A stretch of DNA of 64,000 nt, from positions 1 through 64,000 of the forward strand of contig JAICSS010000004.1 of the NCBI GenBank assembly GCA_025936755.1. Direction: 5' to 3'. The notes under the pieces were generated by a model. That model worked only from the letters and a program-made list of their open reading frames with translations. It had not been told where the DNA came from and did not search any database. The first letter of the stretch is position 1. Each line of letters starts with the position of its first letter. This document shows, one piece after another, positions 1 through 64,000 of this stretch. The translations under genes were made by a program, and so were the position numbers. The stretch is from Solirubrobacterales bacterium. GTDB lineage: Bacteria > Actinomycetota > Thermoleophilia > Solirubrobacterales > 70-9.

Positions 1-402
1 GACCGCGTCTCAGCCCAGCAGGACCTCTGGCACTACTCGATCGCCCGCATGGTCGACGCCTGCACCGCCGCCGGCATCCTCCCCTTCTACGGCCCCTTCG
101 GCGACATCAAGGACACCGCCGGCTGCGAGACCCAGTTCCGGGCCGCCTTCCTGATGGGCTGCGTCGGCGCCTGGTCGCTGCACCCGGTCCAGATCGGGAT
201 CGCCAAGCAGGTCTTCAGCCCGCCCCCGGACGAGGTCAAGTTCGCGAAGAAGGTGATCGAGGCGATCCCCGACGGACGCGGCGTCCACATGATCGACGGC
301 AAGATGCAGGACGACGCCACCTGGAAGCAGTGCAAGGTGATGGTGGAGCTGGCGGAAATGCTGGCTGAGAAGGATCCGGACCTCGCCGAGGCGTATCGCT
401 AA
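1..402 (+). CDS. HpcH/HpaI aldolase / malyl-CoA lyase family, C-terminal part
   Basis: This is the 3' part of a gene entering from the left edge; frame 1 is open from base 1 to the TAA at 400-402 (133 residues). The segment [17 protein letters not shown], followed by [20 protein letters not shown], is typical of the CitE/malyl-CoA lyase branch of the HpcH/HpaI aldolases. These are TIM-barrel enzymes that cleave or form acyl-CoA esters such as malyl-CoA or beta-methylmalyl-CoA using a divalent metal. The substrate cannot be fixed from the C-terminus alone. A hairpin with a T-rich tail follows at 420-455. Nothing to the right is metabolically linked, so its operon partners probably lie outside the window. 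Confidence 0.8.
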
Positions 403-419
403 TACGCAGCCGCAAAGGG

Positions 420-455
420 TTTCCCCACTATTGGGGAAATCCTATTTTTCCTTTC
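420..455 (+). terminator. Rho-independent-like terminator after the malyl-CoA lyase gene
   Basis: Arms TTTCCCC (420-426) and GGGGAAA (433-439) enclose a 6-base loop, and the right arm is followed by TCCTATTTTTCC. The hairpin lies 18 bases after the stop codon. The rest of 456-606 shows only a short GGGAA/TTCCC repeat (474-487) and no ORF. Confidence 0.7.
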
Positions 456-606
456 GGTGATCCCGTAATCTGCGGGAATCGTTTCCCTTGGTTGCAGCTG
501 CTCATGTGATCCGAAAGTGCTGCCGATACGGAGATTGCGTTGACAACCGCAACCCCCACTCCGTTTCGGACTTACAGGTAGACCCAGTCTCAATTCCCCT
601 CTCCCC

Positions 607-2214
607 ATGAACTCCTCCACCGACGTCTCGTTCGATCCCCCGTTTCAGGCGCATCCCAGTACGCGAGAAGCCCTGGTTCAGGACCGCCCGACCCTGGGCG
701 CGATGCCGATGGCGAAACGGGGCCCCGGCCTCTGGCTCCTGCCCTTTGCCGACTTCGTCTCCTCCACGGCGGTGCTGGCCGTCGCGGCGGCGGCGGCGAA
801 CGTCGCCTTCCTCCCCGCCTTCCCGCTCGCCCCGCTCGCCCTCTGCCTGATCTACCTGCTGCTGGGCGTCTACGGGTCGCAGTCGGCGCGGGCCGAAGAG
901 AAGGGCTCGGGCTGGCCCGTCATCCGCTTCCTGGCCGCCATCGCATTCGCCTGGATCGCCTCCCTCCTCACCCCCCTCAGCAGCCCCGAGCAGCTGGCCA
1001 TGTGGATCGGCTTCATCGCCCTCGACAGCGTCTGCCGTTCCCTCCTCACCCCCTACCTCGAGCGCCTCCACCCCCAGGAGCGCTGGGTCCTGGTCGGCGA
1101 CGAGGACGTGGCCGAGCGCCTCCGCGCCTACGCGCCGCTGCGCAAGTACGCCAACGTCGTCGGGACCGTGCCGCCGGCCGAACGGGACCCGGGCACCGCC
1201 GGCCGCGTCGCCGCCCTCGAGGTGGTCGAGCGCTACCACGCCGACCGCGTCGTCATCTCCAGCCAGAACGCCGACGACGAAGGGCTGCTGGAACTGGTCC
1301 GCGCCTTCAAGTCGATCGGCGTCCCCGTCAGCCTGCTGCCGCGCCCCCTCGACCTGCTCGAGGCGCAGTCGGCGACCCCGAACCGGGTCGGCGGCGTGCC
1401 GCTGATCGAGGTCGAGGCGCTTGCCGCGCACGGCGCCATCCCCTACAAGGGCCCCGACCGCCGCGCCATCCGCAGAACCAAGATCAGCGTCGTCGTCCCG
1501 GCGATGAACGAGGAGGGCAACGTCGGCCAGGTGCTCTCCGAACTGCCCGGCGGCCTGCACGAGGTGATCCTCGTCGACGGCAACTCGGAGGACAACACCG
1601 TCGAAGCCGCCCGACGGGCCTACCCCGACATCCGGGTCACCACCCAGAGCGGCCGCGGCAAGGGCGACGCCTTCCGCACCGGCTTCGCCGCCGTCACCGG
1701 CAACCTCGTCGTCATGCTCGACGCCGACGGCTCCGCCGACCCGGCCGAGATTCCCCGCTTCATCGAGGCGCTGGAGGCCGGCGCCGACTTCGCCAAGGGC
1801 TCCCGCTACATGGACGGCGGCGGCAGCGCCGACATCACCAGGCTGCGCAGCCTCGGCAACCTGGTCCTCAGCGGCACCGCCAACAAGATGCACGGCACCG
1901 AGTTCACCGACCTCTGCTACGGCTACAACGCCTTCTGGGCCCGCTGCCTCCCCTTCATCTCCCTCGACGTCCCCGGCTTCGAGGTGGAGACGCTGATCAA
2001 CCTCCGCATGGCCTCGGCCGGGATGAAGATCGTCGAGGTCCCGAGCTACGAGAAAGAGCGGATCTCCGGCCAGAGCAACCTCAAGACCTTCCGCGACGGC
2101 TTCCGCGTCCTCGGCACCATCTTCAAGGAGGCCCGCCGCCGCCGCAGCCTCCGCCACCCGCGGCACCACCTGGCCCCCGAGGTCGCCCAAGAGCGCGCCC
2201 GGGCCGCTGCCTGA
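607..2214 (+). CDS. Membrane-anchored family 2 glycosyltransferase (DPM1-like) with a WbaP-type N-terminal region
   Basis: 535 residues in two parts. Residues about 35-115 hold several hydrophobic segments. Residues about 120-280 look like the Rossmann-like (CoA-binding-like) domain found at the N-terminus of polyprenyl glycosylphosphotransferases (RWVLVGDEDVAERL, DRVVISSQNADDEGL). From about residue 292 comes a GT-A catalytic domain (KISVVVPAMNEEGNVGQVL, VILVDGNSEDNT, VVMLDADGSADP with the DxD metal site). The second half resembles dolichyl/polyprenyl-phosphate mannose synthases, so sugar transfer to a lipid carrier or early glycan assembly is likely. The hydrophobic C-terminal pair of longer DPM1 proteins is absent; the anchor is at the N-terminus. 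It opens the glycan locus. ATG 607 is used; ATG near 703 is an alternative. Confidence 0.8.
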   Translation: MNSSTDVSFDPPFQAHPSTREALVQDRPTLGAMPMAKRGPGLWLLPFADFVSSTAVLAVAAAAANVAFLPAFPLAPLALCLIYLLLGVYGSQSARAEEKGSGWPVIRFLAAIAFAWIASLLTPLSSPEQLAMWIGFIALDSVCRSLLTPYLERLHPQERWVLVGDEDVAERLRAYAPLRKYANVVGTVPPAERDPGTAGRVAALEVVERYHADRVVISSQNADDEGLLELVRAFKSIGVPVSLLPRPLDLLEAQSATPNRVGGVPLIEVEALAAHGAIPYKGPDRRAIRRTKISVVVPAMNEEGNVGQVLSELPGGLHEVILVDGNSEDNTVEAARRAYPDIRVTTQSGRGKGDAFRTGFAAVTGNLVVMLDADGSADPAEIPRFIEALEAGADFAKGSRYMDGGGSADITRLRSLGNLVLSGTANKMHGTEFTDLCYGYNAFWARCLPFISLDVPGFEVETLINLRMASAGMKIVEVPSYEKERISGQSNLKTFRDGFRVLGTIFKEARRRRSLRHPRHHLAPEVAQERARAAA

Positions 2215-2229
2215 GCCGCTCTCGAACCC

Positions 2230-3321
2230 TCAGCGCGGCGGCGGCTGGATCGGGCCCTGGACGATGCCGCCGAAGACGTTGGGGCGGTAGGCGGAGGGGT
2301 CGATGCCGCTGCGGAAGGCGTTGCCGGCCTTCTTGTGGTGCTCGATCGGCCAGTTGGTGCCGCGGTCGTCGACGTCGTACCAGACGACGGCGCGGATCTT
2401 GCGGTAGCGGTGGCGGACCTTGGCGAGCATGTCCTTGATCCAGGCCGCCTTGCTGCCGCCCTTGTCGGAGGAGGCGACCTCGGCGAGCATCATCGGCTTG
2501 CCGGGCGCGACGCGGGTGACGATGCGCTTGTAGGTGCGGTGGAAGACCTGGTTGAAGCTCTGCCAGCCCGGGGAGCCGCGGCGCTTGCCCCAGTTGAAGC
2601 CGTCGAGGCCGGTCCAGTCGACGTAGGCGTCGCCGGGATAGAGCTCGCCGAGCGGGGTCAGGGTGTTGAAGAGGTCGACGTTCGGGCACCAGACCCAGGT
2701 CGCGTTGGTGGCGCCGACCGAGGTGAAGATGTCGTGGACGTGGCGCCAGGCGGCGACGTACTGGCCCGGGGTGTTGCCGTTGATCCCCTCCGACCAGGGG
2801 AACCAGAAGCCGTTCATCTCCCAGTTGAAGCGAAGGAAGAAGGGCTTGCCCCATTCCTTGGCTTTGATCGCGAAATCGCGGATGTAGGAGTCGTAGCGGC
2901 CGCTGATCAGGGTGCCGAGGCTGAAGTCGGGCTGCTCGACGCTGGGCGGGCTGGCGGTCGAGTTCCAGCTGAAGACCGGGATCGCGCCGTAACGGCGCAC
3001 GTTCTCCAGCGGCGTCGAGGGGAATTTCGTCGTCACGCAGCTGTCGCCGTCGCATTCGGCGAAGGGCGAGCCGAACTCGATCAGCGAGAGCCCCTTGTCG
3101 GCGATGTGCTGGAAGCGGTAGACGGGGGTCATGTCCCAGGGCGCCGCTTCGCCGGTCATCTGGTCGCCGATCTGGGCCCCCCAGTAGACCGAGGCCGGCG
3201 GCCGCTGCTTGGCCGCGGCGGCGCTCGGGGCGAGCAGCAGCGAGGAGGCGAACAGGCAGCAGGCGCCCAGGCGCAGCAGCCGCCCCGCTGCTCGGTCGCT
3301 CTTGGCTCTGGTCTTCGTCAT
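2230..3321 (-). CDS. Secreted GH26-like glycoside hydrolase (paralogue 1)
   Basis: 363 residues with a signal peptide (hydrophobic stretch about 17-36, ending SAAAA). The catalytic domain carries the GH26 signature around FNWEMNGFWFPW, where E168 is the expected acid/base. E281 in MMLAEVASS is the likely nucleophile. GH26 enzymes are clan-A retaining TIM-barrel hydrolases, mostly beta-mannanases. The substrate here is unknown. It is the last of four minus-strand paralogues (2230-7369), 75 bases after the second copy. Placement among surface-glycan genes suggests an extracellular role in trimming or remodelling the polymer made here, or in feeding on mannan. Confidence 0.8.
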   Translation of the reverse strand: MTKTRAKSDRAAGRLLRLGACCLFASSLLLAPSAAAAKQRPPASVYWGAQIGDQMTGEAAPWDMTPVYRFQHIADKGLSLIEFGSPFAECDGDSCVTTKFPSTPLENVRRYGAIPVFSWNSTASPPSVEQPDFSLGTLISGRYDSYIRDFAIKAKEWGKPFFLRFNWEMNGFWFPWSEGINGNTPGQYVAAWRHVHDIFTSVGATNATWVWCPNVDLFNTLTPLGELYPGDAYVDWTGLDGFNWGKRRGSPGWQSFNQVFHRTYKRIVTRVAPGKPMMLAEVASSDKGGSKAAWIKDMLAKVRHRYRKIRAVVWYDVDDRGTNWPIEHHKKAGNAFRSGIDPSAYRPNVFGGIVQGPIQPPPR

Positions 3322-3396
3322 CTCGTCTGTTCGAACCCGCTCCGGGTGCGCTTGCTGCGCCCTCGGACCTTGTTACGTACGGTCCCGCGCCGAGGA

Positions 3397-4560
3397 TCAG
3401 CGCAGGGGCCGAATCGGGCTGGTGGCGATTTCCCCGAAGCGATTATTGGCATAAATGCCCTTGCGGATGCCTTTGGCAAACGCCCGGGCGGCCGGGGGCG
3501 AGGTCTCCAGCGGCCAGTCGACGCCCCGATCGACGGTGTCGAAGTAGATCAGGGCGCGGATCCGCGCGTATTTGCGAGGGAGGGTTTCGAACATCTGGCG
3601 GATCCAGGCCGCCTTGTGGCCCCCGTAGGGGCTGGTCGCGAACTCGCCGAGCATCATCGGCTTGCGCGGCGCCACCTTCTTCACGATCGACTTGTAAGCC
3701 GGGTCGAAGAGCTGGCCGAAGCTGCGCCAGGGCTTCGGGTTGACCGGGTTCAGGCCCCAGTTGTACGCGTCGAGGCAGGTCCAGTCGACGTAGGCGTTGC
3801 CGGGGTAGAGGGCCTTCAGCGGCGTCTTCTTCAGCCGCTTTTCGGTATCCGCGTAGGGGCACCAGACCCAGGTCGCGTTGGTGGCGCCGACGGCGGCGAA
3901 GATGTCGTGGATATGGCGCCAGGCGGCGACGTACTGGCCGCGGGCGTTGCCGTTGGCCCCCTCCGACCAGGGGAACCAGTTGCCGTTCATCTCCCAGTTG
4001 GGCCGGAGGAAGAAGGGGTGTCCCCAGTCGCGCGCTTCTTCGGCGAACTTGGCGATGTAGGAGTCATAGGCGCCGCCGATGACGTCGGCGAGCTGGAATT
4101 CAGGCTGTTCTTCGCTGGTCCGCGGGCTCGATTCCGCCCCCCAGCTGTAGACCGGGATCGCCCCGTAGCCGCGGATGTCGTCCATCGCTTCGTGCGGGAA
4201 CTCGTACGGCTTGCATTCGCCGCGGTAACAGACCTGCCACGAGGAGGAGAGCTCGAGCAGCGACATCCCCTTGCCGACCAGCTGTTCGAAGTAGGAGACC
4301 GCGCCCATGTCCCAGGGGGCGGGGGTACCGGTGATCTGGGAGCCGATCCAGGCTCCCCAGTAGGTCGGCTTCGGCTTCGCCTTCTTCGCCACGGGATGGT
4401 GCCGGGGCTGCTTCGTCGCGGCCGGCGCCGCGGCGGCGAGCAGGCAGCCGCCGACCAGCGCCAGGATCAGCGCGACTACGAGCGGACGCGCCCGCGGGGG
4501 GCGCCTGAGGTGAAGCGAGGAGACCAGAGGGGCAAGTGTAGGGAACGGCCTCGGCGTCAT
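3397..4560 (-). CDS. Secreted GH26-like glycoside hydrolase (paralogue 2)
   Basis: 387 residues from ATG 4560. The same frame stays open upstream to 5853, but that stretch is the antisense/other-frame reading of the third paralogue. The hydrophobic export segment (about 25-48) contains GGC, so a lipoprotein anchor is possible but the motif is not a clean lipobox. Catalytic candidates are E190 (NWEMNGNWFPW) and E306 (MMLGEFATS). It differs from its sisters by Pro instead of Phe before NWEMNG and by GEF instead of AEV at the nucleophile, which is closer to classical GH26. Only 8 bases separate it from the gene upstream, so co-transcription is likely. Confidence 0.8.
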   Translation of the reverse strand: MTPRPFPTLAPLVSSLHLRRPPRARPLVVALILALVGGCLLAAAAPAATKQPRHHPVAKKAKPKPTYWGAWIGSQITGTPAPWDMGAVSYFEQLVGKGMSLLELSSSWQVCYRGECKPYEFPHEAMDDIRGYGAIPVYSWGAESSPRTSEEQPEFQLADVIGGAYDSYIAKFAEEARDWGHPFFLRPNWEMNGNWFPWSEGANGNARGQYVAAWRHIHDIFAAVGATNATWVWCPYADTEKRLKKTPLKALYPGNAYVDWTCLDAYNWGLNPVNPKPWRSFGQLFDPAYKSIVKKVAPRKPMMLGEFATSPYGGHKAAWIRQMFETLPRKYARIRALIYFDTVDRGVDWPLETSPPAARAFAKGIRKGIYANNRFGEIATSPIRPLR

Positions 4561-4568
4561 CCGGCGGC

Positions 4569-5789
4569 TCAACTCGGCGGTGGGATCGTCCCGCCGGAGA
4601 GGCCGCCGTAGCCGGCGCCGACGTAGGACGGCTGCCCGATCCCCGCGGCGAAGGCGTCGGTGGCGGGCGCCGAGGTCTCGATCGGCCAGTCCATGTTGTC
4701 GTCGAATTTGTCGAACCAGAGCAGGGCGCGGATCTGGCGGTATTCGGTCGGGATGCGGGTCAGCGCGTCGCGGATCCAGTCCGCCTTGGAACCGCCGTGC
4801 TCGCTGGAGCCGACCTCGGCCAGCATCATCGGCTTGCCGGGGGCGACGCTCTGCGTGATTTCGTCGTAGGTACGGCGGAAGAGCTGGTCGAAGCTGCGCC
4901 AGCCGCGCGGCGAGGCGGGGTTGGTGCCCCAGTTGTAGCCGTCGAGCCCGGTCCAGTCGACGTAGCCGTCGCCCGGGTAGAGCGAGGAGAGGTCGGTCAT
5001 CGAGTTGCCGGGGTCGACGAACGGGCACCAGACCCAGGAGACGTTGGTGGCGCCGACGGCGGCGAAGATGTCGTGGACGTGGCGCCAGGCGGCGACGTAT
5101 TCGCCGCCGGCGTTGCCGTTGACCCCCTCGGCCCAGGGGAACCAGTCGCCGTTCATCTCCCAGTTGAAGCGGAGGAAGAAGGGGTGCCCCCAGTCGCGGG
5201 CTTCTTCGGCGAATTCGGCGATGTATTCGTCGTAGCGGCCGGAGATCACGTCGGAGAGCTGGAATTCGGGCTGGCTCAGGGTCGAGGGGATCGCCTGCGA
5301 GCTCCAGCTGAGGACGGGGATCGAGCCGTGGCCGCGGATGTCGTCCATCGGCGTGGTCGGGAAGGAGTAGAAGGAGCAGCCGGAGCCGCTGCACTGGGAG
5401 AAGGGCTGGAAGAACTGGACCATCGAGGCCGACTTGCCGGCGTCCTGTTCGAAGCGGGCGACCGCGTTCATGTCCCACGGCGCCTGGTCGCCGGTCAGGT
5501 GGTCGCCGATCGTCGCGCCCCAGTAGAGCGGCTGCGGCGGGGCCTGGGCGACGGCCGGCTTGCGGGCGCAGCGGCGGCGCACCCGCGGCAGCTTCGAGCG
5601 CCTGGCGGTGCGGGCGACGCAGCGGTTGGGCCCGACCAGCGCCCGGGCGTCGGCGAGCCGGCCGTGCTTGCCGTGCCCGCCCATCGGCTTGCCGCCGCCG
5701 GCGAAGGCGATCGCGGCACTCAGCAGCAGCATCGCCGCCGCCAGCCAGAGGACGTGCGCTGCGGCGCGGATCGAGGAGCCTTTGGCCAT
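4569..5789 (-). CDS. Secreted GH26-like glycoside hydrolase (paralogue 3)
   Basis: 406 residues. A signal peptide (about 8-31, ending AFAGGG) is followed by a basic, low-complexity linker with three Cys (about 32-85) and then the GH26-like barrel. E211 lies in FNWEMNGDWFPW and E325 in MMLAEVGSS. Two pairs of Cys near 133-138 (QCSGSGC) and elsewhere could form disulfides, in keeping with an exported enzyme. The basic linker suggests contact with a polyanionic wall polymer, which is inference. Third copy in the array, 86 bases after the fourth paralogue. Confidence 0.8.
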   Translation of the reverse strand: MAKGSSIRAAAHVLWLAAAMLLLSAAIAFAGGGKPMGGHGKHGRLADARALVGPNRCVARTARRSKLPRVRRRCARKPAVAQAPPQPLYWGATIGDHLTGDQAPWDMNAVARFEQDAGKSASMVQFFQPFSQCSGSGCSFYSFPTTPMDDIRGHGSIPVLSWSSQAIPSTLSQPEFQLSDVISGRYDEYIAEFAEEARDWGHPFFLRFNWEMNGDWFPWAEGVNGNAGGEYVAAWRHVHDIFAAVGATNVSWVWCPFVDPGNSMTDLSSLYPGDGYVDWTGLDGYNWGTNPASPRGWRSFDQLFRRTYDEITQSVAPGKPMMLAEVGSSEHGGSKADWIRDALTRIPTEYRQIRALLWFDKFDDNMDWPIETSAPATDAFAAGIGQPSYVGAGYGGLSGGTIPPPS

Positions 5790-5875
5790 ACAAGGCCATC
5801 GGCCTCCTAGCCGTCTGTTTCAGCCCGGCCGCAACACCTGGACGAATGTCCAATTGCGTCCAGAGGACGCTGAAA

Positions 5876-7369
5876 TCAGCCGACCGGCAGGATCTTGCTC
5901 GGGCCGAGGCCGGAGAAGGTGTTGCCGAGGTAGGCGCTGTTCTGGATGCCTTCGCGGAAGCCGGCGACCGCGGTGCTCGAGGTCTCGACCGGCCAGTCCA
6001 TGCTGCTGTCGAATTTGTCGAACCAGAGCAGGGCGCGGATCTTCGGGTAGTCGACCGGCAGCTCGGTCAGCATTTCCTTGATCCAGGCCGACTTCGAGCC
6101 GCCGTACTCGCTGGAGGCGACCTCGCCGATCATCATCGGCTTCGAGGGGGCGATCGTTTCGACGATCTTCTGGTAGGTCGCCTTGTAGATCGTGTCGAAG
6201 CTCTTCCACTTGTCCGGCTTCGCCGGGTTGGTGCCCCAGTTGTAGCCGTCGAGGCAGGTCCAGTCGACGTAGGAGTCGCCGGGGTAGAGCGAGGCCAGCG
6301 AGGTGCTGCCGCTGTACTCGACGTTCGGGCACCAGACCCAGCTCGCGTTGTCGGCGCCGACCGCGGTGAAGATGTCGTGGACGTGGCGCCAGGCCTTGAC
6401 GGATTCGCCGGCGAGGTTGCCGTTGACGCCCTCGTGCCAGGGGAACCACTTGCCGTTCATCTCCCAGTTGAAGCGGAGGAAGAAGGGGTGGTTCCAGGCC
6501 TTGGCGGCGGTGGCGAATTCGCGGATGAAGGAGTCGTAGCGGCCGGCGATCACGTCGGAGAGCTGGAAGTCGGGCTCGTTGTTGGTCGAGGGAATCGACT
6601 GCGAGCTCCAGCTGAGGACCGGGATCGAGCCGTGGTTGCGGACGTTTTCCAGCGGGGTGGTCGGGAACTTGTAGAAGGAGCAGCTCGGGTTGCAGTTGGC
6701 GAAGGGCTGGAAGAACTGCACCATCGAGACCTTCTTGCCGACGTTTTCCTCGAACTTGGCGACCGCGCTCATGTCCCACGGCGCCTGGTTGCCGGTCAGC
6801 TGCGAGCCGATCGTCGCGCCCCAGTAGAGCGGGCCGCCGGCGGGCGCCGGAGTGGGTTCGGGGGCCGGTTCGGGAGTCGGTTCGGGTTCCGGGGCCGGAG
6901 TGGGTTCCGGTTCGGGGGCCGGGGTGCCGTTGGAGACGTTCACGGTCACGCTCGTCGTCGCCTTCACGCCTTTGGAGCCGTAGGCGGTGGCGCTGAGGGT
7001 GTGGGGGCCGTTGGCGAGCTTGGCGGTGTCGAGGCCGTAGGCGAAGGGGGCGCTGGAGTCGCTTGCCTTGACGCTGCCGTCGACGGCGAATTCGATCTTG
7101 CTCGGCGCCCCGGCGAGGACGCCGACGCTCCAGGCGACGGTGCCGCTGAGGGTCTGGCCGTCGCTCGGCGCCGTCGTCGCGATCGTCAGCGTTTCCTTGT
7201 CGGAGCCGGTGTTGAGGCGCGTCGCGGAGGTGGTGGTGTCGGTCGTCGCTTCGCCGCCCAGCTTCTTCGCCGGGCCGATCCCTTCGGCGGCGACGGCGGC
7301 GGGCGCGAGGGCGCCGGCGATGCCGAGGAGGAGGACGAGGACGGCGGCGAAGGAGCGGGAGCGGACCAT
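5876..7369 (-). CDS. Secreted GH26-like glycoside hydrolase with Ig-like domain (paralogue 4)
   Basis: 497 residues: a signal peptide (1-28), a Thr/Ser-rich stretch, a bacterial Ig-like domain (about 62-147), a Pro-Glu-Thr linker of PEPTPAP-type repeats (149-176), then the GH26-like barrel (from about 180). E303 lies in FNWEMNGKWFPW and E416 in MMIGEVASS. The Ig-like module with Pro-rich linker is a usual way to hold a catalytic domain away from the cell surface. It is the first of the four paralogues to be transcribed, 31 bases after the GT2-GT4 fusion, so glycan synthesis and hydrolysis genes may share a transcript. Confidence 0.82.
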   Translation of the reverse strand: MVRSRSFAAVLVLLLGIAGALAPAAVAAEGIGPAKKLGGEATTDTTTSATRLNTGSDKETLTIATTAPSDGQTLSGTVAWSVGVLAGAPSKIEFAVDGSVKASDSSAPFAYGLDTAKLANGPHTLSATAYGSKGVKATTSVTVNVSNGTPAPEPEPTPAPEPEPTPEPAPEPTPAPAGGPLYWGATIGSQLTGNQAPWDMSAVAKFEENVGKKVSMVQFFQPFANCNPSCSFYKFPTTPLENVRNHGSIPVLSWSSQSIPSTNNEPDFQLSDVIAGRYDSFIREFATAAKAWNHPFFLRFNWEMNGKWFPWHEGVNGNLAGESVKAWRHVHDIFTAVGADNASWVWCPNVEYSGSTSLASLYPGDSYVDWTCLDGYNWGTNPAKPDKWKSFDTIYKATYQKIVETIAPSKPMMIGEVASSEYGGSKSAWIKEMLTELPVDYPKIRALLWFDKFDSSMDWPVETSSTAVAGFREGIQNSAYLGNTFSGLGPSKILPVG

Positions 7370-7400
7370 GCCCCGCTCATCGACTCACCTCCGTCCGGCT

Positions 7401-9536
7401 TCAGTCGACCCCTGACTTGGTGGACGTTTGGACCGAGACTGCGGACCTAAAATTGGGTAGCGAGCCGTAAAGGTCGAGCAGCGCCGCCGCGCACTCCTCC
7501 CAGGAGGCGAGGCTCGGCGAACGCTGCGGCAGCGGCTTCGCCAGCTCCTCCACCGCGGCGGCGGCGATCTCCTCCGGCGTCGAGCCGAGCGGGATCCCCC
7601 GCCCGAACCCGTCCTCGGCGATCTCCCGCAGGCCGCCGGCTTCGGCGACGAGCAGGCGGCGGCGGGCGGCGGCGGCCTCCAGCGCCACCAGGGGGTGGCT
7701 CTCGAACTCGCTCATCAGGACGACCAGGGAGACGCGGCCGAGCAGCGCCGCCATCCCCCCCGGGTCGTCGGGCGGGACGCTGGTGATCTCGACCCGCTCG
7801 GCGACTCCGAGCTCCTCCGCCTGGCGGCGCAGCTCGGCTTCGTAGGGGCCCTTGCCGACGATCAGCAGCCGCGCCCGCGGCTCGCGCTCCAGCACCAGCG
7901 GGAAGGCCTCGAGCACCCGGTGGTGACCCTTGTAGCGCTCGAGCCGGCCGACCGAGGCCAGCGTCGGCACCTCCGGCTCGGCCTCCGCGAGGCCGGCATC
8001 GGAGAAGCTGAGGTCGGTCCCGTTGGGGATGAAGGCCCAGCGCTCGGGCGGCACCCCGAGGACGGCGCCGTACTCCTCGACCTCGAAGCGGGCGATCGCC
8101 ACCAGCCGCGCCGCCCGCCGCAGCAGCGGCCGCAGCAGCCGCATCTGCAGGCCGCGCGAGCGGTTGCGCACCTCCGAGGAGTGGCCGCCGCCGTGGAAGG
8201 TGGCGACGTAGGGGACGCGCAGGGTCAGGGCCCGCAGCATCGCCAGCGGCGCCACCAGCGTGTGGTAGCTCTGGACGTGGACGAGGTCCCACCTCTCCCT
8301 CCCCATCTCCCGCCATAGCCCCGGCGCCAGGTACCAGTCGCGCCCGCGCGGCCAGGCGCGGACGGTGCGGATGCGGACGCCGTCGCGGGTCTCGGTCTGC
8401 GCGGCCTTCGCCTCAGGGTCGGTGCAGAGGACCTCGACGTGGACGCCCGCCGCGGCCATCCGCCGGCTCGTCTCCATCACGTGCCGCTCCACCCCGCCCT
8501 GCTTCAACGGGCTGCGCGGGGTCACCATCAGCACCCGCGGGGTGGTGCCGTCGGCGCCGGGATGGGCGGCGGCGGTGTCGTCGGGCTTGGCGACGCCGGT
8601 GCGGACCCGCAGGTAGTCGACGCTGGTGGCGGCGAGGCCGACGAGGATCATCGCCGCCCGGCCGATGCCGCCGGCGTCGCCGCGGAGCGCGTCGCGCAGC
8701 CCTCCGAGGACCCCCAGCGGCAGCGTCCGCCGCACGTAGGAGCGCTCCGAGGAGAGGCCGTCCTCGCTGCCGACCATGCCGGTGAGGACCGCCTTGGAGC
8801 GCCCCTCGGCCCGGCAGCGGTCGAGGAAGTAGCGGACCCTGCCGCGGGCCGGGGGCACCACGTGTTCGACCTCGGCGGCGGGGTCGTAGAGGATCTCCGA
8901 CCCGGGCCAGCGCTGGTGGACGCGGATGCTGAGGTCGGTCTCCTCGCAGCCGACCGGCAGGGTGCCGACGCGGCCGAGGTCGTGGCTGAAGCCGCCGACC
9001 TCGAGCAGCGGCGACCGCCGGAAGGACATGTTGGCGCCGACCAGGTTGCGGACCGGCGAGAGCCGCCCCGGCATCCCCGAGTGGGTGCAGCCGACGACCC
9101 AGTCGAACTCGGGCGGGAACCAGCCCGGCTTGCCCTCGAGCCAGCGCGGGCGGACCGTGCCGCCGGCGCCGAGCACGTTCGGGTCCGCATAGGCGGCGGC
9201 GAGGCGCTCGAGCCAGCGGGAGTCGGCGATCGCGTCGTCGTCGAGGAAGGCGACGACCTCGCCGCCGGCCTCGGCGACGCCGGTGTTGCGGGCCCCGGAG
9301 AGCCCCCGCCTCTCGCGGTTGGCGACGATCCTCAGGTCGGGCCAGAGCCGCCGCACCCGCTCCAGCAGCTCGGGGGCGTGGTCGATCACGAGGACGATCT
9401 CGTGCGGCGGCAGGGTCTGCCCGCGCAGCGACTCGACCGCTTCGCCCATCACCTGGAGCCGGTCCGGGGTGAAGGCGCAGATCACCACCGAGATCGTCGG
9501 CGCCGCCTGGCTCTCGGCTGGGGGCCCGCTTTGCAC
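7401..9536 (-). CDS. Two-domain glycosyltransferase, GT2 fused to GT4
   Basis: 711 residues. The N-terminal half (about 13-250) is a GT-A family 2 domain (TISVVICAFTPDRLQVM, ARNTGVAEAGGEVVAFLDDDAIADS with the Asp-rich metal site). The C-terminal half (about 330-690) is a GT-B family 4 domain (RVLMVTPRSPLKQGGVERHV, and the donor-site stretch PEVPTLASVGRLERYKGHHR). Such bifunctional enzymes can add two successive sugars. It lies divergent to the GT4 gene at 9587 with 50 bases between starts, and sits just upstream of the GH26 array on the same strand. Cytoplasmic; no signal peptide. Confidence 0.85.
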   Translation of the reverse strand: MQSGPPAESQAAPTISVVICAFTPDRLQVMGEAVESLRGQTLPPHEIVLVIDHAPELLERVRRLWPDLRIVANRERRGLSGARNTGVAEAGGEVVAFLDDDAIADSRWLERLAAAYADPNVLGAGGTVRPRWLEGKPGWFPPEFDWVVGCTHSGMPGRLSPVRNLVGANMSFRRSPLLEVGGFSHDLGRVGTLPVGCEETDLSIRVHQRWPGSEILYDPAAEVEHVVPPARGRVRYFLDRCRAEGRSKAVLTGMVGSEDGLSSERSYVRRTLPLGVLGGLRDALRGDAGGIGRAAMILVGLAATSVDYLRVRTGVAKPDDTAAAHPGADGTTPRVLMVTPRSPLKQGGVERHVMETSRRMAAAGVHVEVLCTDPEAKAAQTETRDGVRIRTVRAWPRGRDWYLAPGLWREMGRERWDLVHVQSYHTLVAPLAMLRALTLRVPYVATFHGGGHSSEVRNRSRGLQMRLLRPLLRRAARLVAIARFEVEEYGAVLGVPPERWAFIPNGTDLSFSDAGLAEAEPEVPTLASVGRLERYKGHHRVLEAFPLVLEREPRARLLIVGKGPYEAELRRQAEELGVAERVEITSVPPDDPGGMAALLGRVSLVVLMSEFESHPLVALEAAAARRRLLVAEAGGLREIAEDGFGRGIPLGSTPEEIAAAAVEELAKPLPQRSPSLASWEECAAALLDLYGSLPNFRSAVSVQTSTKSGVD

Positions 9537-9586
9537 CGGCGGGATTCTGGCACGCCCGCCGCCCCTCCTCGTGCGAGTCTTCAGGC

Positions 9587-10825
9587 GTGCGAATCATGAT
9601 GCTGGCTCAGTCCTTCGCGCCGATCGTCGGCGGCGAAGAGCGCGTGGTCGAGGACCTCTCCCGCGAACTGGTCGCCCGCGGCCACGACGTCTCGATCGCG
9701 ACCCTGCAGCAGCCCGGCGGCCTGGCCCCGACCGAGGTGGCGGGCGCCCGCGTCCACACCCTGCGCAGCAGCAGCTACCGGGTCACCCGCGGCAACCAGG
9801 ACACCGAGCGGCGCCATGCGCCCCCCGCCCCCGACCCCGAGACCGTCCTCGACCTGCGGCGGGTGCTGCGGCGGGAGCGGCCGCAGGTCGTCCACGCCCA
9901 CAACTGGATCGTCCACTCCTACCTGCCGCTGGCCCGGGAGTCCCAGAGCGCCCTCGTCCTCTCGCTGCACGACTACGGCCTCGTCTGCGCGACCAAGCGG
10001 CTGCGGCGCAAGGACCGCGTCTGCTCCGGGCCGGCGCCGGTCAAGTGCCAGCTCTGCGCCGTCGAGCACTACGGGGCGGCGAAGGGGCTGGTCGCCGCCT
10101 TCGGCACCCGCTCCTCCGAGTCGCGGCTGCGGCGCAACGTCGACGTCTTCCTCCCGGTCAGCTCGACCGTCGAGGAGCTCTGCCGGATCCGCGAGGACGA
10201 GGTCTCGCAGGTGATCCCGAACTTCATCGGCGAGCTGCCGGCGCCGATGCCCGACGACCCGCGGCTGGCCCGGCTTCCCGACGAGCCCTTCGTCCTCTTC
10301 TTCGGCGACGCGACCGTCGACAAGGGCGCCTGGCACCTGGCCGAGGCCTACCGCAAGCTCGATGATCCGCCGCCCCTCGTCCTCGTCGGGCGCTGCTACA
10401 TCGACGAGCTGCGGGACCGGCCGGGCGTCCACCCGATGGGGGCGTGGCCGCACCGGCTGGCGATCGAGGCGCTGCGGCGCTCGCTCTTCACCGTCGCCCC
10501 CTCGCTCTGGCCGGAGCCGTTCGGGCTGGTGGCCCTGGAGGCGGCGGCGGCCGGGAAGGCGATCGTCGCCTCCGACATCGGCGGCCTGCGGGACATCGTC
10601 CTCGACGGCGAGACCGGGCTCCTGGTCCCGCCGGACGACCGCCTGGCCCTGGTCGCGGCGATGCGGCGGTTGAGCGGTGACCCGGAGCTGCGCCAGCGGC
10701 TCGGCGCCGCGGCGGAGGAACGGGCGGCCGCGTTCGGCTCCGAGGCGATCGTCCCCCGCTTCGAGCAGGCCTACGAGCTGGCCGTCGCGAACCGGCGCGC
10801 ACGCGCCGGCGCATCTTCGACCTGA
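9587..10825 (+). CDS. Family 4 glycosyltransferase with a four-Cys insert
   Basis: 412 residues from GTG 9587. The N-terminal Rossmann half starts MRIMMLAQSFAPIVGGEERVV and the C-terminal half has the GT4 nucleotide-sugar site (PSLWPEPFGLVALEAAAAGK). Between them, after YGLVCATKRL, lie Cys residues ending in GPAPVKCQLC, a pattern that could bind a metal. The same arrangement is seen in the gene at 28347-29603, so the two are related. Start is divergent from the fusion gene at 7401-9536, and a membrane glycosyltransferase-like gene follows 32 bases later. Confidence 0.85.
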   Translation: MRIMMLAQSFAPIVGGEERVVEDLSRELVARGHDVSIATLQQPGGLAPTEVAGARVHTLRSSSYRVTRGNQDTERRHAPPAPDPETVLDLRRVLRRERPQVVHAHNWIVHSYLPLARESQSALVLSLHDYGLVCATKRLRRKDRVCSGPAPVKCQLCAVEHYGAAKGLVAAFGTRSSESRLRRNVDVFLPVSSTVEELCRIREDEVSQVIPNFIGELPAPMPDDPRLARLPDEPFVLFFGDATVDKGAWHLAEAYRKLDDPPPLVLVGRCYIDELRDRPGVHPMGAWPHRLAIEALRRSLFTVAPSLWPEPFGLVALEAAAAGKAIVASDIGGLRDIVLDGETGLLVPPDDRLALVAAMRRLSGDPELRQRLGAAAEERAAAFGSEAIVPRFEQAYELAVANRRARAGASST

Positions 10826-10857
10826 CATAACGGCTGCTGTCGCGTTGACGGGGGCAG

Positions 10858-12513
10858 ATGAACCAGTCAGCCCGCCGGCCCCTGATCGCCGGCACCGCCG
10901 CGCTGTTCCTGATTCGCCTGCTCCTCTCCCTGATCCGAACCGGTCCGGTTCTCGTCGCCGACGAGATCGGCTACCTGACCAACGCCCGCGTGATCGCCGG
11001 CGGCGTCGCCGGCCAGCTCGAACAGGCCCCCTTCTATCGCGGCGGCTATTCGCTGCTGCTCGCCCCCCTGGTCGGGCTCGGCGGCAGCCCGACCTTCACC
11101 TACCACCTGATCCTGGTCCTCAACGCGCTGCTGGCGGCGTCGGTCTTCCCGCTGCTCTACCTGCTGCTGACCCGCTTCGCCGGGGTACGGGCGGAGCTGG
11201 CCCTCTGGGCGGCGCTGGGCGGCGCGGCCTACCCGGCGCTGACGGTCCTCTCGCAGGTGGCGATGTCGGAGAACCTCCTCTTCCCGCTCGTCTGCCTCTG
11301 GCTGATCGCCTTCGGCGGCCTGCTATCGGAGCGGGCCGAGGGCGTCGGCGACCTTCCCTGGGCGGCGGGGCTGGGAGCGGCGACCGGCGCCCTCTGGGCC
11401 GTCCACAACCGGATGATCGTCGCCGTCTTCCTCGCCCTGCTGGGGCTCGTCTGGCTGGCCGCGCGGAGACGCCTGCGGCCGGCGGCGCTTGTCCTCGGAG
11501 TCGCGATCCTCGCCGCCGCCTTCTACGGCGTCCACCTCCTCGACGCCTACCTGATCGACCACAACTACGCGGGCTCGGCCCCCGACGAACTGAGCCAGCG
11601 CAAGGACGAGCTGCTCCAGCTCGGCGGCCTGCGGACGGCGCTGGCGAACCTCGTCGGCCAGAGCTGGTACCTGCTGGTGGCTACCTTCGGCCTCGCGGCC
11701 GCCGCGGTCGCGGACTTCGGCCGCCGCCGGCTTCCCGTCCTCGGCGTTCTCCTCGCCCTCACGGCCCTGCTGCTGCTGATCTCCGCCGCGGCCTTCCCCG
11801 AACGCACCCGCCCCGACATGCTGATCTACGGGCGCTACGCCGAGGTCGCGGCGCCGGCGCTGATCGCCTTCGGCCTGGCGGCGCTGCCCGCCCTGGTGCG
11901 GACCTGGCGACGGCCCCCGTGGGCGCTGCCGGCGTTCGCCGCCCTCACCGCGGCGGTGGTCCTGATCCGCGCCACCGCTTCGGATCCCGACGCCGCCAAC
12001 CGCTGGAACGTCTCGGCGCTGCCGTTCGTCACCGTGCAACTGGGGCCGGCGATCCTGATCGGGGCGGCGCTGGTCGCCCTGGCCGGCGCCTGGCTGCTGC
12101 TTCGAGCCTCGGCCCGGGACGAGCGGGCGCTGGGGCTGGCGGCGCTGGCCCTCTTCCTGCCGGTGGTCGCCTACGGCGCCTGGAACCCCGTTCGCAGCTC
12201 GCAGCGGGCCGTCTACCCGCCCGGGTGGGAAAGCCCGCAGCAGGTAGTGGAGAATGCCGGTTCCCCCCGCGTGGCCTACGACCTCGACCATTACGACACG
12301 ATCGGCCTCTATGCCGTGCAGTGGTTCCTCCCCGGGGCCCGGGTGGTGCTGTTCGAAGGCAAGCGGGAAGCGCCGCCGTCCCCGCTCCTGATCAGCAGCG
12401 GGGGATGGGACGAAGAACACCCGTCGGCCCCGGCGGAGGCGCTCTGGAGCGACAACGGGCGGGACCAATCTCTCTGGCGGCTGCGAGGGCCCTGCCCGGA
12501 TGCCGGCTGCTGA
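10858..12513 (+). CDS. Polytopic membrane protein, glycosyltransferase C / ArnT-PMT-like
   Basis: 551 residues with about ten hydrophobic segments spread from residue 8 to about 435, and a soluble tail. After the first membrane segment comes an Asp-Glu motif (VADEIGYLTNARV), the position at which GT-C enzymes such as ArnT and mannosyltransferases keep the catalytic acid. These enzymes take sugars from polyprenyl phosphate on the outer face of the membrane. The family assignment rests on topology and this motif only. The stop overlaps the CapK-like gene by 14 bases, so the two are translated together. Confidence 0.65.
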   Translation: MNQSARRPLIAGTAALFLIRLLLSLIRTGPVLVADEIGYLTNARVIAGGVAGQLEQAPFYRGGYSLLLAPLVGLGGSPTFTYHLILVLNALLAASVFPLLYLLLTRFAGVRAELALWAALGGAAYPALTVLSQVAMSENLLFPLVCLWLIAFGGLLSERAEGVGDLPWAAGLGAATGALWAVHNRMIVAVFLALLGLVWLAARRRLRPAALVLGVAILAAAFYGVHLLDAYLIDHNYAGSAPDELSQRKDELLQLGGLRTALANLVGQSWYLLVATFGLAAAAVADFGRRRLPVLGVLLALTALLLLISAAAFPERTRPDMLIYGRYAEVAAPALIAFGLAALPALVRTWRRPPWALPAFAALTAAVVLIRATASDPDAANRWNVSALPFVTVQLGPAILIGAALVALAGAWLLLRASARDERALGLAALALFLPVVAYGAWNPVRSSQRAVYPPGWESPQQVVENAGSPRVAYDLDHYDTIGLYAVQWFLPGARVVLFEGKREAPPSPLLISSGGWDEEHPSAPAEALWSDNGRDQSLWRLRGPCPDAGC

Positions 12514-13849
12514 ACGTCGCTCGCTGCAGGGGCGCCTGCGAGCGGAGACCTACCTGCTGCTCCACTCCGCCACCGGCAGCAGCCTGAGACGGCACTACCG
12601 CGAGTTCCTGCGCCAGGACCGCGAGCGCCGCTATCCCGAGCCGGGCGCCCTGCTCGCCTCGATCCTGGAGCACGCGGTCACGACCGTGCCCCACTACCGC
12701 GGCGCCGTGGCTGCGGCGGAGATCGGGGAAGACCCCTTCGCCGCGCTCTCCCGCTTTCCGGTCCTCACCCGCGACACCGTGCGCGCCGGCTGGCGGCGGT
12801 TGTTGAGCGAGGCCGGCGACCGCGGCAGGTGGGCCGAGAACACCTCCGGCGGCTCCACCGGGGAGCCGGTGACCCTGCTCCAGGACCCCGAGCACCTGGC
12901 GCTGACGGTGGCGGCCCGCGAGGTCTACTCGACCTGGGCCGGGGGCGGGCTCGGCGACCCCGAGCTCTACGTCTGGGGCTCGGAGAAAGACCTCGAAGGG
13001 GAGACGACTCCGCGCGGCCGCTTCGGGACCCTGCTCCTGCGCCGTTCGCTGCTGAACGCCTTCCTGCTCACCGACGAGGCGGTCGAGACGATCCTCGACC
13101 GGCTCCGCCAGGGCCCTCCCCGCCTCGTGATCGCCTACGCCCAGGCCGGCTACGAGGTCGCCCGCTTCGCGGCGCGGCGGGAGATCGAGGTACCGCCGCA
13201 GCGGGGGATGATCGCCACGGCGGGGACCCTCTACGACTTCATGCGCGAGCAGCTCGAGCAGACCTTCGGCTGCGCCGTCCTCAACCGCTACGGGTCGCGG
13301 GAGACCGGCGACATGGCCGGCGAGTGCGAGCACCGCACCGGCCTCCACGTCCTCCCCTGGAACTGCCACGTCGAGGTCCTGGGGCCCGGCGGGGAGCCGG
13401 TCGGGCCGGGCGAGGAGGGCGAGATCGCGGTCACCGGCTTCACCAACCGGGCGATGCCGCTGGTCCGCTACCTGATCGGCGACCGGGCGCGGCTGCCCGA
13501 GCGCGAGGTCGAGTGCCCCTGCGGCCGGCGCACGCAGATGCTGGCCGAGGTGACCGGCCGCAACGTCGACATGTTCCTCGGCCCGGAGGGGCAGATGGTC
13601 GACGGCGAGTACTTCACCCACCTGATGTACTTCCGGCCCTGGCTGCGGCAGTTCCAGGTCGTCCAGCGGGGGCCGGAGGAGGTGGTCTTCCGGACCGCCG
13701 GCGAGGAGGTCCCGGCGGCCGACCGCGAGGAGATCGAGGCGAAGACGAAGGCCGTGCTCGGCCCCGGCTGCGCCGTCGTCTTCGAACGGGTGGGGACGAT
13801 CGAGCCGAGCGCCTCCGGCAAGCTCAGGTACACGATCCGCGAGTTCTGA
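12500..13849 (+). CDS. Phenylacetate-CoA ligase-like adenylate-forming enzyme (CapK family)
   Basis: 449 residues. The ATP/AMP motif NTSGGSTGEPV is at 114-124, YGSRETGDMAGEC in the middle replaces the usual Y(G/S)xTE motif, and two Cys in VECPCGRRTQ resemble the metal-binding Cys set of PaaK-like proteins. Members of this family found in capsule loci are called CapK; their substrate is mostly unknown, though activation of an acyl or aryl acid for polymer decoration is the usual guess. The start overlaps the membrane protein upstream. The 3' end overlaps the convergent flippase gene by 26 bases, so neither can have its own hairpin terminator between them. Confidence 0.75.
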   Translation: MPAAERRSLQGRLRAETYLLLHSATGSSLRRHYREFLRQDRERRYPEPGALLASILEHAVTTVPHYRGAVAAAEIGEDPFAALSRFPVLTRDTVRAGWRRLLSEAGDRGRWAENTSGGSTGEPVTLLQDPEHLALTVAAREVYSTWAGGGLGDPELYVWGSEKDLEGETTPRGRFGTLLLRRSLLNAFLLTDEAVETILDRLRQGPPRLVIAYAQAGYEVARFAARREIEVPPQRGMIATAGTLYDFMREQLEQTFGCAVLNRYGSRETGDMAGECEHRTGLHVLPWNCHVEVLGPGGEPVGPGEEGEIAVTGFTNRAMPLVRYLIGDRARLPEREVECPCGRRTQMLAEVTGRNVDMFLGPEGQMVDGEYFTHLMYFRPWLRQFQVVQRGPEEVVFRTAGEEVPAADREEIEAKTKAVLGPGCAVVFERVGTIEPSASGKLRYTIREF

Positions 13850-15137
13850 AGGCGACGCCGCCGCGGAGCAGGAAGAAGCCCGCGGCGAGGACGCCGACCA
13901 CCTTGCCGAGCGCCCAGCCGAGGCCGGCGCCCTCGAGACCCAGCGGCGGCAGCAGGAACCAGGTGCCGGCGATCGAGACGACCAGCATCACCCAGGTGGC
14001 GAGGGCCGCGTCCTGGAGGCGGTGCCGGGCCCGCAGAACCGCCAGCGCCAGCTGCAGGACCGAGTCGAAGGCGGCGGCGGCGATCAGGATCAGCAGCAGG
14101 GTGTCGCCTTCTTCGGCGTACTCGGGCCCGAAGAAGCCGAGGATCGTCGGCCCGGCGAGGAGCAGGACGAGCGCCGGCGGCCCGGCCAGCAGCAGCACCT
14201 GGCGGGCGGCGCGGCGGACGTCGCGGCCGAGCTGCTCGGGCTCGTGGGCGCCCTCGGCGAAGAGGGCGTTGCCGATCGCCGGGGCGATGAAGAAGAGGGC
14301 GCTGGCGAGCATGAACGTGGTGTAGAAGTAGGCGTTGTCTTCGGGGCCGAGGCGGGCGGAGACGAGCACCGGCAGCAGGTAGCTGGAGGCCTGGGCGCCG
14401 AGGTTGATCGACTGGTGGCCGGCGATCAGCCCGCGCATCTCCCCCAGCTCCTCGCGCCAGCCCGCCAGCGTCGGCCGGAAGTCGTGGCCGAGGGCGGGCA
14501 GTTCGCGGAACAGCGCCATCGCGTTGACCAGCAGGAACGAGGCGTCGAAGACGATCAGGATCCAGGTGGTGCCCTCGAAGGGGACGACGCCGGCGAGCGG
14601 GATCAGCGCCGTCCGCACCACCCCCGCCATGCCGTTGCGGACGAACGAGAGCTTCGCGTGGCGCTCGGCGATGCAGGCGTAGTCGATCACCAGCGAGCAG
14701 GCGACCCCGACCACCCCGAGCGGCACCAGGAGGAAGGCGGCCGGGTGCAGCCCGCCCTTCAGGGCCGGGATCAGGGTCGGCAGCAGCACCGCCGCGACCG
14801 CGCCGCCGAGGAGGCTCGCCAGCGCCGCCAGGGCGAGGCCGGTGGTGACCGTCCGCGACCACTCCCGCCCCGCCTGCCGCGAGGCCAGCCGCGAGACGAA
14901 GACCTGCCCCAGTCCGAGGTTGGTGAGGACGGAGACGAAGACCATCGCCGAGACCAGCGCCGCCGAGCGCCCCACTTCGGTCGCCGACAGCGTCCGCGCG
15001 GCGATCAGCCAGAAGACGAAGCCGAGCAGCGACGTGACGATGGTCGTGCCCATGATGTAGAGGCTGTTGCGGAAGAGGGACTGCTCGCCGAGGCGCCTCA
15101 GCCGCTGCCAGCCCTGGGCGAGGCGAGTGGGATGCAT
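13824..15137 (-). CDS. Polysaccharide flippase (Wzx / MOP superfamily)
   Basis: 437 residues from ATG 15137; a TTG at 15158 would add seven residues (TESLRI). About 12-14 hydrophobic segments start with SLYIMGTTIVTSLLGFVFWLIAARTLS, the typical first helix of the polysaccharide-export arm of the MOP flippases. It probably flips a lipid-linked oligosaccharide. The presence of this flippase and of a separate ABC exporter at 15188-17291 suggests two glycans or two export steps. The gene is divergent from the exporter operon with a short shared upstream region, and its 3' end overlaps the CapK-like gene. Confidence 0.8.
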   Translation of the reverse strand: MHPTRLAQGWQRLRRLGEQSLFRNSLYIMGTTIVTSLLGFVFWLIAARTLSATEVGRSAALVSAMVFVSVLTNLGLGQVFVSRLASRQAGREWSRTVTTGLALAALASLLGGAVAAVLLPTLIPALKGGLHPAAFLLVPLGVVGVACSLVIDYACIAERHAKLSFVRNGMAGVVRTALIPLAGVVPFEGTTWILIVFDASFLLVNAMALFRELPALGHDFRPTLAGWREELGEMRGLIAGHQSINLGAQASSYLLPVLVSARLGPEDNAYFYTTFMLASALFFIAPAIGNALFAEGAHEPEQLGRDVRRAARQVLLLAGPPALVLLLAGPTILGFFGPEYAEEGDTLLLILIAAAAFDSVLQLALAVLRARHRLQDAALATWVMLVVSIAGTWFLLPPLGLEGAGLGWALGKVVGVLAAGFFLLRGGVAFRTRGSCT

Positions 15138-15187
15138 GATCCGGAGCGATTCTGTCAAGTGACGGTGGCGGAACCGATGCTCTTCCT

Positions 15188-16042
15188 ATGCTGCGCCCCA
15201 TCGAGCCCACGTCCCCCCCACCGGAAACCATCCGACTCCAGCCCACCAGCGGCTTCAGCCGGGTGCTGGCCCCGAAGGAGCTGTGGCGCTACCGCGACCT
15301 CGCGGGGCAGATCGCCCTGCGCGACATCACCGTCCGCTACCGGCAGACGGCGCTCGGCGGGGCCTGGGCGGTGCTGCAGCCGATCGGGTTCATGGTCGTC
15401 TTCTCGCTGATCTTCGGCAACGTCGCCGGGATCGCCTCCAACGGCCTCCCCTATCCCCTCTTCAGCCTCGCGGCGCTGGTTCCCTGGACCTTCTTCTCGA
15501 ACGCGCTGCTGCTCGGGTCCGACAGCCTCGTCAGCAACTCCGCCCTGGTCTCGAAAATCTACTTTCCGCGAATCTTCATGCCGGCGGGAGTGATCGTCGC
15601 CGGCTTCGTCGACCTGGCGATCTCGCTGGCGATCCTCCTGGTCATCGTCCTCGCCTGGGGGTACGCGCCCTCCCCGGCGATCCTGGCGCTGCCGCTGCTG
15701 CTGGCGATCGCGACCGCGGCGGTGCTGGGCACGGCGGCGGCGCTGTCGGCGATCAACGTCCGCTACCGCGACGTCCGCTACGTCGTCCCCTTCGGGATCC
15801 AGATGTGGCTCTTCGTCTCCCCCGTCGTCTACCCCAGCAGCCAGATCAGCGAGCCCTGGCGCACCCTCTCGGCGGTCAACCCGATGGTCGGGGTGGTCGA
15901 AGGCTTCCGCTGGGCGACGCTGGGGACCGGCGCGGCCCCCTGGGACCTGATCGGGATCTCGGCTGCCGCCGCGGCGGCGATCCTCCTCGCCGGCCTCGCC
16001 TACTTCGACCGCGTCGAGCGCGCCTTCGCCGACTTCGTCTGA
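15188..16042 (+). CDS. ABC-2 polysaccharide exporter permease (Wzm/TagG-like)
   Basis: 284 residues with six hydrophobic segments after a cytoplasmic N-terminus. The segment LALRDITVRYRQTALGGAWA-like (IALRDITVRYRQTALGG) and the later INVRYRDVRYVVPF are hallmarks of the Wzm/TagG/KpsM permeases that export polymers on lipid carriers. One base separates its stop from the ATPase gene. It opens a five-gene forward operon (15188-20807) in which every following gene overlaps its neighbour. Confidence 0.9.
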   Translation: MLRPIEPTSPPPETIRLQPTSGFSRVLAPKELWRYRDLAGQIALRDITVRYRQTALGGAWAVLQPIGFMVVFSLIFGNVAGIASNGLPYPLFSLAALVPWTFFSNALLLGSDSLVSNSALVSKIYFPRIFMPAGVIVAGFVDLAISLAILLVIVLAWGYAPSPAILALPLLLAIATAAVLGTAAALSAINVRYRDVRYVVPFGIQMWLFVSPVVYPSSQISEPWRTLSAVNPMVGVVEGFRWATLGTGAAPWDLIGISAAAAAAILLAGLAYFDRVERAFADFV

Positions 16043-16043
16043 G

Positions 16044-17291
16044 ATGAGCGAGATCGCGATCGAGGCCCACGAGCTGGGCAAGCGCTACACCCTCGGCGTC
16101 CGGGGCCGGGGCTACGGCACCCTGCGCGAGAGCCTCGTCGAAGCGGCCAAGCGCCCCTTCGACCGCGGTCGCCGGGAGCGGCAGCCGAAGGGCGACCAGC
16201 TCTGGGCGCTGAAAGACCTCTCGCTGACGATCCGCAGCGGCGAAGTGGTCGGGTTGATCGGCCACAACGGAGCCGGCAAGAGCACGCTGTTGAAAATCCT
16301 CTCGCGGATCACCGAGCCGTCCGCCGGCTACGCCGACGTGACCGGCAGGGTCGGCTCCCTGCTCGAGGTCGGCACCGGGTTCCATCCGGAGCTGACGGGT
16401 CGCGAGAACATCTTCCTCAACGGGGCGATCCTCGGCATGCGCCGCGCCGAGATCCAGGCCCGGTTCGACGAGATCGTCGAGTTCGCGGAAATGGAGCGCT
16501 TCCTCGAGACCCCCGTGAAGCGCTACTCGAGCGGGATGTCGGTGCGGCTGGCCTTCGCCGTCGCCGCCCACCTCGAGCCGGAGATCCTGCTCGTCGACGA
16601 GGTGCTGGCGGTCGGCGACGCCGCCTTCCAGCGCAAGTCGCTGGGGAAGATGAACGAGGTGGCGAAGGCGGGGCGGACGGTGGTCTTCGTCTCCCACAAC
16701 CTGGCGATCATCCAGGCGCTCTGCAGCCGCGGCGTCCTGCTCGAACGCGGCCGGGTCAAAGCCGACGCGCCGATCAACGAGGCGATCGACCGCTACCTGC
16801 GGACGCTGGAGAGCGCGGCCTCCGAGGACCTCCTCCAGCGCAGCGACCGCGACAACCGCGCCTACGACGAGACGCTGGTCCGCCACCTGGAGATCCGAGA
16901 CGCCGGCGGCACCCCCAACGTCGTCGTCGCGGGGCGCCCTGCCGCGATCGTCGTCGACGTCACCGAGCATCTGCCCTCGATGGAGTGCCAGCTGACGATC
17001 GTCAACAGCCTCGGACAGCCGATCGCGACCCTGGACAGCGAGATGCTGGCGCCGGTCGACGTCCGCGGCCCCGAGCCTGGCACGCGGCTGGAGTGCCGGA
17101 TCGAGAGCCTGCCGCTGCTGCCCGGGCGCTACCGGATCGACGTCATCGTCAAGGCCAAGCGCCACATCCAGGACGGTCTCCAGGCCGCCGCCTTCTTCGA
17201 CGTCGAGCCGGGGATGATCGGCGAGCGGCCGATCGCGGCCGAGGCCGACGGCGACGTCTCCCTCCCCCACTCCTGGCGGCTGCCGGCATGA
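16044..17291 (+). CDS. ABC polysaccharide exporter ATPase with C-terminal substrate domain (Wzt-like)
   Basis: 415 residues. Walker A is at about 73-81 (GHNGAGKST), the signature YSSGM at 161-165, Walker B ILLVDE at 181-186 and the switch His in VFVSHN. Residues about 275-410 form an extra C-terminal domain, as in O-antigen Wzt proteins, where this jelly-roll region recognises the finished polymer end. It pairs with the permease just upstream. Its stop overlaps the next gene in an ATGA. Confidence 0.9.
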   Translation: MSEIAIEAHELGKRYTLGVRGRGYGTLRESLVEAAKRPFDRGRRERQPKGDQLWALKDLSLTIRSGEVVGLIGHNGAGKSTLLKILSRITEPSAGYADVTGRVGSLLEVGTGFHPELTGRENIFLNGAILGMRRAEIQARFDEIVEFAEMERFLETPVKRYSSGMSVRLAFAVAAHLEPEILLVDEVLAVGDAAFQRKSLGKMNEVAKAGRTVVFVSHNLAIIQALCSRGVLLERGRVKADAPINEAIDRYLRTLESAASEDLLQRSDRDNRAYDETLVRHLEIRDAGGTPNVVVAGRPAAIVVDVTEHLPSMECQLTIVNSLGQPIATLDSEMLAPVDVRGPEPGTRLECRIESLPLLPGRYRIDVIVKAKRHIQDGLQAAAFFDVEPGMIGERPIAAEADGDVSLPHSWRLPA

Positions 17292-18283
17292 GCGAGTCGA
17301 GATGGCTGGCCCCCGAGCCCGCCGAGCCGGTTTCGCCGCGCGAGGAGCCGCCCAGCTTCTCGATCGTCGTCGCCACCTACCAGGCGGCCGAAACGGTGGC
17401 GCGATCGGTGGAGTCGGCGCTGGCGCAGACCTACCCGGCGCATGAGGTGATCGTCGTCGACGACGGCTCCACCGACCATCCGGAGGAGGAGCTGCGGCCG
17501 TTCGCCGACCGGATCAAGGTGATCCGCAAGGAGAACGGCGGCGGAGCGTCGGCCCTCAACGCCGGCGCCGAGGCGGCGACCGGAGAGTTCCTGGCGATCC
17601 TCGACGCCGACGACGCCTATGACCCGCGCCGCCTCGAGGCGCTGGCCGAGCTCGCCCGGGAGCGGCCCGACCTGGACCTGGTCACGACCGACGCCAGGTT
17701 CATGGTCGAGGACGGCGAGGCCGGCACCTTCTCCACCTACACCCCGTTCGAGACCGCGAACCAGCGAACGGCGATCTTCGAGAGCTGCTTCGTCGGCGGC
17801 TGGCCCGCGATCCGCCTATCGAAGCTGAGAGAGGTCGGCGGCTTCGACGAGGCGCTCCGCACCGGCTACGACTGGGACTGCTGGACGCGCCTCCTGCTCG
17901 CCGGCTCGCAGGCCGGGATGGCGAAGGAGCCCTATTACCGCTACTACCTCCACGCGGGCAGCCTGACGACGAGCCGCGCGTCGAGCCTCTGGGACCGGGC
18001 GACGCTGCTCGAAAAGGAGCTCCGCAACCCCGCCCTCCGGGCAGAGGAGCGGCCGATGCTGGAAGGGGCGATCCGGATGCACCGCTCGCGGGCGGCGCTG
18101 GCCGAGGCGCAGGACGCGATCTACGGCTCGGCGCCCAGACGAGGGCTCCTGCGGCTCGTCTTCGCTCCCAGACTGCAAGCCAAGACGCGCCTCGCGGCGT
18201 TCCTTAGCGCGTTGGCGCCGCGGCTCGCGCGCCGCCTCGTCCCCCGGGACCGCCCCGCCGAGGATCGGGTTCGCGCGTCCTGA
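17288..18283 (+). CDS. Family 2 glycosyltransferase
   Basis: 331 residues from the ATG that overlaps the ATPase stop (ATGA at 17288-17291). GT-A fold: FSIVVATYQAAETVARSV, VIVVDDGSTD, FLAILDADDAYDPRRL (DxD site), then the acceptor region YDWDCWTRLLLAG. No membrane segment is evident. As third gene of the exporter operon it probably adds a residue to the polymer before export. The stop codon shares its last base with the ATG of the next gene (18283). Confidence 0.85.
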   Translation: MSESRWLAPEPAEPVSPREEPPSFSIVVATYQAAETVARSVESALAQTYPAHEVIVVDDGSTDHPEEELRPFADRIKVIRKENGGGASALNAGAEAATGEFLAILDADDAYDPRRLEALAELARERPDLDLVTTDARFMVEDGEAGTFSTYTPFETANQRTAIFESCFVGGWPAIRLSKLREVGGFDEALRTGYDWDCWTRLLLAGSQAGMAKEPYYRYYLHAGSLTTSRASSLWDRATLLEKELRNPALRAEERPMLEGAIRMHRSRAALAEAQDAIYGSAPRRGLLRLVFAPRLQAKTRLAAFLSALAPRLARRLVPRDRPAEDRVRAS

Positions 18284-20001
18284 TGGAGGGAAAGCCGCAA
18301 AGGCCGCGCTTCAGCGTCGTCATCCCCACCCACGAACGGCGCGAGACCGTGGTGCGCAACGTCCGCGCGCTCGACCGCCAGACGTTTCGGGACTTCGAGG
18401 CGATCGTCGTCGTCGACGGCTCCAGCGACGGAACCGCGGCGGCGCTGCGCGAGCTGGGCGTCTCTTTCCCGCTGACCGTGATCGAGCAGCGCAACCAGGG
18501 AGTCGCCGCCGCCCGCACCGCCGGCACGGCCGCCGCCGGCGGCGAGATCCTCCTCTACGTCGACGACGACATGGAAGCCGATCCCCGGATGCTGGCCGAG
18601 CACCAGCGCTCGCACGGCGAAGGCTTCGACTACGTGCTCGGCGACCTGCCCCTGCACCCCGACTCGCCGCGCAACCTGCTCAGCTGGGGTGTCGGCTACT
18701 GGGCGAGCTCGCGCCGCGAGCGGCTGGAAGCCGCCGGCAACGAGCTCGGGATCGACGACATGCTGACCGGGCAGATGTCGGTCTCGCGCCGCGCCTTCGA
18801 GCAGGTCGGCGGCTTCGACGCCAGCTTCACCAAGGAGGACGGGCTGGTGCCGAGCGGCGACGTCGACTTCGGCTACCGGATCCTCAAGGCCGGCTTCCGC
18901 GCCGCCTTCAACCCGAAGGCGGTCAGCTACCAGTACTACGACGTCGACCCCGGCGAATACCTGAACCGCGCCTATGACATCGGCAGCTCCGAGCAGGAAC
19001 TGGTGATCAAGCACCCCGAGCAGGCGAAGAAGCTGGAGCGGGCGCCGGCCTTCCACACCCGTCGCAGCCGCTGGACCTTCGGGGCGCTGGTCGCCGCGCC
19101 CGACGCGCTGCTGCGACCCCTGCGCGAGGCGGTGGTCGGGGTGGTCCGCAGCGGCCGCCACAACGAGCGCCTGCGCAAGCTCTTCTTCGCCCTGCGCACC
19201 CTCGAGTACCAGCGCGGCGCCCGCAGCGCCCGGCGCGAGCTCACGGCCGGCGAGGCCGTCGTCCTCGCCTACCACGCGATCGACGACCTCAGCGGCGACC
19301 AGCTGCAGGAATACGCGGTCCCGCCCGCCCGCCTGGCCGAGCAGCTCGACGACCTGCGCCGTCGCGGCTACGCCTTCATCGACCTCGACACGCTCCTGGC
19401 CGCGCTGGAGGGCGAGGGGCGGCTGCCGGAGAAGGCGGCGCTCGTCACCTTCGACGACGCCTACGCCGACCTCCTGCGCGAGGGCTGCCCGATCCTGCGG
19501 GAGCGCGGCATCCCCGCCGTCGTCTTCGCCGTCGCCGGTTCGGTCGGCGGCGCCAACGAGTGGCGCCGCGAGGGCGCCAGGGAGCTGCCGCTGCTCGACG
19601 GCGAGGGACTGCGAGAGGCGACGGCCCACCGGGTCGAGGTCGGCTCGCACTGCATGACCCACCGCCAGCTGCCGAAGATCCCGGTCGAGGAGCTCGACCG
19701 GGAGGCGGCCGGCTCGGCCGAGGCGCTGGAGGCGCTGGGGTTGCCGCGGCCGCGAGCGCTCGCCTACCCGCACGGCGAGTGGTCGCACGAGGCGGCCGCC
19801 GCCGTCCACCGGGCCGGCTACCGGGCGGCGTTCAGCGTCACCCCCGGCAAAGCCGGCCGCGCCTCGAACCGCTACGCCTTGCCGCGGATAGAGGTGCTGG
19901 CCAGCGACACGCCGAAGACGATTCGGGTGAAGATCGCGACCGCCGGCTGGCCCGAGGAGCTGCGCACCCGCCTGCTGCGGAGGCTGGGGACGCGACCGTG
20001 A
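18283..20001 (+). CDS. Fusion of family 2 glycosyltransferase and NodB-type polysaccharide deacetylase
   Basis: 572 residues. Residues about 8-245 are a GT2 domain (FSVVIPTHERRETVVRNV, EILLYVDDDMEAD). Residues about 322-545 are a carbohydrate esterase 4/NodB domain: VVLAYHAID, the metal-binding VTFDDAYADL, EVGSHCMTHRQL (two His) and LAYPHGEWSHE. CE4 enzymes remove N- or O-acetyl groups using a metal. A single chain may therefore add a sugar and deacetylate it. There is no signal peptide, so the action would be cytoplasmic unless exported differently. It starts on the last base of the gene before it and ends in a GTGA overlap with the next gene. Confidence 0.85.
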   Translation: MEGKPQRPRFSVVIPTHERRETVVRNVRALDRQTFRDFEAIVVVDGSSDGTAAALRELGVSFPLTVIEQRNQGVAAARTAGTAAAGGEILLYVDDDMEADPRMLAEHQRSHGEGFDYVLGDLPLHPDSPRNLLSWGVGYWASSRRERLEAAGNELGIDDMLTGQMSVSRRAFEQVGGFDASFTKEDGLVPSGDVDFGYRILKAGFRAAFNPKAVSYQYYDVDPGEYLNRAYDIGSSEQELVIKHPEQAKKLERAPAFHTRRSRWTFGALVAAPDALLRPLREAVVGVVRSGRHNERLRKLFFALRTLEYQRGARSARRELTAGEAVVLAYHAIDDLSGDQLQEYAVPPARLAEQLDDLRRRGYAFIDLDTLLAALEGEGRLPEKAALVTFDDAYADLLREGCPILRERGIPAVVFAVAGSVGGANEWRREGARELPLLDGEGLREATAHRVEVGSHCMTHRQLPKIPVEELDREAAGSAEALEALGLPRPRALAYPHGEWSHEAAAAVHRAGYRAAFSVTPGKAGRASNRYALPRIEVLASDTPKTIRVKIATAGWPEELRTRLLRRLGTRP

Positions 20002-20807
20002 GCCGGCTGCGCCGGCAGGCCGGCCGGCTGCGGGGGGCGGCGGTCCGGTTCCTCGGCTGGCGGGTCGCGGCGCCGCTCCTGCGGGCGCGGGCGCGGCGGC
20101 GCCTCTCCCGGCTCGAGCCGGGGGCGACGACCGTGGTCACGGTCAACTGGAACTCCTGGCCGCACCTCGAGGTCCTGATCGACGTCGTCCGGCGCCGCAG
20201 CCCCGCGGGCACCCGGATCCTCGCCGTCGACAACGGCTCCAAGGACGGCTCGCGGCAGCGGATCTCCGCCCGCGGCGACGTCAGGGGGCTGCTGCTGCCG
20301 GTCAACGTCGGCCACGAGCTGGCCCTCGACCTCGGCGTCCTCCTCGCCGACACCCAGTACGTCGTCGCCCTCGACGTCGACGCCTTCCCCCTGCACGAGG
20401 ACTGGCTCGACCGCCTGCTGGCGCCGCTCTCCGCGGGCGCCCAGGTCGCCGGGGCGCGCCTCAACCGGCAGTACGTCCACCCCTGCTGCTGGGCGATGCG
20501 CACCGCCCGCTTCGTCGAGTGCGGGCACTCCTTCCGCTCCCACTACCAGCCGCGCGAAGGCGACCGCGACGCCTCCGGCGACGTCGGCGAGGAGATCTCG
20601 GCCGCCGAGGCGCCGAACGTCCACTTCTTCGAGGTGACCAGCCAGCGCGGCCCCGGTGACGTCGGCACCGTCTTCGGCGACCTCGTCTACCACAACTTCT
20701 ACGCGACCCGGTTCTCCGGGACCTCCGAGCAGACCCTCGACGGCATCGTCGCCGTCGACGATCCGGCGCAGGCGTGGGACGAGGCGCTGCGGCGCTACGT
20801 CGATTGA
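19998..20807 (+). CDS. Family 2 glycosyltransferase
   Basis: 269 residues from GTG 19998, which overlaps the previous stop. The basic N-terminus (about 1-40) leads into a compact GT-A domain: TTVVTVNWNSWPHLEVL, ILAVDNGSKDGS and VVALDVDAFPLHEDW (the DxD). Such short domains resemble rhamnosyltransferase-type GT2 enzymes. Two Cys-Cys (PCCWAM) follow. Last gene of the exporter operon; its stop overlaps the convergent methyltransferase by 13 bases. Confidence 0.8.
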   Translation: MSRLRRQAGRLRGAAVRFLGWRVAAPLLRARARRRLSRLEPGATTVVTVNWNSWPHLEVLIDVVRRRSPAGTRILAVDNGSKDGSRQRISARGDVRGLLLPVNVGHELALDLGVLLADTQYVVALDVDAFPLHEDWLDRLLAPLSAGAQVAGARLNRQYVHPCCWAMRTARFVECGHSFRSHYQPREGDRDASGDVGEEISAAEAPNVHFFEVTSQRGPGDVGTVFGDLVYHNFYATRFSGTSEQTLDGIVAVDDPAQAWDEALRRYVD

Positions 20808-21547
20808 GCCGGACGGCGCGCCAGCACGAGGACGGCGCTGGGCCGGCCCCAGGTAAGGCCGAGGCGCTCGATTCGCACCGCCGCCGCCAGGAAGGGGAAG
20901 GCGAGCAGGCGGACCGGCAGCGGCGCCCCTTTGATCCGGTCGCGGATCTCCTGCGCGGCCGCGGCAAGGCTGCGGTAGGTGGGCCGCAGCTCGAGCGGCT
21001 CGAGCCCGGCCGCCTCGACGTTGGCGGCGATCTCCTCGCGGCCGTAGCCGTGCCGCACCTCCTCGCGCCAGATCCCGGTGCTGCCCGGAAGCACCGGCGA
21101 CCAGTCCTTTTCGGGGACCTGCAGCGCAAGCAGCCCGCCCGGCGCCAGCGCCCCCGCCAGATTTCGCAGCGCCGCCTTATCGTCGGGGATCTCATGCAGG
21201 CACTCGAGCGCGACGACGGCGTCGAAGCCGGGCTCCGGCAGCGGCTGGGTGAGGTCGGCCGCCTGGAAGCCGACGTTGCCGAGCGCGCGGCCGGCCGCGC
21301 GCTCGCGGGCGCCGCCGAGCAGATCGGCCCGCTGGTCGACTCCGAGCAGAGCCCAGTCACCGTGCCGGCGGGCAAGGGAGAGGGTCAGCAGCCCGTCGCC
21401 GCAGCCGGCGTCGAGGACGCGCAGGGGCCCTCCTCCCGCCTCGCCGGAAAGCACCTCATCGGCCAGGGCCAGGCGCAACCGCCGCGACGGCGCCATCAAC
21501 GCCAGCCGCTCCTCGAGGATCGCCCGCAGCTTGCCGAGGAAGCTCAC
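20795..21547 (-). CDS. SAM-dependent methyltransferase (class I)
   Basis: 250 residues from GTG 21547 (SFLGKLRAILEERL); an upstream extension to 21718 reads over the opposite gene and is rejected. Motif I is VLDAGCGDGLLTL, followed by the acidic ribose-binding VDQ, FDAVVALECLHEIPDD and LAPGGLLALQVPEKDW. The fold is that of small-molecule or glycan methyltransferases. In this setting it probably methylates a sugar or caps the chain end, which is inference. It is divergent from the deacetylase at 21637. Confidence 0.8.
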   Translation of the reverse strand: MSFLGKLRAILEERLALMAPSRRLRLALADEVLSGEAGGGPLRVLDAGCGDGLLTLSLARRHGDWALLGVDQRADLLGGARERAAGRALGNVGFQAADLTQPLPEPGFDAVVALECLHEIPDDKAALRNLAGALAPGGLLALQVPEKDWSPVLPGSTGIWREEVRHGYGREEIAANVEAAGLEPLELRPTYRSLAAAAQEIRDRIKGAPLPVRLLAFPFLAAAVRIERLGLTWGRPSAVLVLARRPAQST

Positions 21548-21636
21548 CGTCCCATCATTTCCCACCCGGCGGCGGCGCTTCCGGCTTTCGGCACACCCGG
21601 CTGTGTAGAGAATCGGATGCGCTTGGAGGGATGGGC

Positions 21637-22548
21637 ATGAGCCAGGGCTGGTGCGAGGCGCCGTGGCGGACGCGGCTCCTGCGGCGAGCGCGGGTGCCGG
21701 CGGCGCTCCTGGCGCCATTGGCCGGGCTCTCGCCCCGCTGGGCCGAGCTCCGGGACGACCTCACCCACTGGGCTGGGGTGCGGAAGGAGGCGAGCGCCGC
21801 GGAGTGGCGGCGGGCGACGAGCTCCTACGCGGTCCTCGTCTACCACCGCTTCGCCGGCGAGCTGAAGCCGGGGCAGGAGCGGATCGACATCGCCCCGCGC
21901 CGGTTCCGCCGCCAGCTGCGCCTGCTGCGGGCGCTCGGGTTCCGGCCGCTGCCCCTGGACGAGCTGCTCGCCTTCCACCGCGGCGAGCTGAACGCGCTGC
22001 CCCGCCGCCGCTTCGCGATCACCGTCGACGACGCGATCGCCGACGCGGTCGAGCCGCTGCGAGAGGCCGCCTCCCTCTCCCCCCAGCTCTTCGTCCCCAC
22101 CGCCGAGCTCGGCGGCAGCGCCCACTGGATCGACGGCGAGCCGGTGGCCGGCTGGGAGGAGGTCCGCGCCCTCGCCGCCGCCGGCGTCGCGATCGGCTCC
22201 CACACCCGCCACCACCGGCGCCTCAGCCAGCTCGGCGCCGCCGAGCGCGATGTCGAGCTGGTGGGGTCGCTAGCCGAGCTGCGCGAGCAGGTACCGGGCG
22301 CCAGCGCCGTGATCGCCTACCCGAACGGCGACCACGACGACGCCGTCTGCGGCGCCGCCGCCGCCGCCGGCTACGAGGCCGCCTTCACCACCGAGAAGGG
22401 CCGCAACGACGCCGCCACCGACCGCTACCGGCTCCGCCGCGTCAGCGTCCACGGCGCCGACGGCGCCCTCGCCGTCCTCTGGAAGGTCCTTACCGGCGAG
22501 GCGCTGCCCGCCTGGTGGCCGCGGCGCTCTCGTTCAAAGAGCCGCTAG
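21637..22548 (+). CDS. Polysaccharide deacetylase (NodB/CE4 family)
   Basis: 303 residues. GGAGGG at 21625-21630 lies 6 bases before ATG 21637 and touches ATG 21631, so 21637 is preferred. Motifs: YAVLVYHRFAGE, FAITVDDAIADAV (the TFDD position reads TVDD), GSHTRHHRRLSQL with the metal His pair, and AYPNGDHDDAV. There is no obvious signal peptide. It is the second CE4 enzyme of the locus, distinct from the one fused to a glycosyltransferase at 18283. Confidence 0.82.
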   Translation: MSQGWCEAPWRTRLLRRARVPAALLAPLAGLSPRWAELRDDLTHWAGVRKEASAAEWRRATSSYAVLVYHRFAGELKPGQERIDIAPRRFRRQLRLLRALGFRPLPLDELLAFHRGELNALPRRRFAITVDDAIADAVEPLREAASLSPQLFVPTAELGGSAHWIDGEPVAGWEEVRALAAAGVAIGSHTRHHRRLSQLGAAERDVELVGSLAELREQVPGASAVIAYPNGDHDDAVCGAAAAAGYEAAFTTEKGRNDAATDRYRLRRVSVHGADGALAVLWKVLTGEALPAWWPRRSRSKSR

Positions 22549-22573
22549 CCCGTCCCGCCTTCGCTCAATAACA

Positions 22574-22592
22574 GTCCAGTATTTCATTGGAC
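22574..22592. promoter_or_regulatory. Inverted repeat in the leader of the PixA-like pair
   Basis: GTCCA (22574-22578) and TGGAC (22588-22592) are separated by nine AT-rich bases. It lies in the only AT-rich stretch between the deacetylase stop and the first small gene, so it may be an operator near a promoter. No clear -35/-10 pair can be assigned. Confidence 0.35.
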
Positions 22593-22609
22593 CTAGAGTG
22601 CTGGGGCCT

Positions 22610-22629
22610 GCGGAGCCGATCGGCTCCGC
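22610..22629. promoter_or_regulatory. Perfect 20-base palindrome upstream of the small secreted-like gene
   Basis: GCGGAGCC, GATC, GGCTCCGC reads identically on both strands. It can fold as an 8-bp stem with a 4-base loop and is followed by CTTTCC. It is 61 bases after the deacetylase stop and 23 bases before ATG 22652, so it may be a terminator for the former, an operator, or an mRNA-stabilising 5' hairpin for the latter. Confidence 0.5.
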
Positions 22630-22651
22630 CTTTCCACCGAAAGGAATGCGA

Positions 22652-23062
22652 ATGCCAATCCAACCTGAAGAATGCGAAGTGTTCATTCAGATCTGGGTCG
22701 ATGTGAATGAGGTCACCGAAACCGGCGGCACCAAGGGCGTGTACCTCGTCGATAACCGGATCTCCTCCGGCAGTGAAAACGAGGGCACCACGGGCCTCCT
22801 CACCGCCTGCGCTAAGAGCAGCAAGGTCTGCTGGAGCATCAACCAGATCGATCCAAACGCCCAGCCGGTCCAGTTCGAAATCAGCGAAATCGGAAACTCA
22901 CCTGCCTGGGGCGCCACCGGTCAGCCGGAGGCGGTTGACCAGGGGAAGAAGACGACGTTCACGGGAGTCGTGGAAATAGCCGGGTCGAATTCCTACCCGT
23001 TGAAGATCAACGTCGACGACGTCGGCGTCCCCCTTCAGCCAAGCGTTTCCGTATCTGACTGA
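22652..23062 (+). CDS. Small PixA/AidA-like protein, copy 1
   Basis: 136 residues. AAAGGA at 22640-22645 lies 6 bases before ATG 22652, so this start is preferred to ATG 22646 or the longer frame. The chain alternates short hydrophobic and polar strands (FIQIWVDVNEV, GVYLVDN, VCWSINQID) and ends in strands, as expected for a beta-sandwich. It shares with the next gene the pattern VDVxxV...GxYxxDNRxSxGSxxEGTxxLxTxC...VxWxxxxxD. This layout resembles the PixA/AidA inclusion-body protein family, whose biochemical role is unknown. No signal peptide. Base composition is less GC-rich than its neighbours. Confidence 0.5.
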   Translation: MPIQPEECEVFIQIWVDVNEVTETGGTKGVYLVDNRISSGSENEGTTGLLTACAKSSKVCWSINQIDPNAQPVQFEISEIGNSPAWGATGQPEAVDQGKKTTFTGVVEIAGSNSYPLKINVDDVGVPLQPSVSVSD

Positions 23063-23089
23063 CTGAAAAGACTCTAGGAGGAAGGCACG

Positions 23090-23608
23090 ATGAACGAACA
23101 AGCACAGGTTGCCGAGATGTCGGGCAACGGCGCGACGGAGCATGCCGCCTCGGTGAGCGAGGCGAAATTTCAGATGCCGGAGACGAGGCCGATGACTCAG
23201 ATCGCAATTGCCATCGACGTCGACTATGTCGTCGGTCGCGGTGGCGGTTTCGTGAATGAGGGTATCTACATGATGGACAACCGCGCCAGCGAGGGCAGCA
23301 CCGGCGAGGGAACCTTGGAGCTATCCACCGTCTGTCCGGTGAATCATTGCGTCGGGTGGACCGTCTACCCCGTCGATCAGGAAGGAAAGGAGGAAGACTC
23401 GGTCACGATCACCGGCTTCATCGTCACCGCCGGGAGCGTCTTCGGCTCCGAGGGGAGACCGGAACCCTATATGGGCAATATGGCTTATTGGGTAGGTGAA
23501 GCAATGAACGCGGGGAGCCAGACCTATCACGTCCGCATTCTGGCGAAGAGCGGTCGAAGGCATCGGGCAGTCAACGTCGAATTCGACCCGTACATAACGG
23601 CGAGGTAA
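23090..23608 (+). CDS. Small PixA/AidA-like protein, copy 2
   Basis: 172 residues with a strong ribosome site (AGGAGG at 23076-23081). After a polar N-terminal extension (1-35), the domain reads QIAIAIDVDYVV, GIYMMDNRAS, STVCPVNHCVGWTVYPVD, then SVTITGFIVTAGSVFG and a final VNVEFDPYITAR. The I-D start, the W in the middle and the terminal DPYI are features I associate with the PixA/AidA family (inclusion-body proteins of Xenorhabdus and relatives). It is 27 bases after copy 1, so the pair forms an operon. It ends before a shared hairpin terminator. Function is not known. Confidence 0.5.
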   Translation: MNEQAQVAEMSGNGATEHAASVSEAKFQMPETRPMTQIAIAIDVDYVVGRGGGFVNEGIYMMDNRASEGSTGEGTLELSTVCPVNHCVGWTVYPVDQEGKEEDSVTITGFIVTAGSVFGSEGRPEPYMGNMAYWVGEAMNAGSQTYHVRILAKSGRRHRAVNVEFDPYITAR

Positions 23609-23621
23609 CCGTTCGTCGGCA

Positions 23622-23652
23622 GGGGTCGGTGACAGGCGACGTCACCGACCCC
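23622..23652. terminator. Bidirectional hairpin between convergent genes
   Basis: GGGGTCGGTGAC (23622-23633) and its exact complement (23641-23652) form a 12-bp stem with a 7-base loop. It lies between the PixA-like gene and the end of the GT4-kinase gene, whose stop codon is inside the right arm. No T-run follows on either strand. Confidence 0.65.
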
Positions 23653-26122
23653 GAAGCAGCTCCTCCTCGACCAGCCCTAGAAAAGTCGACTGTCGGAGCT
23701 CCTCGACTGAGGGCCGGCCTGGAGACTCGAGCCGGAGGTGGCGGTAGTCGCTGCGGCTGTGGACGATCCAACAGAGGAGGCGGAGGAGGCGAAAGTCCCC
23801 CGCAGGGATGCCGAGGGCGGCGGTGTACTCGGCGATCGCCCGGGCGGCGACGGCGCCGTGCGAGGTCGCGGGGTCGAGCAGCTGGGCGTAGGTCTCGCGG
23901 GTGCGCCCGCTCTCCAGGGCCCCGTCGAGGACGAAGGCGCAGTTGGCGAGGAAGTAGACGAGGTCGAGCCCCGGCAGACCCTCGGGCTCGGCTGACTCCC
24001 AGTCGAGCAGGACCGGCTCGCCCGAAGGCGTCAACAGGACGTTCCAGGGGGAGCAGTCGCGGTGCTCGACCACCGGGGGCAGATCCCCGAGGCCGTCGAG
24101 CAGGGACCGAACGCATCTGTCCTCGAGCAGGGCGCCGAAGTGGACATCGAACCACTCCAGCGGCTCGCCGACCAGGCGCGAGCGCCAGTTGGGGTCGGGG
24201 TCGCGCCGGGGGCTGCGGGCGAGCTCGACCAGGAGGCGGGTCACCCGCATCGCCACCTCTTCGAAATTGGCAGCGGTGAGAGAGTCGAGCAGGGACTCCC
24301 CGGCGATCGCCTCCTGGACGACGGCGAGGCGGCCGTCCCGGGAGCCCTGGCCGACCAGGCGGGGGATGCCCGCGAGGTCCGGCCGCTCCTCCCCGAGCCT
24401 GCGCAGCACCGCCGCCTCGCGCTCCAGGCCCGGCTCGGCCTCGGCCACGCGGGCGAATTTCACCGCCTTCGCCGGCTTCTCCGCCCCGCCCTCGAAGGCG
24501 AGGCCGACGGCCTTGTTGATGCTGCGGTGGCCGGTGGTCAGCAGCAGCAGGTGACAGTCGGGCGAGAGCGGGATCGCGCCCTCGTCGCCTCCCGCCCTGC
24601 GGCGGCCGACGACGTAGATCGGGGCGAGCAGGCCCGCGGCCCGCACGGTGCACCAGAGGTGGCGCAGGAGCCCCGCGACGAACGAGCGCGGCGCCCGTGT
24701 CGCCAGCAGGTAGTCGGTCGCCTCCTCGATTTCGACCGGCAGCCAGAACTGGGGCTGACGGTGCGGCAGCGGCCCCGCCCAGTAGGCGCGCACGTCGGCG
24801 TAGCCGGCGGCCTCGGCCTTGCGCCTGGCGCGCCCGATGCCCCCGGGCCGCGGCAGCCGCCAATGCGCGAGCAGCTCCGCGTCCGGCAGCAGGAAGCGCC
24901 AGTCGAGCTGCCGCACCAGCGGATTCCGCCGCGACTCCGGCATCCCCTCGAGGGTGTGGTTGAGCTTTGACGCGCTATCCACGCCAAAGCTCGACCACAC
25001 CCTGTCGGAGGAACCCAGCAGCTCCCGGTAAACGGCGGTGACGCGGTTTGCCATCTGCCCACGGGTGAGACCGGCCTCGACCCGCTCGCGGGCTCGGGCG
25101 GCCAGGCTCTGCCGCAGCTCCTCGTCGCCGAGGACGCGGCGCAGCGCCGCCGCCAGCGACTTCGCGTCGCCGGGAGGAACCAGCAATCCGCTGCGGCCGT
25201 CTTCGATCAGCTCTTCGGTGCCGCCGATCGCCGAGGAGACGATCGGGATCCCGGCCGCCATCGCCTCCAGCACCGCCAGCGAGGAGCCCTCGTACAGCGA
25301 GGGCAGGGCGAAGACGTCGCAGGCGGCGAGGAGTTGCGGCACGTCCTCGCGGCGGCCGAGGAAGCGGACGCGGTCCGCCACCCCCAGCCGCTCGGCCTCG
25401 GCTTCCAGGCCGGCGCGCTCGGAGCCCTCGCCGGCGAGGAGGAAGAGCGCGTCGGGCACCTCGGCGACCGCCTCGAGCAGGACCCGGTGCCCCTTCTGCG
25501 GGTTCAGCCGCGCCGGGGTGAGGACCAGCGGGCGGCTCGGGCCGCCGCCGAGCTGCTCGCGCAGCCCCGGCGGAGTGGCGACGGCCGCTCGCTCGCTGTC
25601 GACGGCGTTGTAGACGACCTCGACCTTCTCCGCCGGCCAGCCGAGCTTCCCGGTCAGCTCCGCGGCGATCTCGCGCGAGACCGCGAGGTAGCGGTCCACC
25701 CCCCGCGCCAGCGCCCGCAGCTGCCAGTAGGCCGAGCGGTCGGGCGGCTCGTAGGAGCCGACCTGGACCGTCCCCAGCACCGCCGGCACCCGCGCCAGCA
25801 CCGCCGCCGCCAGGCCCCACTTGCAGGCGACCGGGGAGCTCATGTGGGCGTGGAAGACCCGCGGTCGCTCGCGCCGCAGCAGGCGGGCCAGCGCCGGCAC
25901 CCGCCGCGCCCCGGTCAGCCCCAGCGGCAGCGGCGCGACCAGCCGCACCGGCACCTCCAGCGCCGCCGCGCGCTCGCGCAGCGGCTCGGTCTCCGGCACG
26001 TCCTCGAGCAGCAGGGTCGGCGCCCACTCGTCGCGGTCGAGCGAGGCGAGCAGCATGAACATCGCGTTCTCGGCCCCGCCGAGAACGCGGCTATCGGTGT
26101 AGAAGAAGATCGATCGGGCCAC
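23642..26122 (-). CDS. Fusion of family 4 glycosyltransferase and aminoglycoside-phosphotransferase-like kinase
   Basis: 826 residues. Residues 1-370 are a GT4 enzyme (IFFYTDSRVLGGAENAMF, LVLTPARLNPQKGHRVL, PSLYEGSSLAVLEAMAAGIP). A linker domain (about 390-535) of unknown type follows. Residues about 540-815 resemble the APH/choline-kinase fold: VEHRDCSPWNVLL carries the catalytic H687-x-D689 and N694, and VLLDWESA gives the metal Asp at 707. The kinase could phosphorylate a sugar or lipid-linked glycan, by analogy with other APH-fold sugar kinases. Last gene of the eight-gene minus-strand operon; it overlaps the gene before it by 32 bases. Confidence 0.8.
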   Translation of the reverse strand: MARSIFFYTDSRVLGGAENAMFMLLASLDRDEWAPTLLLEDVPETEPLRERAAALEVPVRLVAPLPLGLTGARRVPALARLLRRERPRVFHAHMSSPVACKWGLAAAVLARVPAVLGTVQVGSYEPPDRSAYWQLRALARGVDRYLAVSREIAAELTGKLGWPAEKVEVVYNAVDSERAAVATPPGLREQLGGGPSRPLVLTPARLNPQKGHRVLLEAVAEVPDALFLLAGEGSERAGLEAEAERLGVADRVRFLGRREDVPQLLAACDVFALPSLYEGSSLAVLEAMAAGIPIVSSAIGGTEELIEDGRSGLLVPPGDAKSLAAALRRVLGDEELRQSLAARARERVEAGLTRGQMANRVTAVYRELLGSSDRVWSSFGVDSASKLNHTLEGMPESRRNPLVRQLDWRFLLPDAELLAHWRLPRPGGIGRARRKAEAAGYADVRAYWAGPLPHRQPQFWLPVEIEEATDYLLATRAPRSFVAGLLRHLWCTVRAAGLLAPIYVVGRRRAGGDEGAIPLSPDCHLLLLTTGHRSINKAVGLAFEGGAEKPAKAVKFARVAEAEPGLEREAAVLRRLGEERPDLAGIPRLVGQGSRDGRLAVVQEAIAGESLLDSLTAANFEEVAMRVTRLLVELARSPRRDPDPNWRSRLVGEPLEWFDVHFGALLEDRCVRSLLDGLGDLPPVVEHRDCSPWNVLLTPSGEPVLLDWESAEPEGLPGLDLVYFLANCAFVLDGALESGRTRETYAQLLDPATSHGAVAARAIAEYTAALGIPAGDFRLLRLLCWIVHSRSDYRHLRLESPGRPSVEELRQSTFLGLVEEELLRGR

Positions 26123-27119
26123 GCCGCAGCTCTCCGGCGAGCTTCGACAGCTCGCCCTCGTCGTTTGATTCGCGCAGCTCCGCGTCCACCCCTGCCCAGA
26201 AGGCGTAGTCGAGGACCGGCCGGTAGAAGAGCGGGAAGCGCCAGCCGCCCAGCCGCTCCAGCAGCGAGCAGAGGGCGAAGACCGCGCCGCCGCTCGCCGG
26301 CAGCCGCCGAGTCAGCGTCAGCAGGACGGCCCGCACCGCCAGCCAGGGACGACCGCTGTCGTCGGGGTGGGCGAGGCGGAGATCGGGGAAGACCTCCGGG
26401 TGGCGGCGGGCGAGCTGGACCGTGGTCCGCCCTTTCGCCAGGGTGTCGCGCTGCAGGCCGCCGAGGTCCTTGTCGTAGGACTGATGGGCGAGCGCCTCGG
26501 GGTCGTAGCCGAGCTCCACCCCGGCCGCCCGCAGCCGCAGCGCCAGCTCGACGTCCTCGTTGCCGTAGATCCCGAAGGAGTCGTCGAAGCCGCCGACCTC
26601 GCGCATCACCTCGGTTCGCAGCGAGGCGTTGCCGGTGTAGAAGGAGCGCGGCAGCGCCAGGTGGGCGGGGTCGGCGAGGCGCGAGAGATGGAGGTCGAAC
26701 TTCTCCTTCACGTAGCGGGCCGCGCGCGGGCTCCCATCCTCCAGCTCGACCGGGACGGCGCCGAGGACGCAGCGGCGCGAGCCGGGCGGGTGGTCGTCGC
26801 GGTGGCGCTCGACGAACCCGGGGACGCAGCGCATGTCGTCGTCGAGGATCACCGTCACCTCGCCCCGCGCCGCCGCCACGGCGGCGTTGCAGGCGCCGGC
26901 GCGACCGCGCCCCGCAGGGGTGACCCAGCGCAGCCGCAGCGGCGGCGGGAAGGCCTCCAGCATCTCCAGGGTGCCGTCGGTGGAGCCGTCGACCGCGACC
27001 ACCACCTCGTAGGCCTCGGGCGCGAGCGTCTGCGCAGCCAGGGACTCCAGCACCCGCCGCAGCGCCTGGCGCCGCTGGTGGGTGGGGATGACGACGCTGA
27101 CCTGCGGCGCCTCAGCCAT
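26091..27119 (-). CDS. Family 2 glycosyltransferase
   Basis: 342 residues. VSVVIPTHQRRQALRRVL, VVVAVDGSTDGTLEML, VTVILDDDMRCVPGF (DxD) and the acceptor-side FGIYGNEDVELALRLRAAG (ED motif) mark a GT-A family 2 enzyme. Its C-terminal third (about 250-340) is hydrophobic in places (AVLLTLTRRL, FALCSLLERL), so it may be attached to the membrane. The stop lies within the next gene (32-base overlap), and its start overlaps the stop of the GT4 gene by 8 bases. Confidence 0.85.
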   Translation of the reverse strand: MAEAPQVSVVIPTHQRRQALRRVLESLAAQTLAPEAYEVVVAVDGSTDGTLEMLEAFPPPLRLRWVTPAGRGRAGACNAAVAAARGEVTVILDDDMRCVPGFVERHRDDHPPGSRRCVLGAVPVELEDGSPRAARYVKEKFDLHLSRLADPAHLALPRSFYTGNASLRTEVMREVGGFDDSFGIYGNEDVELALRLRAAGVELGYDPEALAHQSYDKDLGGLQRDTLAKGRTTVQLARRHPEVFPDLRLAHPDDSGRPWLAVRAVLLTLTRRLPASGGAVFALCSLLERLGGWRFPLFYRPVLDYAFWAGVDAELRESNDEGELSKLAGELRRGPIDLLLHR

Positions 27120-28350
27120 CGCCCCGCCCCCGCCGCTCGGCGACCGCCTCTTCGTAGACGGCGGTCTGGCGCCCGGCCCAGGCCTCCGGGCTGTGGTGCC
27201 GCGCCGCGAACTCGCGCGCCCGCCCGCCCAGCCGCAGCCGCGCCTCCTCGTCCTCCAGCAGCGCCGCCGTCGCCGCCGCGATCGCCGCCGCGCCCTCGCC
27301 CACCGCCAGCGGCGGCTCCTCGCCGAAGCCCGTGTACCCCTCGGTCCCGCGCGGGGTCGTCACCACCGCCTTGCCGGCGGCCATCGCCTGCAGGACCTTC
27401 ATCCGCATCCCGCCCCCGGTCCGCACCGGCGCCATCACCACCGCCGCTTCCTCGGTGTGGGGGAGGACGCTGGGGGCATCGGCGACCACCTCGACCGCCG
27501 GCCCGGCCAGCGCGCGCACCTCCGGCGGCGGGCCGCTGCCGACGATCCGCAGCCGCGCCTCGGGGCGGCGCTCGCGCACCGCCGGCAGGATCTCCCGCGC
27601 CAGCCAGATCGCCGCATCGCGGTTCGGCGGGTGGTGGAAGGCGCCGACGAAGAGCATCGTCCCCGCCGCCTGCCGGGCCGGGTCGGCGGCCGGCGGCAGC
27701 ACCAGCCCGAAGGGGTCGACGCGAACCCGCGCCGCCGCCTCGGGGGCCAGCGCGGCGATCGCCTCGGCGTCGCGGCGGCTGAAGACCTGGACACGGTCGA
27801 ACCTGCGCCAGGCCCGGCGCTGGAAGCCGGCCCAGCGGCGCCAGTCGAGCTCGCCGAAGGCCCAGCCGGGCCAGCCCCGCGGCGAGCCGGGCCTCCAGTC
27901 GACCGGCCGCGGCCGCAGCACCTCGTGGTGGGTGAAGACCGTCGCCGCCCCCGCCGGGTAGCGGAAGACCGACATCGCGCTGTCCTCGACGGCGACGACG
28001 TCGAACTCGCGCCCGGCCCCGACGCGGTCGAGCAGCCGCTGGATCCCGGGGTCGGCGTACCAGACCGTGCGCCAGGGCCGGCGCCCGCGCGCCCAGCTCG
28101 CCGCCATCCGCAGCTGCCGCCGGCGCCGGCGCATCCCCGGCGGAGGCCGCCGCCGGTCGGCGACGTGGACCTCGACCTGCCGGCGCAACCGCGCCACCGC
28201 CGCCTCTTCGCCCGGCTCGTCGCCCAGCGCCGTCACCAGCGTCACCTCGTGCCGACGGCGCAACCCCTCCAGCTCGGCGTCGAGCAGGACCGGGATCGCC
28301 CCGGCGCCGTCGGCCTGCGGCGGCACCGGGACGACGAGCAGGACCCTCAT
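27112..28350 (-). CDS. Family 4 glycosyltransferase
   Basis: 412 residues from ATG 28350, which overlaps the previous stop in an ATGA; the longer open frame upstream is a shadow. It starts MRVLLVVPVPPQADGAGAIP, and the C-terminal half has TMLFVGAFHHPPNRDAAIWL and VVMAPVRTGGGMRMKVLQAMAAGK, typical of a GT4 subgroup with a GGGxRxK donor loop. Cytoplasmic. It belongs to the continuous minus-strand operon. Confidence 0.85.
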   Translation of the reverse strand: MRVLLVVPVPPQADGAGAIPVLLDAELEGLRRRHEVTLVTALGDEPGEEAAVARLRRQVEVHVADRRRPPPGMRRRRRQLRMAASWARGRRPWRTVWYADPGIQRLLDRVGAGREFDVVAVEDSAMSVFRYPAGAATVFTHHEVLRPRPVDWRPGSPRGWPGWAFGELDWRRWAGFQRRAWRRFDRVQVFSRRDAEAIAALAPEAAARVRVDPFGLVLPPAADPARQAAGTMLFVGAFHHPPNRDAAIWLAREILPAVRERRPEARLRIVGSGPPPEVRALAGPAVEVVADAPSVLPHTEEAAVVMAPVRTGGGMRMKVLQAMAAGKAVVTTPRGTEGYTGFGEEPPLAVGEGAAAIAAATAALLEDEEARLRLGGRAREFAARHHSPEAWAGRQTAVYEEAVAERRGRGDG

Positions 28351-29603
28351 CCCGCTGCGAGGACGTCGCGGTAGGCCTGCTCGAAGCGCGGGATCACCGC
28401 GCCCGCCGCGAAGGAGCGCGCTTTCTCGCTCGCCGCCTGGCCGAAGCGGTCGCGCTGCTCGGGATCCTCGATCAGCTCGCGCATCGCCGCCTCGAGCGCG
28501 CCGACGTCGCCCTGCGGGACCAGCAGCCCGGCGTTGTCGCCGATCATGTCGACGTGGCCGCCGAGGGTGGTCCCGATCACCGGCTTGCCGCGGTTCATCG
28601 CCTCGGCGACGGTGGCGCCGAAGGGCTCCGGCCAGAGCGAGGGCATCACCCCGAACATCGCCCGGTCCCAGGCCGCCATCACGGCCTTGTTGGGGACGTC
28701 GGTGAGGACGACGGCGTCGGGCGGGAAGCCGTCGGGGGAGTCGCGCTCGTACGTCCCCATCAGGACCAGGGGCGGCGGCGACTGCAGCCGTTCGTAGGCG
28801 CCGAAGAGGGTCTCCAGGCCCTTGACCTTGCGGAAGGCGCCGACGTAGAGGATGAACGGCTCCTCCGGCAGCCGCGCCAGGTAGGCGCCGACCTCGCCCT
28901 CGGAGCTGTCGATCGCCTCCTCCGGGGCGACTTCCTGGAAGCTCGGGATCGTCACCTGGATCAGGTCCGCCGGCGCCCCGCCCGGGCCGAACAGGTAGCG
29001 GGTGGTGACCTCGTGGACGAAGGTGCTGACGCTGTGCAGGCCGGTCATCTTCCGCGCCAGCAGCGGCCGGCAGGCGTAGACGCCGGCGGTGGCGGCCAGC
29101 CCCTTCGGGGCGCCGCCGTAGTACTCGGTCGCGCAGGTCGCGCACTTCAGCGGCGCCGGCCCGTCGCAGGGCTCGCCCTTGCGCAGCAGGGTGCGGTTGG
29201 CGCAGAAGTAGCCGTAGTCGCGGGCGGAGACCAGCATCGGGGTCCGCCGCCGGCCGAGCGCCACCGCGACCGAGAAGGCGAGCCAGCCGTAGGCGTGGAT
29301 CACGTCCGGTTCGAAGCCGGCGATCAGGCGCCGCAGCCCGGCGACCGTGATCGGGTCGGGGAAGGGCGGCTGGTGGCGCTGCGCTTCGTCCCGGATCAGC
29401 GAGCGGAACGCGGTCCGCACCTGGCGCAGCCGGTGGACGGTCACGTGTTCTTCCCAGTCGAGCCCGGGCAGGCCGCCGTGCCAGGTGGTGGCGACGGCGA
29501 CGTCGTGGCCGCGCTCGGCCATCCCGGCGGCGAGCAGCCGCGCCTGGCGGTGGGCGCCGCCGATGAACGGCGGGTAGTGATCGGTGGCGATCAGGATCCG
29601 CAT
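28347..29603 (-). CDS. Family 4 glycosyltransferase with a four-Cys insert
   Basis: 418 residues from ATG 29603; the TGATG overlap with the preceding gene favours this start over one four residues upstream. It starts MRILIATDHYPPFIGGAHRQ. After RDYGYFCANRTLLRKGEPC comes GPAPLKCATC, the same Cys layout as in the gene at 9587, so the two are paralogues. The donor half contains PSLWPEPFGATVAEAMNRGKP. The Cys set might bind Zn or form a structural knot; this is inference. Confidence 0.85.
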   Translation of the reverse strand: MRILIATDHYPPFIGGAHRQARLLAAGMAERGHDVAVATTWHGGLPGLDWEEHVTVHRLRQVRTAFRSLIRDEAQRHQPPFPDPITVAGLRRLIAGFEPDVIHAYGWLAFSVAVALGRRRTPMLVSARDYGYFCANRTLLRKGEPCDGPAPLKCATCATEYYGGAPKGLAATAGVYACRPLLARKMTGLHSVSTFVHEVTTRYLFGPGGAPADLIQVTIPSFQEVAPEEAIDSSEGEVGAYLARLPEEPFILYVGAFRKVKGLETLFGAYERLQSPPPLVLMGTYERDSPDGFPPDAVVLTDVPNKAVMAAWDRAMFGVMPSLWPEPFGATVAEAMNRGKPVIGTTLGGHVDMIGDNAGLLVPQGDVGALEAAMRELIEDPEQRDRFGQAASEKARSFAAGAVIPRFEQAYRDVLAAG

Positions 29604-30652
29604 CAACGGCGCCATCTTCCCAGCACTCGGTTGAACCTTGCCCGCCTGCCGGGAAAGAGGAAGATCTCGGCCAGCGGGCGGGCGAGGCGCCGCGGCGCCG
29701 CCGCCTCCAGCGCGAACCAGGCGACCAGGAGCGCCTTCATCGGCGGCGAGACGTCGAAGCGGCGGCGAGTGGCGCGAAGCGCGTCGGCGAGCAGCGCCCG
29801 CGGCCGGTCGCCGGCGACCGGATGCCGGCCGGGCTCCAGCCTCAGGGAGACGAGGCGGTTGGCGAGGTCGGCGTAGGAGAGGATCGGATGCGCCCGCTCC
29901 AGCCCCAGCTCGTCGGCCAGCGCTTCCAGCGAGCGCGTCGTCACCCGCGCGAAGGCGATCGACTCGCGCACGTGGTCGAGGTCGATCTCCTCGCGCGCGA
30001 GCTCGTAGGCGTTGCCGCCGTGGATCCGGTACTCGGCGCAGACCTCCCCCAGCAGCGCCGCCTCCCCCAGCAGCGCCGTCAGGTGGACCAGGTACCAGTC
30101 GGCGCCGCTGCGCGGGTAGTCGGCCTCGGGGATCGGCAGGATCCGCCGCACCGCCTCGGTCCGGAAGCCGGTGCCGCCGCCCGGCAGCCAGGCGATGTCG
30201 AAGGGGAAGGCGAGCTCGGCGGCCCGCTGGTCGCCGACCGGCGCCCGCAGGTGCCCCCCCGGCTTCACCTCGCCGCTGGGGCGGCGCTCCGCGTCGACGA
30301 TCGCCATCGGGAACTGAACCTTCGAGAGCCGGGGTCCGGCGGCGAAGGCGGCGGCCACCCGCTCCGCCGCCTGCGGACGGAGGACGTCGTCGGCGTCGAG
30401 CAGCAGCAGGACCTCGCCGCGGCAGCGCTCCACCCCGGCGTTGATCGCCGAGGCCTGCCCGCCCTGCTCCTTCAGGACCACCTCGACCCGGTCGGAGAAC
30501 CCCCGCAGGACCTCCTGCGAGCCGTCGCTGGAGCCGTCGTCGACGACGACGACGTTGACCTCGGGGTGCGTCTGCGCGCAGGCGCTCTCGATCGCTTCGG
30601 GCAGGAAGCGGGCGTAGTCGTGGTTGGTGATGACGACGTCGACGGGAAGCAC
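29603..30652 (-). CDS. Family 2 glycosyltransferase
   Basis: 349 residues from GTG 30652. VDVVITNHDYARFLPEAI, VVVVDDGSSDGSQEVL and EVLLLLDADDVLRPQAAE give the GT-A fold with its DxD motif. Acceptor residues include the His in EYRIHGGNAYEL. The C-terminus is long and basic with a hydrophobic patch. It is separated from the DUF1616-like gene by 10 bases and overlaps the next gene by one base. Confidence 0.85.
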   Translation of the reverse strand: MLPVDVVITNHDYARFLPEAIESACAQTHPEVNVVVVDDGSSDGSQEVLRGFSDRVEVVLKEQGGQASAINAGVERCRGEVLLLLDADDVLRPQAAERVAAAFAAGPRLSKVQFPMAIVDAERRPSGEVKPGGHLRAPVGDQRAAELAFPFDIAWLPGGGTGFRTEAVRRILPIPEADYPRSGADWYLVHLTALLGEAALLGEVCAEYRIHGGNAYELAREEIDLDHVRESIAFARVTTRSLEALADELGLERAHPILSYADLANRLVSLRLEPGRHPVAGDRPRALLADALRATRRRFDVSPPMKALLVAWFALEAAAPRRLARPLAEIFLFPGRRARFNRVLGRWRR

Positions 30653-30662
30653 GTCCCGGGCC

Positions 30663-31445
30663 TCAGCCTTCGCCCGGCGGCGACCCCGTGGTCCAGGTCG
30701 TGACCCGGCGGTAGAGCTCGTGCGGCCGCTCGGAGTCGTACAGCGAGGCGACGACCCGCGCCTTCTTCCCAGAGGGGATTTCGAGCGGCACCTCGAAGAC
30801 CCGTTCCTCGCCGGGGTCGAGCGCCAGGCGGTACCGCCTCAGCGGGCCTTCTTCGCCCACCTGCACCTCCAGGCGGTAGCGCTGCGGCCCCTGCTCGGCG
30901 CTGATCACTCCCACGTCCACGGCCGAGGTGGCGGCGTCTTCGGCCGGCAGCATCCAGAGCGCGGTGGAGCCGACGGCCTTGCTGGCGGGGAGCGGCGTGT
31001 AGGCGAAGACCAGGGCGCCGGCGGTCACGGCCGCGGCGAGGGCGACGCAGGCGACGTCGAAGCCGCGCAGCCGCGGGCGCGTCCACCCCGAGCCGCGCCC
31101 GTCCGGCTTGCCCCGCCGCACCGCCGCCCCCCGCGCCGCGGCGAAGACCGCGAGGACCAGCAGCAGCGCCCAGGTCACGGTCCGCAGGCCGCCGGGGAGG
31201 TAGTTGAGGACGAGGCCGCCGAGGCAGAGCAGCGAGAGCCCGCAGAGCAGGACCAGCATCGCCAGGCGCTGCGGGTCCAGCCGCTGCGACCCGAAGGCGG
31301 CGGCGGTGATCGCGTAGCCGGGGAGGAAGACCGCCAGCGGCAGCGCCGCCAGCAGGCGCACCACCTCCCACGGGACCAGCGCCGCCACCAGCGCGGCGAC
31401 GATCGCCGCGAGGCAGACCCACCTGAGGTCGCGGTGACCCCTCAC
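30663..31445 (-). CDS. DUF1616-like membrane protein
   Basis: 260 residues from GTG 31445, in a GTGA overlap with the membrane protein upstream. Four or five hydrophobic segments lie within 1-150 (AAIVAALVAALVPW, LLAALPLAVFLPGYAITAAAFG), followed by a soluble domain rich in strands (RYRLEVQVGEEGPL, ERVFEVPLEIPSGKKARVVASLYD). FLPGYA after a Leu-rich helix is typical of DUF1616 proteins, which are common near glycan loci in actinobacteria and archaea and have no proven activity. The soluble part probably faces outside. Confidence 0.6.
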   Translation of the reverse strand: MRGHRDLRWVCLAAIVAALVAALVPWEVVRLLAALPLAVFLPGYAITAAAFGSQRLDPQRLAMLVLLCGLSLLCLGGLVLNYLPGGLRTVTWALLLVLAVFAAARGAAVRRGKPDGRGSGWTRPRLRGFDVACVALAAAVTAGALVFAYTPLPASKAVGSTALWMLPAEDAATSAVDVGVISAEQGPQRYRLEVQVGEEGPLRRYRLALDPGEERVFEVPLEIPSGKKARVVASLYDSERPHELYRRVTTWTTGSPPGEG

Positions 31446-33274
31446 GGGCGGTCCCTGAGGTCGAAGACGACGATGTTGCCGCTGTCGTAGGTGCGGCCGA
31501 GCCGCCGTTCGCCGAACTTGCGCATCGCGGCGCGGGGCAGCAGCGCATCCCCTTCGGACCCCGGCACGTAGAAGAAGGAGCCGCGCCCCGGATCGGTCGC
31601 CACCTTGCGGCGGTCGGCGACGATGTAGCCGAGGCCGTTGCCGCGCAGCGAGGGCAGCTCCCAGTTCGAGAGCGAGGTCTCCGGCAGGATCGTCTTGATC
31701 GCCAGCGCGTCGCCGGTCTTCGCCCGCGCTTCCCCCGGCGCCAGGATCATCCGCGCGTCGGCGTCGGCCGCGGCGAACTTCCCCCCCGGCAGCCGCTCGC
31801 CGATCCAGCGCGCGAGCGTGATCGGTTCCGATTCGAGCTCGGTCCCGCCGGCGGTGATCCGCGTCGGCTGGGCGAGCTGGCTGTCCCAGGGCCAGCCGGC
31901 GATCGCGCCGCCGACGACGACGACGGCGATGCAGGCGAGCAGCGCCGCCCGGCGCAGGAGCAGCCGCGGCCCGGCCCGCATCAGCCGCAGGACAGCGTGG
32001 GCGACGACGAAGGCGAGGCCGATGAACAGGTACATGCCGGCGCGGTTGCCGGTCTCCCAGGCCTCCGGCGCGAGGCGCAGGGCCAGGGTGGCGAAGAAGG
32101 CGGCGCCGCCGAGGCAGAAGAGCACGACGAAGGGCCGTTTCGCCCGCCGCCCCCAGGCTTCGCGGAAGCCGGCGAGGTATCCGAGGAGGAGCAGACCGAC
32201 CGCGGCGAGCGTGATCAGGCGGGCGAGAAAGGGGGTTTCGTAGACGACGGCGGAGGAGGGCGACTGGAAGAGGCCGCGCGCCTTCGAGGCGCCGAAGATC
32301 GTGTTCCAGATCGAGGTGACCGCCCCCGAGAGGACCGGGCTCAGGTAGTCGACGGTGTTGGGAGCGGCGACCAGCAGCCAGCCCGCCGCCAGGACCGCGG
32401 CGAAGACCGCGAAGGGCCACGGGTTCGGTTTCGGCGAGCGGACGAGGCGGTAGATCACCGCCAGCAGCGCCAGGACGATGACCAGGGCGTAGGAGGTGAG
32501 GTGGTGGGTGACGACGACGGCCATGGTTCCGAGGACGATCGGCGCCGCCCACGAGCGCGCCAGCCTCGGCCCGGCCGCCTCGCGCTCGGCGAGGGCGGCC
32601 AGAACCGCGACCAGCAGCGGCAGCGAGAGCGACTCGTAGGAGTACTGGACCCCCCAGTAGAGGAAGTTGGAGCTGCCGGCGTAGATGACCACGGCGAGGC
32701 CGGCGAGGCGGTGGGAGCCGCTGACGCGGGTGAAGAGGACGAAGAGGGCCAGGACCAGCAGCAGCCGCGCCAGGCCGATCAGGATCACCCCCGCCCCGAA
32801 GCTCGACATCCCGGTGAGCGACATCAGGGCCGAGGTCGCGCTGGCCAAGCCGGGGTAGCCGGAGGTGACGGGCAGGATCGGATTGCCGTTGAAGAGGCCG
32901 TGGTGGAGCATCGCCTGGTTGGCGTTGTAGGCGTGGATCGGCTCGTCGGGAAAGGTGAAGAGGAAGGGGTCGCGGATCACCTTGATCGCGTAGAGCGAGA
33001 GGGCGAAGAGGGCGGCGAGGGCGAAGCGCTCCCGCAGGCTGACGTCCTCCATGCCGATCCGGGCGGCGATCGGCACGACGACCAGCAGCACCCCGGCCCA
33101 GTAGACGAGCTGGGTCGGGTCGCCGCCTTCGCGCGAGAGCGCGTTGGCGTAGGCGCAGAGGAGGAGCCCGACGGCGGCGCCGAGCACGATCAGGGCCAGG
33201 GGCGAGGGGCCCGTCGCGAGCAGCCTCTGCCGGCGCCCAGGGGCGCGGGAATCCCTGCTGCTCATCGGCGGCAT
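31442..33274 (-). CDS. Large polytopic membrane protein, glycosyltransferase-like
   Basis: 610 residues with about twelve to fourteen hydrophobic segments up to residue 450 and an exposed C-terminal domain (about 455-610). A loop after the third or fourth segment contains DPFLFTFPDEPIHAYNANQ, and a later loop has VVTHHLTSY. The acid-rich first loop and overall plan recall GT-C glycosyltransferases or oligosaccharyltransferase-like enzymes, but no diagnostic motif is certain. It is the first gene of the eight-gene minus-strand operon; 33275-33363 must hold its promoter and that of the divergent methyltransferase. Confidence 0.55.
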   Translation of the reverse strand: MPPMSSRDSRAPGRRQRLLATGPSPLALIVLGAAVGLLLCAYANALSREGGDPTQLVYWAGVLLVVVPIAARIGMEDVSLRERFALAALFALSLYAIKVIRDPFLFTFPDEPIHAYNANQAMLHHGLFNGNPILPVTSGYPGLASATSALMSLTGMSSFGAGVILIGLARLLLVLALFVLFTRVSGSHRLAGLAVVIYAGSSNFLYWGVQYSYESLSLPLLVAVLAALAEREAAGPRLARSWAAPIVLGTMAVVVTHHLTSYALVIVLALLAVIYRLVRSPKPNPWPFAVFAAVLAAGWLLVAAPNTVDYLSPVLSGAVTSIWNTIFGASKARGLFQSPSSAVVYETPFLARLITLAAVGLLLLGYLAGFREAWGRRAKRPFVVLFCLGGAAFFATLALRLAPEAWETGNRAGMYLFIGLAFVVAHAVLRLMRAGPRLLLRRAALLACIAVVVVGGAIAGWPWDSQLAQPTRITAGGTELESEPITLARWIGERLPGGKFAAADADARMILAPGEARAKTGDALAIKTILPETSLSNWELPSLRGNGLGYIVADRRKVATDPGRGSFFYVPGSEGDALLPRAAMRKFGERRLGRTYDSGNIVVFDLRDRP

Positions 33275-33363
33275 CCAGCGATCTTACGCAGGCAAAGGGC
33301 GCTGACCCGCTTGCTAGGGTCGAGCGCGCGACCCAGCCCAGGCAGCGACATTTGGAGGCATTT

Positions 33364-34074
33364 TTGAGTTCGTCCCCTAGCCATGCCCTTCTCCAATCGG
33401 ACGCGGAGTGGGATGTCCGTAACCGAGTTCTTTCAGAGACGCTGACCGAGCTCGTCCGCAGCGAAGGACCTGATAACGCCAAGCAGGCGCTCGACGTCGG
33501 CTGCCAGAACGGCTGGACCACCGATCGCTACGCGAAGCTGACCGGCCTCGACTGGGTCGGGATCGACCCGGCGCTGAAGGAGGAACGCCGCTCGCCCGAC
33601 GGGGTCGCCCTCTACCCCGGGTTCAGCAACAAGCTCGACTTCCCCGACGACTCCTTCGACGTCCTGATGCTGGCCAACGTCTACGAGCACATCTTCCCCG
33701 AGGACCGGGTCGCGTCCTTCGCGGAGATGCGGCGGGTCCTGCGCCCCGGCGGCGTCGTCGTCGGGCAGATCCCCAATCCCTACTTCCCGATCGAGTCGCA
33801 CTCCCGCCTGCCGTTCATGGGCTGGCTGCCGATGCGCCTGCAGCTGATCTACTGGAAGCTCTCGCCGGCCCCCTGGGAGCACGACTTCTTCGTCGTCACC
33901 CCCAAGCACCTGCGGCGCGACGCCGCCGCCGGCGGCATGCGGCTGGCGATGGTGCGGAAGTTCAACTACCCGCCCGAGGTGATCCCGGAGAAGGTCCGCT
34001 GGATCGCGCGGCTGCTCGAGCGCCCGATGCGGGTCTGGCCCTGGGCCTGGCAGTTCGTCCTGCGGCCCGAGTGA
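33364..34074 (+). CDS. SAM-dependent methyltransferase
   Basis: 236 residues. GGAGG at 33354-33358 lies 5 bases before TTG 33364, so this start is preferred to TTG 33352. Motif I is ALDVGCQNGWTTDRYA, followed by VGIDPAL, FDVLMLANVYEHIFPEDR and VLRPGGVVVGQIPNP. The hydrophobic C-terminal half (LPFMGWLPMRLQLIYW, MRVWPWAWQF) suggests a membrane-bound or lipid-linked substrate. It is likely to methylate a glycan or lipid intermediate at the border of the locus. A GC-rich hairpin follows. Confidence 0.8.
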   Translation: MSSSPSHALLQSDAEWDVRNRVLSETLTELVRSEGPDNAKQALDVGCQNGWTTDRYAKLTGLDWVGIDPALKEERRSPDGVALYPGFSNKLDFPDDSFDVLMLANVYEHIFPEDRVASFAEMRRVLRPGGVVVGQIPNPYFPIESHSRLPFMGWLPMRLQLIYWKLSPAPWEHDFFVVTPKHLRRDAAAGGMRLAMVRKFNYPPEVIPEKVRWIARLLERPMRVWPWAWQFVLRPE

Positions 34075-34077
34075 TCC

Positions 34078-34104
34078 CGTCGGGCGGCCCGCGGCCGCCC
34101 GACG
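34078..34104. terminator. Bidirectional GC-rich hairpin terminator
   Basis: CGTCGGGCGGCC (34078-34089) pairs with its exact complement (34093-34104): a 12-bp stem with a 3-base loop, followed on the plus strand by TTTCCCG. It lies between the convergent methyltransferase and pckG. Confidence 0.75.
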
Positions 34105-34117
34105 TTTCCCGCGAACC

Positions 34118-35929
34118 TCAGCCCAGGCGCCGTTCCAGCGCCTCGAGCTGGGCGCTGACCTCGGCCGGCAGCCGGTCGCCGAACTCGGCCAGGTGCGTCT
34201 TGATCTGCGGCAGCTGCTCCTTGACCAGGTCGAGGTCGACCGAGAGCAGCTCCCGCATCGCCGCCTCGGAGATGTCGAGGCCGTCGGTGTCGATCTCGCC
34301 CTCGGCCGGGAGCAGCCCGACCGGGGTCTCGACCGCCTCGCCTTCGCCTTCGCAGCGGCGGAAGACCCACTCGAGGACGCGGCTGTTCTCGCCGAAGCCG
34401 GGCCAGAGGAACTTGCCGTCGGCGTCTTTGCGGAACCAGTTGACGTAGAAGACGCGCGGCAGCTGGGCGCCCTCGCGCTGGCCGATCTTCAGCCAATGGG
34501 CGAAGTAGTCGGCCATGTTGTAGCCGCAGAAGGGGAGCATCGCCATCGGGTCGAAGCGGAGCTGGCCGACGGCGCCGGCGGCAGCCGCGGTCGTCTCCGA
34601 GGACATCGTCGCCCCCATGAAGACCGCGTGCTCCCAGTCGAACGCTTCCTGGACCAGCGGCACCACGGTGGCGCGGCGGCCGCCGAAGAGGAAGGCGTCG
34701 ATCGGGACGCCGGCGGGGTCCTCCCACTCGGGCGCGATCGAGGGGCACTGGGAGGCGGGGGTGGTGAAGCGCGCGTTCGGGTGGGCGGCGGGCTTCTCGG
34801 ACTCGGGGGTCCAGTCGTTGCCGTGCCAGTCGATCGCGTGCGCCGGCGGCTCGCCGGTCATCCCCTCCCACCAGATGTCGCCGTCGTCGGTCTTGGCGCA
34901 GTTGGTGAAGATCGTGTTCCGCTCGATCGTGTCCATCGCGTTCGGGTTCGTCTTGTGGCTGGTGTTGGGGGCCACGCCGAAGAACCCGGCCTCGGGGTTG
35001 ACCGCGTAGAGGCGGCCGTCGGAGCCGAATTTCATCCAGGCGATGTCGTCGCCGACGGTCTCGACCTTCCAGTCGGGCAGGGTCGGGACCAGCATCGCCA
35101 GGTTGGTCTTGCCGCAGGCCGAGGGGAAGGCGCCGGTGATGTACTTGACCCGGCCGTCGGGCGCGGTCAGTTTGAGGATCAGCATGTGCTCGGCGAGCCA
35201 GCCCTCGTCGCGGGCCATCGCCGAGGCGATCCGCAGCGCGAAGCACTTCTTGCCGAGCAGGGCGTTGCCGCCGTAGCCCGAGCCGAAGGACCAGATTTCG
35301 CGGCTCTCGGGGTAGTGGACGATGTACTTGTTGGCCTCGTTGCAGGGCCAGGAGACGTCTTCGACTCCCTCGGCCAGCGGCATCCCGACCGAGTGGACGC
35401 AGGGGACGAACTCGCCGTCGGCCCCGAGCACGTCGAGGGCGGCCTTGCCCATCCGGGTCATGATCCGCATGTTGGTGGCGACGTAGGCCGAGTCGGTCAG
35501 CTGCACGCCGATTTCGGAGATCTCGGAGCCGAGCGGACCCATCGAGAAGGGGACGACGTACATCGTCCGGCCCTTCATCGAGCCCTTGAAGAGGTCGTTG
35601 AGGGTGGCGCGCATCTCCGCTGGGTCGCGCCAGTTGTTGGTCGGGCCGGCGTTCTCCTCCTTGTCGGAGCAGATGAAGGTGCGGTCTTCGACGCGGGCGA
35701 CGTCGGCGGGGTCGGAGAGGGCGAGGTAGGAGTTCGGGCGCTTGGCTTCGTCGAGGCGCTCGAAGGTGCCGGCGTCGATCAGGACCTGGGCGAGGCGGTC
35801 GTACTCCTCGGCGCTGCCGTCGCACCAGTAGACGGAGTCCGGTTCGGTCAGAGAGGCGATTTCGTCGACCCAGCCGAGGAGTTTGGAGTGGGTCGTCAGC
35901 TCGTCGGGGGCAGTGGTCAGGTCGCTCAT
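34118..35929 (-). CDS. pckG: Phosphoenolpyruvate carboxykinase (GTP)
   Basis: 603 residues, the usual length of GTP-dependent enzymes. It converts oxaloacetate and GTP to PEP, CO2 and GDP (gluconeogenesis), with Mn. The P-loop-like kinase-1a motif [14 protein letters not shown] carries the reactive active-site Cys, and GDDIAWM gives the kinase-2 acids. [29 protein letters not shown] and [15 protein letters not shown] are all family blocks, as is NWFRKD near the C-terminus. Start ATG 35929. The lipoprotein gene ends 20 bases upstream on the same strand, so they may share a transcript. Confidence 0.97.
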
Positions 35930-35949
35930 TCGCCTCTAATTCGCCTCTC

Positions 35950-36276
35950 TCAATTCTTTGGTTTGAGGCCGATCATCGAGATGTCGGCATCCTTGTTGCG
36001 GATCTTCAAGATCGCTACTTCCCGCCTGTCGTCGGAAAAAATCACGTCGCACGTGAACGTCGCGCCCGGGTCCACAGACTGATCAGAAGGGCATTCGACC
36101 TGCTTGATCTTTTCATGAATCGAGTCTTCGAGGGACGCTTGGACGGTGTCCTGGAGCTTTTCCCGGCTGACGACGGTCCCGCATCCGGGCAGCGCCACGA
36201 GGGCGCAAATCGGCACCAGCAGGCAGAAAACGCGGGACCGGAAGCGGTTCTTCCGACCGGGGGGGCGGGGAAGCAC
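35950..36276 (-). CDS. DUF4333-like lipoprotein
   Basis: 108 residues from GTG 36276; no other start fits the export signal. An Arg/Lys-rich N-terminus and hydrophobic segment end in LPGC, a lipobox, so the protein would be anchored by a diacylglyceryl Cys at residue 32. The mature part has VECPSDQSVDPGATFTCDVIFSDDRREVAIL, which fits the DUF4333 family of small actinobacterial lipoproteins with a conserved Cys pair. Role unknown. It is less GC-rich than pckG and divergent from sucC, with 65 bases between starts. Confidence 0.7.
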   Translation of the reverse strand: MLPRPPGRKNRFRSRVFCLLVPICALVALPGCGTVVSREKLQDTVQASLEDSIHEKIKQVECPSDQSVDPGATFTCDVIFSDDRREVAILKIRNKDADISMIGLKPKN

Positions 36277-36341
36277 CCGGGCAGTAAAGCAGGGCGAGGC
36301 GACGATCTTCCGGGGGTCTCGGATAGGGTTCCGCGCCGCTG

Positions 36342-37559
36342 ATGCGCTTTTACGAGTACGAGGCCAGGAAGATCGTCGAGTTGGCGGGGGTTCCCGTCAC
36401 CAAGTACGGCTTCTGCACGAGCGCCGAGGAGGCGCGGAAGGTCGCCGAGGAGATCGGCGGGCCGGTCGTGATCAAGAGCCAGGTGCTGACCGGGGGCCGG
36501 ATGAAGGCCGGCGGGGTCAAGTTCGCCGACACGCCGGAGGAGGCCGCCCAGCACGCCGAGGAGATCCTGAAGCTGGAGATCAACGGCCACATGCCGCGCG
36601 GCGTCCTCGTCGACCCCAAAGCCGAGGTCAAGCAGGAGTACTACGCCGGGGTCGTCTGGGACGGGACCGCGAAGAAGCCGCTGATGCTGTTCAGCGACAT
36701 GGGCGGGATCGACATCGAGGAGGTCGCCGAGAAGCATCCCGAACACGTCGGCAAAGGCCACGTCTCCAACCTCCTCCCCGTCTCCGACTTCGAGGCCAAG
36801 CAGGTCGTCGCCGCGACCGGCGTCACCGGCTCGCAGCTGAACCGCGCGACCCCGGTCCTCGCTCGCCTCGCCCGCCTCTTCCGCGAGAACGACATGACCC
36901 TGGCCGAGATCAACCCGCTGGCCGAGCTGACCGACGGCAGCTTCGTCGCCCTCGACGCCCACATGGAGATGGAGGCCGAGGCGGTCGGCAGGCAGAAGAA
37001 GCTGCTGCGCAAGGAGCTGGGGATCGCCGAGGACGACACCCGCGAGACCTACGAGCCCTCCGACTTCGAGAAGAACGTCGGCGCGATCGACGCCGCCGAC
37101 CACCGCGGCGTGATCCAGGGCAAGGACCACGGCTTCACCGGCAACCTCGGCCTCGTGATCGGCGCCGGCGGCGGCTCGCTGACCCTGACCGACGCCGTCC
37201 GCAACCAGGGCGGGCAGCCGGCCAACTACTCGGAGATCGGCGGCAACCCCTCCGTCGCCAAGGCCTGCGGCCTCGCCAAGGAGGTGCTGGAAAAGGACGG
37301 CGTCGAGAAGATCGCGGTGATGATGTCGATCGTCTCCAACACCCGCGTCGACATCGTCGCCCGCGGCGTGATCAAGGCCTGCCTCGAGCTCGGCAAGGAC
37401 CCGGGCGAGACGATCGCGATCTTCCGCATCCCCGGCGCCTGGGAGGACGAGGGCTTCAAGATCCTCGAGAAATACGGGGTCGAGTACTGCGACCGCTCGG
37501 TCTCGATGTGGGAGGCCGCCGGCCGCGCCGTCTCGAAGATCCAGGGAGCGCCCGCGTGA
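36342..37559 (+). CDS. sucC: Succinate-CoA ligase beta subunit
   Basis: 405 residues with an N-terminal ATP-grasp domain (MRFYEYEARKIVELAGVPVTKYG, VVIKSQVLTGGRMKAGGVK) and a C-terminal CoA-ligase domain (GLVIGAGGGSLTLTDAV, GQPANYSEIGGNPS). The motif TLAEINPLAELTDGSFVALDA matches the metal site of SucC. It forms succinyl-CoA or succinate plus NTP with the SucD subunit encoded next. The stretch FSDMGGIDIEEVAEKHPEHV differs from the usual STEGGxxIE, and the protein is about 20 residues longer than E. coli SucC, so a related acid such as malate cannot be excluded. The stop overlaps sucD in a GTGA. Confidence 0.85.
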   Translation: MRFYEYEARKIVELAGVPVTKYGFCTSAEEARKVAEEIGGPVVIKSQVLTGGRMKAGGVKFADTPEEAAQHAEEILKLEINGHMPRGVLVDPKAEVKQEYYAGVVWDGTAKKPLMLFSDMGGIDIEEVAEKHPEHVGKGHVSNLLPVSDFEAKQVVAATGVTGSQLNRATPVLARLARLFRENDMTLAEINPLAELTDGSFVALDAHMEMEAEAVGRQKKLLRKELGIAEDDTRETYEPSDFEKNVGAIDAADHRGVIQGKDHGFTGNLGLVIGAGGGSLTLTDAVRNQGGQPANYSEIGGNPSVAKACGLAKEVLEKDGVEKIAVMMSIVSNTRVDIVARGVIKACLELGKDPGETIAIFRIPGAWEDEGFKILEKYGVEYCDRSVSMWEAAGRAVSKIQGAPA

Positions 37560-38473
37560 GCATCCTGCTCGACAAGGACACGACCTTCATCGTCCAGGGG
37601 ATCACCGGCCGCGAGGCGGTCAACCTGACGAAGGAGTGCCTCGACTACGGCTCCAAGGTCGTCGGCGGCGTCACCCCCGGCCGCAAGGGCCGCGAGGTCC
37701 ACGGCGTCCCGGTCTTCGACACCGTCGCCCAGGCGGTCGCCCACCACGGCGGCCCGATCGACGGCTCCGTCGTCACCGTCCCCCCCGCCTTCACCAAGGA
37801 CGCCGTGCTCGAGGCGATCGAGAACGGGATCGAGCTGATCGTCGTCGTCACCGAGCGGATCCCGCGCGGCGACGTCGCCGAGATGGTCGAGCTGGCCGAC
37901 ATGCGCGGCGCCCGCATCATCGGGCCCAACTGCCTCGGCCTGATCGTCCCCGAGGTCTGCAAGATGGGCGGCATCGGCGGGCCCGCCAAAGACGCCGCCA
38001 AGGCCTACCAGCCCGGCCGCGTCGGGGTGATGAGCCGCTCGGGCGGGATGACCACCGAGATCTCCTCCTCGCTGACCCAGGCCGGCCTCGGCGTCTCCAC
38101 CGCCGTCTCGATCGGCGGCGACGCGATCATCGGCTCCGCCTACGCCGAGCTGATGCCTTACTTCGAGGCCGACGAGCAGACCGAGGCGATCGTCATCTAC
38201 ACCGAGCCCGGCGGCCGCATGGAGGCCCAGCTCGCCGAATGGGTCAAAGACAACAACAGCCGCCTCCCGATCGTCGCCTTCATGGCCGGCAAATTCATGG
38301 ACGACGAGGAGATGAAGGGCATGTCCTTCGGCCACGCGGGAACCATCGTCGAGGGCGTCGAGGACACCGCGACCGAGAAGATCGCCCGCCTCGAAGCCGC
38401 CGGCATCCGCGTCGTCGAGCGCATCGACGAGATTCCCGACGTCGTCAAGGAGAAGCTGGGAGCGACCGCCTGA
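37556..38473 (+). CDS. sucD: Succinate-CoA ligase alpha subunit
   Basis: 305 residues from GTG 37556. It has the CoA-binding Rossmann domain (FIVQGITGREAVNLTKECLDYGSKVVGGVTPGRKG), the stretch IIGPNCLGLI, and the phosphohistidine H260 in SFGHAGTIVEG. It takes the phosphate from NTP and passes it to succinate with SucC. The frame is open far upstream, but that part is the other-frame shadow of sucC. The last A of its TGA is the first base of the next ATG (TGATG), so the ferredoxin is translationally coupled. Confidence 0.92.
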   Translation: MSILLDKDTTFIVQGITGREAVNLTKECLDYGSKVVGGVTPGRKGREVHGVPVFDTVAQAVAHHGGPIDGSVVTVPPAFTKDAVLEAIENGIELIVVVTERIPRGDVAEMVELADMRGARIIGPNCLGLIVPEVCKMGGIGGPAKDAAKAYQPGRVGVMSRSGGMTTEISSSLTQAGLGVSTAVSIGGDAIIGSAYAELMPYFEADEQTEAIVIYTEPGGRMEAQLAEWVKDNNSRLPIVAFMAGKFMDDEEMKGMSFGHAGTIVEGVEDTATEKIARLEAAGIRVVERIDEIPDVVKEKLGATA

Positions 38474-38718
38474 TGCCCGAGCAGCTGAACAAGGTCTTCA
38501 TCGACGTCGAGGTCGAGGACTCGATCCGCAACGACGCCGCGATCGCCGCCAAGCTCGAGGAAGTCTGCCCCGTGGACATCTACAAGGACGCCGGCGGCGC
38601 CGTCGAGATCGTCGACTCCAACGTCGACGAGTGCGTCCTCTGCCGCCTCTGCATCGAGGCCAGCCCCCCGGGCACCGTGCACGTCAAGAAGCTCTACGAC
38701 GGCACCGAGCTCCAGTAG
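38473..38718 (+). CDS. Small FixX-like 4Fe-4S ferredoxin
   Basis: 81 residues. Four Cys are present: C32-P33 and then C54-x2-C57-x2-C60 (CVLCRLC). The order Cys-Pro first, then CxxCxxC, fits one [4Fe-4S] cluster and resembles the FixX-type ferredoxin-like proteins that serve electron-transfer flavoprotein dehydrogenases. It is unlike the usual two-cluster 7-8 Cys ferredoxin. It is coupled to sucD through TGATG, so it is expressed with the succinyl-CoA ligase. The partner oxidoreductase is not in the window. About 49 bases without a gene follow. Confidence 0.75.
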   Translation: MPEQLNKVFIDVEVEDSIRNDAAIAAKLEEVCPVDIYKDAGGAVEIVDSNVDECVLCRLCIEASPPGTVHVKKLYDGTELQ

Positions 38719-38767
38719 AAGCTCTTCGTTCGCAGCGCCACATCTAAGTGGGGGTAAAATCGAGGCC

Positions 38768-39772
38768 GTGTCCCTTCCCCCGGGCCAGCGAATCACCTTA
38801 ACCAAGCGCATTGGCGAGGCCCTTCAGCAGCAAGATCTTCCGAATATCGATCTTACGCTGGATACCTTCGAAGTTCCGTCGGCTCCCCCTCCGGAGGAAA
38901 CCTGGGAATCTCAAAAATACGAGTACGTTCTACGGCGCTTGGTTCAGGCGGGTGGGCCCATCCTCGTTGAGCTCCATGCTCATCTGTACCCCGACGCGCC
39001 GGACCCAAGTAAGGAGCGCTTCGATCCAGAAGCCGCTGGAGCTTGGCGCGAAGGATATTTCCGGCTCTTCCTAAGCCATACCCACCCCCACAAAATCCTG
39101 GCCGCGGCTATCAAAGAAGTGCTTGCCGATTACGGGATCGACGTCTTCGTCGCGCACGACATGATCGAACCGACGAGGGAATGGCAAGACGAAATCGAGA
39201 CGGCCCTGGGAACCTGTGACGCACTGGCTGCGCTCTGGACGCCAGATTTCATTGAGAGCCGCTGGTGCGACCAAGAGGTCGGGATCGCCATGGGCCGAGG
39301 ACGGCTCATCGTCGCGATCAGACAGGGGGCAGACCCCCATGGGTTCATTGGCAAATACCAAGCGGTCACGGGCGACACCTCCGGCATCGGGAGCGGCCGG
39401 ACCATTGCGCGACGGATCTTGGATGCTCTGTGGGCAAGCGACATGACGAGGGGGCTCGTGGCCCGCCCCGCTGTAGTCGCCTACGCGAAAAGCATCAGCT
39501 TTGAGGAGGCGCGGATTCACTGCAAACGCGTCCTCCAGCTGGGGGCCGACGAGTGGTCTGAGGATCTGGTGGAGATGGCTGAAGAGGCAGGAAAAGAGAA
39601 CAGGCAGCTCGAGGAAGGTCTCTGGCTCGAGCGCGGCGCGGACTACAACAAGCCGATCCCGCAGTTACTGTCAGCCCACCTCGACTCCTTACTGAAGCGG
39701 AGCCCCCCGCCGGAGCCATCCGACTTCCAAAGTGCCTCCACCGGAGCGACGGAAGACAACATTCCCTTCTAA
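38768..39772 (+). CDS. TIR-domain protein
   Basis: 334 residues from GTG 38768. Residues about 97-190 form a TIR (TIR_2-like) domain: YFRLFLSHTHPHKILAAAIK, GIDVFVAHDMIEPTREWQDEI, CDALAALWTPDFIESRWCDQEVGIAMGRG. The Glu in the SRWCDQE box is the position of the NADase Glu in many TIR enzymes. The N-terminal 90 residues are mostly helical and contain KYEYVLRRLVQAGGPILVELHAHLY; the C-terminal 120 are unrecognised. Bacterial TIR proteins often act in phage defence or interbacterial effectors by cleaving NAD. Codon use is less GC-biased than in the neighbouring genes, a sign of transfer. It stands alone, with no partner sensor. Confidence 0.8.
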   Translation: MSLPPGQRITLTKRIGEALQQQDLPNIDLTLDTFEVPSAPPPEETWESQKYEYVLRRLVQAGGPILVELHAHLYPDAPDPSKERFDPEAAGAWREGYFRLFLSHTHPHKILAAAIKEVLADYGIDVFVAHDMIEPTREWQDEIETALGTCDALAALWTPDFIESRWCDQEVGIAMGRGRLIVAIRQGADPHGFIGKYQAVTGDTSGIGSGRTIARRILDALWASDMTRGLVARPAVVAYAKSISFEEARIHCKRVLQLGADEWSEDLVEMAEEAGKENRQLEEGLWLERGADYNKPIPQLLSAHLDSLLKRSPPPEPSDFQSASTGATEDNIPF

Positions 39773-39803
39773 CCGCTGCGAATCGCGCAGCTCGATCCCG
39801 AGC

Positions 39804-39836
39804 CGGCTCTGAGCGCCGCGCCGGCGTTCAGAGCTG
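39804..39836. terminator. Hairpin between convergent TIR and phosphoesterase genes
   Basis: CTCTGA with CGCCG pairs with CGGCG and TCAGAG across a 3-base loop (one G-T wobble), extended by outer pairs to 39804-39836. The phosphoesterase stop lies in the right arm. Confidence 0.55.
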
Positions 39837-40913
39837 AAACGACTCCTTGGCGGGGGTGATCGTCGCATCGGAGCCGTCCGGCATCCGCCCCGGTTTGACG
39901 CCGCTGTACTCACCGGAGATCCGGCCTTTGGCGACGGTCAGGGCGAGGAATCCGTATTCGCTCTCGTCTCCGTACTCGAAGGTGACGCCGGCGACCACCT
40001 CCTCGCCCGCCTCGGTGCCTTTGGCGAACCGGTGGAGGTTGTGGTAGCCGGAGTTGCCGATGACGATGTAGGGGATCTCCTCCTGGCCGCGTTTGCGGGT
40101 GAAGCGCTGGTAGTTGTGGACGTGCCCGGAGAGCACCAGGTCGGGGGTCCGGCCGGAGGCGTTGAAGGCGCGGTCGAGCGCTTCTCCCATCCGCTCGCTG
40201 CCGCCGTGCATCGCGTCGATGCTGTAGGGCGGGTGGTGCAGGGAGACGATCAGGGGCTTGGCGGCGGCGTCGCGCAGCTCCCCGACCAGCCATTCGACCT
40301 GGCTCTCCTCGAGGTGACCGTGCGAGGTGACGTTGCTGTAGAGGCCGACGATCGTCACCGCCTCCAGCTCCAGCGTCCAGTCGCAGTAGGGCTGGGTCTG
40401 GGTGTGCCGCTCGAACTCGAAGTGGGGATCGCTCGGCGGCACCGACGGCCGGCTGTCGCAGAAGTTGGCCATGAAGCCGTCCAGCGGCTTCCGCTTCGTC
40501 GTCTTCCCCTTGATGTCGCCGTCGTGGTTTCCGGGGATGCCGACGATCGGCAGCCGCAGGTGCGCGTAGGGCTCGTAGAACTGGTGCGGGTACTCCCATT
40601 CTTCGCCGTAGAAGTAGACGATGTCGCCGACCGAGTAGACGAAAGCCGGAGCCTTCCCGTTCGCCTCCTGCATCGCGTAGGAGACGGCGTTCTGCGGGCT
40701 CGGGGCTTTCACCCCGCCGTGGTCGCCGATGACGAGGAAGGAGACCTCGGGCCCGGGGTCCTCGATCCCGACCTGCGCCGCGCTAGCCCTCCCGCCCGCG
40801 CCCTCGGGCAGCGGCTGGGTCTCGCCGTGCGGAGCGCTCTTCTGCAGCTGTTCGGCCGCCGTGACCTCGGAGGCCATCCCGACCGAGCGATCGGCGCCGG
40901 CGGCCTCAGTCAT
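39828..40913 (-). CDS. Metallophosphoesterase (calcineurin-like)
   Basis: 361 residues. After a polar, low-complexity N-terminus (1-55) come the five metal motifs: FLVIGDHGG, SVGDIVYFYG, IPGNHDGD, VSLHHPPYS and LSGHVHNYQRF. The last motif resembles purple-acid-phosphatase-like enzymes. No signal peptide is seen, so it probably acts in the cytoplasm, although PAP-like enzymes are often exported. It overlaps the preceding gene by 8 bases and ends the tyrosinase operon. Substrate unknown. Confidence 0.85.
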   Translation of the reverse strand: MTEAAGADRSVGMASEVTAAEQLQKSAPHGETQPLPEGAGGRASAAQVGIEDPGPEVSFLVIGDHGGVKAPSPQNAVSYAMQEANGKAPAFVYSVGDIVYFYGEEWEYPHQFYEPYAHLRLPIVGIPGNHDGDIKGKTTKRKPLDGFMANFCDSRPSVPPSDPHFEFERHTQTQPYCDWTLELEAVTIVGLYSNVTSHGHLEESQVEWLVGELRDAAAKPLIVSLHHPPYSIDAMHGGSERMGEALDRAFNASGRTPDLVLSGHVHNYQRFTRKRGQEEIPYIVIGNSGYHNLHRFAKGTEAGEEVVAGVTFEYGDESEYGFLALTVAKGRISGEYSGVKPGRMPDGSDATITPAKESFQL

Positions 40914-41361
40914 AGGCGACGAGCCGCATCGAGGAGAAGGAGAGGAGGTCCATCGTCTCCGGCCCCTCGGTACCGGGGACCATCGCCACCGCGGTGACGA
41001 CGAGCCGCTCGGCCCCGGCGGCCGCTCGGCCCAGGGCCTCGCCGACGTCGACGATCTTCGTCTGCGGGGTGAGCGCGTGCAGCGGCCGGCTGTCGAAGGG
41101 GTCTTTGTGGTGGGTCGGGACGTGGCAGTGCCCCTCGTCGCCGAAGCAGCCGCCGTGGCCGAAGATCACGAAGCTGCCGGCGAAGCCCGCCTCGGGCTCG
41201 CGCGGGGCGCTCGCGCTCGCGTCGGGCGAGTTGAGGAAGACGAGCGCCTCGTAGGAGCGACCGGAGTGGTCGACGTCGTAGAAGATCAGGTCGGCGGCGC
41301 TGAACCGCCCCTCCCGCACGGCCGGGGAAAGCGGCAGCGGCGCTGATTCGAAGCGTTCCAT
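40906..41361 (-). CDS. Tyrosinase-associated protein, hemocyanin/tyrosinase C-terminal-like
   Basis: 151 residues from ATG 41361, 2 bases after the tyrosinase stop. It shows beta-rich stretches (ADLIFYDVDHSGRSYEALVFLN, GSFVIFGHGGCFGDEGHCHVP) and a conserved-looking C-terminus (MDLLSFSSMRLVAYD). In plant polyphenol oxidases and some tyrosinases a C-terminal domain of similar make-up shields the copper site; here such a domain would be a separate chain. The CxxxxGHCHxP stretch could bind copper. No family is certain. Confidence 0.5.
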   Translation of the reverse strand: MERFESAPLPLSPAVREGRFSAADLIFYDVDHSGRSYEALVFLNSPDASASAPREPEAGFAGSFVIFGHGGCFGDEGHCHVPTHHKDPFDSRPLHALTPQTKIVDVGEALGRAAAGAERLVVTAVAMVPGTEGPETMDLLSFSSMRLVAYD

Positions 41362-41363
41362 GG

Positions 41364-42194
41364 CTAGGGCCTCACCTGCGCCAGGGAGAGCGAGTAGTCG
41401 TAGCCGAGCTCGGTCGGGTCGAGGACCCTGCCGGCGGTGAGGTGGAAGGGTTCCATCACCTGGTCGTGGAGATGGGCGGGGAAGCTGCTCTGTGGGTGCT
41501 TCAGCTGCCAGATCCGCCAGATCCGGTCGATCATCGTGTGGTGGGCCCAGAAGAGCGGGTCGTAGGCGGCGTAGGGGATGTCGGTCATGTGGCCGCCGAC
41601 CCAGATGTGGACGTTGCCGTGGAAGTCGTCGAGGTTGAAGGTGAAGCGCTGGAAGTCGGAGTAGCCGATCACCCGTTTGATCTCGCTCGCGGTCGGCAGG
41701 TGGGTCCCGGGCAGGTTCGGTTCGCGGTAGGTGTCGGGGCGTTCGGCAAGCATGAGGCTGCGTTCGTCGCCCCTCCCTTCCCTCCCCTGGCGCAGCGCCA
41801 GCTCGTCGATCCGCACCGAGTGCAGCGGGTTGGGGCTGCCGTTGGGGCGGGCCTCCTCCGCGTAGGCGGGAGGTACTTCCCGGTCCCGCGTCCAGTCCCA
41901 CCAGGGGAGCATCACGTCGTGCCCCGTGTCGCGCAGGGCCTGCTCGAAACGGTAGAGGTAGGCACGGTGCCACGGCAGGAAGGCCGGCCTGCCATGAGCC
42001 TGGTCGCAGTACATCGGCAGCGGCAGGCCGTGGATTCCGGCCCAGTGGTGGTAGCCGCGGTCGTCCCGGGTGTTGAGCATCTTCGCCAGCGCGGTCCGGA
42101 GCTCGGCCACCTGCGGGGCGGTCATCTCGGCGATGTTGGGCCGGTGCCGAACCGGCACAGCCTGCCGCTGGGCGCTGGGGGCGCCGGTCGCCAT
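41364..42194 (-). CDS. Tyrosinase-like type 3 copper oxidase
   Basis: 276 residues from ATG 42194. The first copper site comes from YHHWAGIHG (H49/H50), the following DQAHGRPAFLPWHRAYLYRFE (H67, H76). The second comes from FHGNVHIWVGGHM and, later, DPLFWAHHTMIDRIW, the second His pair of the CuB site. Type 3 copper enzymes hydroxylate or oxidise phenols; melanin-like products are usual. No signal peptide. It is coupled by TGATG to a small membrane protein upstream and followed by the C-terminal-like protein and the phosphoesterase. Confidence 0.88.
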   Translation of the reverse strand: MATGAPSAQRQAVPVRHRPNIAEMTAPQVAELRTALAKMLNTRDDRGYHHWAGIHGLPLPMYCDQAHGRPAFLPWHRAYLYRFEQALRDTGHDVMLPWWDWTRDREVPPAYAEEARPNGSPNPLHSVRIDELALRQGREGRGDERSLMLAERPDTYREPNLPGTHLPTASEIKRVIGYSDFQRFTFNLDDFHGNVHIWVGGHMTDIPYAAYDPLFWAHHTMIDRIWRIWQLKHPQSSFPAHLHDQVMEPFHLTAGRVLDPTELGYDYSLSLAQVRP

Positions 42195-42376
42195 CAGCGC
42201 ATCTCCCCGCGGAGCGAACCGGCCCGCCGCCTGGCTCCCCGCACACACCCGCGACCCCAGGCCGCGGCGCCCGCGATCCCGAAGCCAGCGAGCGGCACGA
42301 CCCAGGGAAGCATCTCCTCGACCGGAACGCCGGCGATGTGCGCAAGCACCAGCATGCAGGAAGAGGCTGGCAGCAA
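42194..42376 (-). CDS. Small membrane protein ahead of tyrosinase
   Basis: Up to 60 residues from TTG 42376, or 53 from ATG 42355 (MLVLAHIAGVPVEEM). One hydrophobic helix (PWVVPLAGFGIAGAAAWG) is followed by a basic tail. The TGA shares a base with the tyrosinase ATG (TGATG), which supports that it is real and co-translated. It may anchor or help copper loading of the tyrosinase, by analogy with the unrelated MelC1-type helpers, but there is no sequence evidence for that. Confidence 0.55.
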   Translation of the reverse strand: MLPASSCMLVLAHIAGVPVEEMLPWVVPLAGFGIAGAAAWGRGCVRGARRRAGSLRGEMR

Positions 42377-42485
42377 ACTCCCGTGTAGTCAGGAAGTGCC
42401 CGTGTATTTCCCCGCTGCCAGCGCACTTTTCGCCGCGAGGCGCCGGCAAGGCGGCCCACCTGTGGGATGCATCACATTACGCCCA

Positions 42486-42531
42486 TATAAATTTATAGTT
42501 CGGTAACGTCTGCACCGATGGATGCATCGGT
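42486..42531. promoter_or_regulatory. Divergent promoter/operator region of tyrosinase operon and TetR gene
   Basis: A perfect 12-base palindrome TATAAATTTATA (42486-42497) forms the most AT-rich spot in the 141-base gap and could supply -10 elements on both strands. ACCGATG (42514-42520) and CATCGGT (42525-42531) form an inverted repeat over the TetR start codon, a plausible autoregulatory site. TATAGT at 42494-42499 would place a start about 12 bases before the ATG. Confidence 0.45.
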
Positions 42532-43174
42532 TCGCACTCGGCTCTCGCGGGACGACCGCATGGAGCAGACGCTGGAGGCGGCGCACGCCCTGTTTGCGGA
42601 GCGCGGCTACGCGGCCGTGACGATGGAGGAAATCGCGGCGGCGATCGGGGTCACCAAGCCGCTGCTCTACAACTACTTCGGCAACAAGGAGCGGCTCTAC
42701 ATCGCCTGCATGGAGCGGGCCGGGGACGCTCTGATCGCGACGATCGCCGAGGCGGTTCGGGAGACCGCCAACCCCGCCGACGCCCTCGGGGCCGGCGTCC
42801 GCGCCTTCTTCTCCTTCCTCGACTCAGACCGCTCGGCCTGGGCGGTGCTCTTCGACGAGACCCTCCCCCAGGCCGGCGAGGTCTTCGACCGGGTCGCTGC
42901 CTACCGCGGCCAGATCCTCGACCTCGTCTCCGCCTCGCTGCTGGCGCAGCTGCCGATGCGCCGCCGCGAAGGCGCCAAGGTCGAAGTCGAAGCCCTCTCC
43001 ACCGCCCTGCTCGGCGCCTCCGAGGCGCTCGCGCGCTGGTGGCTGCGGACCGAGGCGATCACCGCCGAGGACGCCGCCGCGCTCCTCGTCTCCACCGTCG
43101 AGCCCGGCCTCCGCGGCCGCTCGGCCCCCACCCCCACTTCCAACTCACCCCAAGGAGGACCCTCCCCCAAATGA
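42518..43174 (+). CDS. TetR/AcrR family transcriptional regulator
   Basis: 218 residues. The N-terminal helix-turn-helix is about residues 18-62 (TLEAAHALFAERGYAAVTMEEIAAAIGVTKPLLYNYFGNKE), followed by a helical ligand domain (AFFSFLDSDRSAWAVLFDE). The stop overlaps the thiolase ATG (ATGA), so it is the first gene of the fatty-acid operon and probably its repressor, released by an acyl-CoA. It could also act on the divergent tyrosinase operon because the spacer is shared. Confidence 0.9.
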   Translation: MDASVRTRLSRDDRMEQTLEAAHALFAERGYAAVTMEEIAAAIGVTKPLLYNYFGNKERLYIACMERAGDALIATIAEAVRETANPADALGAGVRAFFSFLDSDRSAWAVLFDETLPQAGEVFDRVAAYRGQILDLVSASLLAQLPMRRREGAKVEVEALSTALLGASEALARWWLRTEAITAEDAAALLVSTVEPGLRGRSAPTPTSNSPQGGPSPK

Positions 43175-44463
43175 ACGCCAAAACCCGCAAAGTCGCCGTC
43201 ATCGGCGGCAACCGGATCCCCTTTGCGCGCTCCAACAGCGTCTACTCGCACGCCAGCAACCAGGACATGCTGACCGCCGCCCTCGAGGGCCTGATCGACC
43301 GCTACGGCCTCCAGGGCGAGACGCTCGGCGAGGTCGCCGGCGGCGCCGTCCTCAAGCACTCGCGCGACCGCGACCTCACCCGCGAGAGCGTCCTCAGCAC
43401 CCGCCTCGCCCCCGAGACCCCCGCCTACGACGTCCAGCAGGCCTGCGGCACCGGCCTCGAGACGACGATCCTCGTCGCCAACAAGATCGCCCTCGGCCAG
43501 ATCGACTCCGGCATCGCCTGCGGCGCCGACACCACCTCCGACGCGCCGATCGCCCTCAACGAGGACCTGCGCGAGACCCTGCTCGAAGCCAACCGCGAGC
43601 GCTCCACCGTCGGCAAGCTGAAGCAGCTGACCAAGGTCCGCCCCGGCCACATCGTCCCGGCGATCCCCCGCAACGAGGAGCCGCGCACCGGCCTCTCGAT
43701 GGGCGAGCACTGCGCGATCATGGCCACGGAATGGGAGATCGGCCGCGAGGAGCAGGACGAGCTCGCGGTGAAGAGCCACAAGAACCTCGCCGCCGCCTAC
43801 GACCGCGGCTTCTTCGACGACATGATCACTTCCTACATCGGGCTCGACCGCGACCAGAACCTGCGGCCGGACTCGAGCATGGAGAAGCTGGCGAAGCTGA
43901 AGCCGGTCTTCGGCGGCCCCGAGGGGACGATGACCGCCGCCAACTCGACGCCGCTCTCCGACGGCGCCTCGACCGTCCTCCTCGCCTCCGAGGAGTGGGC
44001 GAAAGAGCGCGGCCTGCCGGTCCTCGCCTACGTCACCGAGGCGCAGACCGCCGCCGTCGACCACGTCCACAAGCGCGAAGGCCTGCTGATGGCGCCGGCC
44101 TACGCGATGCCGCGGATGCTCGACCGCGCCGGGCTCGAACTGCAGGACTTCGACTACTACGAGATCCACGAGGCCTTCGCCGCGCAGGTGCTCTGCACGC
44201 TGAAGGCCTGGAAAGACAAGGAGTTCTGCAGCGAGAAGCTGGGGCGGAAAAAACCGCTCGGGCCGATCGACCGCGCCAAGCTCAACGTCAACGGCGGCTC
44301 GCTGGCGGCCGCCCACCCGTTCGCCGCGACCGGCGGCCGGATCGTCGCCAGCCTCGCCAAGCAACTGAACGAAGACGGCAAAGGCCGCGGCGTGATCAGC
44401 ATCTGCGCCGCCGCCGGCCAGGGTGTCGTCGCGATCCTCGAGGCCCCGGGAGGTGCCAAGTAA
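43171..44463 (+). CDS. Thiolase (acetyl-CoA C-acyltransferase, FadA2/FadI-like)
   Basis: 430 residues from ATG 43171. The nucleophilic Cys lies in VQQACGTGLET, the catalytic His in YYEIHEAFAAQ, and NVNGGSLAAAHPFAATGGR precedes the second Cys in SICAAAGQGV, where the more common thiolase form is CxGGGxG. It cleaves 3-ketoacyl-CoA in beta-oxidation. The following FabG4- and MaoC-like genes match the set near fadA2-fabG4-htdX in Mycobacterium. Stop and next ATG are 2 bases apart. Confidence 0.9.
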   Translation: MNAKTRKVAVIGGNRIPFARSNSVYSHASNQDMLTAALEGLIDRYGLQGETLGEVAGGAVLKHSRDRDLTRESVLSTRLAPETPAYDVQQACGTGLETTILVANKIALGQIDSGIACGADTTSDAPIALNEDLRETLLEANRERSTVGKLKQLTKVRPGHIVPAIPRNEEPRTGLSMGEHCAIMATEWEIGREEQDELAVKSHKNLAAAYDRGFFDDMITSYIGLDRDQNLRPDSSMEKLAKLKPVFGGPEGTMTAANSTPLSDGASTVLLASEEWAKERGLPVLAYVTEAQTAAVDHVHKREGLLMAPAYAMPRMLDRAGLELQDFDYYEIHEAFAAQVLCTLKAWKDKEFCSEKLGRKKPLGPIDRAKLNVNGGSLAAAHPFAATGGRIVASLAKQLNEDGKGRGVISICAAAGQGVVAILEAPGGAK

Positions 44464-44465
44464 CG

Positions 44466-45791
<1,326 letters not shown>

Positions 45792-45795
45792 CCGC

Positions 45796-46731
45796 ATGGC
45801 GAAGACCCTCGACAGCTCCCCCAGCATCCTCCCGCTCTACGCGCGGGCGGCGCTGCCGATGATCCCCGGCGCCTCGCTGCTGCCGTTCGTCCCGGGCGGC
45901 GGCGGCGAGATCCCCGACGGGCTCGACCTCGAGCTGGCGGGGGTCGCCGCCGAGCCGGAGGACGTCGCCGCCTACGCCAAGGTCTGCGGCTTCGCCCTCC
46001 GCGACACCCTGCCGCCGACCTACCCGCACATGCTCGCCTTCCCGCTGCACATGGCGGTGATGAGCGACGGCTCCTTCCCGTTCGGCGCGGTCGGCCTCGT
46101 CCACGTCGAGAACTCGATCGTCCAGAAGCGGCCGATCGGGATCCACGAGGAGATGACGATCCGGGTGCGGCCGACGAAGCTGCAGCCGCACCCGAAAGGC
46201 AAGACCTTCTCGCTGGAGACCGAGGTCCTGGTCGACGGGAAAGCGGTCTGGGAGAGCGTCAGCACGATGCTGCGCCGCGGCGGCTCCAAGGGCGATGCGC
46301 CGAAGCAGGAGAAGGGCTTCGATTCCCTTCCCGCCGACGCTCCGGCCAGCGCCGAGTGGAAGCTGCCCGGCGACCTCGGCCGCCGCTACGCCGGCGTCTC
46401 CGGCGACCGCAACCCGATCCACATGCACTCGCTGACCGCGAAGCCGCTCGGCTTCCCCGGCGCGATCGCGCACGGGATGTGGACGAAGGCCCGCGCCCTG
46501 GCCCAGCTCGAAGGCAGGCTGCCGCAGAGCTTCGAGGCCGAGGTCCGCTTCCGCAAGCCGGTGCTGCTGCCGGCGCGGGTGGAGTTCGCCTCCGAGGAGC
46601 AGGGCGAGGAGATCCTCTTCGCCGTCCGCGACGCGAAGAAGGGCACGGCCCACCTCGACGGCCGCGTGCAAGCACTGAAAGCCGCATCCAAATCCACTAG
46701 CGCCAAAACCGGAAGGAAGACGACGAAGTGA
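45796..46731 (+). CDS. MaoC-like (R)-enoyl-CoA hydratase (HtdX-like)
   Basis: 311 residues, a double hot-dog. The active hydratase-2 motif is in the C-terminal half: YAGVSGDRNPIHMHSLTAKPLGF, with GAIAHGMWTKA after it; the N-terminal half (residues about 40-160) lacks the motif and is probably structural. It hydrates trans-2-enoyl-CoA to the (R)-3-hydroxy form. In Mycobacterium the FabG4-HtdX pair has the same order. The GTGA overlap couples it to the first acyl-CoA dehydrogenase. Confidence 0.88.
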   Translation: MAKTLDSSPSILPLYARAALPMIPGASLLPFVPGGGGEIPDGLDLELAGVAAEPEDVAAYAKVCGFALRDTLPPTYPHMLAFPLHMAVMSDGSFPFGAVGLVHVENSIVQKRPIGIHEEMTIRVRPTKLQPHPKGKTFSLETEVLVDGKAVWESVSTMLRRGGSKGDAPKQEKGFDSLPADAPASAEWKLPGDLGRRYAGVSGDRNPIHMHSLTAKPLGFPGAIAHGMWTKARALAQLEGRLPQSFEAEVRFRKPVLLPARVEFASEEQGEEILFAVRDAKKGTAHLDGRVQALKAASKSTSAKTGRKTTK

Positions 46732-48071
46732 CGACCACCACCGAGAACAAGGGGATGGCGGAGCGCGGGATGGGCTTCGGCCTGCGGGCGCTCAACCGCC
46801 TCGCCGGCTCCGACCTGCTGGACCGCATCCGCATCCGCAAGCAGGTCGAGAAGGCCCTCTTCCAGGGCACCAAGAACGGGTTCAAAGGGGCGACCGCGGC
46901 CGGCCGCACCTTCAAGGCCGCGCAGAAGCTCGGCAAACCCGCCCGCCAGAAGAAGGGCAGGTCGACCGGTCTCTTCGACCTCTCGCCCGACGATGAGCAG
47001 CAGATGTTCCAGGAGGCGGGCCGCGCCTTCGCCGCCGACCAGGTCCGCAAGGCGGCGCTGGAGGCCGACGAGAAGCGCGAGACGCCGAAGGAGATCCTCG
47101 ACCAGACGAACGAGCTCGGCGTCAACATGCTCGGCGTCCCCGAGGAGCTCGGCGGCGTGATGACCGAGCAGTCGGCCGTCACCAGCGTCCTGATCGGCGA
47201 GGCCCTCGCCCACGGCGACATGGGCATCGCCTACGCCGCGATGGCGCCCGGCGCTGTCGCCACCGCGATCGGCCTCTGGGGCTCTGCCGAGCAGGAGGCG
47301 ACCTATCTCCCCGCCTTCACCGGCGAGGACATCCCCGCCGCGGCGCTGGCGATCCTCGAGCCGCGGCCGCTGTTCGATCCCTTCCAGCTGGAGACCAAGG
47401 CGAAGCGCAAAGGCGAGGAGTGGGTCCTCAGCGGCGCCAAGTCGCTGCTGGCCCGCGCCAAGGATTGCGAGCTGTTCGTGGTCGCCGCCGAGGCCGAGGG
47501 CATCGGCCCGGCCCTGTTCGTGGTCGAGTCGGGCGCCAAAGGCCTCTCGATCGAGGACGAGCCGGCGATGGGGCTGCGCCCCGCCGCCACCGGCCGCCTC
47601 CTGATCGACAAGGTCAAACTGCCGGGCAGCGCGCTGCTCGGCGAGGGGAACGGCAAAGCCAAGGACTACGCCGCCTGCGTCAACCGCTCGCGGATCGCCT
47701 GGTGCTCGCTCGCGAGCGGGACCGCCCAGGCCGTCCTCGACTACGTGATCCCCTACGTCAACGACCGCCAGGCCTTCGGCGAACCGATCTCCAACCGCCA
47801 GGGCGTCGCCTTCGCCGTCTCCGACATCGGCATCGAGTCGAACGCGATGCGGCTGGCGACCTACCGGGCGGCGAGCCGCGCCGACCGCGGCGAGAGCTTC
47901 GGCCGCGAGGCGGCGATCGCCCGCAAGCTCTGCACGACGAAGGGGATGAAGATCGGCTCCGACGGCGTCCAGCTGCTCGGCGGCCACGGCTTCGTCAAGG
48001 AGCACCCGGTCGAGCGCTGGTACCGCGACCTCCGAGCCGCGGGCGTGATGGAGGGCGCCCTGCTCGTCTAG
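46728..48071 (+). CDS. Acyl-CoA dehydrogenase-like protein with N-terminal extension
   Basis: 447 residues from GTG 46728. A basic N-terminal extension (about 1-85) precedes the acyl-CoA dehydrogenase fold (MLGVPEELGGVMTEQSAV, LLGGHGFVKEHPVERWYRDLRAAGVMEGALLV). The chain ends right after EG, so the C-terminal part that usually carries the FAD-binding TxEIQ motif is missing, while the Glu is kept. FAD site residues in the middle are degenerate (AALAILEPRPLFDPFQ). It may be the non-catalytic half of a heteromeric enzyme with the next gene, as in some mycobacterial ACAD pairs. Confidence 0.8.
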   Translation: MTTTTENKGMAERGMGFGLRALNRLAGSDLLDRIRIRKQVEKALFQGTKNGFKGATAAGRTFKAAQKLGKPARQKKGRSTGLFDLSPDDEQQMFQEAGRAFAADQVRKAALEADEKRETPKEILDQTNELGVNMLGVPEELGGVMTEQSAVTSVLIGEALAHGDMGIAYAAMAPGAVATAIGLWGSAEQEATYLPAFTGEDIPAAALAILEPRPLFDPFQLETKAKRKGEEWVLSGAKSLLARAKDCELFVVAAEAEGIGPALFVVESGAKGLSIEDEPAMGLRPAATGRLLIDKVKLPGSALLGEGNGKAKDYAACVNRSRIAWCSLASGTAQAVLDYVIPYVNDRQAFGEPISNRQGVAFAVSDIGIESNAMRLATYRAASRADRGESFGREAAIARKLCTTKGMKIGSDGVQLLGGHGFVKEHPVERWYRDLRAAGVMEGALLV

Positions 48072-48101
48072 GCCCCGCCTGGAGAGCGAAAGGAACTGAA
48101 G

Positions 48102-49307
48102 ATGATCAATCTCGAGATACCGAAGAAGTTCAAGCCGCTGGCGAACCAGGCCAACCAGGTCGCCACCGAGGTGTTCCGCCCGATCTCGCGCAAATACGAC
48201 GAGGCCGAGCACTCATACCCGAAAGAGCTCGACATGCTGGCGTCGCTGATCGACGGCATGAACGAGGGCTCCGACATCGGCGGCGCCGGCGCCGCCGGAG
48301 TCCGCCGCGAGAAGGCCGCCGACGGCGAGAACCGCAACGGCTCCAACCTCTCCACCGTGCTCGGGATCATCGAGCTCTGCTGGGGCGACGTCGGCCTGCT
48401 GCTCTCGATGCCGCGCCAGGGGCTCGGCAACTCGGCGATCGCCTCGGTCGCGACCGAGGAGCAGCTGAAGAAGTACGGTGGCAAGTGGGCGGCGATGGCG
48501 ATCACCGAGCCCGAAGCCGGCTCGGACTCCGCCGCGATCCGCGCCACCGCCGAGCTCGACGGCGACGAATACGTCCTCAACGGCGAGAAGATCTTCGTCA
48601 CCTCGGGCGACCGGGCCGACCTGATCGTGGTCTGGGCCTCCCTGGACCGCTCGAAAGGGCGGGCGGCGATCAAGTCGTTCATCGTCGAGCGCGACAACCC
48701 CGGCCTGAAGCTGGACCGGCTCGAGCACAAGCTCGGGATCCGCGCCTCCGACACCGCCAACTTCACCCTGCAGGACTGCCGGGTGCCGAAAGAGGCGCTG
48801 CTCGGCGACCCCGAGGTGAAGGAGAAGGGCTTCGCCGGGGTGATGGAAACGTTCGACAACACGCGGCCGCTGGTCGCCGCGATGGCCGTCGGCGTCACCC
48901 GCGCCGCGCTCGAGGAGACGCGGAAGAAGCTGAAGGAAGCCGGCGTCACGATCGACTACGACGTCCCCGCCAACAACCAGCACGCCGCCGCGGCGCGGTT
49001 CCTGGAGATGGAGGCCGACTACGAGGCCGCCTGGCTGCTCACCCTCCAGGCCGCCTGGATGGCCGATAACTCGAAGCCGAACTCGCTGCAGGCCTCGATG
49101 GCGAAGGCGAAGGCGGGGCGCACCGGTGTCGACGTCACCCTCGGCTGCGTCGAGCTCTGCGGCTCCGTCGGCTACGGCGAGAACGAGTTGCTGGAGAAGT
49201 GGGCCCGCGACTCGAAGATCCTCGACATCTTCGAGGGGACCCAGCAGATCCAGCTGCTGATCATCGCCCGGCAGTTGCTGAAGAAGACCTCGGCCGAACT
49301 TCGGTAG
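48102..49307 (+). CDS. Acyl-CoA dehydrogenase (FadE-like)
   Basis: 401 residues with AAAGGA 7 bases before ATG 48102. AMAITEPEAGSDSAAIRATAELDGDEYVLNGEKIFVTSG is the middle-domain FAD/substrate signature, and ILDIFEGTQQIQLLIIARQLL holds the catalytic Glu at the usual C-terminal place. It oxidises acyl-CoA to 2-enoyl-CoA with FAD and passes electrons to ETF. It follows the other dehydrogenase-like gene by 30 bases and ends the operon at the hairpin 49318-49360. Confidence 0.92.
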   Translation: MINLEIPKKFKPLANQANQVATEVFRPISRKYDEAEHSYPKELDMLASLIDGMNEGSDIGGAGAAGVRREKAADGENRNGSNLSTVLGIIELCWGDVGLLLSMPRQGLGNSAIASVATEEQLKKYGGKWAAMAITEPEAGSDSAAIRATAELDGDEYVLNGEKIFVTSGDRADLIVVWASLDRSKGRAAIKSFIVERDNPGLKLDRLEHKLGIRASDTANFTLQDCRVPKEALLGDPEVKEKGFAGVMETFDNTRPLVAAMAVGVTRAALEETRKKLKEAGVTIDYDVPANNQHAAAARFLEMEADYEAAWLLTLQAAWMADNSKPNSLQASMAKAKAGRTGVDVTLGCVELCGSVGYGENELLEKWARDSKILDIFEGTQQIQLLIIARQLLKKTSAELR

Positions 49308-49317
49308 CCAGGCAGGC

Positions 49318-49360
49318 GCGGCAGAGGTTATGGCCCCATAGGGCGCATAACCTCTGCCGC
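49318..49360. terminator. Long perfect hairpin after the fatty-acid operon
   Basis: Arms of 15 bases (GCGGCAGAGGTTATG and complement, 49318-49332 and 49346-49360) enclose a 13-base centre that itself can pair GCCC with GGGC. It has no T-run. It lies 11 bases after the dehydrogenase stop; the rest of 49361-49471 shows no gene or clear promoter. Terminator is the simplest reading; a REP-like element is possible. Confidence 0.65.
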
Positions 49361-49471
49361 GACCGGCAAGCGGCAGTTCCGGCGAACTCCAGAAAGTCGC
49401 GGCTGGCTGGATCGGAATCGTTATCGGCTACTGGCTGAAGTAGTCGCTTCCATCAGGCAGACTCCTGACCC

Positions 49472-50923
49472 GTGAATCTGATCGAGGACTTGATGGAACG
49501 ATCCCCGGCTTCGCGGCTGGGGATCGTGGCGATCGATGCTGAAGGACACCGGCGCGATCACTATTTCGGGGAATTGATCGCGCAGTCGGCGGGATTGTCC
49601 GGAGCTTTCGCTGCTCGGGGAATCCAGCGAGGCGACGTGGTGATGACGCTCGTGGGGAACCGGATCGAGTGGGTGCTGACGCTGCTTGCTTGCTGGCGGA
49701 TGGGGGCGGTTGCTTTGCCTTGCAACACGATGCTGCGGCGGCACGATTTGGAGCTTCGGGTTGCTGCCGCTAATCCGAAGCTCTGCCTCGGCGAGGAGTC
49801 GCTGCTCGCCGAGATGCCGGATGAGGTGCCTTTGATGACGATGGCGGATGTCGCTCGGGTCCTTGACGAGGATTTGCCGCAGGAGGCACCGGCGGCAATC
49901 GAGGAGATGGGGCCGGAGGATCCGGCGCTGATCGTCTTCACGTCTGGCACCACGGGGGATCCGCGGGGGGTCGTTCACGGCTATCGCTACCTGCTGGGCC
50001 AGCGCACCCAGGCCGAGCACTGGTTCGGGCCGCGGAAGGGGGACCTGGCCTGGTGCACGACCGCGACGGGGTGGTCGAAGTCGGCGCGGAACGTCTTTCT
50101 CGCACCCTGGATCACCGGGGCCGCCGCCGTCATCCACGACGGGCGCTTCGACCCGGCCGAGCGGCTCGACTTCGCCGAGGCGCTGGGGGTCGGCGTGCTC
50201 TGCCAGGCGCCGACCGAGTACCGGATGCTGGCGCGGCGCACCGCCTTGCGGCCGCTGCCGAAGCTGCGGCGGATGGTCTCGGCCGGAGAGCCGCTCGATC
50301 CGGAGACGATCGCCGCCTTCCGCGAGGCGACCGGGCTCGAGCCCGCCGACGGCTACGGCCAGACCGAGACCGGCCAGGTCACCGGCAACCTCGTCGGCGA
50401 GCCGGTGAAGCTGGGCTCGATGGGCAGGACGCTGCCGGGGATCGAGACGCGGATCGTCGAGGGGGAGCTGCAGCTGCGCGCCTCCTCCTCCCCCACCTTC
50501 TTCTCCAGCTACCTCGACGGCGAGCGCTTCGAGGGCGAGTGGTGGCAGACCGGCGACCTCGTCCGCGAGGACGAGGACGGCTATCTCTGGTTCGAGGGCC
50601 GCGGCGACGACATCATCCTCTCCTCCGGCTACCGGATCGGCCCGACCGAGGTCGAGTCCGCCCTCCTCTCCCACCCCGCCGTCGCCGAGGCCGCTGCGGT
50701 GGCCGCCCCCGACCCCGAGCGCGGCTCGGTCGTCCGCGCGATCGTCGTCCTCCGCGACGGAGCGCCCGGCAACGGCGCCGGTGAGGAGATCGTCCGCGAG
50801 CTGCAGGAGCACTGCAAAGCGGAGACCGCCCCCTACAAGTTCCCCCGCATCGTCGAGTTCGCCGACGAGCTGCCGAAGACCAGCAGCGGCAAGATCAGGC
50901 GGGCGCTCCTACGCGGGAGCTAG
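49472..50923 (+). CDS. Acyl-CoA synthetase (AMP-forming)
   Basis: 483 residues from GTG 49472. The P-loop motif is LIVFTSGTTGDPRGVVHGY, followed by GYGQTETGQ, WWQTGDLVREDEDGYLWFEGRGDD and the C-terminal KTSSGKIRR with the catalytic Lys. The layout resembles medium-chain acyl-CoA synthetases (ACSM-like). It would activate an acid for the beta-oxidation genes upstream. The first 170 codons use many T-ending codons (GCT, TTG, GTT) unlike the rest, so the gene may be a mosaic. The stop overlaps the convergent GGDEF/EAL gene. Confidence 0.88.
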   Translation: MNLIEDLMERSPASRLGIVAIDAEGHRRDHYFGELIAQSAGLSGAFAARGIQRGDVVMTLVGNRIEWVLTLLACWRMGAVALPCNTMLRRHDLELRVAAANPKLCLGEESLLAEMPDEVPLMTMADVARVLDEDLPQEAPAAIEEMGPEDPALIVFTSGTTGDPRGVVHGYRYLLGQRTQAEHWFGPRKGDLAWCTTATGWSKSARNVFLAPWITGAAAVIHDGRFDPAERLDFAEALGVGVLCQAPTEYRMLARRTALRPLPKLRRMVSAGEPLDPETIAAFREATGLEPADGYGQTETGQVTGNLVGEPVKLGSMGRTLPGIETRIVEGELQLRASSSPTFFSSYLDGERFEGEWWQTGDLVREDEDGYLWFEGRGDDIILSSGYRIGPTEVESALLSHPAVAEAAAVAAPDPERGSVVRAIVVLRDGAPGNGAGEEIVRELQEHCKAETAPYKFPRIVEFADELPKTSSGKIRRALLRGS

Positions 50924-52321
50924 GCCCTCGGCGACGTCCGTCGGCCTGCCCAGGTGGTAGCCCTGGGCCATGTCGACGCCGTACTCCTGCAGCAGCGTCC
51001 GCGTGTCCTCGTCCTCGACGAACTCGGCGATCGTGCGCTTGCCGAGGCCGCGGGCGATCTCGACGATCGCCTTCACGGTCAGCTGGTCGGCGTCGTTGCG
51101 CGGCAGGTGGCGGATGAACGCGCCGTCGATCTTGATCACGTCGAAGGGGACCTTCTGCAGGTAGGCGAAGGGGCCGAAGCCGGCGCCGTAGTCGTCGATC
51201 GCGACTTCGCAGCCGAACTCGGTCAGCCGGTCGGCGAAGCCGGCGGCGGTGTCGTAGTCCTCGACCCGCGCCGTCTGGGTGATCTCGAAGGTGCAGCGGG
51301 CGGGGTCGGCCTCGCCTTCGTCGAGCCGCCGTTCGATGAATTCGAGCACCGAGAGGTCGGTTACCGAGGCGCCGGAGATGTTCATGTGCAGGGAGACCGG
51401 GGCGCCGGCCCTCTCGCGCTCGCCGATCAGCTCCAGCGCCTGGGTGACGACCCAGCGGTCCAGCTCCTGCACCATCCCCGAGCGCTCGGCGACTTCGATG
51501 AAGTCGGCGGCGGGCAGCAGCTCGCCGCTTTCCCCGGTCATCCGCAGCAGCAGCTCGTAGCGCTCGATCCCGCCCGAGGCGAGGCTGCGGATCGGCTGCG
51601 TCGCCAGGCGCAGGCGGTTCTGGGTGAGGGCGTCGCGGATGCGGGCGGAGGTGGTCTGCGGCCGCGACGCGGCCGCGCCCTTCTCGCCGGCGGCGTGGAA
51701 GAGGGTGATCCGGTTGCGCCCCTCGTGCTTGGCCTCGTACATCGCCTGGTCGGCGGCGACCAGCACCGCCTCGGCGCCGACCTCGCCCTGGCCGCCGAAC
51801 ATCGCGATCCCGACGCTGATCGTGGCGCCGTCGACCTCGGCGTTAAGCGGCATCCCCTCGGCGACCTGCGCCCGCAGGTCCTCGCCGAGCTGGAGGGCGC
51901 CGGCGGTGTCGGTCTGCGGCATCAGCACCGCGAACTCGTCGCCGGAGAGGCGGGCGACGATGTCGGTGGCGCGGACCCGTTCCCGCAGGATCTCGGCCAC
52001 GCGCCGGATCAGGGTGTCGCCGGCCTGGTGGCCGAGGCTGTCGTTGACCCCCTTCAGCCCGTCGATGTCGATCACCATCACCGCGCCGCGGCCGCCGTAG
52101 CGGGCGGCGAAGGAGACGTACTGGTCCAACTCGACCCGGAAGCGGCGCCGGTTGACGAGCCCGGTCAGCGAGTCGTGGTCGGCGAGGAAGCGGAGTTCGG
52201 CCTCGGTCTTCTCGGCCCGCTTCAGCGCGCCCTGTACCACCGCCCGGTCCTCGGGAGCCAGCTTCGCCAGGACGTCCTCGACAGCCGGGTCCGACTGCCC
52301 CTGTCCCTGGATGTTCTTCAC
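50909..52321 (-). CDS. GGDEF-EAL c-di-GMP signalling protein
   Basis: 470 residues. A short N-terminal coil (about 1-40) leads to a GGDEF domain whose signature reads SGDEF (126-130) after the substrate-binding DHDSLTGLVNRR. The EAL domain follows: ELLLR (256-260), FEITQT (345-350), IDDYGAGFG (375-383), K397 and the AEFVED Glu 433. The EAL catalytic acids and the Lys are present, so phosphodiesterase activity is possible; the Ser in SGDEF makes cyclase activity uncertain. There is no sensor or membrane segment, so it is cytosolic. It is divergent from the DUF255 gene. Confidence 0.9.
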   Translation of the reverse strand: MKNIQGQGQSDPAVEDVLAKLAPEDRAVVQGALKRAEKTEAELRFLADHDSLTGLVNRRRFRVELDQYVSFAARYGGRGAVMVIDIDGLKGVNDSLGHQAGDTLIRRVAEILRERVRATDIVARLSGDEFAVLMPQTDTAGALQLGEDLRAQVAEGMPLNAEVDGATISVGIAMFGGQGEVGAEAVLVAADQAMYEAKHEGRNRITLFHAAGEKGAAASRPQTTSARIRDALTQNRLRLATQPIRSLASGGIERYELLLRMTGESGELLPAADFIEVAERSGMVQELDRWVVTQALELIGERERAGAPVSLHMNISGASVTDLSVLEFIERRLDEGEADPARCTFEITQTARVEDYDTAAGFADRLTEFGCEVAIDDYGAGFGPFAYLQKVPFDVIKIDGAFIRHLPRNDADQLTVKAIVEIARGLGKRTIAEFVEDEDTRTLLQEYGVDMAQGYHLGRPTDVAEGLAPA

Positions 52322-52450
52322 GAGAGTGACGGTATTCGGTTACCCGGTTGGACGGCTCCGCAGTTGGCCAAACCCGCAATTCGACCCCAGTTTCAGCGAG
52401 GGATCACGAGCGAATACTCGTTTTGTCCGCCCCCGGGTAGGTTGAGAGCG

Positions 52451-54454
52451 ATGCCGAACCGCCTCGCGCAGGAGACGAGTCCCTACCTCCTCCAGCACCG
52501 GGACAACCCGGTCGACTGGTACCCCTGGGGGCCCGAGGCGCTGGAGCGGGCCCGCGAGGACGACAGGCCGATCCTGCTCTCGGTCGGCTACTCGGCCTGC
52601 CACTGGTGCCACGTGATGGAGCGCGAGTCCTTCGAGGACGCGGAGACCGCCGCCTACATGAACGAGCACTTCGTCAGCGTCAAGGTCGACCGCGAGGAGC
52701 GCCCCGACGTCGACGCGATCTACATGGAGGCGGTGCAGTCGATCAGCGGCCACGGCGGCTGGCCGATGACCGTCTTCCTCGACCCCGACGGCGTCCCCTT
52801 CTACGGCGGCACCTACTTCCCGCCGGACGAGAGCCGGGGGATGCCGAGCTTCCGGATGGTGATGGAAGCGGTGGTCCACGCCTTCGAGAACCAGCGCGAG
52901 GAGATCCGCGAGAAAGCCCCGATCGCGCGGGAACGGCTGGGGGCGATCGGCGAGGTCGAGCCGCGCGACCTGCCGGGGGCGGACGCGCTGGAGGAGGCGG
53001 TGCGGCGCCTGCTGGCGGCGGCGGATCGCCGCAACGGCGGCTTCGGCGGGGCGCCGAAGTTCCCGCCGGCCTCCTCGCTGGAGCTGCTGATGGCGCGCGG
53101 CGAGACCGAGCACGTCGAGCTGACCCTCGACCGGATGCTGGCCGGCGGCATCTACGACCAACTCGGCGGCGGCTTCGCCCGCTACTCGGTCGACGCGGTC
53201 TGGCTCGTCCCCCACTTCGAGAAGATGCTCTACGACAATGCGCTTCTCGCCCGCGCCTACCTGCACGGCTGGCAGCTGCTGGGCCACGAGCGCTACCGCC
53301 GCGTCTGCGAGGAGACGCTCGACTGGATGCTGCGGGAGATGCGCGGCCCGGAGGGCGGCTTCTACTCGGCGCTCGACGCCGACTCCGAGGGCGAGGAGGG
53401 CAAGTTCTACGTCTGGACCGCGGAGCAGATCCGGGGGGTTGTTGGTGAAAATCCGAACTGCAGCAGCCTCTCTGGTTCGCAGGTAGAGAGGCTGCTGCAG
53501 TTCTATGGGGTCAGCGAGCGGGGAAACTTCGAGGGGAAGAACATCCTGCACCTGGCAGGGGGCGCCGCTGGCGAGGAGCCCGAGGGACTCGCCCAGATGC
53601 GACGGGCTTTGTTCGATGCGCGGGCGCTGCGGGTCTGGCCCGGGCTGGACGACAAGCGACTGACTTCATGGAACGCCCTGGCGATCGCGGCCCTGGCCGA
53701 CGCCGGTGCCGTCCTCGGCCGCGAGGACTACCTCGACGCCGCCCGCGCCTGCGCCGAGTTCGTCCTCGAGCAGCTCCGTGACCCCGGCGGCCGCCTCCTC
53801 CGCACCTACAAGGACGGCCGCGCCCACCTCAACGCCTACCTCGAGGACCACGCCTTCCTGCTCGAGGCGCTGCTGACGCTCTACGAGTCGAGCTTCGAAG
53901 AGCGCTGGTTCACCGAGGCGCGCTCGCTGGCGGAGACGACGATCGAGCGCTTCGGCGACCCCGAGCGCGGCGGTTTCTATTCCACCTCCTCCGACCACGA
54001 GGAGCTGATCGCCCGCCGCAAGGAGGTGGGCGACCACCCGATCCCCTCCGGCAACAGCTCGGCGGCGATGGGCCTGCTGCGCCTCGGGGCGCTGACCGGG
54101 GAGCAACGCTACGAGCAAGCCGCGACCGGAGTCTTCGCGCTCTTCGCCAAACCCGCGGTCCAGCACCCCGACGCCTTCGCCCACATGCTGCGCGCCCTCG
54201 ACTTCCACCTCTCCCCCACCTGCGAGGTCGCCCTGGTCGGCGACGAGCTAGGCGAGCTGGCCGCAATCGTCCGCGAGAAACCCCTCTTCAACCTGGTACT
54301 CGCGGGTGGCCCGGAGGGCAGCGAGTCGCCGCCTCTCCTCGCCAACCGCACCACCGTCGACGCCAAGCCAGCCGCCTACGTCTGCGAAAACTTCACCTGC
54401 CAGCTGCCGATAACTGCGCCAGACGAGCTGCGCGCTGAGTTAGGGGCGTCATAG
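52451..54454 (+). CDS. DUF255 thioredoxin-fold protein (YyaL/SPATA20-like) with an in-frame palindrome
   Basis: 667 residues from ATG 52451. The N-terminal domain starts MPNRLAQETSPYLLQHRDNPVDWYPW and has a CxxC site (YSACHWCHVMERESF). The rest resembles a six-hairpin (alpha/alpha) glycosidase-like barrel, as in YyaL/SPATA20 proteins, whose function is not settled. The region 53455-53503 is a perfect 19-bp hairpin read in frame as NCSSLSGSQVERLLQF just before the conserved YGVSERGNFEGKNIL; relatives as I recall them have a shorter loop here. Base use near 53430-53640 is less GC3-biased. Confidence 0.9.
   Translation: MPNRLAQETSPYLLQHRDNPVDWYPWGPEALERAREDDRPILLSVGYSACHWCHVMERESFEDAETAAYMNEHFVSVKVDREERPDVDAIYMEAVQSISGHGGWPMTVFLDPDGVPFYGGTYFPPDESRGMPSFRMVMEAVVHAFENQREEIREKAPIARERLGAIGEVEPRDLPGADALEEAVRRLLAAADRRNGGFGGAPKFPPASSLELLMARGETEHVELTLDRMLAGGIYDQLGGGFARYSVDAVWLVPHFEKMLYDNALLARAYLHGWQLLGHERYRRVCEETLDWMLREMRGPEGGFYSALDADSEGEEGKFYVWTAEQIRGVVGENPNCSSLSGSQVERLLQFYGVSERGNFEGKNILHLAGGAAGEEPEGLAQMRRALFDARALRVWPGLDDKRLTSWNALAIAALADAGAVLGREDYLDAARACAEFVLEQLRDPGGRLLRTYKDGRAHLNAYLEDHAFLLEALLTLYESSFEERWFTEARSLAETTIERFGDPERGGFYSTSSDHEELIARRKEVGDHPIPSGNSSAAMGLLRLGALTGEQRYEQAATGVFALFAKPAVQHPDAFAHMLRALDFHLSPTCEVALVGDELGELAAIVREKPLFNLVLAGGPEGSESPPLLANRTTVDAKPAAYVCENFTCQLPITAPDELRAELGAS
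53455..53503. repeat. Perfect palindromic hairpin inside the DUF255 coding sequence
   Basis: Two 19-base exact inverted arms (53455-53473 and 53485-53503) with an 11-base centre. It keeps the reading frame of the 52451-54454 gene and has no stop on that strand. The arms start GAACTGCAG and end CTGCAGTTC. Confidence 0.9.
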
Positions 54455-54470
54455 CGCCCAAAACTCAGCG
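54433..54470. terminator. Hairpin between convergent DUF255 and glnA genes
   Basis: CGCTGAGTT pairs with AACTCAGCG, and inside it GGGCG pairs with CGCCC, with a 2x2 internal loop and a 6-base end loop. It spans the DUF255 stop and ends 6 bases before the glnA stop (54476). Confidence 0.65.
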
Positions 54471-54475
54471 AGCGA

Positions 54476-55825
54476 TCAGAGGATCGGCAGGAAGTTCTCG
54501 ATCTCGTACGGGGTGACCTGCACCCGGTAGTCGTCCCATTCCTGCCGCTTGATCTCGACGAAGCGGCGGAAGGTGTGCTCGCCGAGGGTGCGCAGGACCA
54601 GCTCGGACTCGGCGGCGATCTCGATCGCCTCGCCGAGCGTCGCCGGCAGCTGCTCGATCCCCTGGTGGGCCAGCTCCTCCTGGGAGAGGTGATAGAGGTT
54701 CTGCTCCATCGGCTCCGGCAGCTCGTAGCCCTTCTCGACCCCTTCCAGCCCCGCCTGCAGCATCGCCGCGAAGCAGAGGTAGGGGTTGGCGGCCGGGTCG
54801 GGGCAGCGCAGCTCGGCCCGGGTCGCCCCCTCCTTGCCGGGGTGGTAGAGCGGCACCCGGATCAGGGCCGAGCGGTTGCGCCGCGACCAGGCGAGGTAGA
54901 CCGGGGCCTCGTAACCGGGGACCAGGCGCTTGTAGGAATTGACCCACTGGGCGAAGAGCGGCGAGATCTCCCGCGCGTGCTTGAGCTGGCCGGCGATGAA
55001 CGACTTCGCCACCGGCGAGAGGAAGTACGGATCCTCGGCCTCGTAGAAGGCGTTCCTGCCGTCGCGACTGAGCGACTGGTGGACGTGCATCCCGGACCCG
55101 TTCTCGCCGAACAGGGGCTTCGGCATGAAGGTCGCGTGGTAGCCGTACTTCATCGCGTACTCCTTGACGACGATCCGGTAGGTCATGCAGTCGTCGGCCA
55201 TCTCGAGCGCGTTCTTGTAGCGCATGTCGACCTCGTGCTGGGAGGGGCCGACCTCGTGGTGGGTGTACTCGACGTGGATCCCCATCTTCTCCAGCGCCAG
55301 CACCGTCTCCCGGCGCAGGTCGGAGCCGGCGTCGAGCGTGGTCAGGTCGAAGTAGCCGCCCTCGTCGAGGGGCTCTGGGCTCCCCCCCTCGGGCTTGGCC
55401 GAGCGGAAGTAGAAGTACTCCAGCTCGGGGCCGATGTTGTAGGCGTCGAAGCCGAGCTCCTCGGCCCGCTTCAGCGCCCGCCGCATGATCCAGCGCGGGT
55501 CCCCCTCGTAGGGGCCGCCGCCGGGGACCTGGATGTCGCAGAACATCCGCGCCACCGCGTCCTCCTCCGGGCGCCAGGGGAGCAGCGCGAAGGTGGCCGG
55601 ATCCGGCACCGCCAGCATGTCGGACTCCTCGATCGGGTTGAAGCCGGTGATCGAGGAGCCGTCGAAGCCCATCCCGCCTTCGAAGGCGTCCTCCAGCTCG
55701 GAGGCGTTGACCGAGAAGCTCTTCAGCTGGCCGAGGACGTCGGTGAACCAGAGGCGGATGAAGCGGACGTCGTGCTCCTTGACGAGCCCGATGACGTCGG
55801 CGGCGCTGCGGGGTTGATCGGCCAT
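54476..55825 (-). CDS. glnA: Type I glutamine synthetase
   Basis: 449 residues, ATG 55825 with AAGGAG about 9 bases upstream. It makes glutamine from glutamate, ammonia and ATP. Key blocks: FDGSSITGFNPIEESDM, PGPELEYF-type NIGPELEYFYF (metal), EVGPSQHEVDMRY, NGSGMHVHQSL (metal His) and the NRSALIRVP loop. The length is close to the short GSI-alpha type. The C-terminal ERR-type and the adenylylation Tyr region (Asn-Leu-Tyr, NLYHLS) are present in PMEQNLYHLS, so adenylylation is possible. Convergent with the DUF255 gene. Confidence 0.95.
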   Translation of the reverse strand: MADQPRSAADVIGLVKEHDVRFIRLWFTDVLGQLKSFSVNASELEDAFEGGMGFDGSSITGFNPIEESDMLAVPDPATFALLPWRPEEDAVARMFCDIQVPGGGPYEGDPRWIMRRALKRAEELGFDAYNIGPELEYFYFRSAKPEGGSPEPLDEGGYFDLTTLDAGSDLRRETVLALEKMGIHVEYTHHEVGPSQHEVDMRYKNALEMADDCMTYRIVVKEYAMKYGYHATFMPKPLFGENGSGMHVHQSLSRDGRNAFYEAEDPYFLSPVAKSFIAGQLKHAREISPLFAQWVNSYKRLVPGYEAPVYLAWSRRNRSALIRVPLYHPGKEGATRAELRCPDPAANPYLCFAAMLQAGLEGVEKGYELPEPMEQNLYHLSQEELAHQGIEQLPATLGEAIEIAAESELVLRTLGEHTFRRFVEIKRQEWDDYRVQVTPYEIENFLPIL

Positions 55826-55887
55826 GCCTTGCTGCTCCTTGCTGGGAAGGCCGCAACGATAGGCGAATGAACCGAAGCGGTGGGGAA

Positions 55888-55902
55888 ACCCGTATTACGG
55901 GT
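55888..55902. promoter_or_regulatory. Inverted repeat upstream of glnA
   Basis: ACCCGTA and TACGGGT are exact complements around one central T, 63 bases upstream of the glnA start. A candidate operator; the regulator is not identified. Confidence 0.45.
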
Positions 55903-55925
55903 AGAGAAAAGACTTCCAGACCGGC

Positions 55926-55969
55926 TTGAATCCGTCCCCGGAACGAGGTATAACTTACGTCAAGTAAGT
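55926..55969 (+). promoter_or_regulatory. Promoter with overlapping operator-like palindrome for the AhpD-fold gene
   Basis: TTGAAT (55926-55931) and TATAAC (55949-55954) are 17 bases apart, a good sigma-70-type pair. ACTTAC (55953-55958) and GTAAGT (55964-55969) form an inverted repeat from the -10 box to the expected start, where a repressor could act. Further GTAA-rich repeats lie at 55964-56010. The leader to GTG 56053 is about 90 bases. Confidence 0.55.
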
Positions 55970-56052
55970 AAGCGGCTAAAAGTAAAGTAAAGGCCACGTA
56001 AGGGCTCTGTAAAGCGATTGCCGCCCCGCAAGAGCCCAGAAGCGAGACGCAC

Positions 56053-56619
56053 GTGACGGTAAAAACCGCAGTAAGCAGATTCCAGATCCACGACGAGCTG
56101 ACGGCGCCTGACGAGAGCGCTCCTCTGATCAAGAGCATCCAGGCCGCCGGTGGCGCGGTGACGAAGTTCGTCGGCGTGCTCGCCGGAGCGCCGGCCGTCC
56201 TCCGCGCGTACACGCGGATGCGCTCGGAGCTGCGCGGCGGCGTCCTGCCGCAGGCGACGCGGGAGCGAATCGCGCTCGCCGTCGCCGAGTACCGCGAGGA
56301 CAACTACAGCATCGCCCTGCACGCGAAGACGGCGCGGCGGGCGGGGCTGGGCCTCGACGAGGTCTCCAAAGCCCGCAGCTTCACCTCGTCCGACCCCAAG
56401 GAGGCGGCGCTCCTCACCTTCCTCAAGGAGACGCTGGATCCGGAGGGGCCCCCGCCTCTCCACCTCCACGAGGAGGCGCGGGAGATCGGCTGGACCGACG
56501 AGGAGATCCTCGAGGCGGTCGGGCACCTGGCGCTGAACGAGTTCCAGAGCTTGATTGCGAGCGCGGCGGCGCTGCCCCAGGACCAGGGCGGCCCCAGGGC
56601 GCTGCCCTCGGCTGCGTAA
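56053..56619 (+). CDS. AhpD/carboxymuconolactone decarboxylase-fold protein lacking the Cys pair
   Basis: 188 residues from GTG 56053. The pattern AVLRAYTRMRSELRGGVLPQATRERIALAVAEYREDNYSIALHAKTARRAGL is that of the AhpD-like fold, where ExxxxxCxxCxxxH is the peroxidase site. Here the His (in ALHA) and the preceding Glu are kept, but both Cys are replaced (DNYS), so classical alkylhydroperoxidase activity is unlikely. It may be a decarboxylase-type or regulatory member. It has its own promoter with an operator-like repeat at 55926-55969. Confidence 0.75.
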   Translation: MTVKTAVSRFQIHDELTAPDESAPLIKSIQAAGGAVTKFVGVLAGAPAVLRAYTRMRSELRGGVLPQATRERIALAVAEYREDNYSIALHAKTARRAGLGLDEVSKARSFTSSDPKEAALLTFLKETLDPEGPPPLHLHEEAREIGWTDEEILEAVGHLALNEFQSLIASAAALPQDQGGPRALPSAA

Positions 56620-56627
56620 GCGTTTGA

Positions 56628-56694
56628 GAGGGCCGGGGGTGGTACCCCCCGGACAACAGCGGGGAGGGTCCGGCGGGCACCACCCCCGGCCCTC
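56628..56694. terminator. Large bidirectional hairpin between convergent genes
   Basis: A 16-bp perfect stem (GAGGGCCGGGGGTGGT, 56628-56643, with 56679-56694) encloses a 35-base centre that can itself pair CCGGAC with GTCCGG. It lies between the AhpD-fold gene and the gene ending at 56713. Confidence 0.7.
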
Positions 56695-56712
56695 CGACCG
56701 CTGGCGGGGTGA

Positions 56713-57438
56713 CTACCGGCCCTCGACCAGCGTCGCCGTGTAGAGCAGCCGCGCGGTGGTGTATTTGCAGCCGTAGGTGCGGCGGGTGCCGACTTTTTCC
56801 TGCGGCTCGCCCTGGCGGATGTCGGTGGCGTTTTTGCAGGCGCCCTCTTCGCGGCTGGCGCGCCAGACGTTCGTCGCGGTCAGGTCCTGGGCGAAGGAGG
56901 GCGCCCAGGTCGGCACCGTCAAGCCGACGATGTCGCCCTTTTCGACCTCGAGGTTGGCGCTGAACTTGACCGTCTGCCCGAGATAGGGCGAGAGGACCTT
57001 GACCGAGCCCTGGCGGCGCAGGTTGTAGCGGGGCGGGCTGGTTCCGGGAACGCGGCGGAGGATCGCCAGGCGCGCCTGCGGCGGGGTGCCGAAGAAGCCG
57101 TTGAAGAAGGTCCGCTGGCTGTTGGTCGGCTGGGCCAGGGTCAGCGTCCAGGCCTTGATCGTGCCGTCGTGCGGGACCGTGAGGGGAAGTTTCGTCTGGC
57201 CGTTGTCGACCTGGAAGCCGGTGACGCTGCCGACGGCCTGGCAGGGCAGGTCCGGGCAGGAGGGATCGGGCTCGCTGGCGGTCTGGCCGAGGATCACCGT
57301 CGTCCGGCCCACCCGGGCGTCGCCATGGTCGGTCGCGAGGCTGACGAGGAGCAGGAGAGCCGAGCCGATCAGAGCCAGGACCAGCCAGCGCCCTCTCCAC
57401 CCACCGGCGATGACCGCTCCTCGCGAAAACCTCGACAT
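56713..57438 (-). CDS. Exported or membrane-anchored protein of unknown function
   Basis: 241 residues from ATG 57438, which has AGAGGAG about 9 bases upstream; GTG 57477 or ATG 57459 would lengthen it. One N-terminal membrane segment (WLVLALIGSALLLLVSLATD) is followed by a beta-rich extracellular part with Cys near CPDLPCQ and C near the C-terminus (EGACKNATDIRQGE, TYGCKYT), which may form disulfides. SVTGFQVDN, WTLTLAQP and VEKGDIVGLTVPTWAP recall a jelly-roll binding domain, but no family is certain. Confidence 0.6.
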   Translation of the reverse strand: MSRFSRGAVIAGGWRGRWLVLALIGSALLLLVSLATDHGDARVGRTTVILGQTASEPDPSCPDLPCQAVGSVTGFQVDNGQTKLPLTVPHDGTIKAWTLTLAQPTNSQRTFFNGFFGTPPQARLAILRRVPGTSPPRYNLRRQGSVKVLSPYLGQTVKFSANLEVEKGDIVGLTVPTWAPSFAQDLTATNVWRASREEGACKNATDIRQGEPQEKVGTRRTYGCKYTTARLLYTATLVEGR

Positions 57439-57514
57439 AAACGCTGCTCCTCTCGTCATTGGACGCTGCCTAAACACGGCAGCGTAGCCTTCGGAGCGGC
57501 CGGAGAGAGGGGGC

Positions 57515-57976
57515 TCAGTCGCTGCGGGCGCTGGTCGCGTCGCCGATCGCGACCGCGTAGCGGACCCGCCCCACGCCTTCGAAGCCGAGGGCGTCGCTGG
57601 CGGCTTTGGTCAGGTCCCAGGCGCGTCCCTGCACGTAGGGGCCGCGATCGATCACCTGCGTCACCACCGACTTGCCGTGGTAGACGAACTTGACCGTGGT
57701 CCCGCAGGGCAGCTTCTTGTGAGCGACGCCGAGGGTTCCGGGCTGCAGCGTCTGCCCGCAGGCGGTCTTGTGGCCCCAGAGCCCGGGCCCGTACCAGCTG
57801 GCGCCGCCGTAGCGCCAGGCGCCGAAGGTGTATTCGCCTTCGATCGCGGCGCCGGGGTCGTAGCTGGAGGCGCCGCCGGTCGCCGCCCGCGCACCGGTGG
57901 CGACCCCGGCGAAGAGGGCGAAGAAGGCGGCCAGGGCAAGCGCCCAGCGCAGGGAGGTTTGGTTGATCGTCTGCAT
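57515..57976 (-). CDS. RlpA-like double-psi beta-barrel protein
   Basis: 153 residues with a signal peptide (about 10-31). The DPBB domain (about 55-145) reads GGASWYGPGLWGHKTACGQTLQPGTLGVAHKKLPCGTTVKF, later VIDRGPYVQGRAWDLTKAASDALGFEG with the catalytic-type Asp residues. RlpA-like proteins cleave or bind peptidoglycan; Cys residues at CGQ and CGTT may pair. It is placed under a c-di-AMP riboswitch (57981-58085), as known for wall-hydrolase genes in Actinobacteria. Confidence 0.85.
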   Translation of the reverse strand: MQTINQTSLRWALALAAFFALFAGVATGARAATGGASSYDPGAAIEGEYTFGAWRYGGASWYGPGLWGHKTACGQTLQPGTLGVAHKKLPCGTTVKFVYHGKSVVTQVIDRGPYVQGRAWDLTKAASDALGFEGVGRVRYAVAIGDATSARSD

Positions 57977-57980
57977 CTCT

Positions 57981-58085
57981 TTCCAGGCGCTTGCGGGGTT
58001 AGCTGTCGGGCTCGCGCTGAAAGAGCTGCGCTACGCGGCCATCGCCGCGACTCGCCCCAACTACTTGGGTCCCCCGCTCCTCGCG
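57981..58085 (-). promoter_or_regulatory. c-di-AMP riboswitch (ydaO-yuaA class)
   Basis: On the minus strand the leader of the rlpA-like gene contains GGGGGACCCAA, TTGGGGCGAGTCG, GAGCCCGACAGCTAACCCCG and, at the end, GCCTGGAAAGAG just before ATG 57976. These are the conserved blocks of the ydaO/yuaA riboswitch, which in Actinobacteria sits before cell-wall hydrolase genes and senses c-di-AMP. The GGAAAGAG near the end is also the ribosome site. Confidence 0.88.
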
Positions 58086-58169
58086 TTATGTAAGGCGAAG
58101 ATTCAGCGGAAGTTGGCGCCAGATTAGCAAACGCTAAGACAGAAAACTTGCAAGCTGTCCGGCGGCATA

Positions 58170-58197
58170 GAAAAGGCCCCCTTTCGGAGGCCTTTCC
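58170..58197 (-). terminator. rnpB terminator
   Basis: Read on the minus strand, AAAGGCC pairs with GGCCTTT around a short centre, followed by TTTCT. It lies at the 3' end of rnpB. Confidence 0.7.
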
Positions 58198-58535
58198 CGT
58201 AGCGGGCCTGTAAGCCGGATCCTGTCTCGAGCGGCCATCTATCTCTGCGGCCTACCTGGACCTCGCCGAGCCGGGTCGACGGTCCTGCTTGGCCTTGCAC
58301 CGGGCGGGGTTTGCCTGGCCGCCGCGTCACCGCGACGCCGGTGCGCTCTTACCGCACCATTTCACCTTTGCCTGTGCGCGACGCAGCTGCAGTCGCGCCA
58401 TCGGCCGTGTCATTTCTGTGGCACTTTCCCGCGGGTTTCCCCGGGTGGGCGTTACCCACCGCCCTGCCCTGTGGTGTCCGGACTTTCCTCGAGGGGTTTT
58501 CTCTCCCCCCGCGGTCCGCTCGGCCCGCCCCCCAA
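58196..58535 (-). ncRNA. rnpB: RNase P RNA, bacterial type A
   Basis: The minus strand carries the conserved RNase P elements in order: GAGGAAAGTCCGGACACC near the 5' end (P4), GAAATGACACGG, AAAGGTGAAATGGTGCGG and GTAAGAGCGCACC, AGATAGATGGCCGC and the 3' GGATCCGGCTTACAGGCCC. The first GCGGGCC and final GGCCCGC can pair as P1. The exact ends are inferred from that pairing. The protein-coding start of the SDR gene is 42 bases away on the other strand. Confidence 0.95.
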
Positions 58536-58576
58536 GGGTAGCTCCCGCCCGCTTCCCGGCCAAGCGGGGCGGGGAT

Positions 58577-59410
58577 ATGGTGACGACCATGCGGACGGCT
58601 GTGGTGACCGGCGGCGGCAGCGGCCTCGGCCGCGCGATCGCCGCCGAGCTCGTCGAGCGCGGCTACCGCGTCCACGTCACCGACGTCGACGCCGGCGCCG
58701 CCGACCGGGTCGCCGCCGAGCTGGGAGGCGAAGCTCGCGGCTCGGCCCTCGACGTCCGCGACGAGGCGGCCTGCCGTGGCCTCGCCGAGTCGATCGGCCG
58801 AACCGGCTCGCTCGACCTCTGGGTCAACAACGCCGGCGTCTTCTTCAGCGGCGTCCCCTGGGAGCAGAGCGCCGAACGGCGCCAGACGATGCTGGACGTC
58901 AACGTCACCGGCCTGATGAACGGGACGATCGCCGCCCTGGGCCCGATGCGCGCCGCCGGCCGCGGCCACGTCGTCAACGTCGTCTCCCTCGCCGGCCTCG
59001 TCGCCGCCCCGGGCGAGGTCGCCTACTCGGCCAGCAAGCACGCGGCGATCGCCTTCACCCTCGGGACGCTCTTCGACCTCCGCCGCACCGGATGCAAGGG
59101 CATCGAGCTCTCCGCCGTCTGCCCGGACGGGATCTGGACGCCGATGCTCGAGAACAAGCTCGAGGACCCCGACGCCGCCCCCTCCTTCTCCGGCCGCCTG
59201 CTCACCGCCGAGGAGGTGGCGAGGGAGGTCGGCAAGCTGACCGAGCGCCCGCGCCCGATCCTCGTCGTCCCCCGCTGGCGCGGGCCGCAGCTGCGCCTCT
59301 TCGACCTCTTCCCGCGCCTGGGGCTACGGCTGCTGCCGCTGGTGATGTGGGACGCGCGGCGGAAGCAGCGGCGCTACAAGAAGCTGATCGAAGGTGGGAA
59401 GTGGCCGTGA
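58577..59410 (+). CDS. Short-chain dehydrogenase/reductase
   Basis: 277 residues from ATG 58577 (GTG 58580 and ATG 58589 are close alternatives). Classical SDR: AVVTGGGSGLGRAIAAEL (NADP/NAD site), LWVNNAGVF, then VVSLAGLVAAPGEVAYSASKHAA with catalytic Ser, Tyr and Lys, and the PDGIWTPM segment. The substrate is unknown. It lies between rnpB and the convergent lexA, with 24 bases to the latter. The longer frame to 58289 runs through rnpB and is rejected. Confidence 0.88.
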   Translation: MVTTMRTAVVTGGGSGLGRAIAAELVERGYRVHVTDVDAGAADRVAAELGGEARGSALDVRDEAACRGLAESIGRTGSLDLWVNNAGVFFSGVPWEQSAERRQTMLDVNVTGLMNGTIAALGPMRAAGRGHVVNVVSLAGLVAAPGEVAYSASKHAAIAFTLGTLFDLRRTGCKGIELSAVCPDGIWTPMLENKLEDPDAAPSFSGRLLTAEEVAREVGKLTERPRPILVVPRWRGPQLRLFDLFPRLGLRLLPLVMWDARRKQRRYKKLIEGGKWP

Positions 59411-59434
59411 CGGCAGCCGAGGAGCTGGGTTGCG

Positions 59435-60046
59435 TCAGACCTTCCTGAAGACCCCGACCACTTTGCCGAGCACCCGCGCCTCGGTCGTCAGGATCGGCTC
59501 CATTTCCGCGTTTTCGGGCTGGAGCCGGATGTGGTCCTTCTCGCGGAAGATCCGCTTCACCGTCGCCTCCTCGCCGATCAGGGCGACGACGATCTCGCCG
59601 TCGTTGGCGTCGTCGCTGGGGCGGACGATGACGTAGTCGCTTTCGAGGATGCCGGCGTCCTTCATGCTTTCGCCGCGGACCTGGAGGATGTAGTCGCCGT
59701 CCTCGCCGCCGATCACGTCGGGCACCTCGAGGTACTCCTCGATGTTCTCTTCGGCCAGGATCGGCTCGCCGGCGGCGACCTGCCCGACCAGCGGCAAGCC
59801 GCTTTCGGAGCTGATCGTCCGTTTCGCCTTGTCGAAGAGCAGCTCGATCGCCCGGGGTTTCGAAGGATCGCGCCTGACCAGCCCCAGCTTCTCCAGGTTC
59901 GCGAGGTGCGCGTGGACCGTCGAAGACGAGTGCAGCCCCACCGCTTTGCCGATCTCCCGCACCGTCGGCGGGTAACCGGTCTTCGCCGCGTACTTGCGGA
60001 TGAAGTCGAAGATCTCCTTCTGCCTCTTGGTCAGATCCAGTTCCAT
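59435..60046 (-). CDS. lexA: LexA repressor
   Basis: 203 residues from ATG 60046. The winged helix-turn-helix (1-70) starts MELDLTKRQKEIFDFIRKYAAKTGYPPTVREIG. The self-cleavage bond is A92-G93 (QVAAGEP), with Ser127 (GESMKDAG) and Lys164 (ATVKRIF) as the catalytic pair. It represses SOS genes and is cleaved with RecA on DNA damage. A longer frame to 60103 would put its start in the LexA box and is rejected. Convergent with the SDR gene. Confidence 0.96.
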   Translation of the reverse strand: MELDLTKRQKEIFDFIRKYAAKTGYPPTVREIGKAVGLHSSSTVHAHLANLEKLGLVRRDPSKPRAIELLFDKAKRTISSESGLPLVGQVAAGEPILAEENIEEYLEVPDVIGGEDGDYILQVRGESMKDAGILESDYVIVRPSDDANDGEIVVALIGEEATVKRIFREKDHIRLQPENAEMEPILTTEARVLGKVVGVFRKV

Positions 60047-60096
60047 CGTCGTTCCGGTTCCCTCCGCTCCGCCGTCAAAGAGCCGCAAATTGCCTT

Positions 60097-60110
60097 CGAA
60101 CACTTGTTCG
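60097..60110. promoter_or_regulatory. LexA (SOS) box of lexA
   Basis: CGAACACTTGTTCG is a perfect fit to the Gram-positive LexA operator core GAAC-N4-GTTC with flanking C and G, 51 bases before the lexA start. It indicates autoregulation. Confidence 0.85.
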
Positions 60111-60189
60111 CAAGGCTACCGCCTCCCCCGGACGCCCGCAACCTGCGCCCGCCCCCTGCACGCAAACATCTAGAATCGAGCGCCCTCGA

Positions 60190-60275
<86 letters not shown>

Positions 60276-60282
60276 TCGGAAA

Positions 60283-60306
60283 GCCCCCGCAAGTCGGGGG
60301 TTTTTC
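60283..60306 (+). terminator. Rho-independent terminator after tRNA-Leu
   Basis: CCCCCG pairs with CGGGGG around CAAGT, followed directly by TTTTT. The rest of 60307-60598 holds no gene I can support: only the double GTGCGCCAG motif near 60347 and mixed sequence. Confidence 0.9.
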
Positions 60307-60346
60307 TCTCCCCCGCCTCATATCAGGTAGCGGCGAGGCGCTATCC

Positions 60347-60369
60347 GTGCGCCAGCCCGTGCGCCAGTC
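60347..60369. repeat. Paired GTGCGCCAG motif, left copy
   Basis: GTGCGCCAG, CCC, GTGCGCCAGT. A near copy lies at 62977-62998 (GTGCGCCAG, TG, GTGCGCCAGT). The pair brackets the tRNA-adjacent region and might be integrase arm sites or remains of an integrase gene end. Confidence 0.5.
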
Positions 60370-60598
60370 GCACCCAAGTTCTGGCGGCAAGGCGGACGAG
60401 GGACGCCATTTTGACTCCTCCTGCCGCCCAAGGGTCAGGCGTCGGCGCAAGCGGGAGCACGAAGAGACTCGGTGATGTGGAGGCAGGGCAGACGCCGCTA
60501 CCCGGGGATAGCTCTCCGCGCTAATGGATGCGTAATCCTTAGAGTGATCGAGCATTTTACTTACTGCCCTGCCAGCTGAACATCGAAAGGTCAAGCCG

Positions 60599-61426
60599 TT
60601 GCTAGAGCCCAACTACACCAATCTCTTCCTAGACGCCGGGATAAGCGACCGGAATGACCAGGACAAGTACAGCCGATGCCTCGATGTCGTTTTGGCAAAC
60701 GAAAGGATCACGGTGGCTGACATCATCGGGGTTGGGGAGAACGGCACCGGGTCCAACCTTGACCTTTACGTAGTGCACCGCCATGGAATTACTCTCACCC
60801 GAGAGCGAGGCATCTTCAATAAGCGGATCATCGTCGAGCGGCACTGCTCGCTCGCTTCGATCGAGAGGCTGAGGGCCACCCAGGAGGGTTTCAAGGGCAC
60901 GGAACTCACCATCACCGGAAATGATGGGAAGGGTGCGGAGGTGCTCAAGATTAAGTGGGGGCTCGGCGGTCCCGACTGGGTCGAGCCGCTGGTACTGCGG
61001 CAGCGGGAGCACCTGTTCAAGGTGATCGGCGCGGCGATGGATGCGATCTCTGAGGCACCCGTCGCTTCCGTGTCCTCCGCGTCGTCGAAGTCCGCTGCAC
61101 TCACCGCCTGGGCAACCGACGTTGTCAAGGCTGCAGGAGTGGGAGTCAGAGAGGACGTGGTAGCCGAGCACGCGAACATGGTCGCCGGAGGAATCCGCTT
61201 CATGGTGTTCCTGCGCCTCGGTGCTGAACATGGAATCGACGACCTCGGCCAGTTCTACCCCGATGGCACGCTCCCATCCGGAAGCCCGATAGAGACCTTC
61301 GACGATCTCTACGAGCACGTCGTCGCGCGGGTCGGCAATCGTCAGCTGGTTGACCGGGCCATCGACGAGCAACTTGCCGGAGCCTGGCGGGAGTTCGTCA
61401 ACGGCTGCCGCGCGCAATATTCATAA
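60599..61426 (+). CDS. Unknown protein, N-terminal PH-like domain suspected
   Basis: 275 residues from TTG 60599, with GAAAGG 8 bases upstream. No family is certain. Residues 30-150 show a strand-rich run ending in a helix (RITVADIIGVGENG, LDLYVVHRHGITLTRERGIFN, IIVERHCSLASIERL, VLKIKWGL, HLFKVIGAAMDAI), the pattern of bacterial PH-like domains. The C-terminal half is mostly helical (AALTAWATDVVKAAGVGVREDV). Codon use is less GC-rich than the core genes. It lies downstream of tRNA-Leu in the accessory stretch, convergent with the AbiU2-like gene. Confidence 0.6.
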   Translation: MLEPNYTNLFLDAGISDRNDQDKYSRCLDVVLANERITVADIIGVGENGTGSNLDLYVVHRHGITLTRERGIFNKRIIVERHCSLASIERLRATQEGFKGTELTITGNDGKGAEVLKIKWGLGGPDWVEPLVLRQREHLFKVIGAAMDAISEAPVASVSSASSKSAALTAWATDVVKAAGVGVREDVVAEHANMVAGGIRFMVFLRLGAEHGIDDLGQFYPDGTLPSGSPIETFDDLYEHVVARVGNRQLVDRAIDEQLAGAWREFVNGCRAQYS

Positions 61427-61435
61427 GAACAGAGA

Positions 61436-61477
61436 GCGGGCATTTCTGAGTTGGCGAGCGCCTTTCGACGTGCCCGC
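61436..61477. terminator. Weak hairpin between convergent genes
   Basis: GCGGGCA (61436-61442) pairs with TGCCCGC (61471-61477), with GGCG-AG-CGCC inside. It falls just after the stop of the 60599 gene and before that of the 61501 gene. Confidence 0.4.
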
Positions 61478-61500
61478 CGCGGAGTCTCTACTCACCGCCT

Positions 61501-62211
61501 TCAGCCTTTCGCTTTTGCCACTCTTCCATCGGCCAAACGCATCGACTCCGGCATCACTCGATCTGGCAGCCACTGAACCCGGAAAATAGCCTTCCAATCG
61601 TGCTGAATGATCGGCTCCAGTGTGTACATGTCGGCTGCGGTGAAGAGAGCGTAGTAGCGGCGGAAGAGCTTCCCGAGGACATCGATCGCGCTGTCGATCT
61701 GCTCGAAGGTGACCGTTGCATCAGCGGCAACGGGGCGCTGGTCGGCGTGGGCCACGTGCTTGTCAACGCAGTCTTTGACCGACGCAGCCGCTGCGATTAA
61801 CTCCCCGTAATCAGCCGCGGGCATCGCCGGGTCTAGGTGGTTGCCAACCTCACCTCCGTACTCCTTGTCCCATTGCCGTCGCGCATATGCCGCGTCGTCC
61901 GGGCCGTCCCACAGGTTGAGCCATAACGCGGGCGTCACCCGCTCGGGGTTGTCCCGCAGCTCCATGAGCAGCTTCGCCAGGCTCGCCACGTCCGGGTGGA
62001 GATCGGCTTGCCGCCGGATCGCTATCGCCTGGGTGATGCCGTACAGGTCGCGGTGGTACTGCCAAAAAACAGAGTCCGGCAGGTTGCCATTCTCTTTGAT
62101 GATGTCGCCGATCTCCCGCCAAATCTGGCGGTGGTGATGCAACGTGATGACTCCATTCTTAATCGGCTTGTCCAGCCAGCGCTGCCACTTCTCGATCCGT
62201 TGATCGGCCAC
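61501..62211 (-). CDS. AbiU2/HEPN-like protein
   Basis: 236 residues, all helical in appearance. LHHHRQIWREIGDIIKENGNLPDSVFWQYHRDLYGITQAIAIRRQADLHPDVASLAKLLMELRDNP has the RRQ-D pattern and spacing I associate with the AbiU2-type HEPN family, and VDKHVAHADQ may supply the catalytic-type His of HEPN RNases (Rx4-6H is not clearly seen). AbiU2-like proteins are linked to phage abortive infection. Base composition is mixed. It faces the PH-like gene and lies downstream of hicAB. Confidence 0.5.
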   Translation of the reverse strand: MADQRIEKWQRWLDKPIKNGVITLHHHRQIWREIGDIIKENGNLPDSVFWQYHRDLYGITQAIAIRRQADLHPDVASLAKLLMELRDNPERVTPALWLNLWDGPDDAAYARRQWDKEYGGEVGNHLDPAMPAADYGELIAAAASVKDCVDKHVAHADQRPVAADATVTFEQIDSAIDVLGKLFRRYYALFTAADMYTLEPIIQHDWKAIFRVQWLPDRVMPESMRLADGRVAKAKG

Positions 62212-62252
62212 GCTAGGAGACTAAGGAAAGCAACGCGACTGGAGAACCAAGT

Positions 62253-62285
62253 AGGCCCGCCTAGCTTTGGACGCCGGGCGGGCCT
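62253..62285 (-). terminator. Hairpin beyond hicB
   Basis: AGGCCCGCC and GGCGGGCCT are exact complements around 15 bases, 208 bases beyond the hicB stop on that strand and 42 bases before the AbiU2-like start. No T-run follows. The 282-base gap 62212-62493 otherwise shows no gene. Confidence 0.45.
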
Positions 62286-62493
62286 CGTCAACGATCTTGG
62301 GAGAAACCTGCGAATCGATTCTGTTTGGGCGGCCCAGAGCGCGTCTGGACCAAAGCTCACGGCTGTATCGGGTCTCTCGTCGGCCTCGGCCGTAACGGTG
62401 GTTCGGGGGCCGCTTCGGCTTGTCCCGAGTCCGCCCTGCCACTTAAGCAGGAGGATCGGCGGCGAACCGCCACTGCTTTGCTTGCCCGTCTAT

Positions 62494-62691
62494 TCAGGCA
62501 GCGACGTGCTCGCCAGCCGGAACGAAGTGCTCCAGCTTGGCTTCGTGCTCAAGCGCGAAGGGGATGCCCTCTTCGGCCAGCTTCACAACCTCCGCGTAGT
62601 TGTCGCCGGCGGCGGACCAGCCCTCGACGTCGGGGGACTCGGCCCACCAGCCGTCGCTTTCGTGGTGATAGATGACGCGGACGATCTCCAT
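62494..62691 (-). CDS. hicB: HicB-family antitoxin
   Basis: 65 residues. The compact HicB-like fold (MEIVRVIYHHESDGWWAESPDVEGWSAAGDNYAEVVKLAEEGIPFALEHE) matches short antitoxins of the HicAB systems. It should neutralise the HicA RNase encoded 12 bases upstream, and may act with it as a repressor. No DNA-binding extension is seen in 65 residues. Located in the tRNA-adjacent island. Confidence 0.82.
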   Translation of the reverse strand: MEIVRVIYHHESDGWWAESPDVEGWSAAGDNYAEVVKLAEEGIPFALEHEAKLEHFVPAGEHVAA

Positions 62692-62703
62692 GGTTCCTCC
62701 GAT

Positions 62704-62937
62704 TCAGAGTAGCTTCCGGGCCTCGTCTTCGGCAAGCCCCACGTCACGGACAAGGATCTTGCGAACGAGGCCGGCCGGGATCGTCGCCTTGTCGTGAAAG
62801 GCGAAGGTCAAGGGCGGGTAGGCCGGCGACTCCATCCGGCGATGCGAGCCGGACTGGCGGGCCACGCGGTAGCCGAGCGGCTTCCGTTCTAGGATCGCCA
62901 GCAGCTGCTTGGCCTTCATCGACGGGAAGGGGCTCAC
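62704..62937 (-). CDS. hicA: HicA-family mRNA interferase toxin
   Basis: 77 residues from GTG 62937, or 71 from ATG 62919 (MKAKQLLAILERKPLGYR), which matches the usual HicA start better. The dsRBD-like fold and the SGSHRRM motif with the catalytic His are present, followed by the FHDKATIPAGLVRKIL segment typical of HicA. It cleaves mRNA when free of HicB. Order toxin-antitoxin, as in classical hicAB. Neither start has a strong ribosome site. Confidence 0.82.
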   Translation of the reverse strand: MSPFPSMKAKQLLAILERKPLGYRVARQSGSHRRMESPAYPPLTFAFHDKATIPAGLVRKILVRDVGLAEDEARKLL

Positions 62938-62976
62938 GGCAGCGCACCCTAGATCCGCCTTCGGACTCCTTGCCTC

Positions 62977-62998
62977 GTGCGCCAGTGGTGCGCCAGTG
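62977..62998. repeat. Paired GTGCGCCAG motif, right copy
   Basis: GTGCGCCAG, TG, GTGCGCCAGT, about 2.6 kb from the left copy at 60347. A short AGAGAG/CTCTCT hairpin follows at 63044-63062. No gene is seen in 62938-63098. Confidence 0.5.
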
Positions 62999-63098
62999 AG
63001 GCACCGAAATCACCGGAAACAGCCGGAGACAACCGGGTTAGATAGAGAGGGCTACGCTCTCTTCCCGTGAGCCAGCTGACGATTGCCTGTGCTTAGGC

Positions 63099-64000
63099 AT
63101 GCGCAAGAGGATCGAGGTTTGGATGTGGGCGATCCCGGTGTTGCTCGCCAGCCTAGTCTTCTGGCCCATCTGGCTCGTTGTGATCGCGGGCGGCGCGGTC
63201 AGGTTTCTCGCCGGTGACTTCGTTGCCGGGCCCAGGCGGGCGAGGGATCCGAGCGGAGCAGGCACGGTGAACCTCCGCGCGTTGCCCCGCAGGGGAGGCG
63301 AAGCGCTCGTCGCGCGGATCGCGATCCGGAAATACGACCTCCTCGCCTACGCGGCGCTGGCGGCCGGCGTGCTGGCGGTGACCGCCCTCGCCTTCGTGAT
63401 CGATGGCAAGGGCCACGACCTCACCTCGATCGCGGGCGATGTGGAGGGCTTCGTCGCGATCGCCGGCCTCGTCCTCGGGCTACCGGCCCTCGCCTACGCG
63501 ATGGTCACCGACAGCACCGTCGAGCGCATCGAGGGCCAGCTGGGCAGAGACAGGAGCAAGGAGGTCGAAACCAGAATCGGGGCCCGACTCCACGATTTCG
63601 AGCAGGGTCTGCCTGGCCACACCGTCCAGGTCTTCCTGCCCGACCTCCAACAGACCCGCCTGCTCCCGGTCTACGATCCCGGCGACGACGGGCCGGACGA
63701 AGGCTGGGCGATCGACCGCAAGACGCCTCAGGCCCTGACCGGCTCGGCCTGGGTGGGACGGAACTATCTCTGGGGCGTCGCCGCCGACCTGAAGCAGGCG
63801 AAGCTTCGGCTCACCCCGGATCAGCTCGAGGAATACGAAGACCTGAAAGCGGTCGCCGCGGCGCCGGTGTTCGGCAAGGGCCACCTCGACCCTCTGGGCG
63901 TTCTCACGGTCTACAGCAAGAGCGACGACGGGACGATCGGAACCGAGGCATTCATCCAGAAGCACAAGGAGGCGGCGAAGTCGCTGTCCCGGATCATCGA
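63099..64000 (+). CDS. Membrane protein with GAF-like domain, 3' truncated by window edge
   Basis: From ATG 63099 the frame stays open to the end (300 complete codons), so no stop is seen. Two or three hydrophobic segments (AIPVLLASLVFWPIWLVVIAGGAV, LLAYAALAAGVLAVTALAFVI, FVAIAGLVLGLPALAYAMV) are followed by a short linker helix and a domain with LPVYDPGDDGPDEGWAIDRKTPQALTGSAW and later AAPVFGKGHLDPLGVLTVYSKSDDGTIGTE, which fits a GAF sensor. A signalling output may follow beyond the edge. The ATG has no strong ribosome site. Confidence 0.65.
   Translation, partial: MRKRIEVWMWAIPVLLASLVFWPIWLVVIAGGAVRFLAGDFVAGPRRARDPSGAGTVNLRALPRRGGEALVARIAIRKYDLLAYAALAAGVLAVTALAFVIDGKGHDLTSIAGDVEGFVAIAGLVLGLPALAYAMVTDSTVERIEGQLGRDRSKEVETRIGARLHDFEQGLPGHTVQVFLPDLQQTRLLPVYDPGDDGPDEGWAIDRKTPQALTGSAWVGRNYLWGVAADLKQAKLRLTPDQLEEYEDLKAVAAAPVFGKGHLDPLGVLTVYSKSDDGTIGTEAFIQKHKEAAKSLSRII

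Follow-up and report, generated by a model that had tools for sequence, protein, structure and literature searches.

A putative horizontally acquired two-subtype cassette of PixA/MakCD-like proteins in a Solirubrobacterales bacterium

Two adjacent genes, orf1 and orf2, in the window analysed here (a stretch of 64,000 nucleotides of one Solirubrobacterales contig) almost certainly encode members of the PixA/MakCD superfamily, and the profile matches make MakCD the nearest named family for both. The two proteins represent two subtypes that, judging from alignments and a tree, are co-inherited across distant phyla, and the cassette that they form was probably acquired horizontally. The superfamily itself was already known; what is new is the two-subtype cassette and its distribution.

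The gene pair and its superfamily

A first-pass annotation of this DNA had described two small paralogues with common motifs, and these were recovered as two plus-strand ORFs sharing 36 of 114 aligned residues (32%, E 4e-13), a degree of paralogy well above chance. The motifs are DNRISSGSENEGT in one protein and DNRASEGSTGEGT in the other, with VCW and VGW both there, and the cysteine said to occupy the same position does so (C53 and C82 align, each after an L-x-T motif), although it is not invariant in the alignment of the wider family. The strong ribosome site reported for the second gene is likewise present. The ATG at 22652 as the start of orf1 is backed by the start of a homologue, and orf2 starts with the ATG at 23090 (Table 1). 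Neither protein has an evident signal peptide or an enzyme domain, and neither found a match in PHROGs or PADLOC.

Table 1. Features of the cassette, its leader and flanks, and coordinates of the giant-protein loci adjoining the cassette in two other genomes
Feature	Position	Strand	Remarks
orf1	22652-23062	+	136 aa, pI 4.2; putative type 1 subunit of a MakCD/PixA-like cassette
orf2	23090-23608	+	172 aa, pI 4.8; putative type 2 subunit; about 30 low-confidence N-terminal residues, then predicted PixA/MakCD beta-sandwich, then C-terminal DPYITA motif
orf2 ribosome site AGGAGG	23076-23081	+	read from the sequence
Inverted repeat GTCCA-N9-TGGAC	22574-22592		leader
Perfect 20-bp palindrome GCGGAGCCGATCGGCTCCGC	22610-22629		leader; as RNA, 8-bp stem and 4-nt loop
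Hairpin CCTTTC-cacc-GAAAGG	22629-22644	+	overlaps orf1 ribosome site; absent from the first-pass annotation
Hairpin, 12-bp arms	23622-23652		after orf2; overlaps 3' end of convergent glycosyltransferase gene; absent from the first-pass annotation
Segment of deacetylase gene and pair	21548-23641		the genes on either side overlap by ATGA in G001, a sister genome
Giant-protein locus, G138	L007:11005-15502 with L053:1-15498
Giant-protein locus, Janthinobacterium violaceinigrum	L008:10002-14689 with L052:187-12524

It had been proposed that the pair resembles PixA and AidA, with a search by the PixA profile PF12306 as a check. No Pfam family matched either protein; PF12306 gave no match at E-values up to 10, and neither protein reached its gathering cut-off of 21 bits. 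Both matched the NCBIfam MakCD model NF049870 over the domain (orf1 with 49.2 bits, E 5e-13; orf2 with 58.1 bits, E 8.7e-16), at scores below the 110-bit cut-off of the curated subfamily; by this profile evidence they are related to MakCD and lie outside its curated subfamily. MakC (8rqy) and MakD (6tct) were matched weakly in the PDB by phmmer, and a profile of 16 sequences matched the same MakC chain with an E-value of 1.8e-14 and MakD with 2.9e-12. Every one of the 16 aligned family members is matched by the MakCD profile, and four orf2-type relatives, 35-46% identical to orf2 in that alignment, reach the PF12306 cut-off of 21 bits (L008, 29.2 bits; L009, 26.9; L010, 22.1; L011, 22.2). Thus, the family joins PixA and MakCD at the sequence level. 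Matches of orf2 to endo-polygalacturonase entries in the PDB (E 0.07-0.4) were rejected as chance, because they span the junction with the disordered N-terminus and were gone once the profile was used.

AlphaFold2, run on orf2 with a 16-row alignment, returned a model with a mean pLDDT of 85.5 and a pTM of 0.75, in which 118 residues have a pLDDT of at least 90 and residues 1-30 are of low confidence; an earlier run with four sequences (pLDDT 48.6) was set aside. The five top distinct structures found for this model with Foldseek and VIA-align are all of the PixA/Mak type, with Z-scores from 11.7 to 16.0: PixA itself (4lzk; Foldseek E 1.7e-8, VIA Z 16.0 over 134 residues at 2.7 A), MakD (6tct, Z 14.6), MakC (8rqy, 14.1), 4q52 (13.1) and 4pib (11.7). 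The structure 4lzk represents PF12306 (PMC9060813), and the published DALI neighbours of MakC and MakD are 4lzk, 4q52 and 4pib (PMC11484084). A search of viral folds gave weak, generic Ig-like matches only. The model predicts for orf2 the PixA beta-sandwich that the first-pass annotation had anticipated, which is also the fold of MakC and MakD, and orf1 would share it because it is homologous to orf2. The combination that had been named as telling against a PixA/AidA relationship, a missing profile match together with an unrelated fold, was not what was found. The resemblance holds for the fold and, by way of intermediate sequences, for homology, and fails only as a direct match to PF12306.

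Two subtypes in distant phyla

Scanning a set of 85k species with orf2 alone returned nothing, and relatives were found with a four-row alignment. The collection scan matched Janthinobacterium violaceinigrum, an Epibacterium sp., an Acidobacteriota MAG and a Bacteroidetes MAG, each carrying a tandem triplet that runs type 1, type 2, type 3, the last of these being type 2-like. A genome of the same order and another family, G138, carries an orthologous pair (53% identity for orf1 and 53% for orf2) whose genes overlap at ATGA, and the cassette is found in three more Oxalobacteraceae, in one of which only the C-terminal half of type 1 is detectable. Types 1 and 2 occur together in the window, in G138, in the four genomes of the collection scan and in two further Oxalobacteraceae. 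Five genomes were searched whole for the family, and each has one cassette and no other copies. The distribution is patchy: of 201 relatives, 2 have a match, and in a phylum sample of 396 genomes the window's own is the only one. PF12306 searches of the class gave no match, but as their controls were also without one, they are no evidence of absence. Nothing matching the cassette was found among plasmids, phages and viral contigs, and a phage or plasmid carrier is not indicated.

In the tree, type 1 proteins form one clade (support 99/98) and types 2 and 3 another (93/87), while the single Mak-like genes of other Oxalobacteraceae remain apart. This separation indicates that the duplication is older than the spread across these phyla. 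Furthermore, pairing is a recurrent feature of the superfamily, since makD-makC (PMC11484084) and bnr1-aidA (PMC9060813) are two-gene units as well. The term undescribed, applied to the pair in the first-pass annotation, overstates the case for the family, though neither the cassette with its two subtypes nor its spread was found in the literature searched.

Compared to MakC and MakD of Vibrio cholerae, which have been described as lacking close relatives and as tied to that species (PMC11484084), the window proteins are alike in sequence profile, fold, size and arrangement as two adjacent paralogues, and have the GS-x-x-EG and CW motifs in common with them. However, the identity between MakC and MakD is 48%, against 32% for orf1 and orf2, which belong to deeply separate subtypes; besides scoring below the MakCD cut-off, the pair differs in having no recognised makABE-type genes nearby. 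The likeness to PixA, AidA and Bnr1 (PF12306; 4lzk, 4pib) lies in the best fold match, in the orf2-type relatives that pass PF12306 and in the two-gene arrangement shared with bnr1-aidA. In contrast, orf1 and orf2 are shorter than those proteins and do not match PF12306.

Insertion site and leader

The GC content of orf1 (0.584) and orf2 (0.593) is lower than that of the window (0.702) and, as had been noticed at first reading, than that of the adjacent genes (0.77 and 0.74). In the sister genome G001, the stop of a homologue of the kinase-like (APH) domain overlaps the start of the methyltransferase gene, whereas the corresponding genes of the window are 2.1 kb apart, with the deacetylase gene and the pair between them on the other strand. 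Being GC-poor and sitting between genes that overlap in a sister species, the cassette looks acquired. The comparison has a thin basis, a single short contig from one sister genome; it points to an insertion or rearrangement of the segment, and near synteny bearing on acquisition comes from only two genomes beyond the set of the window's relatives. The deacetylase gene has a host-like GC content and may have a history separate from that of the pair. No long direct repeats were found at the insertion ends. The gene at 23642-26122 encodes a fusion protein in which a GT4 glycosyltransferase is followed by a kinase-like domain at the C-terminus (HRDCSPWNVLLTPSG...LLDWE; by eye, this domain is APH-like), and it has a close match in G001 for its C-terminal half only.

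Both the inverted repeat and the perfect palindrome that had been reported for the leader are present. First-order Markov simulations yield about 0.3 perfect palindromes with arms of at least 10 per 64 kb, and the leader palindrome is unique in the genome with 2 mismatches allowed; two more with such arms are found in the window, at 21280 and 48278, so that rarity alone proves little. The one at 21280-21305, CGAGCGCGCGGCCGGCCGCGCGCTCG, is within the methyltransferase gene and, at 26 bp, is longer than that of the leader. The leader palindrome may be the end of the upstream deacetylase transcript, a leader structure or an operator. As RNA, the leader folds better than shuffled sequences (z -2.8), and hairpins lie on both sides of the cassette, the one downstream of orf2 being terminator-like without a T run (fold z -2.6). 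An Rfam search of the leader found no riboswitch and no known RNA, and scans for sigma-70 promoters and T-run terminators found none.

Genomic neighbours and possible function

Elsewhere, the cassette lies next to truA, surE and an IclR regulator (G138), to a pfkB kinase and a uronate-type gene set (Epibacterium), to a LexA gene (Acidobacteriota MAG), or to trehalose-phosphate synthase and DUF2721 genes (Oxalobacteraceae). No Mak-type tripartite toxin was recognised among the annotated or scanned neighbours, which comprise part of the flanking genes, and the window locus is not an operon with genes of a tripartite alpha-pore-forming toxin. Ahead of the triplet in the Bacteroidetes MAG (L011:2768-9054) are a PatG-like subtilase, a maturation protease of the cyanobactin type, and an 87-aa Cys-rich peptide with the sequence GINPSAC, resembling GINPSSC at the start of the type 1 protein. 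In Janthinobacterium, a divergent gene some 0.5 kb upstream of the triplet encodes a Pvc16_N protein (PF14065, contractile injection system; L008:7546-8118).

The only repeated neighbour of the cassette is what looks like an undescribed giant-protein locus. In G138 and Janthinobacterium, the cassette directly adjoins genes for a protein of about 410 aa, a protein of about 1100 aa, a nuclease and a LysM protein of 3700-4200 aa. The ~1100-aa proteins are 33-37% identical and have no Pfam or PDB match, the nuclease is HNH-like by eye in G138 and matches PF03372 in Janthinobacterium, and the LysM giants share a segment of 37% identity (E 1e-140). A 1081-aa query did not find the locus in the window's genome. 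The ~1100-aa and giant proteins also occur as a pair, without a PixA/MakCD cassette, on plasmids of five genera (L058, Nostoc carneum; L059, Tistrella; L060, Lysinibacillus; L061, Azospirillum; L062, Embleya), and three of these genera (Nostoc, Tistrella and Embleya) encode proteins of 1100-2000 aa that differ in their N-terminal regions and have the ~410-aa protein as their C-terminal part. G908, a Janthinobacterium-related genome, encodes a 1226-aa protein distantly related to the ~1100-aa protein (L051:8281-11961), at a long distance from the only Mak-like gene of that genome.

MakC and MakD are found in the cytosol, are not secreted and crystallise as dimers; when both are lost, MakB and MakE decrease and MakA secretion is impaired (PMC11484084). 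Bnr1 is a dimer in solution with a negative surface and has been proposed to be a DNA mimic (PMC9060813). We lean towards reading orf1 and orf2 as a two-subunit cassette, gained by horizontal transfer, whose products are acidic accessory proteins that form dimers in the cytosol. Both proteins would be cytosolic, as the missing signal peptides and the location of MakC and MakD suggest, and they would dimerise through the sheet used by MakC, MakD and Bnr1, preferentially as a type 1/type 2 heterodimer. Rather than acting as enzymes, they would bind other proteins in an accessory or regulatory role, of the kind suggested for MakC/MakD and Bnr1; net charge and a pI of 4-5, found in nearly all family members, fit protein-binding or DNA-mimic ideas, but such pI values are common. 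The leader hairpins would probably shield the cassette from the transcript of the deacetylase gene and may also modulate translation of orf1, and the glycan locus would be the site of insertion rather than the pathway served.

The alternatives draw on parts of the same evidence. A storage or inclusion-body role resembling that of Xenorhabdus PixA, with abundant synthesis late in growth and packing into the cytoplasm, would fit the PixA fold of the orf2 model, the four relatives that pass PF12306, the strong ribosome site and the 5.2% methionine of orf2. This reading is nonetheless unlikely: methionine is at 0.7% in orf1 and 1-3% in most relatives, the GC-poor cassette is rare and patchy, and the phenotypes of AidA and Bnr1 are regulatory or virulence-type, not storage (PMC9060813). 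It is decidedly improbable that the cassette belongs to the giant-protein locus as an accessory or cargo module, orphaned in the window's genome, since its direct adjacency to the same set of genes in G138 and Janthinobacterium has to be set against the absence of that locus from the other cassette genomes searched and, with the 1081-aa query, from the window's own, and against the five plasmids that carry the locus without a cassette. Still less probable is an accessory role of the pair in the surrounding glycan locus, whether surface-linked, as the first-pass annotation had thought possible, or polymer-modifying. The neighbours in the window are truly glycosyltransferases, deacetylases and a Wzm/Wzt-type exporter, and a glycosyltransferase gene on the opposite strand bounds the pair; yet the proteins have neither signal peptide nor enzyme domain, the same cassette adjoins unrelated genes elsewhere, and both GC content and sister synteny mark an insertion. 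Since nearly every site brings the cassette different neighbours, its position among glycan genes is probably incidental.

A fold comparison raises a further alternative. After the PixA/Mak structures, the next-best matches to the orf2 model are those of SO1698 of Shewanella oneidensis (3n55 and the 3nj- series), titled as an aspartic peptidase (Z 7.7-9.4 over 110 residues), which has an Asp-Pro near the same C-terminal place but is 6-9% identical in sequence and has no profile link. By analogy, type 2 proteins might cleave themselves at the Asp-Pro of a C-terminal [WF]DP[FY]xTA motif (D166-P167 in orf2), with D63 as the catalytic aspartate. The SO1698 entries include the mutants D116A, P117A and D37A, and, going by the entry titles, the protein would be cut at this Asp-Pro bond. 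The aligned ranges end at residue 172 of the model and 122 of the chain, which would put 116-117 on or beside D166-P167; D63 is invariant in the 16 members, and the DP is retained in type 2 and mostly lost in type 3. However, the residue match comes from range ends only and could be off by one or more, a Z of 8-9 may reflect merely a common arrangement, and MakD has SP at that place and crystallised intact. We give such self-cleavage a very slim chance, and a slimmer one to the fuller scheme in which the cassettes are a mobile, toxin-free two-subunit module whose type 2 protein, by cutting itself at the C-terminal Asp-Pro, would switch the heterodimer. If true, self-cleavage of type 2 would be the first biochemical activity for the PixA/MakCD superfamily.

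For the window, orf1 and orf2 should not be read as glycan synthesis genes. Work on PixA/AidA and on MakC/MakD, virulence-linked proteins of unknown function, has so far been separate, and the presence of a two-subtype unit in soil and environmental bacteria, with no Mak-type toxin recognised among the neighbours scanned, argues for a general cellular role, for which the cassettes offer small, tractable pairs in a search for partners.
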